This document shows, one piece after another, positions 1-36,551 of a DNA stretch of 36,551 nucleotides. A program made the position numbers and the translations under genes. The notes beneath the pieces were generated by a model that made no database searches, had not been told where the DNA came from, and saw only the letters and a list, made by a program, of their open reading frames with translations. This DNA is from Burkholderiales bacterium (GTDB taxonomy: Bacteria > Pseudomonadota > Gammaproteobacteria > Burkholderiales > SG8-41): the NCBI GenBank assembly GCA_030833315.1, contig JAURHM010000034.1, positions 1-36,551 of the forward strand. Reading direction: 5' to 3'. Within the stretch, counting starts at the first letter, position 1. Each line of letters starts with the position of its first letter.

Positions 1-281
1 CGGAGTTTCCCACCATTGCGGAATCCGGGCTGCCGGGCTTCCAGCTGGTGAACTGGTATGGCATTTTTGCCCCGGCCAAGACGCCTCAACCAATTATCAA
101 CGCGCTGCACCAAGGTACCAGTCTGGCGCTCAAGACCCCTGAAGTGCAGGCGATGTTTGCCAAAGATGGTGCTGATCCCACGCCTGCGTCCGATCCCGCT
201 GAATTCCACCGCGTGTTCGAAAAAGAGGTCGTGATGTGGGAGAAAATCATCAAGATGCCGGCTTTTGCTAAGGGTTTGTAA
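1..281 (+). CDS. TTT (Bug/TctC) substrate-binding protein, 3' end only
   Basis: This is the C-terminal fragment of a periplasmic substrate-binding protein of the tripartite tricarboxylate transporter family, which captures small carboxylates for a TctAB-type permease. The open frame runs in from the left edge (first full codon at base 3). It shows the family's C-terminal signature: PTIAESGLPGF, then NWYGIFAPAKTP, a helix with INALHQ, and a closing region ending at TAA. About 92 residues are visible of an expected 320-330, so the signal peptide and first lobe lie outside the window. An internal GTG at base 48 is not the real start, because homology continues upstream of it. The bicupin gene follows 85 bases downstream on the same strand, so the two may be co-transcribed. 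Family assignment is firm; the ligand is unknown. Confidence 0.9.
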   Translation, partial: EFPTIAESGLPGFQLVNWYGIFAPAKTPQPIINALHQGTSLALKTPEVQAMFAKDGADPTPASDPAEFHRVFEKEVVMWEKIIKMPAFAKGL

Positions 282-366
282 CGGAAGGGGACCGGCGGCA
301 TCAGTGCGCCGCGCATTGGATGTTTTGCAGTCGAACGACTGTTCGGTGATTCAGGAGATCAAGTCA

Positions 367-1296
367 ATGACAGATATCACGCAAGACGCGGGGCGGCGCA
401 CGTATGTTTACAGCTACAACCATCTGGATCACAGGCCGCAAGGACCGTGCAGCGCCGGCATTGCGATACAGGATTCCTTGTCGACCATTCCGGAGGCAGG
501 CACGGCTTCAGCCGTTTTTGGAAAACGCGCGCATGTTGCTGTTACCCACCAGTCTCCCGGTTCGGGCACCAGACTTCAATCACGGCCTTACGAGCAGTTT
601 TATTTTGTGCTGCAAGGGCAACTGACCGTAGATATCGACGGACAGATCGCGCGGGTTCTGAAGCATCACGTGCTGCATGTTCCTGCAGGCATTTCTTTTG
701 CGCTCGTTGTCTCCGGGAAGGAAAAGGCGTCGTTTGTAGCAGTTAGGCAGGGCATTGATGACGACAGCAGAACTTTCGACGTGCAACAGCTGTTTTCGGG
801 ATTCAGTGCTGATCTTGGTGTGCCCTCAAAATCCTCGAGCGCCAATGTGACCGGCAAAAAAATCTGCTATGTCTATCCCGTTGCCGAGCTTGATGCCGTT
901 CCGAAATATGAATGCAGTGCAGCGGTCACCCCGCGGAATTTTGTTTCTAAAAAATCCAGTTCTTTCGGTGCCGCGATTCATGGCAAAAGCCTGCAGGTCG
1001 GATTGATCCACAAGGGACGCGGGTCAGGTTCCAAATTGCATACCCACCCCAACGAGCAATTCAATCTCGTTATTGAAGGGAAGCTGGTTGGTGAAATCGG
1101 CGGCGGTCCTCTGGAGGCGCCAACGATGTCGCTGATTCACATGCCGCCCGGAATCCAGCACTGCACAATGGCCAGCGCTGAAGGCGATGTCCGGTTTTTT
1201 GTGGTCAAGGACACAAGCCACGGTATGTCCGGGCCACCGGTCGACGGCATCGAAGACGGTCCGCGGTATTTGCCCGGGTTTGGCAACAACAAGTAA
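367..1296 (+). CDS. Bicupin protein (two cupin domains, first one without metal ligands)
   Basis: A 309-residue protein with two cupin beta-barrels, at roughly residues 55-125 and 200-285. The second has the metal-binding pattern: His225, His227 and Glu230 (in HTHPNEQF) and His265 (in PPGIQHC). In the first, the equivalent positions are Gln71, Arg73, Glu76 and Phe111, so it probably binds no metal. Bicupins of this layout include dioxygenases such as gentisate-type enzymes as well as isomerases and sugar-binding proteins; which applies here cannot be told. ATG 367 was chosen because an AGGAG lies about 10 bases upstream; the frame is open back to base 265 but without a good ribosome site. It lies downstream of a Bug binding protein, which suggests a catabolic role for an acidic substrate. 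There is no signal peptide, so it is probably cytoplasmic. Confidence 0.85.
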   Translation: MTDITQDAGRRTYVYSYNHLDHRPQGPCSAGIAIQDSLSTIPEAGTASAVFGKRAHVAVTHQSPGSGTRLQSRPYEQFYFVLQGQLTVDIDGQIARVLKHHVLHVPAGISFALVVSGKEKASFVAVRQGIDDDSRTFDVQQLFSGFSADLGVPSKSSSANVTGKKICYVYPVAELDAVPKYECSAAVTPRNFVSKKSSSFGAAIHGKSLQVGLIHKGRGSGSKLHTHPNEQFNLVIEGKLVGEIGGGPLEAPTMSLIHMPPGIQHCTMASAEGDVRFFVVKDTSHGMSGPPVDGIEDGPRYLPGFGNNK

Positions 1297-1309
1297 CGTC
1301 TCCGGAAGG

Positions 1310-1381
1310 CTGCCCCCCCCGGATTCTTGCGTGTGATAAGGAGTTTCCCCTTGAGGGGCGTCGCTTCCATAGGGGGGGCAG
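1310..1381. terminator. Nested hairpin between convergent genes, possible terminator
   Basis: CTGCCCCCCC at 1310-1319 is perfectly complementary to GGGGGGGCAG at 1372-1381, and the loop holds a second hairpin, CCCC-TTGA-GGGG, at 1347-1358. The element sits in the 139-base gap between the convergent bicupin and Bug genes, where a bidirectional terminator is expected. No U-run follows either arm, so it is not a classical intrinsic terminator; it could instead be a dispersed palindromic repeat. Confidence 0.4.
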
Positions 1382-1435
1382 GCATCAGCGAAAAACCGTC
1401 GAACCGGCGGCCGACTGATGCGGCGCGTCGGAACG

Positions 1436-2395
1436 TTATTCGTGTATCCCCGCGTCCTTGATGACCTTGCCCATCTTCGCCATGTCTGCACGCATATAGG
1501 CACCGAGTTGCGCCGGTGTGCTGGCAACAACTTCAGCGCCGAGGTTGAACAGGCGATCCTTCACTTCCGGTCTGGTCAGCGTGCGCGTGGTCTCGCGGTT
1601 CAGCACGTCGATGATGGCTACCGGTGTGCCCGACGGTGCAAACATATGGATGACCGCCGTGGTTTCGTAACCCGGCACGGTCGATGCTATTGTCGGTAGA
1701 TCGGGAACCAGTGCAGAGGGTTTGGCGGTTGAAACCGCCAGCCCGCGCACCCGGCCGGAGCGGATATGCGGCATCACTGCGCCTGCGTTGGGGAACATCA
1801 GGTTGGTTTCGCCGCCGATCAGTCCATTGAGCGCGGGGCCGCCGCCCTTGTACGGGACCATGGTGAGATTGACGCCGGCCAGCGACTTGAACAGTTCCGC
1901 GGCGAGATGCGGCGACACGCCGATGGTGCCCGCCGCGTAGTTCAGTTCCCCGGGTTTCGATTTGGCCAGGGTGATCAGTTCCTTGACTGATTTCACGGTC
2001 ATGTTCGGGTGCACGACCAGAATGTTCGGCAACTGGACTGCCAGTGTGACCGGCGTGAAATCCTTCAGCGGGTCCCATGCCACCTTGCTGCGCAGGAAGG
2101 GCATCAGCCAGATGTTCGATCCATAGACCAGCAGCGTGTGCCCGTCCGGTGCCGCCTTTGCGGCAATCTCCGCCGCGACAATGCCGCGGTTGTCGACGAT
2201 CGCCCGCTGCGGCAAGTTGCTATTGATGCCTTCGGCCATGATCCGCGCCAGGATGTCGTTGCCGCCGCCCGGCTCGGAAGTCACGATACGGATCGGCCGC
2301 GTGGGATAGGTTGACGCCGACGATGCCGGCGCGGATAGCAGCACCAAGGCGCACAGCAAGATCAGCCGGGTCAGGGTATTCAGGTTCAACAACAT
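1436..2395 (-). CDS. TTT (Bug/TctC) substrate-binding protein with shortened binding loop
   Basis: A 319-residue periplasmic binding protein. It has an N-terminal signal peptide (about residues 1-28, cleaved near SSAS before TYPTRPIRIV), then PGGGNDILAR (loop 1), PDGHTL, VPYKGGGPALNGLIGG, PTIASTVPGYETT and SGTP, all in family order. Compared with the other Bug proteins in this window, the segment between DNR and the conserved AK is four residues shorter and lacks the usual GAxGxIG, so one wall of the ligand pocket probably differs. The start ATG is preceded by GGAGGAG. It is the last gene of a minus-strand group after an SDR dehydrogenase and an MFS transporter, 49 bases downstream of the SDR stop. 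No TctA or TctB gene accompanies it. The ligand is unknown, presumably a carboxylate. Confidence 0.93.
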   Translation of the reverse strand: MLLNLNTLTRLILLCALVLLSAPASSASTYPTRPIRIVTSEPGGGNDILARIMAEGINSNLPQRAIVDNRGIVAAEIAAKAAPDGHTLLVYGSNIWLMPFLRSKVAWDPLKDFTPVTLAVQLPNILVVHPNMTVKSVKELITLAKSKPGELNYAAGTIGVSPHLAAELFKSLAGVNLTMVPYKGGGPALNGLIGGETNLMFPNAGAVMPHIRSGRVRGLAVSTAKPSALVPDLPTIASTVPGYETTAVIHMFAPSGTPVAIIDVLNRETTRTLTRPEVKDRLFNLGAEVVASTPAQLGAYMRADMAKMGKVIKDAGIHE

Positions 2396-2444
2396 TGGTG
2401 CTCCTCCAGAAAATCGTTGTCACAGCCGGACGCTGCGTTGGAAT

Positions 2445-3209
2445 TTACATCATCACGCGGCCGCCGTTCACATCCAGCACCACGCCGTTGATGTAGGCGG
2501 CGGCATCCGAGGCAAGGAACAGCATCGCCTGCGCGTGATCCTCGGGTACCGCCAGCCGGCGCAGCGGCACCTGTGACGCGATGCGTTCGATGTCGGCTTC
2601 GCTGCGCAGTGCCGCAACGCGCGCCGTCAGCGTGGTGATCGGCGCCACCGCATTCGCAGTGATGTTGTCGGGGCCCAGCTGGAAGGCGAGAAAACGCGTC
2701 AGCTGGGTGACGCCTGCCTTGGCTGCGCCATAGGCCGGTGACGAGGCGGCATGCACCGTGCGCCCGGAAATGGACGACACATTGATGATGCGTCCCGCTT
2801 TGGATTTTTTAAGGTGGGGGATCGCCATCTTGCAGATCAGGAACACGCTGCGCAGGTTCAGCGTCACTGTGCGGTCCCACTCGTCGATGGGCATGTCCTC
2901 GACGGTGGCCAGCCGGCCGTAACCGCCGGCGCAGTTGATGACGATGTCGATGCCGCCAAACGCCTGCGCGATGCCGGCAATGCATTGTTCGACCGAGGCT
3001 GCATCGGTGATGTCGGTTTTGAACAGCCGCGCGGTGCCGCCGGTCTGTCCGATGGCATCCGCGACTTTTTTGCCATTGTCCGCGTCAATATCGACGATGG
3101 CGACTTTGCAGCCCTGCTGCGCAAACAGCCGCGCGGTTTCGGCACCTATGCCTTGCGCCGCGCCGGTGATCAGCGCGACACGGTCCTTGAGTTCGGGATA
3201 ACTGGCCAT
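2445..3209 (-). CDS. SDR family NAD(P)-dependent oxidoreductase (canonical)
   Basis: A 254-residue classical short-chain dehydrogenase/reductase. It has the Rossmann nucleotide motif TGAAQGIG near the N-terminus, an acidic residue at the end of beta-2 (VDIDAD) suggesting NAD(H) preference, NCAGG, a catalytic Ser in INVSSISG, and YGAAK carrying the catalytic Tyr and Lys. The catalytic Asn is present in TLNLRSVF. The start is set by the AAGGAG ribosome site ending 6 bases before the ATG; that ATG overlaps the stop of the upstream MFS gene by one base (TGATG), indicating translational coupling. It probably oxidises or reduces a hydroxy/keto group on a compound imported by the adjacent MFS transporter or bound by the downstream Bug protein. 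Substrate unknown. Confidence 0.93.
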   Translation of the reverse strand: MASYPELKDRVALITGAAQGIGAETARLFAQQGCKVAIVDIDADNGKKVADAIGQTGGTARLFKTDITDAASVEQCIAGIAQAFGGIDIVINCAGGYGRLATVEDMPIDEWDRTVTLNLRSVFLICKMAIPHLKKSKAGRIINVSSISGRTVHAASSPAYGAAKAGVTQLTRFLAFQLGPDNITANAVAPITTLTARVAALRSEADIERIASQVPLRRLAVPEDHAQAMLFLASDAAAYINGVVLDVNGGRVMM

Positions 3210-4372
3210 CACGACTTCTCCTTGTTTTCGGCAGCGACGGCTGCGCTGCGGTTGATCCATGATCCGCAGCCCATGATGGCGGCGCAGGTCCAGAAAATCG
3301 TGGCGACGCCGCCGACCGCGGCGCCAACCACGCCGAAGGCCGGCGGCACGAACACATGCGCGCCGTAGCTGACTGCGAGGCGCATCGAAATCGCTTCGGC
3401 AGAGCGGCCGGGCGGTCCGGCATTGAAGGACAAGATCATCGACAGTGGCTGGCCGCAGCCGAGGCCGAGACCCAGCACAAAGGCGCTGGCTGCGAGCAGC
3501 GGCGCGCTGGTGGTCAAAGGGAAGGCCATGAACGCCACGCCCGAAATAATAAAGGCGCCGGCGAGCATCGCGCGTTCGCCGTAGCGCTTGGTAATCGGAG
3601 GAATGAACAGGCGGGTAACAAAGGCGGCAACACCGAAGGCACCCATGATCAGGCCGATGGTTGTTGCCGAAAATTTCAGGCTGTGTCCGTAGATCGGCAT
3701 ATACAGGTTGAACAGATCGAGACCGGTCATCACCGCCGCGTTTGAGAGCAGCGCATTGCGCATAGCCGGCAGTGCGAGAAGGTCTTTCATGTTGCGCGGC
3801 GCCTGCGTGCCGCTTCCGGCGGTGGCTGTCGACGGATACAGATCGCGCTTGACGGCGACAGTCAGACCGCAGATCGCCGGGATGCTGGCGACCAGCAGAA
3901 AGGTCGGTACGTGGGAGAACGTGTCGATGGACAGGCCGACGGCAATCGGGCCGATCACCGAGCCGGTGGATTCACCGAGGCTGTAATAACTGAAGTTGCG
4001 CGTGCGGGTCTCGGTGGTCGACAACACACCGACCAGATTTTGTGTTGCGACCACCCACAGCATGCTGGTGAAACCCCAAAGCGGCGCAACGAAATAAAGC
4101 ATCGCCAGCGACGGGAAAAGATATGGCAGCACCAGACTGATGGTGTAACTGCCCAGACCCCAGTACATCAGCAGGCGGTTGTCGAAGCGGTCGGCGAGAC
4201 GGCCGGCGGCGATTGCCAGCAGGAAAGGAAAAATGCCGTACAGCGCAAACAGGATGCCGGTTTCGAAGGGGCCCGCGCCGAGATCAACCGCATACAGGGT
4301 CATCAGGATGCGACTGCCCTTCATCGTAATGAAGGTGATACTAATGAGGACGAGGAGCAGGGCGAGCGGCAT
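3209..4372 (-). CDS. MFS transporter
   Basis: A 387-residue integral membrane protein of the major facilitator superfamily with about 12 hydrophobic segments. The loop after helix 2 carries the family's G-R-L-A-D-R signature (GRLADRFDNR), and a central hydrophilic stretch around GSGTQAPRNMKDL separates the two six-helix halves. It is the first gene of a three-gene minus-strand group and overlaps the SDR start by one base, so import or export of the SDR substrate or product is a reasonable inference. No substrate can be assigned. No strong ribosome site is obvious upstream of the ATG at 4372, so the start is moderately certain. Confidence 0.9.
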   Translation of the reverse strand: MPLALLLVLISITFITMKGSRILMTLYAVDLGAGPFETGILFALYGIFPFLLAIAAGRLADRFDNRLLMYWGLGSYTISLVLPYLFPSLAMLYFVAPLWGFTSMLWVVATQNLVGVLSTTETRTRNFSYYSLGESTGSVIGPIAVGLSIDTFSHVPTFLLVASIPAICGLTVAVKRDLYPSTATAGSGTQAPRNMKDLLALPAMRNALLSNAAVMTGLDLFNLYMPIYGHSLKFSATTIGLIMGAFGVAAFVTRLFIPPITKRYGERAMLAGAFIISGVAFMAFPLTTSAPLLAASAFVLGLGLGCGQPLSMILSFNAGPPGRSAEAISMRLAVSYGAHVFVPPAFGVVGAAVGGVATIFWTCAAIMGCGSWINRSAAVAAENKEKS

Positions 4373-4476
4373 GTTTCCGCCCGATTATAACGGCCGCAGG
4401 CGCGACCTCATCCACCGGCTAGTTGCCGGTGTCAAGGCAGCGCCATGTGTTTACGCAGTGCGTCCGCTTGCTGGAA

Positions 4477-4689
4477 TCAGCCGGCGGATTTCAGCTGCCG
4501 CGGATTGCTTGCATGTTGCGGGTGATGTTCAACCCAGCTTTTCACGATGCGTGCGGCATCCAGCAGCAGATCGGCCAGTGCTTCACCGCGCAGCAGCGCC
4601 GCTTCGGCGCGCTGGCGTTCGGCTGCCGACAGGTGGACACGGGCCAGCAGTTCCGTGCTGGAGGGGGTTACAGAGGTAACGGTTTTCAT
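4477..4689 (-). CDS. Small hypothetical protein (70 aa)
   Basis: A 70-residue protein that I do not recognise. It is predicted to be mostly helical and soluble, with the central stretch LSAAERQRAEAALLRGEALADLLLDAARIV looking like two amphipathic helices, and no signal peptide or membrane segment. It is considered real because the ATG is preceded at a good distance by AAAGGAG and by an AT-rich region that looks like a promoter. A longer plus-strand open frame overlaps it but has no ribosome site. It is monocistronic, divergent from the sirtuin gene downstream. Function unknown. Confidence 0.6.
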   Translation of the reverse strand: MKTVTSVTPSSTELLARVHLSAAERQRAEAALLRGEALADLLLDAARIVKSWVEHHPQHASNPRQLKSAG

Positions 4690-4965
4690 GGCGGGCTCCT
4701 TTATGATGCAATGCAGTAAAAAACATCATTATTTATAATGTTTACAAATCAATATGATGCGTAACTATTAGAGCATAAATTTATTACATTGTTGCGACGC
4801 AATAACTGTTAAATTTTCAACTGGCGCATCAGGAAAATTGCGTAATCGGCGACCAAACGGTGTTTGAGGCTGGAAACCGGGTTGAAATGGGGCTTTTTGC
4901 TTCCCCGGCGCTCTGAAGTCCGCCGGTCATGGTGCGGTTCCCTGCGCTGCGGCATCATCCGGGGC
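4690..4965. promoter_or_regulatory. AT-rich divergent intergenic region with inverted and direct repeats
   Basis: This 276-base gap separates the divergent small-protein and sirtuin genes. Bases 4700-4825 are much more AT-rich than the surroundings. It contains an inverted repeat CATTAT-TT-ATAATG at 4727-4740, two direct copies of TATGATGC (4702-4709 and 4753-4760), and a short palindrome around TTGCGACGCAA near 4792-4802. These look like promoter and operator elements for the minus-strand small gene, but no clean -35/-10 pair could be fixed by eye. Nothing coding was seen. Confidence 0.4.
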
Positions 4966-5739
4966 ATGAACGGTTATTCCGAACTCGACATCATCCGCGG
5001 CTGGATTAAAGCCGCGCAGCGCGTGGTTGTGCTCACCGGCGCCGGCATTTCCACCGATTCCGGCATCCCCGACTTCCGCGGACCGAAGGGCGTGTGGACG
5101 CTCAACCCCAAGGCCGAGCGCATGTCCGATATCCGTTATTACATGTCCGATCCCGAAGTGCGTCGCCTGTCCTGGCAATCGCGGCTTGCGCATCCGGCAT
5201 GGACCGCGGACCCCAATGACGGGCATCGAGCGCTGGCTGAACTGGAAAAGTGCGGCAAGCTTCACGCGCTGATCACCCAGAACATCGACGGCCTGCACCA
5301 GCGTGCCGGCGTTTCATCTGCAAAAGTGATCGAGGTACACGGCACCCTGCACCGGGTGATGTGCCTGTCCTGCGGCTGGCGCGGTCCGATGCAGGAAACG
5401 CTCGATCGCGTGCGTGCCGGCGAAGAAGATCCGCAATGCCTTGAATGCAGCGGCCTGCTCAAAAGCGACACCATCTCATTCGGTCAGCAGCTGATTCCGG
5501 AAGTCATTGAACGTGCGATGACCGTTGCGGCCGAAGGTGACCTGTTCATCGCCATCGGCAGCACGCTGCAGGTCTATCCGGTTGCCGGCGCTGTGCCGCG
5601 AGCACTCGATGCCGGCGCACGAGTGGTGATCATCAATGCCGGGGCGACGCAGTTTGATGAGGTCGCGGATGCGGTGGTGCGCTTACCGATCGGGGAAGTG
5701 TTGCCGGTGCTATGCAGTGCGGATATGAGGGGCCGGTGA
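4966..5739 (+). CDS. Sir2-family NAD-dependent protein deacylase (sirtuin)
   Basis: A 257-residue sirtuin that removes acyl groups from protein lysines while cleaving NAD to nicotinamide and O-acyl-ADP-ribose. Motifs are all present: GAGISTDSGIPDFRG from residue 25, TQNIDGLH at 104-111, the catalytic His125 in VHG, a Cys4 zinc site (Cys133, Cys136, Cys158, Cys161) and the GSTLQVYPVAG NAD-binding loop. The frame is open 34 codons upstream, but that part encodes arginine- and leucine-rich residues unlike the family, so ATG 4966 is preferred; its ribosome site is weak. It is monocistronic and ends before a strong terminator. A role in controlling acyl-CoA synthetases is typical for bacterial sirtuins but is inference here. 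Confidence 0.93.
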   Translation: MNGYSELDIIRGWIKAAQRVVVLTGAGISTDSGIPDFRGPKGVWTLNPKAERMSDIRYYMSDPEVRRLSWQSRLAHPAWTADPNDGHRALAELEKCGKLHALITQNIDGLHQRAGVSSAKVIEVHGTLHRVMCLSCGWRGPMQETLDRVRAGEEDPQCLECSGLLKSDTISFGQQLIPEVIERAMTVAAEGDLFIAIGSTLQVYPVAGAVPRALDAGARVVIINAGATQFDEVADAVVRLPIGEVLPVLCSADMRGR

Positions 5740-5817
5740 ATGTCATTCATGACCCGTTATCAGTGATTTTGTGACCGGGCCACAGCGGCGTGATGTGGCT
5801 GGCTTGAACCGTCAAAC

Positions 5818-5849
5818 AAAAACGGCGCACTGTTCAGTGCGCCGTTTTT
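5818..5849. terminator. Bidirectional intrinsic terminator
   Basis: A perfect 15-base inverted repeat, AAAAACGGCGCACTG at 5818-5832 and its complement at 5835-5849, with A-run and T-run flanks so that it works on both strands. It lies between the convergent sirtuin and alpha/beta hydrolase genes. Confidence 0.9.
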
Positions 5850-5872
5850 GATGATGCCTGCGAAGTTACTTG

Positions 5873-7213
5873 TTACTTTTTAGCGACTGCTTTCTTCGCT
5901 TTTTTCTTTACGGTTTTTTTGGCGGTAACAGGCTTGGACCTGGCTTTGGCCGGTTTGCTGAGCCTGAAGCTGACCACGCGTTTTGCCGCCGGTTTCATGC
6001 CTTTGGTCAGCACGCCGCGAAGCCAGGCCCACGATGCCGGACCCCACTCGCGTTCATTCTTCGCGGCGATATGGCCGTCATCCGGATAGACGCGGGCGAC
6101 GCGGCCGTCGGCCGGGCCGGACTCCAGCAGCATGTAGAGATTGCCGATGGGGGTCAGGTGATCGATCTTGCCGTTGACCAGGTACATCGGCATGGTCAGG
6201 TTCTTCAGCAGGTCCTGGTCTTTCAGCGACCAGCGCAGGAAATCCTTGCGCTGGTCTTCTTCAGTGACTTCCTTCAGCGGCGGACGCGTGCCGCGCGGGC
6301 CGAACCAGTTGGTCTTGGCGCGTTCGTAGGCTGCAGCACGCCATTCGGCGCGTTCTTCCGGAGAACCCCAGTAACCGGCGCCGCCCGGGGCGCAGGCGAT
6401 CAGGCCTTTGATGCGCGCGTCATGTGCAGCGAGGCGGATCACCCACAGGCCACCGCGGCTGACGCCAAAGGCGCCGATGCGGTTGCCGTCGATCTCGGGA
6501 CGTTTTTGCAGAACATCCAGTGCAGCCTGCCAGGCAACGACGGATTCCGGCGCGTGGGGGAAGGTGGTTTGTCCCGTTCCCGGGGCATCGACGACCAGCG
6601 CAGCCATGCCCTGTGACAGTGCGCCTTCAGCGTATTTCTCGCGGTCTTCCTTGTACATGTCAGCCCCGCACATCACCAGCACGGCCGGCACCTTGTTCGA
6701 TTTCGATGCGCCTTTCGGCAGGCGCAGAAAACCCGTCGCCTTCATGCCGTTCTTGGTGACGACAATGGTTTCCGGCGGATCCGGCAGCAGCGCAGCCGAT
6801 TTCTCATAGCAACGCAGATAGTCTTCATACGACTGCGCCTTGATCGGACTCATCGTCGGCGGGCAGATCGGCGATCCCGACCAGTACGGTGACGGGAAAC
6901 GCGCGAGGCTGTAATAGGTCTTGGCCTGGACATAGGCCTGGCGTGCGCCGGTCTTGTCCTTGCGGGCAAGCAGGGCGTCGCCTTTCTTTTCATACTCGGC
7001 GCCCACCGCACTCCATACCGGCACCCAGTCTTCGTCCTCGGTGCTTTTTATTTTCGCGACGGTGTCGATCAGCAACTGCATGTCGTCGATCAGGTTGAAC
7101 CAGCGACGGTAGAAACCGCCGATGGCGACGACAAACGGATCTTCGTCCGCACGCATCGGCAGCGATGCGAGAATGGCGGCGCGGTCTTTGCTCCCTTGCT
7201 GGACTGCTCTCAT
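5873..7213 (-). CDS. Alpha/beta hydrolase (FrsA/dienelactone-hydrolase-like) with Lys/Ala-rich C-terminal tail
   Basis: A 446-residue serine hydrolase. Residues 1-145 form a helical cap domain; the alpha/beta-hydrolase core follows. The nucleophile is Ser252 in GVSRGG, the acid is probably Asp351 in NGKIDHLTP, and the base His381 in DDGHIAAK. This layout resembles FrsA-like esterases and other bulky-substrate hydrolases. Residues 406-446 form a very basic tail rich in AKK and KKAKKAVAKK, like histone-H1-like bacterial proteins, and unusual for a hydrolase. The start is ATG 7213, just after GGGGGAG; an in-frame TTG 12 bases upstream contains that ribosome site and was rejected. There is no signal peptide. 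The gene is single and converges on the sirtuin gene. Substrate unknown. Confidence 0.85.
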   Translation of the reverse strand: MRAVQQGSKDRAAILASLPMRADEDPFVVAIGGFYRRWFNLIDDMQLLIDTVAKIKSTEDEDWVPVWSAVGAEYEKKGDALLARKDKTGARQAYVQAKTYYSLARFPSPYWSGSPICPPTMSPIKAQSYEDYLRCYEKSAALLPDPPETIVVTKNGMKATGFLRLPKGASKSNKVPAVLVMCGADMYKEDREKYAEGALSQGMAALVVDAPGTGQTTFPHAPESVVAWQAALDVLQKRPEIDGNRIGAFGVSRGGLWVIRLAAHDARIKGLIACAPGGAGYWGSPEERAEWRAAAYERAKTNWFGPRGTRPPLKEVTEEDQRKDFLRWSLKDQDLLKNLTMPMYLVNGKIDHLTPIGNLYMLLESGPADGRVARVYPDDGHIAAKNEREWGPASWAWLRGVLTKGMKPAAKRVVSFRLSKPAKARSKPVTAKKTVKKKAKKAVAKK

Positions 7214-7338
7214 GTACTCCCCCAATGGATGGCGTGATTTCGGTTTCGTTCGCGCATGGCGCGAGGTCGATATTCTGGCGCACAGCCAATTTGGGCGCTA
7301 TGGCATTGCGTCGATCTCCCGGCGGTGAGACGGCATTT

Positions 7339-7378
7339 TTGAACATGGTTATAAGATGTTGATAAAAAAGTATTTTTT
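7339..7378 (+). promoter_or_regulatory. Candidate promoter of the four-Bug operon, with A6/T6 palindrome
   Basis: In the 268-base gap between the divergent hydrolase and Bug genes there is a possible -35 TTGAAC (7339-7344) and -10 GATAAA (7361-7366) with a 16-base spacer, followed by the palindrome AAAAAA-GTA-TTTTTT (7364-7378). The region is AT-rich relative to its surroundings. Assignment is by eye only; a start site here would leave a leader of roughly 110 bases. Confidence 0.3.
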
Positions 7379-7481
7379 CGGGAGCTTGCTGTGCGATGTA
7401 CCACGATACGGACGATGGTGCGCAAAGCTTCCACGGTTGTCTCACATGCGCCACAATGCCGCCTTCATCGGAGGGGATGAC

Positions 7482-8480
7482 ATGTCTCAAGTTTCACGCC
7501 TGTCCGCACCGGCCTTTTGCCTTTGTGCTGCAATGTCCTGTGCGGTTTTGTTTGCTGCATCTGTTCTGTCACTGCCGGCTGCCGCCGCTTATCCCGAACG
7601 GCCGATCCGCATCATCGTGCCCTTCCCGCCTGGAGGCGCATCGGACGTCATTGCGCGGTTGTTTGCCGACAAATTCGCTCAGACCTGGGGGGTGACCGCG
7701 GTGGTCGATAACCGCACCGGCGCCTCCGGCATTATCGGCACCGACATTGTGGCCAAGGCGCCTGCCGATGGTTACACCCTGGGAATGGTTGCACTGAGTT
7801 TTGCCATCAACCCGGCGATCCACAAGCTGCCTTACGATTCGGATCGCGATTTCACTTTCGTGACCATCGCCGCATCCAATCCGCTGGTGCTGGTGAGCAA
7901 TCCCCAATTTCAGGCCAGGTCGGTGAAGGAACTGATCGATATGGCCAAGACCAAGCCCGACGGCGTGACATTTGCGTCCAGCGGCACCGGCACTTCCCCG
8001 CATATGAGCGCGGAGCTGTTCAAGCTGATGACCGGCGTCAAGATGCTGCATGTGCCATACAAGGGCAGTACTGCGGCGCATCCCGACCTGTTCGCCGGAC
8101 GGGTCAATGTGATGTTCGATACGCTGATCGCAACCTTGCCGCACATCAAGGGCGGTCGCCTGAAAGTGCTGGGCATCACGTCGAAGACGCGTTCCGCGGA
8201 ACTGCCGGATGCGGTGCCGATTGCCGAGACCGTGCCCGGTTATGAATCGACGTCATGGGTGGTGATGATGGGGCCGTCGAAAATTCCCGCTCCAGTGGTT
8301 GAAAAGTTGAATGCCGAATCCGTGCGCCTGCTGGTGCTGCCGGATGTGAAAGAGCGCGTCGCCCGTCTGGGTGCGGTGCCCGTGGGCAACAGCGCTTCTG
8401 AAGCGCGCAAGTTCATTCACGCCGAACTGGCAAAATGGACCAAGACGGTCAAAGCTGCGGGGATCACCAGCGGTAACTAA
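7482..8480 (+). CDS. TTT (Bug/TctC) substrate-binding protein, first of four in tandem
   Basis: A 332-residue periplasmic binding protein with a signal peptide (about residues 1-35, ending LPAAAA before YPERPIRIIV). Family motifs occur in order: PFPPGGASDVIAR, DNRTGASGIIG, PADGYT, HVPYKGS and VPGYEST. The start is ATG 7482, after GGAGGGG; the frame is open further upstream without a ribosome site. It is the first gene of a tight plus-strand run, with the next Bug gene only 15 bases downstream. It is the most canonical of the four and has the usual ligand loops, so it should bind a carboxylate. No permease gene is nearby. Confidence 0.93.
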   Translation: MSQVSRLSAPAFCLCAAMSCAVLFAASVLSLPAAAAYPERPIRIIVPFPPGGASDVIARLFADKFAQTWGVTAVVDNRTGASGIIGTDIVAKAPADGYTLGMVALSFAINPAIHKLPYDSDRDFTFVTIAASNPLVLVSNPQFQARSVKELIDMAKTKPDGVTFASSGTGTSPHMSAELFKLMTGVKMLHVPYKGSTAAHPDLFAGRVNVMFDTLIATLPHIKGGRLKVLGITSKTRSAELPDAVPIAETVPGYESTSWVVMMGPSKIPAPVVEKLNAESVRLLVLPDVKERVARLGAVPVGNSASEARKFIHAELAKWTKTVKAAGITSGN

Positions 8481-8495
8481 ACAGTGGGGGCGATC

Positions 8496-9476
8496 ATGCA
8501 GGGCACGACGGCGTTACCGAAGGGTTGTAAAGTCTGGTTGCTGATGTCGCTGATCCTGGCGGCTCCCGCCTGGTCGGCTTATCCCGAACGCCCGGTGCGC
8601 ATGATCGTGCCGCAGGCGGTTGGCGCTTCGACCGATAACGTCGCCCGTATTGTCGCCACCGAGCTCGCGCGCGAACTCGGCCAGCAGGTGGTCGTCGACA
8701 ACCGGCCGGGCGGTGCGCTGCAGCTCGGCATGGAACTCACCGCAAGGGCTTCGCGCGACGGTTACACCATCGGTTACGCGCCTATCGGTTCATTGGCCAT
8801 CGGCCCGCATCTGGTCAGCAAACCGCAGATCGATGCACTGCGCGAACTGGCGCCGGTGGGGCAGACCATCACCGGTTACATGATGGTGCTGGCCAGTCCG
8901 AAGTCACCGTTCCGCAATATGCGCGAAGTCATCGACTACGCAAAGCAGAATCCCGGCAAGCTGTTCAATGCCTCCTCGAGCAACGGTTCGCCCGGGCACA
9001 TCGGTTTCGAACTGCTGAAGAATATGACCGGCACGCAGATCGTGCATGTGCCTTACAAAGGCGGTCCTGCCGCCATCGCCGATCTGATGTCCGGGCAGGT
9101 GCAACTGATGATGGAAGGCCTCAATTCCGCCAGCGGCCATGTCAAGGCCGGCCGCGTGCGCGGTCTGGCGGTGACCGGCGCCAAACGGTCGGCGGTGTTT
9201 CCCGATGTGCCGACGCTGATCGAATCCGGTGTTACCGGTTACGAGGCGACGACCTGGCACGGCGTGGTGGTTCCCGCGGGCACCCCCAAGGAAATTGTTG
9301 CTTTGCTCAATACCCGGCTTAACAAAGCGGTGCATTCGCCGGTGGCCAGCGAACGCATACTCGCGCTGGGTTCGGAGCCGCTGACCGGAACGCCGGAAGA
9401 ATTCTGGACGCTGGTGCGCACGGATTCCGCGAAATGGGCGGAAGTGATCCGAAAGGCCGGCGCGAAAATCGATTAA
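8496..9476 (+). CDS. TTT (Bug/TctC) substrate-binding protein, second of four in tandem
   Basis: A 326-residue binding protein with a signal peptide ending APAWSA before YPERPVRMIV. The first ligand loop reads PQAVGASTDN instead of the usual PFPPGGxxD, and the second reads DNRPGGALQLG rather than GAxGxIG, so both walls of the pocket are altered relative to its neighbours although the Asp is kept. Later motifs are regular: HVPYKGGPAAIADL, VPTLIESGVTGYEATTW and PAGTP. ATG 8496 follows GTGGGGG at a good distance; the GTG at 8484 is part of that ribosome site. It lies 15 bases after the first Bug gene and is very probably in the same transcript. The loop changes suggest a different ligand from its neighbours. 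Confidence 0.92.
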   Translation: MQGTTALPKGCKVWLLMSLILAAPAWSAYPERPVRMIVPQAVGASTDNVARIVATELARELGQQVVVDNRPGGALQLGMELTARASRDGYTIGYAPIGSLAIGPHLVSKPQIDALRELAPVGQTITGYMMVLASPKSPFRNMREVIDYAKQNPGKLFNASSSNGSPGHIGFELLKNMTGTQIVHVPYKGGPAAIADLMSGQVQLMMEGLNSASGHVKAGRVRGLAVTGAKRSAVFPDVPTLIESGVTGYEATTWHGVVVPAGTPKEIVALLNTRLNKAVHSPVASERILALGSEPLTGTPEEFWTLVRTDSAKWAEVIRKAGAKID

Positions 9477-9521
9477 GCAGTTTGTGACACGCGGTTTATG
9501 AAACGACGGGAGGGGAGTTTC

Positions 9522-10505
9522 ATGGATTTCAAGACGATCAAAAGCGCTGCGGCCGCGTTGTGGCTTGCGGTCTTGTTTCCGCTGCACGTATTCGCATCGG
9601 CGCCGGCGGATTTTCCATCCAAACCGGTGCGTTTCATCGTGCCTTTTCCGCCCGGTGGCACGGTGGATCCGCTGGCGCGGCTGATAGGGTCGCGGCTGTC
9701 GAACGCGCTGGGCCAGCAGTTCATCGTCGACAACCGCACCGGCGGCTCCGGCACTATCGGCACCGGCATCGCGGCGAAGGCCAACCCTGACGGTTACACC
9801 TATGTGTTTGTGTTTGATACACATGCGGTGAATCCCGCGCTGATTCCGAACCTGCCCTTCGACACGCTGAAGGACCTCGCCCCGGTGATGCTGGTCGGGC
9901 GCGCGCCCTACGGCATCATCACTCATCCTGCCAAGCCGTATAAAACCATGGGTGACATCGTCAGGGCGGCGAAAGCCCGGCCCGACACGCTGACCTATGG
10001 TACGGTCGGTGCCGGCAGCCTTGGTCATCTTGCGCTGACGCTGGCCGGGCAGAGCGGCGGCTTCAGGCTCGTGCATGTGCCGTATAAGGGTGGCGGTCCG
10101 ATGACGGTGGCGGTGATGGGCGGGCAGATCGACATGGGAATCGGTTCCACCGCGCTGGTGACGCCTTTTGCCAACGACGGTCGCATGCGCGTGCTGGCAA
10201 CAACGGGTGATGCGCGCGCCGCGACCCTGCCCAATGTGCCGACGCTGATCGAGGAGGGTTACAAGGATGTCACCGCTTATGCCTGGTGGGGCATTTTTGC
10301 GCCGGCGCGTACACCGCCGGCAATCATCAACAAGCTGCACGGCGAAATGGTCAAGGTGTTGAACCTGCCGGATGTGCGTCGTCACCTTGGCGAGCAGCTG
10401 GGGATGGAACTGATGGTCAGTACGCCCTCGGAACTTCAGAAGTGGACCGTCACCGAGTACCAGCGCTGGGGCAAGGTGATCCGGGACAACAACATCAAGC
10501 CCTGA
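9522..10505 (+). CDS. TTT (Bug/TctC) substrate-binding protein, third of four in tandem
   Basis: A 327-residue binding protein. The signal peptide covers about residues 1-25 (AVLFPLHVFASA), followed by DFPSKPVRFIVPFPPGG, DNRTGGSGTIG, PDGYTYVFVFDTH, HVPYKGGGPMTVAVMGG and VPTLIEEGYKDVTAYAWWG. ATG 9522 is chosen because GGGAGGGG sits just upstream; the in-frame ATG 24 bases earlier lies before that ribosome site. Spacing to the neighbours is 45 and 31 bases, consistent with one operon. All canonical ligand loops are present. A large antisense open frame across this gene is a shadow of its codon structure. Confidence 0.93.
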   Translation: MDFKTIKSAAAALWLAVLFPLHVFASAPADFPSKPVRFIVPFPPGGTVDPLARLIGSRLSNALGQQFIVDNRTGGSGTIGTGIAAKANPDGYTYVFVFDTHAVNPALIPNLPFDTLKDLAPVMLVGRAPYGIITHPAKPYKTMGDIVRAAKARPDTLTYGTVGAGSLGHLALTLAGQSGGFRLVHVPYKGGGPMTVAVMGGQIDMGIGSTALVTPFANDGRMRVLATTGDARAATLPNVPTLIEEGYKDVTAYAWWGIFAPARTPPAIINKLHGEMVKVLNLPDVRRHLGEQLGMELMVSTPSELQKWTVTEYQRWGKVIRDNNIKP

Positions 10506-10536
10506 TCACAAGGGCAACACAGAGGAGAGGAACGCC

Positions 10537-11508
10537 ATGAAACATGTTGCACAAATCATCCTGATGGCCGCATTGCTCGCGGCCGGAATGGTCCATGCGC
10601 AGAACTATCCGGGAACACGGCCGGTGCGTATTCTCGTCGGTTATACGCCGGGCGGCGGCGTCGATACCACCGCGCGCATGATGGCGCAGGCGCTGGGCGA
10701 ATTGTGGGGCGGCAATGTGCTGGTGGAGAACCGGCCTGGCGCGGCGGGCAATATCGCGACCGAAGCGACGGCAAAGGCGCCGCCCGACGGTTACACAATG
10801 GTGTTGTGCAATATCGGCTCGCATGCCATCACCCCGGCACGTTTTGCCAAGCGGCTGACCTACGATCCCATCGGCGATTTTGCATTTCCGATCAAAATCG
10901 GCGGCGTGCCCAATATTTTCATGGTGCACCCGTCATTGCCGATCAGGAATCTTCAGCAGTACATCGACTACGCACGCAAAAATCCCGGCAAACTGAATTA
11001 CGGTTCGTCCGGTGTCGGCGCTTCGCCCCATCTTTCGATCGAGCTGCTGAAGTCGATGACCGGCATCAATATCGTACATGTGCCGTATAAAGGCGCTGCG
11101 CCGGCGCTGGCGGATGCTATGAGCGGTCATATGGAGTCTTCAGTTGGCAATCTCGCGGGTGCACCGCTGGCTGCCGTGAAATCCGGTCGCGTGCGCGCGC
11201 TCGGTGTGACCTCTGCGGTGCGCAGTGCGCAGCTGCCAGACGTACCGACGTTCGAGGAGGCCGGGGTCAAGGGTTACGACGTCACTGGCTGGTACGGCTT
11301 GTGCACGCAGTCGAAGGTGCCACAGCCGGTACTGGCCAAACTGCATGCCGACGGTGCGAAGGTGCTGGCGGGACCGCTGAAGAAACGCCTCGAGGACCAG
11401 GGCGTCACCGTGGAACAGGCAACGCCGGAACAGTTTGCCGCGCATGTCAAAAACGAGATCGCCAAATGGACCAAAGTGGTGATCGAATCAAAACTTGAGG
11501 GTGATTGA
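10537..11508 (+). CDS. TTT (Bug/TctC) substrate-binding protein, fourth of four in tandem
   Basis: A 323-residue binding protein with a signal peptide ending MVHA before QNYPGTRPVRILV. Motifs: GYTPGGGVDTTAR (Tyr-Thr instead of the usual Phe-Pro in loop 1), ENRPGAAGNIA, PPDGYT, HVPYKGAAPALADAMSG and VPTFEEAGVKGYDVTGWYG. An AGAGGAGAGG ribosome site precedes ATG 10537. It is followed after only 15 bases by the alpha gene of a split TPP decarboxylase, which makes it the Bug protein most likely to deliver that enzyme's substrate. The four tandem proteins differ clearly in signal peptides and loops, so they are not a recent amplification. Confidence 0.93.
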   Translation: MKHVAQIILMAALLAAGMVHAQNYPGTRPVRILVGYTPGGGVDTTARMMAQALGELWGGNVLVENRPGAAGNIATEATAKAPPDGYTMVLCNIGSHAITPARFAKRLTYDPIGDFAFPIKIGGVPNIFMVHPSLPIRNLQQYIDYARKNPGKLNYGSSGVGASPHLSIELLKSMTGINIVHVPYKGAAPALADAMSGHMESSVGNLAGAPLAAVKSGRVRALGVTSAVRSAQLPDVPTFEEAGVKGYDVTGWYGLCTQSKVPQPVLAKLHADGAKVLAGPLKKRLEDQGVTVEQATPEQFAAHVKNEIAKWTKVVIESKLEGD

Positions 11509-11523
11509 AGGTAAGGATCAGCA

Positions 11524-12042
11524 ATGAACGATGCCTCCAGAGCTCACCTGAGCCCCGATGTTGTTCTGGGCCAGCTGAAAAAACACGGCGTGACCCACGT
11601 TGTATGGCTGCCCGACAGCGAAACCAACTGGCTATACCTGCTGATGAAAGCAGAACCGTCGCTGACGCTGGTGGCGGTGCCGCGCGAAGGCCTGGCATGT
11701 TCGGTGGCGGCGGGCCTCGCGGTCGGCGGTGCGGTGCCGGTGGTGCTGATCCAGAACACCGGCCTGATGGAGTCGGGTGATTCCATCCGCGGCTGGCTGT
11801 TCGGACTCGAAATCCCGGTGGTATTTGTCGTCGGCATGCGCGGCTGGACGCGTCACGGTGCGCCCACCGCGGATACCGCATCGGTTTATACCGAGCCCTT
11901 CCTCAACGCTTTCCGCATCAACTATTACCTCGTCGAAAGTGACGCTGATGCCGACCGCATCAGTCTCGCCTTCAATGAAACCAAGAAAACAAAACGACCG
12001 GTGGCCGTACTCGTTGGCGACGAATACCAGTTCAACGGCTAG
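11524..12042 (+). CDS. TPP-dependent decarboxylase, alpha (PYR-domain) subunit, sulfopyruvate/phosphonopyruvate type
   Basis: A 172-residue protein corresponding to the N-terminal pyrimidine-binding domain of thiamine diphosphate enzymes, encoded as a separate subunit as in sulfopyruvate decarboxylase (ComD) and related phosphonopyruvate decarboxylases. The conserved glutamate that activates the cofactor is probably Glu55 in VPREGLACSVAAGLA. Other recognisable parts are LPDSETNWLYLLM and LIQNTGLMESGDSIRG, the latter typical of this subfamily. The ribosome site is AAGGA before ATG 11524. The beta subunit gene starts 13 bases after the stop, so the pair forms one enzyme. Expected reaction: decarboxylation of a 2-oxo acid carrying a second acidic group. 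The true substrate is not shown; no sulfonate or phosphonate genes are adjacent. Confidence 0.85.
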   Translation: MNDASRAHLSPDVVLGQLKKHGVTHVVWLPDSETNWLYLLMKAEPSLTLVAVPREGLACSVAAGLAVGGAVPVVLIQNTGLMESGDSIRGWLFGLEIPVVFVVGMRGWTRHGAPTADTASVYTEPFLNAFRINYYLVESDADADRISLAFNETKKTKRPVAVLVGDEYQFNG

Positions 12043-12055
12043 GAGCGCACATTAC

Positions 12056-12643
12056 ATGTTTCATACTGAAGATTTTCTCAAGGCCTTCCTGCCGCATCGC
12101 GGCGACGCCATCGTGGTCCCCGGCCGTGGCGGCAAACACTGGGTCAAGATCAGCGACAAGCCGGATCTCGATTTGCCGATGGGTGATCCGGCGATGGGCG
12201 GCCACGCGGCGTTTGCCTTCGGTCTGGCAATGGCGCAGCCCAAGCACCGGGTGGTGCTGTTTGATTCCGAAGGTGATGTGCAGATGGGCTTGGGCATCCT
12301 GCTGACCATTGCCGAGCAGAAGCCGTTGAACTTTTACCATTTCATGCTCGACAACGAGTGTTACGCCACCACCGGCGGCCAGCCGGTGCCGAACGCCAAA
12401 AACGTCAACTATGAAATGCTGGCGAAGGGTGCCGGTTATCCGCGCACCTACTCGTTTACCGAACTCGATGCTGCGGTCGCCGCGCTGCCGGAAATTCTCG
12501 GTAAACCCGGTCCGGTATTCGTGGCGATGAAGGTCCATGCCGATGTCGAGAACAAACCGATCGGTGAACGCGTGCGCTGGCGCAAGCGCTCCTGGGCCCA
12601 AGTCATCGGTGACCTGCAGCGCAAGATCGGCATCGCCGCGTAA
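12056..12643 (+). CDS. TPP-dependent decarboxylase, beta (PP-domain) subunit, sulfopyruvate/phosphonopyruvate type
   Basis: A 195-residue protein equal to the C-terminal diphosphate-binding domain of TPP enzymes. The metal/diphosphate motif is G73-D74 (SEGDVQMGLG) followed about 25 residues later by D99-N100-E (FMLDNECYATTGGQP), and the GDPAMGGHAAFAFGLA helix is typical of ComE-like subunits. The chosen ATG 12056 follows the alpha stop by 13 bases, with AGGAGCG upstream; an upstream extension in this frame overlaps the alpha gene and was rejected. It needs the alpha subunit for activity. The Bug gene just before the pair suggests that imported 2-oxo or precursor acids are the substrate, but this is inference. 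Confidence 0.88.
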   Translation: MFHTEDFLKAFLPHRGDAIVVPGRGGKHWVKISDKPDLDLPMGDPAMGGHAAFAFGLAMAQPKHRVVLFDSEGDVQMGLGILLTIAEQKPLNFYHFMLDNECYATTGGQPVPNAKNVNYEMLAKGAGYPRTYSFTELDAAVAALPEILGKPGPVFVAMKVHADVENKPIGERVRWRKRSWAQVIGDLQRKIGIAA

Positions 12644-12687
12644 TTTCCGGCTGCGCCAATCAATCATACATTCCGGAGTGCCAGAAA

Positions 12688-13197
12688 ATGGATTTCAATG
12701 AAGCACGCATGATGGCCCGTTACGCGCAGTGGTCAAACAAGGTGATGTTCGACGCGGTCGCGGCCCTGCCTGAAGAAGAAATCGCCAAGCCGCGGCCGTC
12801 ACTCTTCAAGAACATGGTGCACACGCTGAACCATATCTACGTCATCGACCGCATCTGGCAGGCGCACCTTGAAGGGCGTGATCACGGTTATGATGCGCGC
12901 AACACCAAGGATCATCCGCCGCTGTCCGGGCTGTGGACGTTGCAGCAGGAGATTGATGCCTGGTACGTCGATTGGGCGGACCGGCAGACAACGGCCAGTC
13001 TGGGCGAAACCGTGAATTACATGCTGATCGGCGGCAATCGCGGCGTCATGACGCGCGGTGAGATCCTGCTGCACGTCGTGATGCACACCAATTATCACCG
13101 CGGTTATGTCGCGCAGATGATTTATGACATCCCGGGCCGCCGGCCGCCGTCGATGGATTTGCCGGTTTACATGCGCGAAGGCTGTTCCGGCGTTTGA
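12688..13197 (+). CDS. DinB-family protein (four-helix bundle, putative metal-dependent)
   Basis: A 169-residue protein with the DinB fold. Metal ligands expected for the family are visible: His49 in TLNHIYVID, and His133 and His137 in VVMHTNYHRGY. The N-terminal MARYAQWSNKVMFDAV is typical of the first helix. DinB-fold proteins include thiol transferases (mycothiol, bacillithiol, glutathione) and maleylpyruvate isomerases as well as uncharacterised members. It lies 44 bases after the TPP decarboxylase beta gene, on the same strand, so an accessory role in the same pathway, perhaps thiol-dependent isomerisation, is possible. Nothing in the sequence links it to DNA damage. Function unproven. 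Confidence 0.88.
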   Translation: MDFNEARMMARYAQWSNKVMFDAVAALPEEEIAKPRPSLFKNMVHTLNHIYVIDRIWQAHLEGRDHGYDARNTKDHPPLSGLWTLQQEIDAWYVDWADRQTTASLGETVNYMLIGGNRGVMTRGEILLHVVMHTNYHRGYVAQMIYDIPGRRPPSMDLPVYMREGCSGV

Positions 13198-13323
13198 CCC
13201 TGGCGCGGTCGCGGCGTAGCATGATTCCGGAGCGACGCTCTTGCGGCGCTTCCGTGAAATCTTGAAGTATTCCGCAATACCCGATACCCCGGAATTTTCC
13301 GACTGCAGCGCACGGAGGTTGAC

Positions 13324-13758
13324 ATGGCCGAACGCACGATCAATGACATTATTGCCGGACAGAAGCTGCTGACTGCACCGGGCAGCATGACCGTGGCGGA
13401 AGCCGCGCGGCAGATGAAGCAGCGTAACGTCGGCGCAATGATGGTGGTCGACAACGGCCGCCTGGTCGGCGTGTTCACTGAACGCGATGCGCTGTTCCGT
13501 GTGGTCGCCGCCGGCCTCGACAGCAAAACCACGCCGCTGAGCGTGGTGATGACCGCCAATCCCAAATGCATCACACCCGACCAGTCCTTCGCCCATGCGC
13601 TGGCGATCATGCATGACGGCCGTTTCCGTCATTTGCCGGTGGTCAAGGACGGCTGGCCCATCGGCATGCTGTCGGTGCGCGACGCGCTGGGGCCGGAGCT
13701 GGAAGCTTTTGTCTACGAACTGCTGCGCCAGGAGCAGGTCAGCCAGATTCTCGCCTAG
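13324..13758 (+). CDS. CBS-domain-pair protein
   Basis: A 144-residue protein made of two tandem CBS domains, at about residues 8-65 and 72-135, with the usual endings VGVFTERDALFRV and IGMLSVRDALGPE. Such stand-alone Bateman modules bind adenine nucleotides or similar ligands and act as regulatory or energy-sensing subunits. CGGAGG precedes ATG 13324. A 126-base gap separates it from the DinB gene, so it may have its own promoter. Its stop codon and that of the convergent MFS gene share the bases CTAG (13755-13758), leaving no room for a terminator between them. No partner is evident. Confidence 0.9.
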   Translation: MAERTINDIIAGQKLLTAPGSMTVAEAARQMKQRNVGAMMVVDNGRLVGVFTERDALFRVVAAGLDSKTTPLSVVMTANPKCITPDQSFAHALAIMHDGRFRHLPVVKDGWPIGMLSVRDALGPELEAFVYELLRQEQVSQILA

Positions 13759-14945
13759 GCGGGGTTTGATTTGCCGCGTCTTGCGGCAAACAGGCAGTAG
13801 AGCGCGACGGACGCCGGTACCACCAGCGATGCAAAAGCGATGCCGTAGCTGCGCGTCAGCGCATAGACGTTGGCAAAAATGATCGGGCCGATGAATTTGC
13901 CGACGTTGGTGATCACCAGCGAGCCGCTGATCGCCAGACTCACCTGACCCTGCGGTGCCAGCCGTCCGACTTCGGCCAAGATGGCGCCGGGCCAGCAGCC
14001 GGATGTTGCACCGAGTACGGCAAACAGCAGATAAACGATCAGCAGCGGGGTGCCGGCATGGATGGTGAGGCCGCCGAGCGTAAACACGGTCAGTATTCCG
14101 GCATTCCAGGCGAGCACGCGTGCCGTGTCGCCGACGCGATCGGTGATCCAGCCGATCAGCACGCGGCCCGAAGCGCTGGCAACCTGCACCACGGTCAGCA
14201 CGGTGCCCGCCGCCACCAGGTTCATGCCCAGGGTTTCGACGCAGGCGACCACAGCAAAAGTTGCCGCGCAGAACTGCGCCCAAGAGAAACAGCTGCCGGC
14301 GATGGTGATCAGCCGCAGCTCATGTTGTTGCCAGATGGCAATGGCGCCGGCGAGCGGATTCGGCGTCGCCACCGGTGCATTGCGGTCGCGGTCGTCATCC
14401 CATTGGCGGCGGCCGCTTTGCATCAAAAACACCACGGCAAACAGCAGCAGTGCGCTGAGCACCACCGCCCAGCGCCAGCCGGCGTAAATCGTCACCGCCG
14501 GCGCAATCAGTGCGGCGAGCATGCCGCCGGCGGGGATGCCGGTCTGGTGAATGGAGAACACCGTGCTTCGCCGCTGCGGCGGGGTGTAACGCATCAGCAG
14601 GTGCGAGGCTGACGGCGTGATCATCCCGTAGCCGAGTCCGATCACCAGCGAGCCGATGATCAGAAATAGGCTGTAGGGAATCAGCAGCACCAGCATGCCG
14701 GTGGCCGTCAGTGCGTGGCCCAGCTGGTTGGTGCGCGCCGCACCGTAACGGCGTGTAGTGCTGCCGAGCAGCGTCAGCGTTACCACCATGCCGAGGCTGA
14801 CCAGACTGATCTGGTAACCGATCAGTGACGGGTCGAAGCCGTAATCGTGTGCGACCGCCGGCGCCACTGCCGGCAGCACCAGCACCGCCATCGATGCAAA
14901 CGAATGTCCCGCCAGCAGGGCCGGCAGCAACAGGAACTGCAGCAT
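13755..14945 (-). CDS. MFS transporter
   Basis: A 396-residue major facilitator superfamily protein with about 12 membrane segments. Recognisable stretches are YQISLVSLGMVVTLTLLGS in the first helices, YGMITPSASHLLMRYTPP (helix 4-5 region, typical of CynX/NimT-like permeases), and FSIHQTGIPAGGMLAALIAP. A cytoplasmic loop with SGRRQWDDDRDR separates the halves. It lies 13 bases downstream of the carboxymuconolactone-decarboxylase-like gene and probably shares its transcript, suggesting uptake of an organic anion for that pathway. The start ATG lacks a strong ribosome site, consistent with coupling to the gene upstream. Substrate unknown. Confidence 0.9.
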   Translation of the reverse strand: MLQFLLLPALLAGHSFASMAVLVLPAVAPAVAHDYGFDPSLIGYQISLVSLGMVVTLTLLGSTTRRYGAARTNQLGHALTATGMLVLLIPYSLFLIIGSLVIGLGYGMITPSASHLLMRYTPPQRRSTVFSIHQTGIPAGGMLAALIAPAVTIYAGWRWAVVLSALLLFAVVFLMQSGRRQWDDDRDRNAPVATPNPLAGAIAIWQQHELRLITIAGSCFSWAQFCAATFAVVACVETLGMNLVAAGTVLTVVQVASASGRVLIGWITDRVGDTARVLAWNAGILTVFTLGGLTIHAGTPLLIVYLLFAVLGATSGCWPGAILAEVGRLAPQGQVSLAISGSLVITNVGKFIGPIIFANVYALTRSYGIAFASLVVPASVALYCLFAARRGKSNPA

Positions 14946-14958
14946 GCGCTGCTTCAGC

Positions 14959-15534
14959 TCAATTCGGGAACCAGGGCAGCTGCGGTTCCTGTCCGGCCGG
15001 CAAGGCCTTGCGGCCGACGTTGAGGACCATCGCCAGCATCGCGTAATAACCGGCGATGGCGACCAGTTCGATCACACCCTGTTCACCGAACACGCCGAGC
15101 GCGCGGGCATAGGTCGCATCGCAAACGCTTTGGTTGTGCAGCACTTCGGTGAGCATGTCGTACAGCGCTTCTTCGTCAGCCGCCATGCCGGTCGGACGTC
15201 GGCCTTCGGCGATGGCCTGTGCAATTGCCGGATTGAGCCCGGCTTTCATTGCGTGTTTGTAATGCGATTGCCATTCATATTGCTGCGTCCAGTGACGCGC
15301 GGCCATCAGCGTCGACATTTCCGCAATGCGCCGGTCGAGCGGGCATTTGAAGCGCAGATATTCGCCGACCTGCTGCACGGTGTGCGCGAGGCCGGGACTG
15401 CGCAGCAGCGCGAGGAAGGGGCCGCGCACTTCGCCGCGCGGGCCGGATGCGATGGCGGCGGCAACTTTTTTCTGCTCATCGTTCCATTGCTCGGGCGGAA
15501 TTGCGGGGAAACGTTCGGGGTGTCGGGTAGTCAT
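14959..15534 (-). CDS. Carboxymuconolactone decarboxylase family protein (AhpD-like fold), no CxxC
   Basis: A 191-residue protein of the CMD/AhpD-like fold. The family core is seen in LDRRIAEMSTLMAARHWTQQ, YEWQSHYKHAMKAGL and GVIELVAIAGYYAMLAMVLN. Thiol-dependent AhpD members carry CxxC followed by His; here the corresponding region is Glu87-Trp-Gln-Ser-His91 and has no cysteines, so peroxidase activity is unlikely and a lactone decarboxylase or another non-redox activity is more plausible. AGGA lies upstream of ATG 15534, and the region before it is unusually AT-rich (TATACTTATATAGG on the minus strand). It is followed by an MFS gene and preceded by an SDR gene on the same strand. Exact reaction unknown. 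Confidence 0.87.
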   Translation of the reverse strand: MTTRHPERFPAIPPEQWNDEQKKVAAAIASGPRGEVRGPFLALLRSPGLAHTVQQVGEYLRFKCPLDRRIAEMSTLMAARHWTQQYEWQSHYKHAMKAGLNPAIAQAIAEGRRPTGMAADEEALYDMLTEVLHNQSVCDATYARALGVFGEQGVIELVAIAGYYAMLAMVLNVGRKALPAGQEPQLPWFPN

Positions 15535-15556
15535 TGCAATATCCTATATAAGTATA

Positions 15557-15573
15557 TGTTTTTATTGAATAAT
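15557..15573 (-). repeat. 17-base AT-rich motif, copy 1
   Basis: On the minus strand this reads ATTATTCAATAAAAACA, 23 bases upstream of the carboxymuconolactone-decarboxylase-like start. The same 17 bases occur at 24304-24320 on the plus strand, upstream of the SRAP gene, and a shorter match lies at 35648-35660. It may be a promoter or operator element. Confidence 0.45.
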
Positions 15574-15582
15574 ATTTTCATA

Positions 15583-16341
15583 TTAAAACATCCACTGGCC
15601 GCCGTTGACATGGATCGTCTGGCCGGTGATGAAACCGGCGCCGGGGCTGCACAGGAAACGTACGGTGGCAGCGATCTCCTTGGGTTCGCCATAACGGCCC
15701 AGCGGAATATGTCCGGTCGCGGCAGGCCGCTCGGCGCGCTTACCGACGCGTACAGTGTCGAAGTGCCCCGGCGAGACGCAGTTAAAGCGGATGCCTTGCG
15801 GACCAAATTCCCGCGCCAGCGCGCGGGTCATGCCGGCGAGACCGCTTTTTCCGGCAGAACTGTGTACCTTGCCGACGGCGCCGTTGAGCGCGGTATCACC
15901 ACCGAGCGTGATCACGTCGCCGCGTCCCGCTTTCAGCATGCCGGGCAGTACTGCCTGGATGCAATGGAAGGAGCCGTCGAGAGAGATGCCCATCACCTGC
16001 CGCCATTCATCGAAGCTCATTTCCATGAACGGAATCTCGCGACGCACCGAGGCATTGAGGACCAGAATATCGACCGCACCGAGTTCGGCGGCGACTGCCG
16101 CGTGCATGCGCTGTACGGCGGCGGCATCCGCGATATCCGCGAGGAATACGCAAGCCGTACCGCCGGCCGCACGGATTTCCTGGGCAACAGCGTCGGCTTC
16201 GGCACGCGAGGCACGGGCGTTGATTGCGACTTTGGCACCGGCAGCGGCCAGTTCCAGTGCGATGGCTCGGCCAAGGTTTTTCGCCGCACCGGTGACCAGC
16301 GCGACTTTGCCGGCGAGTTCTGTTGTTGCCCTCATGCTCAT
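15583..16341 (-). CDS. SDR-family protein lacking the catalytic Ser and Tyr
   Basis: A 252-residue protein with an intact Rossmann nucleotide-binding site (TGAAKNLGRA) and overall SDR length, plus the C-terminal HVNGGQWMF. The catalytic tetrad is degenerate: the expected Asn is Ser (ISLDGSF), the expected Ser is Gly (VITLGGDTAL), and the expected Tyr of YxxxK is Ser (HSSAGK); only the Lys remains. NAG is also changed to NAS (LNASVRRE). The paralogue at 20762-21511 has the same pattern, so this is a lineage trait and not a sequencing error. Start: GCGGAG lies 7 bases before ATG 16341; the open frame continues far upstream but through the divergent Bug gene. It may be a reductase with another mechanism or a non-catalytic cofactor-binding protein. 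Confidence 0.88.
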   Translation of the reverse strand: MSMRATTELAGKVALVTGAAKNLGRAIALELAAAGAKVAINARASRAEADAVAQEIRAAGGTACVFLADIADAAAVQRMHAAVAAELGAVDILVLNASVRREIPFMEMSFDEWRQVMGISLDGSFHCIQAVLPGMLKAGRGDVITLGGDTALNGAVGKVHSSAGKSGLAGMTRALAREFGPQGIRFNCVSPGHFDTVRVGKRAERPAATGHIPLGRYGEPKEIAATVRFLCSPGAGFITGQTIHVNGGQWMF

Positions 16342-16454
16342 GTGCGGACTCCGCGCCCCTGAAAAAAAGGAGCCGCAAGCATAACGGGGAATGCGCGTCC
16401 TTGCGACCATGCCCGCAGGCTCGTCCACATGCTGTATTGCCCTGCGGCGACTGG

Positions 16455-16489
16455 TATAGTCACGGCCCGGGGTTTTTAACAAACCCCCG
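16455..16489 (+). promoter_or_regulatory. Candidate -10 box and leader hairpin before the 16522 operon
   Basis: In the 180-base gap between the divergent SDR and Bug genes, TATAGT (16455-16460) resembles a -10 box, but the expected -35 position reads CTGTAT, a poor match. Just downstream GGGGTTT (16469-16475) pairs with AAACCCC (16481-16487) to form a small hairpin in the predicted leader. Low certainty. Confidence 0.3.
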
Positions 16490-16521
16490 CCGAAAAATTC
16501 CATAAAGTGTCCGGAGGCATC

Positions 16522-17505
16522 ATGAGGTTCCTGCAAATCATTGCGGTTATTGCGCTGGCGACCGGTGCGGTCGCACAAGCGGCACAGAAGGGCGGTCCGA
16601 CGCCGGCCGGCGAATATCCGACCAAGCCGGTGCGCATTCTCGTCGGCTTCACGCCCGGCGGCGGTCCCGATATCACGGCGCGTTATCTCGCACAGAAACT
16701 CACCGAAGAATTCAAGCAACAGGTCATCGTTGACAACCGGCCGGGCGCCGGCGGCACCATCGCCGCCAATCTGACCGCAACCGCCAACCCCGACGGCTAT
16801 ACGCTGCTGTCGGTGTCCTCGGCGCATGCCGTGGCGCCGGCGATTTACGACAAGCTGCCGTATGACGCGCGCCGCGACCTGATGGGCATCTCGCTGTCGG
16901 CAGTGTCGAAGTATGTGCTGGTGACTTCGCCCTCCGGCTTTCGTTCGCTGAAAGATCTGTTTGCCGCGGCTCGCGCCAAACCGGGTTCGATGAATTTTTC
17001 CTCGGCTGGAATCGGCAGTGGTACGCATTTCGCCGGTGAACTGCTGAAAAGCATGGCGAAACTCGATGTCGTGCATATTCCCTTCAAGGGCATCCCCGAG
17101 GCCCTGGCCGAAGCGCTGACCGGCCGCGTGCAGTTTTTCATGGCGCCGATTGCCAATGCCGTGCCGCAGGTGCGCGACGGCAAGCTGCTCGCCTTGGGCG
17201 TCTCGTCGCTGAAGCGTGATGCGCTGCTGCCGGATGTGCCGACCATCGCCGATTCCGGCGTGCCCGGTTATGACGCGATCCTGTGGTTCGGTCTCGTTAC
17301 CACCGCGAAGACACCGGCGCCGGTGATTGCCGAACTCAACCGCGAGGTCAAACGCATTCTCAGCGAAGACGACGTAAAGCGGCGCTGGGCACCGATTGGC
17401 CTTGAGCCGTCACCGACCACGCCGGAAGGTTTTGACAAGCTGATTGCATCCGACATCGCGACATTCACCAAGCTGGCCAAGGCCGGAAATATCAAAGCAC
17501 AGTGA
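16522..17505 (+). CDS. TTT (Bug/TctC) substrate-binding protein
   Basis: A 327-residue periplasmic binding protein. The signal peptide is about residues 1-18 (ending VAQA), followed by a linker of about ten residues rich in Gly and Pro before EYPTKPVRILVGFTPGGG. Next come DNRPGAGGTIA, PDGYTLLSVSSAH, HIPFKGIPEALAEALTG (Pro-Phe in place of the usual Pro-Tyr), VPTIADSGVPGYDAILWFG and a normal C-terminus. CCGGAGG precedes ATG 16522; the GTG at 16507 overlaps that site. It is the first gene of a run with an alpha/beta hydrolase (11-base gap), lipoprotein and ABC exporter. The hydrolase probably acts on the bound compound or a derivative, but this is inference. Confidence 0.93.
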   Translation: MRFLQIIAVIALATGAVAQAAQKGGPTPAGEYPTKPVRILVGFTPGGGPDITARYLAQKLTEEFKQQVIVDNRPGAGGTIAANLTATANPDGYTLLSVSSAHAVAPAIYDKLPYDARRDLMGISLSAVSKYVLVTSPSGFRSLKDLFAAARAKPGSMNFSSAGIGSGTHFAGELLKSMAKLDVVHIPFKGIPEALAEALTGRVQFFMAPIANAVPQVRDGKLLALGVSSLKRDALLPDVPTIADSGVPGYDAILWFGLVTTAKTPAPVIAELNREVKRILSEDDVKRRWAPIGLEPSPTTPEGFDKLIASDIATFTKLAKAGNIKAQ

Positions 17506-17516
17506 GAGGAAAGACC

Positions 17517-18308
17517 ATGAAAATCAAAACCAACGGTATTGAAATCAACTGTGTCATTGAGGGCGACGGCCCCTGGGTGACGATGTCACATTCGCTGGCC
17601 TGCAATCTGTCGATGTGGGATGACCAGGCGAAACTGCTGGTATCCAAGGGTTACAAGGTCTTGCGTTTCGACACCCGCGGCCACGGCGCCAGCGACGCAC
17701 CGGATGTGACCTACACGCTGGAGCAGATGGCCGACGATCTGCACGGACTGTATGCATCCCTGGGCGTCAAACATTCGCACTGGATCGGCCTGTCGATGGG
17801 CGGCATGATCGGCGAAACCTATGCGCTGAAATATCCCGGCGTGTTCAGCAGCATGATCCTCGCCGACACCACCAGCCGCCGGCCGCCCAATGCCGAGCAG
17901 ATGTGGGGTGAGCGGGTGAAGATGGCGCGGGAGCAGGGCATGGGTGCGCTGGTCGACAGCACGCTGGGGCGCTGGTTCACCGATCCCTTCCGCAAAGCAC
18001 AGCCCGCCGTCATGGAAAAAATCGGCAACGACATCCGCAACACGCCGGTGGCTGGTTTTGCCGGCTGCTGTGAAGCCATTGCCAAGATTGATGTGCTTGA
18101 TCAGTTGAAGGACATCAACTGCCCGGCGCTGGTCATCGTCGGCGATCAGGATCACGGCACGCCGCCGGAAATGGCGCGTCAGATCCACTCCAACCTGCGC
18201 GGCTCGGAACTGCTGATCATCCCGTCGGCGGCCCACCTGTCCAATGTCGAGCAACCGGCGGTATTCAACAAGGCGATGCTGGATTTCCTCGGCAAGGTGA
18301 AAAACTGA
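17517..18308 (+). CDS. Alpha/beta hydrolase (3-oxoadipate enol-lactonase-like)
   Basis: A 263-residue alpha/beta-fold hydrolase resembling PcaD-type enol-lactonases and related esterases. The oxyanion region reads MSHSLACNLSMWD, the FDTRGHGASDAP loop is strongly conserved in this group, the nucleophile is Ser93 in GLSMGGMIG, the acid is in VGDQDHGTPP and the base His in AAHLSNVEQP. There is no signal peptide. ATG 17517 follows GAGAGGAAAG; the frame is open to a GTG at 17502 that overlaps the previous stop. Its own stop overlaps the start of the lipoprotein gene by one base. Position after a Bug binding protein suggests hydrolysis of an imported lactone or ester in a beta-ketoadipate-like route, although the other genes of that route are absent here. 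Confidence 0.9.
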   Translation: MKIKTNGIEINCVIEGDGPWVTMSHSLACNLSMWDDQAKLLVSKGYKVLRFDTRGHGASDAPDVTYTLEQMADDLHGLYASLGVKHSHWIGLSMGGMIGETYALKYPGVFSSMILADTTSRRPPNAEQMWGERVKMAREQGMGALVDSTLGRWFTDPFRKAQPAVMEKIGNDIRNTPVAGFAGCCEAIAKIDVLDQLKDINCPALVIVGDQDHGTPPEMARQIHSNLRGSELLIIPSAAHLSNVEQPAVFNKAMLDFLGKVKN

Positions 18309-18793
18309 TGCGGGCGCGAACGCTCGCTGTTGCGGCGTTCGCGCTGGTTTCCGTGTTTGCGCTCGCGGGATGTGATGGGCTGCTCCGCGGAGAAGAAGTT
18401 GCCCGCATTCCGCTGCCGCGCAAGGCCGACGGCGGTTATGCGCCGGTGCGTATTCTGCTGAAGGCGGACATGAGTCCCGTGGCTTTCACGCTGTATGCCG
18501 ATTTTGCCTGGGGCAAGCGGGAAGAGCATGGTCGCTGGAATACCTACCGGGTGACCTTGCGCGGCAGCGACGGCACTACCAAGATCGGCGAATTCCAAGT
18601 CAACAGTCCCGAATTGCCGCCGGTCGAATCCTCGGGTCCGCCGTCCTTGCTGGTGCAGCCCATGCTGCAGGTCGACATTCCGGCCGACGGGGAATATGAA
18701 ATCGAAGTGGCGGCAGTGAAGCCAGCGGAAGTCACGCTGGAAGCGGCGCAGCTTGGTGTGCGCATGCACGTACCGCGCCTGCCGCGAATCTGA
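18308..18793 (+). CDS. Putative lipoprotein of unknown function
   Basis: A 161-residue protein beginning with a lipoprotein signal peptide: basic MRAR, a hydrophobic stretch, and the lipobox LAGC with the lipidated Cys at about residue 22. The mature part is rich in predicted beta strands (FTLYADF, TYRVTLRG, YEIEVAAVKP), probably a small beta-sandwich at the membrane surface. I do not recognise a family. Its ATG overlaps the stop of the alpha/beta hydrolase (TGATG), so translation is coupled, and the ABC exporter begins 11 bases after its stop. Residue after the Cys is Asp, which in many Gram-negative bacteria favours retention in the inner membrane, so an accessory role next to the ABC protein is conceivable. 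Confidence 0.8.
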   Translation: MRARTLAVAAFALVSVFALAGCDGLLRGEEVARIPLPRKADGGYAPVRILLKADMSPVAFTLYADFAWGKREEHGRWNTYRVTLRGSDGTTKIGEFQVNSPELPPVESSGPPSLLVQPMLQVDIPADGEYEIEVAAVKPAEVTLEAAQLGVRMHVPRLPRI

Positions 18794-18804
18794 GATGGTG
18801 ACAG

Positions 18805-20586
18805 TTGAACGCCGCTGATCCTGTCGCAGTGAAAGGCGATGTCGCCCAACTGCGCCGCCTGATACGTTTTCTGCAGCCGTATCGCGGCCGCGTGATGATC
18901 GCGCTTGGCGCGCTGCTGGTCGCCTCCGGTTCTGTATTGGCCCTGGGGCAGGGGCTGCGGTTCGTCATCGATTCCGGTTTCGGCAGCGGCAATCCGGCGA
19001 TGCTCAATGCCGCGCTGGCCGGTGTGATTGCAATTGCCGTGGTGCTGGCCGTGTCCACCTACGCCCGTTTTTACCTGATGATGAGCACCGGCGAGCGGGT
19101 GATCGCTGATCTGCGTCGCGTGGTGTTTGCGCATGTGCTGACGCTTTCTCCGGCGTTTTTCGACAGTACGCGTACCGGCGATATCGTGTCGCGGGTTACC
19201 AACGACAGCGAGCAACTGCGCCAGGTCATCGGTTTTGGCCTGTCGATGTTGCTGCGCAATGGCCTGATGATGATCGGCGCGCTGGTGCTGCTGTTCACCA
19301 CCAGCCCGCGGCTGGCGCTCCTTATTGTGCTCGGCGTACCGGCCACGCTGATCCCGATCCTGCTGCTGGGTCGTTATGTGCGCCGGCTGTCGCGCAGCAA
19401 CCAGGACCGCGTCGCTGAAGTGTCGGCGCAGGTTGATGAGGCGATGCACGAGATCCGTACCGTGCAGGCTTATGGTCATGAGCCGCGGACGGCAGAGACT
19501 TTTGACGCCGCCATCGCGGCAGCCTGCGCTTCGGGCGTCGAACGCGTCCGCGTCAAGGCCTGGCTGATCGCATCGGTGATGCTGATCGCGTTCTGCGCCG
19601 TCGGCGTCATTCTGTGGATCGGCGGTCATGATGTTCTTGAAGGGCGACTCACGGCGGGGCAGCTCTCGGCCTTTGTGTTTTACGCCGGTGTGGTTGCCAG
19701 CGGTGCGGGTACGGTGTCGGAGGTCTGGGGTGAAATCCAGCGCGCCGCAGGCGCGACGGAACGCCTGATGGAATTGCTGGATGCAAAATCAGCGCTGACC
19801 ATAGCCGAGCCGCCTATTCAACTGCCGGCGAGGCCACGCGGCGAAATCCGTTTCGACAAGGTCAGCTTTGCCTATCCGACGCGCCCTGATGCACCGGCGC
19901 TGTCCATGCTGGATTTTTCCGTGCATCCGGGGGAGCGCGTGGCGCTGGTCGGTCCTTCCGGCGCGGGCAAGACAACGATTTTCGCGCTGCTGCTGCGCTT
20001 TTACGATCCGCAGCGCGGACGTGTGCTGATTGACGGCGCCGACCTGCGCCATTGCGAACCCCTGCAACTGCGAAAATCGGTTGCGTTGGTGTCCCAGGAC
20101 CCGGTGATTTTCGCGGCGAGTGTCGCCGAGAACGTGCGTTTCGGCCGACCCGAGGCCGGCCTCGACGAAGTGCGTGCCGCCTGTGAAGCCGCGCATGCAA
20201 TGGAATTCATCGAGCGTCTGCCGCAGGGGCTGGATACCGAGCTCGGTGAACGCGGCGTGCGGCTGTCCGGCGGTCAGCGCCAGCGGCTGTCGATTGCGCG
20301 GGCGCTGCTGGCGGACCGGCCGATCCTGCTGCTGGATGAAGCGACGAGTTCACTCGACGCCGAAAGCGAACGTCAGGTCGCGGCGGCGCTGGAGAGTCTG
20401 TCGCGCGGCCGCACCACTCTGGTGATCGCACACCGCCTGGCCACAGTGCGTACCGCCGACCGTATCCTGGTGCTGGAGCGCGGCCATCTGCATTCCACTG
20501 GCTCCCATGATGAACTGCTGCGCGCCGACGGGCTGTATGCCCATCTGGCGCGGCTGCAGTTCATGCATGAAGGTGCAGCGGTTTGA
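18805..20586 (+). CDS. ABC transporter, fused permease and ATPase (MsbA/exporter type)
   Basis: A 593-residue half-transporter that should work as a homodimer. The N-terminal 320 residues contain about six membrane helices of the exporter type; the C-terminal ATPase has Walker A GPSGAGKTT at 383-391, Q-loop Gln431, signature LSGGQ at 487-491, Walker B ILLLDE at 507-512 and His543 of the switch (IAHRL). It resembles lipid and drug exporters such as MsbA. The start is uncertain: TTG 18805, eleven bases after the lipoprotein stop and close to GGTGA, fits the conserved N-terminus best, and GTG 18829 is an alternative. It ends a run of Bug protein, hydrolase and lipoprotein, an unusual combination. 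Substrate unknown; lipid or xenobiotic export is possible. Confidence 0.92.
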   Translation: MNAADPVAVKGDVAQLRRLIRFLQPYRGRVMIALGALLVASGSVLALGQGLRFVIDSGFGSGNPAMLNAALAGVIAIAVVLAVSTYARFYLMMSTGERVIADLRRVVFAHVLTLSPAFFDSTRTGDIVSRVTNDSEQLRQVIGFGLSMLLRNGLMMIGALVLLFTTSPRLALLIVLGVPATLIPILLLGRYVRRLSRSNQDRVAEVSAQVDEAMHEIRTVQAYGHEPRTAETFDAAIAAACASGVERVRVKAWLIASVMLIAFCAVGVILWIGGHDVLEGRLTAGQLSAFVFYAGVVASGAGTVSEVWGEIQRAAGATERLMELLDAKSALTIAEPPIQLPARPRGEIRFDKVSFAYPTRPDAPALSMLDFSVHPGERVALVGPSGAGKTTIFALLLRFYDPQRGRVLIDGADLRHCEPLQLRKSVALVSQDPVIFAASVAENVRFGRPEAGLDEVRAACEAAHAMEFIERLPQGLDTELGERGVRLSGGQRQRLSIARALLADRPILLLDEATSSLDAESERQVAAALESLSRGRTTLVIAHRLATVRTADRILVLERGHLHSTGSHDELLRADGLYAHLARLQFMHEGAAV

Positions 20587-20619
20587 GTTATCCCTGCTGA
20601 AAGAAATTAAGAGCCCTAG

Positions 20620-20760
20620 CGAGCGGTGTGAGGGCAAGGAGCATGGAGCACAGTAGCCGAGACATATCTAGTCCGATAGGCGAGGCTACGAGCACCGCGC
20701 GACGCCGCCAACGCACCGTCCCCCAGGAGGACTTGCTACGCGGCGCGCAGTTGGCTCCTT
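20620..20760. repeat. Structured intergenic element with nested inverted repeats
   Basis: The gap between the ABC and SDR genes has no open frame but shows nested complementary segments in the correct order: GCGGTG (20623-20628) with CACCGC (20693-20698), GTAGCC (20653-20658) with GGCTAC (20684-20689), and TATC (20665-20668) with GATA (20675-20678). AAGGAGC at 20636-20642 is also complementary to GCTCCTT at 20754-20760. The style, with repeated GAGC and CGAG words, resembles dispersed palindromic intergenic elements of proteobacteria, but only one copy is in the window. It could also be a leader or terminator structure. Confidence 0.45.
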
Positions 20761-20761
20761 C

Positions 20762-21511
20762 CTAGAACATCTGCTGGCCGCCGTCGACATAGATCAGCTG
20801 CCCGCTGATCATGCGGCCGGCGGGCGTGCACAGATAACGCACGATCCCCGCCACTTCTTCCGGCGTTGAGCGCCGCCCCATCGGTACATTGGTGACCGGG
20901 GCGCGTTCCGAACGGTCCGCCGCGCGTGCGGTATCCATCTGTCCCGGCGCCACGCAGTTGACGTTGATCTGGTGTTCGCCGAGTTCCTTGGCGAGCGCGC
21001 GCGTCATGCCCCACAGGCCGTGTTTGCCGACAGAACCGTGCACGCGTTTCTTGGCGCCGGAGAGCGCGGTCATGCCGCCCAGCGTGACGATGCTGCCGCC
21101 GCCGGCTGCGATCATCGACGGCAGGCAGGCCTTGGTACAGAAAAAGGAACCGTCGAGGGTGATCGACAGCAGGCTGCGCCATTCCTCATAACTCATGTCG
21201 ATGAACGCGGTTTCCTTGCGGATCGACGCATTGAGAATGAGCATGTCGACCTTGCCGTGTTTTTGGGTGATGTCGGCGACCATGGTGTTGACGGCTTTGC
21301 TGTCGGCGATATCGGCGATATAGGTTTCCGCTACGCCGCCGGCGGCGCGGATTTCGGCGACCACGGCGTCGGCATCCGCTTTGGCGGTGCGCGCGTTGAC
21401 GGCGACGGCGGCGCCGGCTTCGGCCAGTGCGATCGCGATGGCGCGCCCGATATTGCGGGAAGCGCCGGTGACGAGTGCGACCTTGCCTGCGAGTTCCTTG
21501 CCTGCTGCCAT
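20762..21511 (-). CDS. SDR-family protein lacking the catalytic Ser and Tyr (paralogue)
   Basis: A 249-residue paralogue of the protein at 15583-16341. The cofactor site TGASRNIGRA is intact. The tetrad is lost in the same way: Asn to Thr (ITLDGSF), Ser to Gly (VTLGGMTAL), and Tyr to Gly (HGSVGK), with only Lys kept; NAG is NAS (LNASIRKE). Shared features with the paralogue include GLxGMTRALA and a C-terminal VDGGQQMF. CGGAGG lies a good distance before ATG 21511; the open frame extends upstream without support. It is divergent from a Bug gene that is followed by a class II aldolase gene, and its own 3' side faces the structured intergenic element. Reductase activity by the classical mechanism appears impossible. 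Confidence 0.88.
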   Translation of the reverse strand: MAAGKELAGKVALVTGASRNIGRAIAIALAEAGAAVAVNARTAKADADAVVAEIRAAGGVAETYIADIADSKAVNTMVADITQKHGKVDMLILNASIRKETAFIDMSYEEWRSLLSITLDGSFFCTKACLPSMIAAGGGSIVTLGGMTALSGAKKRVHGSVGKHGLWGMTRALAKELGEHQINVNCVAPGQMDTARAADRSERAPVTNVPMGRRSTPEEVAGIVRYLCTPAGRMISGQLIYVDGGQQMF

Positions 21512-21628
21512 GAGAATTCCTCCGGTGGGTGTCTGGTGATGAATTAAATGAGGCCTAGATCGGATTTTACCGGCAGGCGGCGAACCGTTACCATGCATCG
21601 CTCACTCAGGAAGTCAGGGGGATTTTCT

Positions 21629-22597
21629 ATGAAAACAACGCTTAAAGCAGCGTTGTCTGTAGTCATGGCACTGGCAGCATTTGCTGCGCAGGCTGCCGAA
21701 TGGCCTGACAAGCCGATCCGTGTGATTCTTTCGGTACCTGCGGGCGCAACGCCCGATGTCACGGCGCGTCTGGTGTTCCCGGGTCTGTCGCAACAGCTCG
21801 GCGTGTCACTGGTGGCTGACAATCGCGCGGGCGGCGGAGGCGTCATCGGCGCCGAGATCGCGGCGAAATCAGCCCCTGACGGCTACACGCTGTTCATCAG
21901 CAGCCCCGGCGCGCTAACCATCCTGCCGCATATGCGCAAAGGCATTCCCTACGACACCATCCGCGATTTCGCTCCGGTGAGCCTGATTTCGATCGGGCCT
22001 TTTGTGCTGATGACCCATCCTTCGGTGCCGGCGAAAACCATCAAGGAGTTGATTGCGCTGGCGAAATCGCAGCCGGGAAAGCTCAACTATGCCTCGGCCG
22101 GTAACGGCGTCGCCAACCATCTTGCCGGTGAATTGTTCAAGCAGATGGCCGGCATCGACATTGTTCACGTGCCGTACAAGGGCGCACCGCAGGCGGTGAC
22201 CGACGTGCTCGCTGGCCATATGAACATGATGTTCAACTCCGTTGCGCCGATCGTCGGTTACATCAAGACCGGCAAGATCCGCGTGCTGGGCATTGCCAGT
22301 CTGCAGCGTTCGCCGCAGTTGCCCGACGTGCCGACCATCCATGAATCCGGCGTGCCGGGTTTTGAGGCAGTGAACTGGTTCGGCATGTTCGCGCCGGGCA
22401 AAACACCGCGCAACATCGTCAACCGCGTCAATGCCGCACTGGTCAAAACCGTGAAGACGCCGGAGATGCAGTCGCAGTTCATTGCGCTCGGCGCCGATCC
22501 GGTGGGCAGTACGGTTGAGGAGTTCACGGCCTTCGTGAGGCGTGACATGGAGAAATACGAAAAAGTCGTGCGCATTTCCGGCGCCAAGGTCGACTGA
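21629..22597 (+). CDS. TTT (Bug/TctC) substrate-binding protein
   Basis: A 322-residue binding protein with a signal peptide ending FAAQAA before EWPDKPIRVIL. The first loop reads SVPAGATPDVTAR, a variant of PGGxxD that keeps the Asp; then DNRAGGGGVIG, APDGYTLFISSPG, HVPYKGAPQAVTDVLAG, VPTIHESGVPGFEAVNWFG and PGKTP. ATG 21629 is preceded by AGGGGGA; upstream in-frame starts lack ribosome sites. The class II aldolase gene begins six bases after the stop, so the two are co-transcribed, and the divergent SDR gene shares the 117-base promoter region. This links the bound compound to an aldolase-type cleavage or decarboxylation, by inference. Confidence 0.93.
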   Translation: MKTTLKAALSVVMALAAFAAQAAEWPDKPIRVILSVPAGATPDVTARLVFPGLSQQLGVSLVADNRAGGGGVIGAEIAAKSAPDGYTLFISSPGALTILPHMRKGIPYDTIRDFAPVSLISIGPFVLMTHPSVPAKTIKELIALAKSQPGKLNYASAGNGVANHLAGELFKQMAGIDIVHVPYKGAPQAVTDVLAGHMNMMFNSVAPIVGYIKTGKIRVLGIASLQRSPQLPDVPTIHESGVPGFEAVNWFGMFAPGKTPRNIVNRVNAALVKTVKTPEMQSQFIALGADPVGSTVEEFTAFVRRDMEKYEKVVRISGAKVD

Positions 22598-22603
22598 ACC
22601 GCC

Positions 22604-23404
22604 ATGGCCACCCGGTCGAAGAAAAAACATGCTACGACGCGCACCGCACGTCCTCGTGTGTCACGAACAGGCATTTCCGAGGCGGAATGGCAGGCGCGCT
22701 GTGAACTGGCGGCAGCGCACCGGCTGGTTGCGCATTTCGTGTTTGTCGATCTGACGTACAACCATATTTCGGCTCGAGTGCCCGGGGAGCCCGAGCATTT
22801 TCTGGTCAAGGCCGACAATTTGCTGATGGAGCAGGTGACAGCTTCGAATCTGGTGAAGTATGACCTCGAAGGCCGCCAGGTTGGCGTGTCGCCGTTCAAG
22901 GCCAGTCCTGCGGCTTACAACCTGCATGCTGCAGTATTACGGACGCGGCCGGAAATCAATGCCGCAGTGCATACCCATTCGCCGGCGAATCTTGCGGTGT
23001 CGGCGCAACAGCACGGCCTGCTGCCGCTGACCCAGCAGGCGATGCGTTTTTATAACCGCATTGCGCGTTATCCCAATCTGACCGATGACACCACCCGCGA
23101 AGGCGCGGATCAGCTGGCGGCGGCGCTGGGCGATCACTGGACCATGCTGCTGGAGAATCACGGTGCGCTGGTTTGCGGCAAGACTTTGCCCGAGGCCTAT
23201 ATCTATCACCACTTCTTTGAACTGGCCTGCCGCGCGCAGGTCGGCGCACTCGCCGGCGGCGGCAAGCTGATCCTGCCGGATCATGAGGTGTGTATGGCGC
23301 GCGCCGCCAAATTTGGCCGCATGGGCGTCTACGACGCGGAAAGCCGCGACTGGGTGGCGAGTCTTGCGCTGGTCGAGAAGCGTTATCCGGACTACAAGTC
23401 CTGA
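22604..23404 (+). CDS. Class II aldolase/adducin-family protein
   Basis: A 266-residue protein of the class II aldolase/adducin head fold, whose members are zinc-dependent aldolases, epimerases, dehydratases or decarboxylases. Visible motifs: NHISAR at 53-58, the metal-binding His123 and His125 in VHTHSP, ENHGALVCGKT and the C-terminal YHHFFELACRAQ with a third metal His. The first 20 residues are basic and probably disordered (SKKKHATTRT). The start ATG 22604 lies six bases after the Bug stop and has no good ribosome site, so translation probably depends on coupling. It converges on the hydrolase gene with only a four-base gap. The acceptor and donor substrates cannot be inferred. Confidence 0.9.
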   Translation: MATRSKKKHATTRTARPRVSRTGISEAEWQARCELAAAHRLVAHFVFVDLTYNHISARVPGEPEHFLVKADNLLMEQVTASNLVKYDLEGRQVGVSPFKASPAAYNLHAAVLRTRPEINAAVHTHSPANLAVSAQQHGLLPLTQQAMRFYNRIARYPNLTDDTTREGADQLAAALGDHWTMLLENHGALVCGKTLPEAYIYHHFFELACRAQVGALAGGGKLILPDHEVCMARAAKFGRMGVYDAESRDWVASLALVEKRYPDYKS

Positions 23405-23408
23405 CGGC

Positions 23409-24257
23409 TCAGCGGCTCCGGCTGTTCAGGAAGGCCAGCAGCATCGTCGCCATTTCCTTTTCCTTGATAGCCCAGGATTCGGGCGGCACGACATCGACAT
23501 CCTGATGTTCGGCAAACAGGATGTTCAGCGTGGAGTCGGGCAGCAGGCGCGCCAGGGTTTCACCGACGGCTTTGGGATGTGTGTTGTCGTTACCGGGAAT
23601 GACGCAGGTCGGCGCCTGGATTGAGCGCAGCTGCGCCTCGGTGGCGCCGATCACCGGATAACCGGCTTCATCGATGAAACCCTTGCTCCAGCGCGTCATC
23701 GCCGCAATCACGGCCTGCGGATCGGCTGCCATCAGCTTGTCGCGGTTCGGCGGATAAGCGGCGATCAGATCGCGGAAATGCGGCGTTTCGCACATCGCGG
23801 CCATGCCGCCGTTTTGCATGGCGGTGATGTATTGCGAGTAATACTCTCGGGCAAGCCGTTGCGCGGCGAAGGTGCCGCCGGTGACGCGCCACAGCAGAAG
23901 GCCGCGCACCGCTTGCGGATAACGCAAGGCAAACGCCAGTGACATGCGACAGCCGGAAGAGCTCCCGCCCACGAAAACGCGAGATTCGGCCGACAGCGCA
24001 CCCAGTTGCTTGAGCAAGGCATAAAGATCATCGGCCCAGACTTCATGTTCGGCCGCGTCGCCGCCCAGCAGCACTTCCGAAGCGCCACAGCTGCGCCGGT
24101 CATGGATCAGCACGCGATAACCACCGGCGGCGACGTGCTGCGCCAGTGACTTGACGGCGGCCATCGTACGGCGGCCGCCGGGCGACAGTGCGACCCAGGG
24201 ACCGCTGCTGCCGATGATTTCGTATTGGAGGCTTGCGCCGTTGATTGGGGTTCTCAT
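23409..24257 (-). CDS. Alpha/beta hydrolase
   Basis: A 282-residue alpha/beta-fold hydrolase. Seen are the HG-like loop LSPGGRR, the conserved HDRRSCGASE segment, a nucleophile probably Ser100 in GGSSSGCRM, a possible acid in PGNDNTHP and a possible base His in AEHQDVDV near the C-terminus. The GSSSG nucleophile elbow and the cap of about 75 residues (EYYSQYITAMQNGGMAAMC region) resemble carboxylesterase or haloperoxidase-like members. ATG 24257 was chosen; a TTG start 39 bases upstream is possible, and neither has a clear ribosome site. The divergent SRAP gene lies on the other side of an AT-rich promoter region. Substrate unknown. Confidence 0.87.
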   Translation of the reverse strand: MRTPINGASLQYEIIGSSGPWVALSPGGRRTMAAVKSLAQHVAAGGYRVLIHDRRSCGASEVLLGGDAAEHEVWADDLYALLKQLGALSAESRVFVGGSSSGCRMSLAFALRYPQAVRGLLLWRVTGGTFAAQRLAREYYSQYITAMQNGGMAAMCETPHFRDLIAAYPPNRDKLMAADPQAVIAAMTRWSKGFIDEAGYPVIGATEAQLRSIQAPTCVIPGNDNTHPKAVGETLARLLPDSTLNILFAEHQDVDVVPPESWAIKEKEMATMLLAFLNSRSR

Positions 24258-24303
24258 GGTGGCCGCTATTACGCCAAGAATCGCCGGCGCCAGCAAGTAA
24301 AAA

Positions 24304-24320
24304 ATTATTCAATAAAAACA
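24304..24320 (+). repeat. 17-base AT-rich motif, copy 2
   Basis: ATTATTCAATAAAAACA, 50 bases upstream of the SRAP start and in the region between divergent genes. It is identical over 17 bases to copy 1 (minus strand 15573-15557), and CAATAAAAACAAT at 24310-24322 is identical to the third site. All three read in the same direction relative to a downstream gene. Confidence 0.45.
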
Positions 24321-24369
24321 ATTATTTATGGAATTCGTTCGCGCGCAGCGCGTGGCTTAAAATGCAGCC

Positions 24370-25092
24370 ATGTGCGGACGGTATGCCCTGCGCGGGCCTA
24401 AAACAAGAAAGCAGGGCGACAAGCTGGCGTTTCGCGGTGCAGAGATCGACCATGCGCCGCGCTTTAATATTCCGCCGATGCAGGATCTGCCGGTGTATTG
24501 CATCGATGCCGAACGCGGTCCGCAGCTGACGCTGATGCGCTGGGGGTTTGTGCCGGCCTGGTCGAAGACGCCGGGCAAGGGCGCGCCGCTCAACAACGCG
24601 CGGGCCGAGACGGTTGCCGAAAAGCCGACTTTCCGCGAAGCGTACCGGCGTCGCCGCTGTCTGGTGCCGATGAACGGTTTTTACGAATGGCAACGTAATG
24701 GCACCACGAAAACGCCATATTACTTCCGCATGCAGGACGACGATCTGTTCGCAGTGGCGGGACTGTATGAATACCGGCCGGGCGATGCGGCAGCGCCGGC
24801 GATGACAACCTTCACCGTGCTGACAACGGCGGCAAATGCGCTGATGGCGCCTATCCACGACCGCATGCCGGTAATCGTGGCTGAAAGCGCCTACGACCAA
24901 TGGCTCGATCCACGCAACACCGGCGCGCGCGGACTGGAGGCGTTGCTGCAGCCTTATGATCCGGTGGCGATGCAGATGCACCGTGTCAGTCCGCGGGTCA
25001 ACAGCGTGCGCAATGATGACGCCGCGCTGATGGAGGAGGTCGCCGCCTCGGCTATACTCGTGCCGATGCCATTACAGGGACAATTGCTTTGA
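24370..25092 (+). CDS. SRAP-domain protein (YedK/HMCES family), abasic-site shield
   Basis: A 240-residue SRAP protein. Family members crosslink to abasic sites in single-stranded DNA through the N-terminal Cys2 after Met removal and so protect replication forks. The start is fixed by the invariant MCGRY. Other hallmarks: NARAET, the catalytic glutamate in GFYEW, and HDRMP with the conserved His. The gene has no ribosome site of note but a probable promoter in the AT-rich region upstream. Its stop overlaps the TTG start of the thioesterase gene by three bases, so the two are probably coupled although functionally unrelated. No SOS box was recognised upstream. Confidence 0.95.
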   Translation: MCGRYALRGPKTRKQGDKLAFRGAEIDHAPRFNIPPMQDLPVYCIDAERGPQLTLMRWGFVPAWSKTPGKGAPLNNARAETVAEKPTFREAYRRRRCLVPMNGFYEWQRNGTTKTPYYFRMQDDDLFAVAGLYEYRPGDAAAPAMTTFTVLTTAANALMAPIHDRMPVIVAESAYDQWLDPRNTGARGLEALLQPYDPVAMQMHRVSPRVNSVRNDDAALMEEVAASAILVPMPLQGQLL

Positions 25093-25604
25093 GCACTGCA
25101 AAAAAATCCAGAGCCGTTAAAACCAAGGTCACAAAAACCAAAGCCGCAAAACCGAAAAGCGCCGCGGCGCGCATGCCGGCGAAGGTTGACTTGCAGCCGG
25201 CCAACCGCGCGATGATCGAGCAGTCGCTGTCGGTGGGCATGGGCCGTTCGCTGCATCTTCATCTGAAGCGGCTGACGCGCAAAGGCATTACCGCGGAAAT
25301 GACGGTCAGCGAAGACCATATCAACCGCAGCGGCCGTATCAACGGTGGCATCCTGATGTCGTTTGCCGACGTGCTGGGAGCCATCGGCACGCTGGCCAAT
25401 CTGCCTGAGGGTTACCGCACTACGACGCTGGAATCCAAAACCAATTTTTTCGCCGCTGGCGAGGGCGAAAAACTCCAGGCACACACCGTGCCGCTGCATA
25501 TCGGTCGCACCACGATGGTGTGGCAAACCACCGTCAGCAATATGGACGGCACCAAGGTCGCCATCGTCACCCAGACCCAGATCGTTATTCCGAAAAAAAC
25601 CTGA
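25089..25604 (+). CDS. Hotdog-fold thioesterase (PaaI-like) with basic N-terminal tail
   Basis: A 171-residue acyl-CoA thioesterase-like protein. Residues 1-32 form a Lys/Ala-rich basic tail (AKKSRAVKTKVTKTKAAK); the hotdog domain follows, with the typical NRSGRINGGILMSFADVLG segment (equivalent of HGG...D in PaaI-like enzymes, but with Asn-Gly-Gly) and the TLESKTNFFAAG strand. It uses a TTG start at 25089, overlapping the SRAP stop in TTTGA and preceded by AGGGA; no ATG exists before the hotdog core. An expected role is hydrolysis of CoA thioesters of aromatic or short acids. The basic tail recalls that on the hydrolase at 5873-7213. Confidence 0.85.
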   Translation: MSTAKKSRAVKTKVTKTKAAKPKSAAARMPAKVDLQPANRAMIEQSLSVGMGRSLHLHLKRLTRKGITAEMTVSEDHINRSGRINGGILMSFADVLGAIGTLANLPEGYRTTTLESKTNFFAAGEGEKLQAHTVPLHIGRTTMVWQTTVSNMDGTKVAIVTQTQIVIPKKT

Positions 25605-25620
25605 ACAACGGGACCTTTTC

Positions 25621-26076
25621 ATGAAAATCAATGTACCGAAATTTGTTGTTACCTGCGCTCTTGCCGGCTTGTTTCAAACTGCAGCGCCGGTCCTCGCGCA
25701 GGCTCCGGACAAGGCGCTTGCTGCTGCGGCCAAGGAGCCGGGTGCCAAGGTGACGCCCAGCGGCCTGGTCATCCTGATGGTCAAGGAAGGCAATGGCGCG
25801 CAACCGACCGCATCGTCAACAGTGCGCGTGCATTACCGTGGCATGTTTCCCGACGGCCGCGAGTTCGACAGTTCCCACAGCCGTGGTGAGCCCATAGAGT
25901 TTCCGCTGACCGGCGTGATCAAGTGCTGGACCGAAGGCGTGGCGCTGATGAAAGTCGGCGGCTCGGCCCGACTGACCTGCCCGTCGTCGATTGCCTATGG
26001 TGCGCGCGGCGCCGGCGGTGTGATCCCGCCGAATGCGACGCTGGTGTTTGAAGTGTCGCTGCTCGGCGTCCGTTAA
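25621..26076 (+). CDS. Secreted FKBP-type peptidyl-prolyl cis-trans isomerase
   Basis: A 151-residue protein with a signal peptide (about residues 1-26, ending VLAQA) and a single FKBP domain: VRVHYRGMFPDGREFDSS, EFPLTGVIKCWTEGVALMKVGG, SSIAYGARGAGG and VIPPNATLVFEVSLLGV. These cover the conserved Tyr, Phe, Asp, Val-Ile, Trp and Tyr pocket residues. It should catalyse proline isomerisation and assist folding in the periplasm. ATG 25621 lies 16 bases after the thioesterase stop with only a weak ribosome site. The frame is open upstream, but that part overlaps the thioesterase gene. It is likely part of the SRAP-thioesterase-FKBP-amidohydrolase run. Confidence 0.93.
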   Translation: MKINVPKFVVTCALAGLFQTAAPVLAQAPDKALAAAAKEPGAKVTPSGLVILMVKEGNGAQPTASSTVRVHYRGMFPDGREFDSSHSRGEPIEFPLTGVIKCWTEGVALMKVGGSARLTCPSSIAYGARGAGGVIPPNATLVFEVSLLGVR

Positions 26077-26100
26077 TTTCGCTTTACTGGAGCATCAACC

Positions 26101-26946
26101 ATGATCATTGATTCGCAGATTCACGCCTACGAAGCCAACACCCCGAAACGTCCCTGGCAGAGCGTGCCGAACTGGCCGCCGTCCGCGACCGGCGACGAGA
26201 TGGTCGCGGCGATGACCAAACTTGGCATCGACGGCGCCATTTTCATTTCCTCGTTTTCGATGTATGGCTACGACGCGAGTTATGCCGTCGAAGTGCAGAA
26301 GGCCCACCCCGGCAAATTCGCGCTGGTCAAGCCGATCAACCCCGATGACCCCGCAGCGGAAGAGGTTGTTGCCGAATGGAAGAAATCACCGGGCACCGTG
26401 GGCATCCGGGTCATCCTCAAAAAGGATTCAGGCCGCAGCCCCGACGATCCCGGCCTGCAGCGCATTCTGCGCGCCGCGGTGCGCCATGACTTTCCGGTGA
26501 ACATCCTGTGCTGGGGCAATCTCGATGCCGGCACTGCACTGATCGACAAACACCCGGATGTGCGTTTCATCATCGACCATCTCGGTATCCTGCAGCCGCA
26601 TGATCCTTCCGCGCTGGCGGCACAGCCCTGGGCCGATCTGCCCAAGGTGCTTGAACTGGCGAAGCGTCCGAACCTGGTGATCAAGGTCAGCGGCGCTTGC
26701 ACGCTTTCGCAGAAGCCTTATCCCTTCCCGGATATCTGGGATCCACTGGCCCGCGTTTTTGACGCCTGGGGCTTCGAGCGCTGTCTGTGGGGTACCGATT
26801 GGACCCGTGCGTTTGCGGTCGTAAATTACGAGCAGGCAGTCGAACCGTTCCGTCTGACCGATCGCATCAGCGCCAGCGAGCGGGAGATGCTGATGGGTGA
26901 GGCCTGTGCGCGAGCTTATCGCTGGAAGCCGACCGTGACACGGTAA
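26101..26946 (+). CDS. Amidohydrolase family 2 protein (TIM barrel, PDC-lactonase-like)
   Basis: A 281-residue amidohydrolase_2-type TIM-barrel protein. The N-terminus reads DSQIHAYE, so the first His of the usual HxH metal pair is Gln. Further signatures are the INPDDP strand, the FIIDHLGI strand-end His, KVSGACTLS and the C-terminal LWGTDWTR with the conserved Asp. Relatives include 2-pyrone-4,6-dicarboxylate lactonases, which need no metal, and various lactonases and decarboxylases. TGGAG precedes ATG 26101. It is the last gene before a strong terminator. An acid-lactone hydrolysis role fits the surrounding catabolic genes but is inference. Confidence 0.88.
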   Translation: MIIDSQIHAYEANTPKRPWQSVPNWPPSATGDEMVAAMTKLGIDGAIFISSFSMYGYDASYAVEVQKAHPGKFALVKPINPDDPAAEEVVAEWKKSPGTVGIRVILKKDSGRSPDDPGLQRILRAAVRHDFPVNILCWGNLDAGTALIDKHPDVRFIIDHLGILQPHDPSALAAQPWADLPKVLELAKRPNLVIKVSGACTLSQKPYPFPDIWDPLARVFDAWGFERCLWGTDWTRAFAVVNYEQAVEPFRLTDRISASEREMLMGEACARAYRWKPTVTR

Positions 26947-26960
26947 ATTTTTGAAAATAC

Positions 26961-26996
26961 AAAACAAAAAGCCCGCAGTCGCGGGCTTTTTGTTTT
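26961..26996. terminator. Bidirectional intrinsic terminator
   Basis: A perfect 16-base inverted repeat, AAAACAAAAAGCCCGC at 26961-26976 and its complement at 26981-26996 with loop AGTC. A/T runs flank both sides, so it serves both the amidohydrolase and the convergent molybdopterin oxidoreductase genes. Confidence 0.92.
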
Positions 26997-27005
26997 CAGG
27001 CAGGG

Positions 27006-29078
27006 TTATATGGCTGGAGCGACATCAACCAAGCAGTCATAATAAGTCGCCGCACCACCCATATCCGCAACCGCCTGCGACGTCAGTTCATTTGCGTTGC
27101 GTTTGTCCGGCGACAGTTTTTTCCACCACACTGAAGGTGCCGACACCACACCGCGCCGCACGCGGTCGGTAATCCTTGCGCGCACCGTGTATTCGCCGCG
27201 GTCGTTGAAGACACGGGCTTCAGTGTTTTCAGTGATGCCGCGCGCAGCGGCGTCATCGGGATGGATTTCCAGCGTCGGCACACCGGCGTCCTTCAGCGAG
27301 AAATCGAGATTGGCGAAGGATGAGTTGAGGAAATGCCGGTGCGGCGGTGAGATGAAGGCCAGCGGATAGCGCTGCGACAGTTCCGACGGATTGGCCGGAC
27401 TTTCGCGCGGCGGCGTGAAACCCGGCAGCGGGTCCAGCCCCATGGTTTTCGCACTTGCGCTGTAGAACTCGCATTTGCCGGAAGGCGTCGGGAAACCGCC
27501 TTGCGCGAAAGGGGCTGCCGGCACATTCAAGCGCTGCCAGCCGCTTGTCTTCAGGGATTCCCAGTTGATGCCGTTCAGCGCCGGCGCTTTCGAGTCCAGC
27601 GCTTGGCGGCAGATGTCCTCGTCGCTGTCGCTCAGGCAGGGATCGTCAAAGCCCATGCGCGCCGCCAGTAGGCGGAACACCTCGGCATTCGCTTTGGCTT
27701 CGCCGACCGGAGCAATCGCCGGCTGGTTGGCCTGCACATAAAGATGGCCGTAGGACTTGTGGAGATCGGTGTGCTCCAGCTGCGTTGTTGCCGGGAGCAG
27801 GATGTCGGCATAGTCAGCGGTGTCGGTCTGGAAAATTTCATGGACCACGGTGAACAGATCCTCACGCAGGAATCCGGCGATGACTTTGCGGGAATCCGGA
27901 CAGACGGCGACAGGATTGTTGTTGTAAACATAGGCGGCCTTGACCGGGGGCGTTGCCGCGGTGAGCGCATCACCCAGCGCGGCGATGTTGATGCTGCGCG
28001 GTTCGCCGCGGATCAGGTCGGGGCGTTCCAGGGCCTGATGGTTGAAGCCGTAGAAATCACTGGTCATCAGCAGCACGCCGCCCGCGGCATCGCGCCAGCT
28101 GCCGGTCAGCGCGGGCAGGCAGGTGATGGTGCGCACGGCCATGCCGCCGCCGGCATGACGCTGCAGACCGAAGTTGATGCGGATCATCGCCGGCCGGGTG
28201 CGCGCGTATTCGCGGGCGAGGTTGATGATTTCTTCGGGAGTGATGCCGCAAATGGCAGCAGCGCGTTGCGGCGTCCACTCCTGTACCCGTGCAACGAGTT
28301 CGGTATAACCCAGCGTGTGTTTGTCGATGTAGTCGGCGTCGGTCAGGCCTTCCACGATGATGACGTGCATCATCGCCAGCGCCAGCGCGGCGTCAGTGCC
28401 CGGATACAGGGCGATGTGCTGGTGGCATTTTTCTGCGGTTTCGTTGCGGCGCGGATCGATGATCACCAGCTTCGCGCCGCGGCGTTTGGCCTGTTGGCAG
28501 CGGGTCCAGAAATGCAGATTGGAAATCACCGGGTTGGAGCCCCAGATGATGATCAGTTTCGAGTGTTCCGCCTGTTCCGGATCGCTGCCGACGGAACCGC
28601 CCAGCGTGATTTTCGAACCGGCCTTGCCGGCCGATGAGCACAGCGTGCGTTCGAGCAGGCTGGCACCGAGGCGATGGAAAAAGCGCCGGTCCATCGACGC
28701 GTAGTTGACCATGCCCATGGTGCCGGCGTAGCTGACCGGCAGGATCTGCTGCGGGTTTTCGGCGGCGACGGCTTTGAAACGTGCGGCAATGGTGTCCAGC
28801 GCCTCATACCAGGAAATGCGCGCGAAGCGGCCTTCGCCTTTGCGGCCAATGCGTTTCATCGGGTAAAGGATGCGTGACGGCGCGTAAGTGCGGTCGAGGT
28901 AACGCGCGACCTTGGTGCAGAGCGTGCCGGCAGTGAAGGGCATGTCGCCGCCGCGCACGGATACCGCCTTGCCGTCCTCGACGGCGATTTCCATTGCGCA
29001 GGTATCGGGGCAGTCGTGGGGGCAGACGGCTTTAACTATGCGGAGGTGCGTGCGACGTTGCGGCGCGGGGCTATCCAT
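27006..29078 (-). CDS. Molybdopterin oxidoreductase (DMSO reductase superfamily), cytoplasmic
   Basis: A 690-residue molybdenum or tungsten bis-pterin enzyme. The N-terminal 4Fe-4S site is Cys19, Cys23, Cys27 (CPHDCPDTC) and Cys54 (GTLCTK). The molybdopterin domains show RISWYEALD, GSNPVISNLHFWTRCQQA, DPRRNETA, and a C-terminal dinucleotide-binding domain with HPDDAAARGI and VFNDRGEYTVRA. RTLCSSAGKAG may supply the metal ligand. The CPHDCPDTC start is typical of the uncharacterised hydrogenase-like MopB group. There is no Tat signal, so it is cytoplasmic. The start is uncertain: ATG 29078 has GGAGA 12 bases upstream, and ATG 29105 is in frame. Electron-transfer partners are not encoded next to it. 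Substrate unknown. Confidence 0.9.
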   Translation of the reverse strand: MDSPAPQRRTHLRIVKAVCPHDCPDTCAMEIAVEDGKAVSVRGGDMPFTAGTLCTKVARYLDRTYAPSRILYPMKRIGRKGEGRFARISWYEALDTIAARFKAVAAENPQQILPVSYAGTMGMVNYASMDRRFFHRLGASLLERTLCSSAGKAGSKITLGGSVGSDPEQAEHSKLIIIWGSNPVISNLHFWTRCQQAKRRGAKLVIIDPRRNETAEKCHQHIALYPGTDAALALAMMHVIIVEGLTDADYIDKHTLGYTELVARVQEWTPQRAAAICGITPEEIINLAREYARTRPAMIRINFGLQRHAGGGMAVRTITCLPALTGSWRDAAGGVLLMTSDFYGFNHQALERPDLIRGEPRSINIAALGDALTAATPPVKAAYVYNNNPVAVCPDSRKVIAGFLREDLFTVVHEIFQTDTADYADILLPATTQLEHTDLHKSYGHLYVQANQPAIAPVGEAKANAEVFRLLAARMGFDDPCLSDSDEDICRQALDSKAPALNGINWESLKTSGWQRLNVPAAPFAQGGFPTPSGKCEFYSASAKTMGLDPLPGFTPPRESPANPSELSQRYPLAFISPPHRHFLNSSFANLDFSLKDAGVPTLEIHPDDAAARGITENTEARVFNDRGEYTVRARITDRVRRGVVSAPSVWWKKLSPDKRNANELTSQAVADMGGAATYYDCLVDVAPAI

Positions 29079-29123
29079 GACGATGGCGAATCTCCAAAAC
29101 ACCATGATAATCCCGAAGGGCTG

Positions 29124-29142
29124 TCACGTAAGTCGTCACGTA
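29124..29142 (+). promoter_or_regulatory. Direct repeat TCACGTA, possible operator
   Basis: Two exact copies of TCACGTA at 29124-29130 and 29136-29142, with a 12-base period (about one helical turn), lie in the short divergent region between the oxidoreductase and the exported methyltransferase-fold genes. A TATCAT at 29162-29167 could be a -10 box without a good -35, which would fit activator control. Regulator unknown. Confidence 0.35.
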
Positions 29143-29208
29143 TTTTGCGGCCTGAATCCGGTATCATCGCCCGGCAGCCATTTATCAATTCCCACCTGGA
29201 GATTGACC

Positions 29209-30042
29209 ATGCAAGCCATGATTCAAACGCGCCGCATCGTGCTGGCGCTCGCGCTGTCCCTTTTTGCGTTCAATGCTCTGGCTCAGCCCGCCGCCAAGTC
29301 CGAGTTCCAGCCCGAAGTCGGTCAGGCCGGCAAGGACGTGGTCTGGGTGCCGACTGCGCAGGGTCTTGTTGACCGCATGCTCGACATGGCCAAGCTGACA
29401 GCCAAGGACATCCATTACGACCTCGGCTCGGGCGACGGCCGCACCGTGATCACCGCCGCCAAGCGCGGCGCAACCGCCTACGGCGTGGAATACAATCCTG
29501 ACATGGTCGAACTGTCTCGCCGCAATGCTGCGGCGGCAGGTGTTTCCGGCAAGGCGACGTTCATCCATGGAGATATTTTCGAGACCGATTTTTCGAAGGC
29601 GACAGTGATCACGTTGTTTCTGTTACCCGACCTCAACGTCAAGCTGCGCCCGACCATCCTCAACATGAAGCCGGGCACCCGCGTGATCTCCAATTCCTTC
29701 ACCATGGGTGACTGGAAGTCGGATGAAACCCAGGGCGCGAAAGGCGAGTGCACCAGCTACTGCACGGCCTATATGTGGATCGTGCCTGCCAAGGTTGAAG
29801 GCGTGTGGAAATCCGGCAATGAAGAAATCAAGCTCGCCCAGGAATACCAGATGGTGCAGGGCTCGGTGAACAGCGGTGGCAAACTGTCCAATGTGCAGGG
29901 TGGCCGTCTGCGCGGCGACGAGATCAGCTTTACCGCGGGTGACGCCCGCTACGCCGGCAAGGTCAACGGCAACCGTATCGAAGGCACCGTCACCACCGGC
30001 GGCAAGACCGCGCCGTGGACCACCACCCGCGCCGCCAAATAA
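29209..30042 (+). CDS. SAM-methyltransferase-fold protein with signal peptide and C-terminal beta domain
   Basis: A 277-residue protein with a clear signal peptide (MQAMIQTRRI, a hydrophobic core, cleavage near NALA before QPAAK). The mature part begins with a class I SAM methyltransferase domain, about residues 45-175: motif I DLGSGDG at 71-77, an acidic residue at the end of beta-2 in GVEYNPD, and GDIFETDFS. The last 90 residues are rich in short beta strands and Gly (GGKLSNVQGGRLRGDEIS), a separate domain I do not recognise. Cys161 and Cys165 (CTSYC) could form a disulphide. CTGGAG precedes ATG 29209. A methyltransferase outside the cytoplasm has no obvious SAM supply, so it may bind another ligand or act before export. 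The UbiD-like gene follows 27 bases later. Confidence 0.82.
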   Translation: MQAMIQTRRIVLALALSLFAFNALAQPAAKSEFQPEVGQAGKDVVWVPTAQGLVDRMLDMAKLTAKDIHYDLGSGDGRTVITAAKRGATAYGVEYNPDMVELSRRNAAAAGVSGKATFIHGDIFETDFSKATVITLFLLPDLNVKLRPTILNMKPGTRVISNSFTMGDWKSDETQGAKGECTSYCTAYMWIVPAKVEGVWKSGNEEIKLAQEYQMVQGSVNSGGKLSNVQGGRLRGDEISFTAGDARYAGKVNGNRIEGTVTTGGKTAPWTTTRAAK

Positions 30043-30069
30043 CCTGCGTCACAGGAGTTTCGCAACAGT

Positions 30070-31713
30070 ATGAAAAAAACTGACCGCGGTTACGCGGACC
30101 TGCATGACCATCTCGATGCGCTGCGCCAGCGCGGTCTGCTCGTCGAGGTGGACCGTCCGATCGACAAGGATGCGGAAATGCACCCGCTGGTGCGCTGGCA
30201 GTATGTCGGCGGCATAGAGGAGCATGAGCGCAAGGCCTTCCTGTTCACCAATGTGGTCAATGGGCAGGGGCGGAAGTACAAATTCCCGGTCGTCGTTGGC
30301 GCTTTCGCCGGCAACCGCGAGATTTACGGCGTGGGCATGGGCGCGCCGCTGGAAGAAGTGCAGCAGCGCTGGGACAAGGCGATTGCGAATCCGATCCCTC
30401 CGCGCGTGGTCGACACCGGCGCCTGCCAGGATGTGGTTGTCACCGGTGATCAACTGCTGGGTGAAGGCAATGGCCTGGACTCCTTACCGATCCCGGTGTC
30501 GACGCCGGGTTTTGACGGTGCGCCGACACTGACGGCAACCAATGTCATCACCAAGGATCCGGAAACCGGCATTCAGAATCACGGCACCTACCGCGCTGGC
30601 CTGAAAGCCCCCGACCGTATGGTCGTGCGCATGGCGACAAGGGTCGGTGGCGCCGGCGGCTACCGTCATTATCAGAAGCACCAGAAACGCGGCGACAAGA
30701 CCATGCCGGTGGCGATCGTGCTCGGCGCGCCGCCCTGCGTGGCCTTTGTCGCGCCGATGAAACTGCCAATTGATCTCGATGAGGTCGGTGTGGCCGGCGG
30801 CGTCGCCGGTGCGCCGATCAATGTCGTCAAAGCGAAGACGGTCGATTTGATGGTGCCGGCCGACGCCGAAATTGTCATCGAGGGGTTGATCGATCTGGAG
30901 CATGTCGAGCCGGAAGGTCCTTTCGGCGAGTCGCACGGCCATGTCGCGCTGGAACAGTTCAACATGCCGATGCGCGTGACTGCGATCACCCATCGCAAGG
31001 ATGCGATCGTCGCGTCCTACCTGAGTCAGGTCACACCCAGCGAGTCGAGCGCGATCAAGCGCGTGTCCTTCGAGCCGATGTTCCTGTCGCACCTTCGCAA
31101 TACGCTGGGCATCAAGGCGGTCAAACGCGTCACGCTGCATGAACGCATGACGGCATTACGGCGCATGACCATCGTCACTGTCGAGCAGGGCACGCCGCGC
31201 AGCGAAGTGTGGCGGGCGCTGTACGGCATGAGCGCGTTCAAGGCCGATTGCGGCAAGATCGGCATTGCGGTCAATGACGACGTCGATCCGGAAAATTCGG
31301 ATGCACTGTTCTGGGCGCTGGCTTTCCGCATGAATCCCGCGGAAGACCTGCAGATACTGAAACACCGCAGCGGCGGCCACGGTCCCGAGCGCGAGCACGA
31401 GACCGATGAGGAAGATGCGACGCTGCTGATCGACGCCACCACCAAGGAAGTGCTGCCGCCATTTGCGCTGCCCAAGAAGGAATACATGGAGCGCTCGCGC
31501 CAGATCTGGGAAGAGATGGGCCTGCCCAAGCTACGGCCGCAGTCGCCGTGGTTCGGTTCACCCGTCGGCGACTGGCTGCCGGTGTGGGACGAAGGCGGCA
31601 AACGCGCCGCCACCGGCGGTTATCTGGAAAACGGCCGCATCAGTGAAAAAGCCATGCGCAAAGGCCTGCGTCCGGAAACCAGTTACCGGCCCGACGGCGA
31701 CAAAAAGAAATAA
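30070..31713 (+). CDS. UbiD-family prFMN-dependent decarboxylase
   Basis: A 547-residue UbiD-family (de)carboxylase, which uses prenylated FMN to decarboxylate unsaturated or aromatic acids. The prFMN/metal and catalytic residues are recognisable: Asn170 and Arg175 in NHGTYRAG, and Glu282 and Glu287 in PEGPFGESHGH, the E-R-E pattern of the family. The spacing matches the fungal Fdc1 enzyme closely. The C-terminal tail PDGDKKK is short and basic. The start ATG 30070 has AGGAG 12 bases upstream, rather far, but the N-terminal DLHDHLDALRQRGLLVEVDR is conserved. No UbiX prenyltransferase is in the window, so prFMN must come from elsewhere. Substrate probably an aromatic or alpha,beta-unsaturated acid. 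Confidence 0.94.
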   Translation: MKKTDRGYADLHDHLDALRQRGLLVEVDRPIDKDAEMHPLVRWQYVGGIEEHERKAFLFTNVVNGQGRKYKFPVVVGAFAGNREIYGVGMGAPLEEVQQRWDKAIANPIPPRVVDTGACQDVVVTGDQLLGEGNGLDSLPIPVSTPGFDGAPTLTATNVITKDPETGIQNHGTYRAGLKAPDRMVVRMATRVGGAGGYRHYQKHQKRGDKTMPVAIVLGAPPCVAFVAPMKLPIDLDEVGVAGGVAGAPINVVKAKTVDLMVPADAEIVIEGLIDLEHVEPEGPFGESHGHVALEQFNMPMRVTAITHRKDAIVASYLSQVTPSESSAIKRVSFEPMFLSHLRNTLGIKAVKRVTLHERMTALRRMTIVTVEQGTPRSEVWRALYGMSAFKADCGKIGIAVNDDVDPENSDALFWALAFRMNPAEDLQILKHRSGGHGPEREHETDEEDATLLIDATTKEVLPPFALPKKEYMERSRQIWEEMGLPKLRPQSPWFGSPVGDWLPVWDEGGKRAATGGYLENGRISEKAMRKGLRPETSYRPDGDKKK

Positions 31714-31740
31714 CGCTGTCGTTTACCCAGTTGTTTCAGA

Positions 31741-31779
31741 AACAAAAAAGCCGCGGAGAGTATCCGCGGCTTTTTTGTT
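31741..31779. terminator. Bidirectional intrinsic terminator
   Basis: A perfect 17-base inverted repeat, AACAAAAAAGCCGCGGA at 31741-31757 and its complement at 31763-31779 with loop GAGTA. It ends both the UbiD-like gene and the convergent minus-strand operon. Confidence 0.92.
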
Positions 31780-31792
31780 GCGCTGAGCAGTT

Positions 31793-32764
31793 TTACGGGA
31801 CTTTGATGCCGGCGGACTTCACCAGTTTCAGCCATTGATCGACTTCGCGGCTGATGGTTGCGGCGAATTGCTGCGGCGTATTGCCTTCCGCTTCCATACC
31901 CTGCTTGAGGAAGGAGGAACGGATCTCGTTGCGAGCGAGGATTTTTACCGATTCCGCGTGCAGGCGCTCAATCACCTGTTTCGGTGTTTTTGCCGGCGCC
32001 AGCATACCGACCCAGGAAGCGTGTTGATACCCCTTGACTCCGGCTTCGGTGACGGTGGGCAGTTCGGGGATTGCCGTGCTGCGCTTCGCGCCGGTGACCG
32101 CGAGCCCGCGCAGCTTGCCGCTGCGGATATGCGGAATGCCGGTGGAACTCGTGGCGAAATTGACCTGCACTTCGCCGCCGAGCAGTGCCGTCATCGCCGG
32201 TGCACCCCCCTTGTACGGCACCAGCAGCATTTTGGTCTGGCTCATGTACTGGAACAGTTCAATGGCAAGGTGGGTGCTGGTGCCGATACCGCTGAAGCCC
32301 GCGGCAATCTGGCCGGGTTTGGCCTTGAGCAGCGCGACCAGTTCGCCGATGGATTTCGCGGCGACGTTGGGATGCACCGTGACGATGTGGGGCAGATCGA
32401 CGATCTGGGTGATCGGTGCGAAATCGCGTACCGGATCGAAGGGCAGATTGGTCTGCAGCGCCGGTGTGATGGTCAGCGACGCCGCGATGATCAGCAGCGT
32501 GTAGCCGTCGGGCGCGGATTTGGCGACCGTTTCGGTGCCGTTGAGGCTGCCGGCGCCGGGGCGGTTGTCGACAACGATGTTCTGTTTTAGTGATTCCGTC
32601 AGCTTGTCAGTGAGTACGCGCGCGGCGACATCGGTGGAGCCGCCGGCGCTTTGCGGCACGATGACGCGGATCGGGCGAGCCGGATAATCCGCAGCGCCGG
32701 CGTCCAGGGCGGCGGTCAGCGCGGCGGCGCCGAGCATAGTGACGATGAGTCGGGACTTTGTCAT
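31793..32764 (-). CDS. TTT (Bug/TctC) substrate-binding protein
   Basis: A 323-residue periplasmic binding protein, signal peptide about residues 1-24 ending DAGA before ADYPARPIRVIV. Loop 1 reads PQSAGGSTDVAAR and loop 2 DNRPGAGSLNGTETVAK, each slightly different from the common forms; then PDGYTLLIIAA, LVPYKGGAPAMTALLGG, LPTVTEAGVKGYQHASWVG and PAKTP. GAGGAG precedes ATG 32764. It is the last gene of the minus-strand operon, 38 bases after the TPP enzyme, and ends at the terminator. This operon therefore has two Bug proteins around one TPP enzyme. Ligand probably a carboxylate, perhaps an aromatic 2-oxo acid. Confidence 0.94.
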   Translation of the reverse strand: MTKSRLIVTMLGAAALTAALDAGAADYPARPIRVIVPQSAGGSTDVAARVLTDKLTESLKQNIVVDNRPGAGSLNGTETVAKSAPDGYTLLIIAASLTITPALQTNLPFDPVRDFAPITQIVDLPHIVTVHPNVAAKSIGELVALLKAKPGQIAAGFSGIGTSTHLAIELFQYMSQTKMLLVPYKGGAPAMTALLGGEVQVNFATSSTGIPHIRSGKLRGLAVTGAKRSTAIPELPTVTEAGVKGYQHASWVGMLAPAKTPKQVIERLHAESVKILARNEIRSSFLKQGMEAEGNTPQQFAATISREVDQWLKLVKSAGIKVP

Positions 32765-32802
32765 CAGTTTCTCCTCGGGAATTTTATTGTGGGTGTTCAG
32801 CC

Positions 32803-34557
32803 TTATTCGCCATCATAGCCCGGCAATACGCGGGCATCGATAACGCAGACGCCACCGGCCTTGACGATGGCGATGCCGCGTTCGATGGCGGGTTGCATGT
32901 CGGCCATCGTGGTGACCGGGCCGATGCCTTCAGCGCCCTGCGCGCGCGCCATTGCGGCGATGTCGATATCCGGATCGTTGATCTTCTGGCCGATCCAGGC
33001 GTTTTCCGGTGGACGGCCGCGGTATTCAGCAACATGGCCCTGGTGACGCTCGTCATTGAAGAAGGAGCGGTTGTTGCAGATGATCATCAGGCAGGGAATC
33101 TGGTAGTGCACGGCCGTCCACACCGCCGTGTTGCCCATCAGGAAGTTGCCGTCGCCCATCAGGCCGATGGGAATGCGGCCGCTGCCTTTCAATGCGAGCG
33201 CCGCGCCGATGGTCAGGCCGGGGCCGGCACCGACGCCGCCACCGCCGTCAAAACCGAGGTAATCCAGCGGGTGACGGAAATGGGTGTAGGCACCGCTCCA
33301 GCCGAGGGGCAGATGGGTAATGCTGACGTCCTGCTTGCCGATCGCCGCGTTAAGCGCATACGCCAGGCCTTTCAGCGCGAGCGGTTCGCCGGGCGCGCCG
33401 GCCAGTGCATAGGCCGGACCTTCAATCGTGCGCGGGCGCGCCGTGACTGCGGCGGTCAGCAGCGGCACCGCGGCATCGGGTTCGCAGTTCATCGACACGT
33501 CGACCGGCGGCAGTGCCTGGTAATCCATACTCCAGCCGCGGTGCAGCTGGCTGTCGCTGGAGATGTTGATGATTTTGGCGGTGACCGGTTTGCCGCCGAA
33601 AGTCTGCTTCAGTGCGCCGGCGAGGTCGAGCCAGTCGAGCGCGAGGATGACGTCGGCCTCGGCGAGGGTTTTTTTCGCCGCCGGCACCAAGCGGTTGGCC
33701 GGCGGTGCCGCGTGCAGGCGGTGATCGGTGGGGAAGGACGCGGCGAGTTTGATCTGGGTGATCACGCGCATGTCGAGTTTCTCAGCCAGCGCAACGCGGG
33801 CATTCCAGTGGTCGAGCCGGCGCGAACCGCGACCGCAGAGCATTACCGGATTCTTCGCGTTCGACAGCAGCTTCGCCGCCGCTTCGAGCTCCGATTCGGA
33901 CGGACGCACCATCGGTGGCGGTGCATAACGCGCCATGTCGGGCATCGGCAGCGGCGCCTCGAGCTTTTCTTCCTGGATCGTCACGTCGAGATTCACATAC
34001 ACCGGCGCACGCGGCGGGGTCATCGAGAGTTGTGCACCACGGATCATCGCTTCGACCGCTGCAGCGGTTGAACCGGGTTGGTTGTCCCATTTGGTGAAGT
34101 TGCGCACCAGCGCGGCCTGATCGGAGCAGGTGTGAATCCAGTCAATCCAGGGGCGGCGCTTGGCGGCGTCCCAGGGCCCGGTGGCGCCGAGGATCAGCAT
34201 CGGCGCGCGGTCGCACCAGGCGTTGAAGATCGGCATTGACGCGTGCATCAGGCCGACGTTGGAGTGCAGGCCGACGGCCATCAGCTTGTTGCTGGCTTTC
34301 CAGTAACCCTGGGCGATCGAGGCGGCGTTTTCATCGTGCAAGCACAGCACCATCTGCGGCTTTTTGTTGCCGAGGTAATTGACCAGGCTGTCGTGCAGGC
34401 CGCGGTAGCTCGCGCCGGGATTGAGCGCGATGTATTCGATGTCCAGCGCGCGCAGCGTGCCGGCGATGACGTCGCTGCCGTAGAGCGCGTCGCTGGTTGC
34501 GGAAGGGGTCGGGGTTTCGTGTTTGATCGTCGCCGCAGGATTGTTCGGGGTGGTCAT
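32803..34557 (-). CDS. Thiamine diphosphate enzyme (acetolactate synthase/benzoylformate decarboxylase superfamily)
   Basis: A 584-residue full-length TPP enzyme of the acetohydroxyacid synthase-like superfamily with PYR, central and PP domains in order. The cofactor-activating glutamate is Glu76 in LHDENAASIAQGYWK, and the metal/diphosphate motif is GDG at 468-470 followed after 24 residues by NN at 495-496. The central domain (about 215-370) has an atypical, FAD-poor look with SRRLDHWNARVALAEK. The N-terminal 25 residues are Pro/Thr-rich and probably disordered. CGGAG precedes ATG 34557. It lies between two Bug genes and downstream of an ACMSD-like amidohydrolase, suggesting a 2-oxo acid or aromatic acid decarboxylation route. 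It is not the anabolic acetolactate synthase, as no small subunit is present. Confidence 0.92.
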   Translation of the reverse strand: MTTPNNPAATIKHETPTPSATSDALYGSDVIAGTLRALDIEYIALNPGASYRGLHDSLVNYLGNKKPQMVLCLHDENAASIAQGYWKASNKLMAVGLHSNVGLMHASMPIFNAWCDRAPMLILGATGPWDAAKRRPWIDWIHTCSDQAALVRNFTKWDNQPGSTAAAVEAMIRGAQLSMTPPRAPVYVNLDVTIQEEKLEAPLPMPDMARYAPPPMVRPSESELEAAAKLLSNAKNPVMLCGRGSRRLDHWNARVALAEKLDMRVITQIKLAASFPTDHRLHAAPPANRLVPAAKKTLAEADVILALDWLDLAGALKQTFGGKPVTAKIINISSDSQLHRGWSMDYQALPPVDVSMNCEPDAAVPLLTAAVTARPRTIEGPAYALAGAPGEPLALKGLAYALNAAIGKQDVSITHLPLGWSGAYTHFRHPLDYLGFDGGGGVGAGPGLTIGAALALKGSGRIPIGLMGDGNFLMGNTAVWTAVHYQIPCLMIICNNRSFFNDERHQGHVAEYRGRPPENAWIGQKINDPDIDIAAMARAQGAEGIGPVTTMADMQPAIERGIAIVKAGGVCVIDARVLPGYDGE

Positions 34558-34593
34558 GCTCGCTCCGTGGATGGATGTTTTTCGGTCTTGTTT

Positions 34594-35562
34594 TTAATCG
34601 ACTGTGGCGCCGGAGGCTTTGATCACCTGCGCCCATTTGCTGTATTCGGTTTGCAGAAATTTCGCGAAGACTTCGCGCGAACTGCCGACGGCAACGCTGC
34701 CGCTGTTTTTCATGCGCTCTTTCATGTCGGCGCTCTGCATGATTTTGACGGTTTGGCCGTTCAGCAAATTGAGGATTTCGGGTGAAGTGCCCGCGGGCGC
34801 GAGTACGCCGTACCATTGGCTGGACTGGTAACCCTTCAGTCCCGATTCGGACACCGTGGGCAGTTCCGGCAGCGCCGGCAGACGCTCCAGCGAGGTCACG
34901 CCGAGCGCGCGTACGCGACCGGACTGGATCAGCGGCAGTGCGGTCAGTGCCGGCATGAACATCGAGCCGACTTCGCCTGAGAGAATGGCGGTGATTGCCG
35001 GGCCGGTGCCGCGATAGGGCACATGGACCATCTTGGTTCCGGTCTGGGTCTTGAACAGTTCGCCGGCGAGATGCGGCGTGCTGCCGCTGCCGGAACCGGC
35101 AAACAGCACTTCGCCGGGACGCGCCTTGGCGAAGGCAATCAGTTCGCGCACGTTTTTTACCGGCATCGAGGGATGCACAACGAGGATGTTCGGCGCATGG
35201 GCGAGCAGGCTGATGGCGTCGAAGTCCTTGATCGGGTCATACAGCGATTTCGCATACAGCGTCGGGCTGGTGACGAAGTTGGCGCCATTGACCATCAGCG
35301 TGTAACCGTCCTTCGGCGCCTTGGCGACCATTTCGCTGCCGATCATGCCGTTGGCGCCGGCGCGGTTGTCGACCAGCACCGGACGGCCGATCGCTTCCGA
35401 GAGTTTCACGCCGAGCAGGCGTCCAGCGGTATCGACGCCGCCGCCTGCCGGGAAGGGTACGATGATCCGGATCGGGCCGGCGGGATAGTTCTGTGCGGCA
35501 GCCGATGCGGCGATACCCAGCAGCACCGCGGCGATTGCGCCGCGCAGGGTGGTCAATTTCAT
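34594..35562 (-). CDS. TTT (Bug/TctC) substrate-binding protein
   Basis: A 322-residue binding protein with a signal peptide ending ASAAA before QNYPAGPIRIIV. It has canonical loops: PFPAGGGVDTAGR, DNRAGANGMIG, PKDGYTLMVNGANF, HVPYRGTGPAITAILSG (Arg in place of the usual Lys), LPTVSESGLKGYQSSQWYG and PAGTS. AAGGAG precedes ATG 35562, 16 bases after the amidohydrolase stop. It is the second visible gene of the right-hand minus-strand operon. Together with the Bug protein at 31793-32764 it frames the TPP enzyme. Ligand unknown. Confidence 0.94.
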   Translation of the reverse strand: MKLTTLRGAIAAVLLGIAASAAAQNYPAGPIRIIVPFPAGGGVDTAGRLLGVKLSEAIGRPVLVDNRAGANGMIGSEMVAKAPKDGYTLMVNGANFVTSPTLYAKSLYDPIKDFDAISLLAHAPNILVVHPSMPVKNVRELIAFAKARPGEVLFAGSGSGSTPHLAGELFKTQTGTKMVHVPYRGTGPAITAILSGEVGSMFMPALTALPLIQSGRVRALGVTSLERLPALPELPTVSESGLKGYQSSQWYGVLAPAGTSPEILNLLNGQTVKIMQSADMKERMKNSGSVAVGSSREVFAKFLQTEYSKWAQVIKASGATVD

Positions 35563-35578
35563 TGCAGCTTCTCCTTGA

Positions 35579-36551
35579 TTACTTCAGGCCGAGCAGCGCC
35601 GCGCCGGTATCCCAGCACACGGCACGCTGCGCGACATCATCCATATCATTGTTTTTATTGATAAATTTTACGGGGTCCGGGTCGCGCAAGGGGAAGGGGT
35701 AATCGCTGCCCAGCGCGACCTGGCCGGCGCCGACGCGTTCGATCAGGTAGCGGAAAGCTTCGTCATCATGCAGCACGGTGTCGTAATAGAGGTTGTTGGC
35801 GTACTGGCCCAGCGGATTTTTTACTGAACCCTTGGCGAAGGGCGGCGCAGTGATGCGGCCGCGATCGATGCGGCCGAACTGATAAGGCACGCAACCGCCG
35901 CCATGCACCAGCAGCACGCGCAGTTTCGGGAAACGGTCGAACACGCCGCCGAGCAGCAGCGCTGCTGCAGCGAAGGTGGTTTCACTCGGATTGCCGACAA
36001 GGATGTGCAGAAACAGTCTGCGGATGCGCGGCGGCACCGCGAGGTCGGCGGGGTGAATGATCACCGGCACCTGGAGTTCCTGCGCGGCAGACCAGAAGGC
36101 GTCGTACTGCGGCGCATCGAGGCCTTCTTCTTCGACGCGCGCGCCGATCTGCACTGCGCGGTGGCCGAGTTTCTGCACCGCGTAACGCAGTTCATCGGCA
36201 GCCACTGCGGCATCCTGCAGCGGCACCGCTGCTGCTGCTGCGTAACGGTCTGGACGGCGCGCAGCCATTTCGGCGAGCGTTTCATTCTGCGCGCGGGCCA
36301 GCCACTGTCCGGCTTCGGTCGGCAGGTGATAACCGGCGAGATCCATCCAGCCGGCAAGCAGTTGCACGTCGATGCCGGCTTCATCCATCCATTTCAGCCG
36401 CGCGGCTTCGTCATTCAGCGGAGGAATCAGCGGCATGCCGGTCAGGCGGCCGCCGACGGAAATACGCGTGGCGCCATCGTCAGCCTTGACGATTTTGACG
36501 CCGTGTTTCTCGCCCTCGGCATTGATGAGTTCGACCAGCGGCTGGCCGACG
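35579..36551 (-). CDS. ACMSD-like amidohydrolase, 5' end cut by window edge
   Basis: At least 323 residues of an amidohydrolase_2 protein related to aminocarboxymuconate-semialdehyde decarboxylase and gamma-resorcylate decarboxylase. The frame stays open to the right edge; a Met codon at 36436 is internal, because family-like sequence (INAEGEKHGVKIVK) continues upstream of it. Signatures: EAGIDVQLLAGWM, VPVIIHPADL with the metal His, HILVGNPSETTFAAAALLLG, VLLVHGGGCVPYQFGRIDRG and the conserved Asp in LGSDYPFP. The N-terminal HxH lies outside the window. Such enzymes remove CO2 from or hydrolyse ring-cleavage products and hydroxybenzoates. It is the first visible gene of an operon with two Bug proteins and a TPP enzyme. 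Confidence 0.9.
   Translation of the reverse strand, partial: VGQPLVELINAEGEKHGVKIVKADDGATRISVGGRLTGMPLIPPLNDEAARLKWMDEAGIDVQLLAGWMDLAGYHLPTEAGQWLARAQNETLAEMAARRPDRYAAAAAVPLQDAAVAADELRYAVQKLGHRAVQIGARVEEEGLDAPQYDAFWSAAQELQVPVIIHPADLAVPPRIRRLFLHILVGNPSETTFAAAALLLGGVFDRFPKLRVLLVHGGGCVPYQFGRIDRGRITAPPFAKGSVKNPLGQYANNLYYDTVLHDDEAFRYLIERVGAGQVALGSDYPFPLRDPDPVKFINKNNDMDDVAQRAVCWDTGAALLGLK
35648..35660 (-). repeat. Third, shorter match to the AT-rich motif, inside a coding region
   Basis: CAATAAAAACAAT on the minus strand, exactly as at 24310-24322. It lies near the 3' end of the ACMSD-like gene (encoding INKNND) and 86 bases upstream of the next Bug start, in an AT-rich patch within GC-rich code. 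It could be an internal promoter or operator, or coincidence. Confidence 0.3.

Follow-up and report, generated by a model that had tools for sequence, protein, structure and literature searches.

Four TctC/Bug periplasmic binding protein genes in tandem, followed by a two-subunit thiamine pyrophosphate (TPP) decarboxylase and a DinB-fold gene, raise the question whether the binding proteins collect substrates for this one enzyme. A first-pass annotation had proposed such a multi-ligand array feeding a single decarboxylation pathway, with a possible thiol-dependent step by the DinB protein. The locus was examined in the window, i.e. the whole analysed stretch of 36,551 nucleotides (contig JAURHM010000034.1 of a Burkholderiales bacterium), and in related genomes.

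Gene organization

The row begins with the binding protein genes SBP1 (7482-8480), SBP2 (8496-9476), SBP3 (9522-10505) and SBP4 (10537-11508), whose products match the TctC profile PF03401 over nearly its whole length with 212-232 bits (cut-off 27). On the same plus strand follow the decarboxylase genes alpha with the PYR domain (11524-12042; TPP_enzyme_N, PF02776, 29.6 bits, cut-off 26.8) and beta with the PP domain (12056-12643; TPP_enzyme_C, PF02775, 52.2 bits, cut-off 21.9), and the DinB-fold gene (12688-13197; PF05163, 79.9 bits, cut-off 23). Open reading frames and Pfam matches agree with the first description: four complete binding protein genes, a split alpha/beta pair and a DinB-fold gene are closely spaced on a single strand. 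The distances given there from SBP1 to alpha (15, 45, 31 and 15 bases) are right for the starts chosen; SBP2 and SBP3 have alternative upstream starts (GTG at 8484 and ATG at 9498, respectively). Alpha and beta are separated by 13 bases, beta and DinB by 44.

Three neighbouring genes were absent from that description. A CBS-domain protein (13324-13758, plus strand; PF00571) is the conserved last gene of the block, an FrsA-like alpha/beta hydrolase (5873-7225, minus strand; PF06500, 58.7 bits) forms the divergent upstream flank and an MFS transporter (13755-14945, minus strand; PF07690) the convergent flank. Promoter-like sites in the window were at the level of shuffled sequences (2 vs. 2.3) and terminator-like sites (12 vs. 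7.0) lay mostly within genes; both are uninformative. No evident gene for the onward use of a decarboxylation product was found in the block scanned.

Binding proteins

SBP1 to SBP4 share 34-41% identity with each other, compared with 66-95% to their respective orthologues in the genus. Thus, they are old paralogues. Recent tandem duplication was ruled out by these identities, by the nearest other match of SBP3 in its own genome (41% identical among the best 150 of 242 candidates scored) and by the positional orthologues. That they are no recent duplication had already been concluded from their differing signal peptides and ligand loops. In the alignment SBP2 indeed carries PQAVGASTDN and lacks the GAxGxIG loop.

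Orphan TctC/Bug proteins are extremely abundant in the genome that contains the window. A sample of 429 kb from the same genome, window included, yielded 43 TctC genes, counting a fragment at the edge of the window. They comprise 31 singles, four pairs and one run of four. This run, the only one in the sample, exceeds chance expectation. In the whole genome at least 150 TctC matches (best 150 of 241 candidates scored) are opposed to six TctA. A total of about 200 TctC was extrapolated from the 32 of the 43 sample genes found among the best 150 listed, the sample contigs being hand-picked. None of the six TctA is located on the contig of the window, and the array is not accompanied by tctA, as it would be in a complete tripartite tricarboxylate transporter with tctA and tctB beside tctC.

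The functions of most Bug proteins are unassigned (PMC11452294, as far as considered here). The first-pass view of Bug genes as mostly solitary disregards arrays of two to nine genes already in the literature. According to the parts of PMC5994714 considered, Rhodoplanes sp. Z2-YC6860 has arrays of 2, 3, 4, 5 and 9 divergent TctC genes, among them three arrays of four (Table 1), and only nine binding proteins in standard TctAB operons; the members of the nine-gene array are mostly below 50% identical. Both organisms have tandem divergent Bug genes, fours included. In contrast, the array described here is genus-wide, with a fixed last Bug, DinB and CBS genes and an optional decarboxylase, of which the same parts of that paper give no account. 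The portion of PMC8102459 considered contained no tandem-array data.

Conservation of the locus in the genus

An orthologue of SBP4 was detected in 18 of 21 genomes of the genus, and it closes the array in all loci examined. The shared block consists of the FrsA-like gene on the minus strand, two to four divergent Bug genes ending in SBP4, DinB and CBS, usually followed by the MFS gene on the minus strand. SBP1 is present in 11 of the 18 loci, SBP2 in 17 (partial in G024) and SBP3 in seven; all four occur together in seven. DinB, split into two pieces in G024, and CBS were found in all 18. The orthologues of SBP4, DinB and CBS are 64-100% identical and form one co-directional block in all these genomes except G027. 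The flanking genes were recovered at more than 55% identity in 16 loci for FrsA (not in the stretches of G012 and G024) and in 15 for MFS (not in G012, G021 and G022).

The decarboxylase genes lie between SBP4 and DinB in 10 of the 18 loci and are cleanly absent from the other eight, where 19-75 bases separate the SBP4 and DinB matches. Three of these eight keep all four Bug genes. The gene order first reported for the window recurs in other genomes, the full set of four Bugs, alpha, beta and DinB being present in 4/18 loci, window counted. SBP4 stands immediately before alpha in nine of the ten genomes with the decarboxylase. The exception is G027, where Bugs and alpha-beta are on different contigs and, judging from contigs overlapping by about 140 bases, TctA instead of a Bug gene adjoins alpha. 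TctA directly before alpha was seen in this relative only and could mean a dedicated permease there.

For the ten carriers, the alpha-beta tree branches like the tree of FrsA, DinB, CBS and MFS, the placement of G027 excepted. Alpha-beta is a facultative cassette, starting with the alpha gene, whose relationships among the carriers mirror those of the locus. Its history may be one of repeated loss or of one loss and one regain; the locus trees fit either. The trees of SBP4 and SBP2 partly disagree with the locus tree, so Bug genes may have been exchanged. The row of Bugs is an old shared feature and probably no dedicated feeder of the decarboxylase, because some relatives keep the row without this enzyme.

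The split decarboxylase

Alpha and beta belong to the class of split TPP decarboxylases (RhiEF, AzcBC, ComDE, LumKL), as indicated by the separate adjacent PYR and PP genes, E55 of alpha and the fold match. E55, corresponding to the Glu that is catalytic in PYR domains of this family, is present in 62 of 62 aligned sequences; the motifs PDSETN and RGxxRHG of alpha were found in at least 61 of 62. The cofactor motif of beta reads DSEG...LDN. D70, S71, G73, D99 and N100 are invariant in 72 sequences, and E72 is present in 70, with Asp in the other two. For these alignments sequences below 45% identity (below 50% for DinB) or 80% query coverage were left out. In RhiF and in a paralogue from the genome of the window, GDG stands at the position of the SEG of beta, and the Asn of the motif is kept in 72/72. 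Since SEG replaces GDG, binding of TPP and metal is not certain; as far as the sequence goes, Glu at the usual motif position could still hold a metal.

The assignment as ComDE-type decarboxylase stands at the superfamily level and fails at the level of the sulfopyruvate enzyme. The best NCBIfam matches of alpha and beta are those of ComDE, yet they are far below the curated cut-offs (TIGR03845, 68.5 vs. 147.95 bits; TIGR03846, 83.2 vs. 221.5 bits), and no TIGR03846 match above cut-off was detected in the whole genome. Alpha-beta is a further, uncharacterised clade of split TPP decarboxylases with signature residues of its own and a changed cofactor motif, resembling ComDE at superfamily level only.

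Relatives were found among solved structures. The phosphonopyruvate decarboxylase RhiEF (9iz3/9iz4; PMC12141560 in the parts considered) likewise consists of two small PYR and PP subunits and is the best sequence match for both alpha and beta, at about 25% identity. RhiE has GNDAVEHDIIG after the RG motif, whereas alpha has RGxxRHG and conserved D and TE; in the alignment to 9iz3_A the RhiE stretch is not conserved in alpha. We infer that this stretch binds the substrate in RhiE. The predicted model of alpha matched AzcB and RhiE chains in Foldseek. AzcB/AzcC, an alpha-imino acid decarboxylase by entry title (9u8q-9u8s), likewise has split subunits and shares the PDS motif. AzcB is the top match of the model at 19% identity; AzcC has TDG where beta has SEG. 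The heterocycle decarboxylase LumK/LumL, compared by description only, is likewise a two-subunit catabolic TPP enzyme, with subunits of 20 and 23 kDa (PMC12746152 in the parts considered).

Literature searches retrieved no paper joining three of the terms DinB, thiamine pyrophosphate, tripartite tricarboxylate and decarboxylase, and none joining SAR202 with sulfopyruvate decarboxylase. Among the matches listed there was no AzcB paper for imino acid decarboxylase, AzcB or azetidine, no mention of the PDB codes 9U8Q and 9U8R, and no phosphonopyruvate decarboxylase.

Neighbours of the decarboxylase in other genomes

For other loci, the longest open reading frame was simply taken as the gene, and the calls were then checked by tblastn. 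Several metagenome-assembled genome (MAG) records titled Bordetella parapertussis were taken as mislabels. Of 20 other betaproteobacterial loci, mostly of the same family, 13 have a Bug gene at most 5 kb from alpha-beta. This is near the background of about one half of loci expected from 0.87 Bugs per 10 kb in the genome of the window, and the density in other genomes may differ.

An ornithine-cyclodeaminase/ketimine-reductase-like (OCD) gene adjoins beta in two loci (L068 and L157), and OCD was found near alpha-beta in 3 of the 46 betaproteobacterial loci counted. Together with the AzcBC match, this is a hint at a ketimine or imino acid substrate. Within 5 kb of alpha-beta, a class-III aminotransferase is present in 4/12 and a Rieske oxygenase in 3/12 g9/g3 loci. 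The neighbours in type-B loci (MmgE/PrpD, PdxA, amidohydrolase, HpcH, an aconitase-like pair and the PEP-mutase family) are suggestive of organic-acid catabolism; belonging to other genomes, they were not used as proof. Neighbours in Chloroflexota (DUF1800, DUF1501, NHL, a menaquinone-biosynthesis family and LLM monooxygenase) were dropped as a pathway clue, being unconnected to the window.

The DinB protein

The DinB protein was assigned to the DinB/YfiT fold by PF05163 and a helical bundle with three His. H49, H133 and H137, conserved in 41 of 41 aligned sequences, are presumably metal ligands. The predicted model (pLDDT 91) had its best fold match in YizA (2qe9; TM 0.72, E 1.4e-3), with none at E <= 0.001. 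TM values were lower for the thiol-dependent DinB enzymes, with 0.63 for mycothiol S-transferase (8f5v), 0.50 for maleylpyruvate isomerase (2nsf) and 0.39 for BstA (5wk0). The entry 2qe9 is titled putative metal-dependent hydrolase. Judging from the model, the fold is of the DinB/YfiT type, and thiol transferases are only some of that group.

Among 74 genomes of the family, 54 have DinB orthologues (E <= 1e-43; 56 genomes match at 1e-5) and 50 have close alpha-beta (beta at least 54% identical); at 1e-10 all 74 match beta via a distant paralogue. Both occur in 43 genomes and are adjacent in 24, or 25 with G027, where the contigs meet inside DinB. They are apart in 18 of the 43, some on short contigs that may hide linkage. 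In G014, G018 and G019 DinB is present without close alpha-beta. These counts rule out an obligate partnership of DinB with alpha-beta. No DinB gene was found within 5 kb of alpha-beta in five type-B loci, in the 20 other betaproteobacterial loci or in 24 others. On the alpha-beta tree there are two separate DinB-linked clades, with DinB on opposite sides. By parsimony, DinB became a neighbour of alpha-beta at least twice.

Possible explanations of the locus

The tight co-directional packing and the position of SBP4 directly before alpha in nine of ten carriers would fit an array dedicated to supplying a single decarboxylation pathway in which DinB carries out a thiol-dependent reaction. However, the array persists in the eight loci without the cassette, complete in three of them, the same enzyme is found with two to four Bugs, and in G027 Bugs and enzyme are on separate contigs. 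As Bugs near alpha-beta elsewhere are also about as frequent as background, this proposal is weakened and we now regard it as quite unlikely. Chance or drift might have brought Bugs, DinB and alpha-beta together with no common function, given a genome with some 200 Bugs and an array content varying between loci. Such neutral accretion is highly improbable in view of the conservation of SBP4, DinB and CBS in all 18 array genomes, in a single co-directional block except in G027.

It is possible, but rather doubtful, that alpha-beta and DinB are the functional unit and the Bugs, at one per about 10-15 kb, incidental. The DinB metalloenzyme would then handle a reactive or cyclic product, e.g. from an imino or N-heterocyclic acid. 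In its favour, two clades have DinB next to alpha-beta, each on a different side, and the genes are adjacent in 24 of the 43 genomes with both. The imino acid decarboxylase among the nearest solved fold relatives of alpha, the OCD-like gene beside beta in two loci, and the aminotransferase and Rieske oxygenase genes point in the same direction. On the other hand, DinB is apart from alpha-beta in 18 of these genomes, occurs without close alpha-beta in three genomes of the genus and is missing within 5 kb in the 5 type-B, the 20 other betaproteobacterial and the 24 further loci, and OCD is limited to 3/46 loci. Furthermore, the 14 g9 genomes have one arrangement by descent and thus count as few events.

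We consider it probable, with some reserve, that this catabolic locus has been passed on mostly by vertical descent within one betaproteobacterial genus and combines orphan Bugs, a facultative decarboxylase cassette and a DinB metal enzyme on one transcript. Most likely, the orphan Bugs share distant TctAB permeases, and a small-acid decarboxylase and a metal enzyme are encoded in one operon. The transcript would extend from SBP1 to DinB. Each Bug would catch a small carboxylate in the periplasm and pass it to a TctAB permease encoded elsewhere in the genome. Alpha and beta would form a heteromer like RhiEF or AzcBC that binds TPP at the subunit interface, and its substrate would be a 2-oxo or 2-imino acid that it decarboxylates. 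DinB would be a metal-dependent enzyme acting on the product of alpha-beta, or on a related compound made without it; this role in the locus is a guess. Several Bugs expressed together with a single set of catabolic genes would broaden the range of ligands caught, and not all of these need enter the decarboxylase.

MAGs carrying the SEG clade of alpha-beta belong to Betaproteobacteria, Alphaproteobacteria, SAR202/Dehalococcoidia and, in one case, Terriglobia. A bolder proposal, which we consider unlikely, is a novel catabolic class of split TPP decarboxylases with SEG for GDG whose substrate is a carboxylate of cyclic imino or N-heterocyclic type. Their recurrent partner, recruited at least twice, would be the DinB metalloenzyme. 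In this genus the pair would have met as a cassette inside an orphan Bug array already in place, entire enzymes being gained and lost behind a permanent capture front in the periplasm.

The genus offers natural loci that carry the decarboxylase, others that lack it, and differing sets of Bugs, by which ligands of orphan Bugs can be paired with the enzymes encoded behind these Bugs. Thereby the static picture, in which Bugs feed the enzyme, becomes testable through comparison of loci.

The locus across the genus

The block at 7482-13197 on the forward strand of the window (contig C94; the genome measures 3.10 Mb in 105 contigs) holds four complete TctC/Bug binding-protein genes (SBP1 to SBP4), the two subunit genes (alpha and beta) of a TPP enzyme and a DinB-fold gene; a CBS gene follows on the same strand. 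The intergenic gaps reported in the first-pass annotation agreed with those found here. Pairwise identity among the four Bugs was 34-41%. Further along, at 16507-20586, comes another Bug, then an alpha/beta hydrolase, a 161-aa ORF matching no Pfam family, and finally a fused ABC transporter; this order is kept in several relatives.

SBP4 was searched in 21 genomes of the genus, and the loci of the 18 genomes possessing it were compared. SBP4 (18/18), DinB (18/18) and CBS (18/18) were constant, SBP2 was found in 17, SBP1 in 11 and SBP3 in seven loci; the complete set of four Bugs was present in seven. The flanking genes FrsA and MFS occurred in 16 and 15 loci, respectively. The alpha-beta cassette was present in ten loci (window, G010, G015, G016, G017, G020, G026, G027, G028 and G029) and absent from eight (G012, G013, G014, G018, G019, G021, G022 and G024), where the matches to SBP4 and DinB lie 19-75 bases apart. 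In G024 the DinB reading is in two pieces and SBP2 is partial. Three of the eight loci without the cassette, those of G014, G018 and G019, retain all four Bugs, which weakens the earlier proposal that the array feeds the decarboxylase.

In G027, Bugs 1, 2 and 4 are on one contig and TctA, alpha, beta and DinB are split across two others, their order resting on two contig ends overlapping by about 140 bases. Here a TctA permease gene (L032, 276-1769) stands directly upstream of alpha, where the others have the Bug array. The public MAG records of L032, L036, L056, L059, L060 and L090 are titled Bordetella parapertussis; they are probably mislabelled environmental Betaproteobacteria.

History of the cassette

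On the tree of FrsA, DinB, CBS and MFS the cassette must have changed between present and absent at least twice. The alpha-beta tree (62 rows, ten from genus loci) gives the cassette genomes the same branching, except for the position of G027. This fits a cassette inherited along with the locus and lost later. Alternatively, there may have been one loss and a regain in G015/G028. Trees built from SBP4 or SBP2 alone require three changes and differ partly from the locus tree; hence, Bugs may have been exchanged.

Five of the eight cassette-free genomes carry another alpha-beta pair elsewhere (type B: L065, L066, L070, L091 and L095), with beta 55-57% identical. MmgE/PrpD and PdxA-like genes follow in all five loci, HpcH/HpaI lies upstream in four, and Bugs and an amidohydrolase come further on where the contig reaches; an aconitase-like pair and a PEP-mutase-family gene also surround these clusters. 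Among the genus genomes searched, none combined the window-type cassette with a type-B pair.

The split TPP enzyme

The best NCBIfam matches of alpha and beta were the ComDE models, yet the scores were far below the cut-offs. By sequence, RhiEF is a PDB relative and AzcBC a weak one; the alpha structure model (mean pLDDT 79) matched AzcB and RhiE chains best (TM 0.71-0.77). Alignments of 62 alpha and 72 beta sequences, window included, covered MAGs of Betaproteobacteria, Alphaproteobacteria and Chloroflexota and a single Terriglobia MAG. Nearly invariant in alpha were PDSETN, REG, QNTG, GDS and RGxxRHG; in beta the same was true of DSEG, LDN and TTGGQPVPN, exact counts having been made at selected positions. 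The SEG motif (window 12269-12277, beta residues 71-73) aligns with the place where the TPP motif usually reads GDG, Glu72 being present in 70 of the 72 betas and Asp in two. Judged by these sequences, alpha-beta forms a clade that holds together and has signature residues of its own. ComDE and RhiEF (described in PMC12141560), LumKL (described in PMC12746152) and AzcBC (according to its PDB title) are four split TPP decarboxylases, each different in substrate; therefore, the substrate of alpha-beta cannot be read from the class.

The window genome also encodes another split TPP decarboxylase that is more distantly related (L097, 7954-10608); it scored 142.7 bits against the ComE model, short of the cut-off. 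It adjoins an aldehyde-dehydrogenase-like ORF, with a TauD-like ORF further on (both named by eye), and has distant relatives (34-41% identity) in most genomes of the family. In the Chloroflexota MAGs (L074-L089), alpha-beta is followed by DUF1800, DUF1501, NHL and menaquinone-biosynthesis-family genes in ten of 16 loci (L078 partial); genes for MFS and an NtaA-type monooxygenase, pointing the other way, are often present as well.

The DinB protein

The structure model of DinB (pLDDT 91) has a DinB/YfiT fold, with a best TM of 0.72 to YizA; no Foldseek match was obtained at E <= 0.001. His49, His133 and His137 are conserved in 41 of 41 aligned sequences. Among 74 family genomes, 54 had DinB orthologues (E <= 1e-43), 50 a close alpha-beta and 43 both. 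The two are adjacent in 24 of these 43, plus G027, with DinB downstream in the window genus and upstream in the genera g9 and g3, sometimes with MmgE/PrpD between. Counted over all 62 rows of the alpha-beta tree, this linkage requires two changes. These findings moderately suggest a common function, but DinB clearly also occurs apart from alpha-beta.

Binding proteins and the proposed role of the locus

Of 241 TctC candidates in the window genome, 150 were scored, so that its matches to TctC number at least 150, against only six to TctA. A 429-kb sample, window included, contained 43 TctC genes, 32 of them among the matches listed genome-wide; extrapolation on this basis suggests about 200 in total, or about 65 per Mb. 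For Rhodoplanes, 434 TctC are described in 8.2 Mb, which amounts to about 53 per Mb; 48 pairs occur there, besides longer arrays of three, four, five and nine (PMC5994714). Tandem arrays of divergent Bugs are thus of an already known kind, and the window genome may exceed this published extreme.

A Bug was found within 5 kb of alpha-beta at 9/9 window-type, 4/5 type-B, 10/12 g9/g3 and 13/20 other betaproteobacterial loci, and at 0/24 loci of other classes and phyla. The 392-kb sample without the window held 34 matches (0.87 per 10 kb; 33 by HMM count), so that at least one Bug is expected by chance in about half of stretches of the scanned length, given the window genome's density, from which other genomes may differ. 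On these figures, the excess beyond the genus is small or none. The array is therefore a partner of DinB-CBS first, and of the decarboxylase in some species only.

The comparison establishes gene order, conservation, fold and the behaviour of the cassette; the transport partners, the substrates, the use of TPP and the DinB step are inferences. Most probably, the orphan Bugs would hand over several carboxylates to permeases that they share, alpha-beta would decarboxylate a 2-oxo or 2-imino acid, and DinB would act as a metal enzyme in the same step or a neighbouring one.
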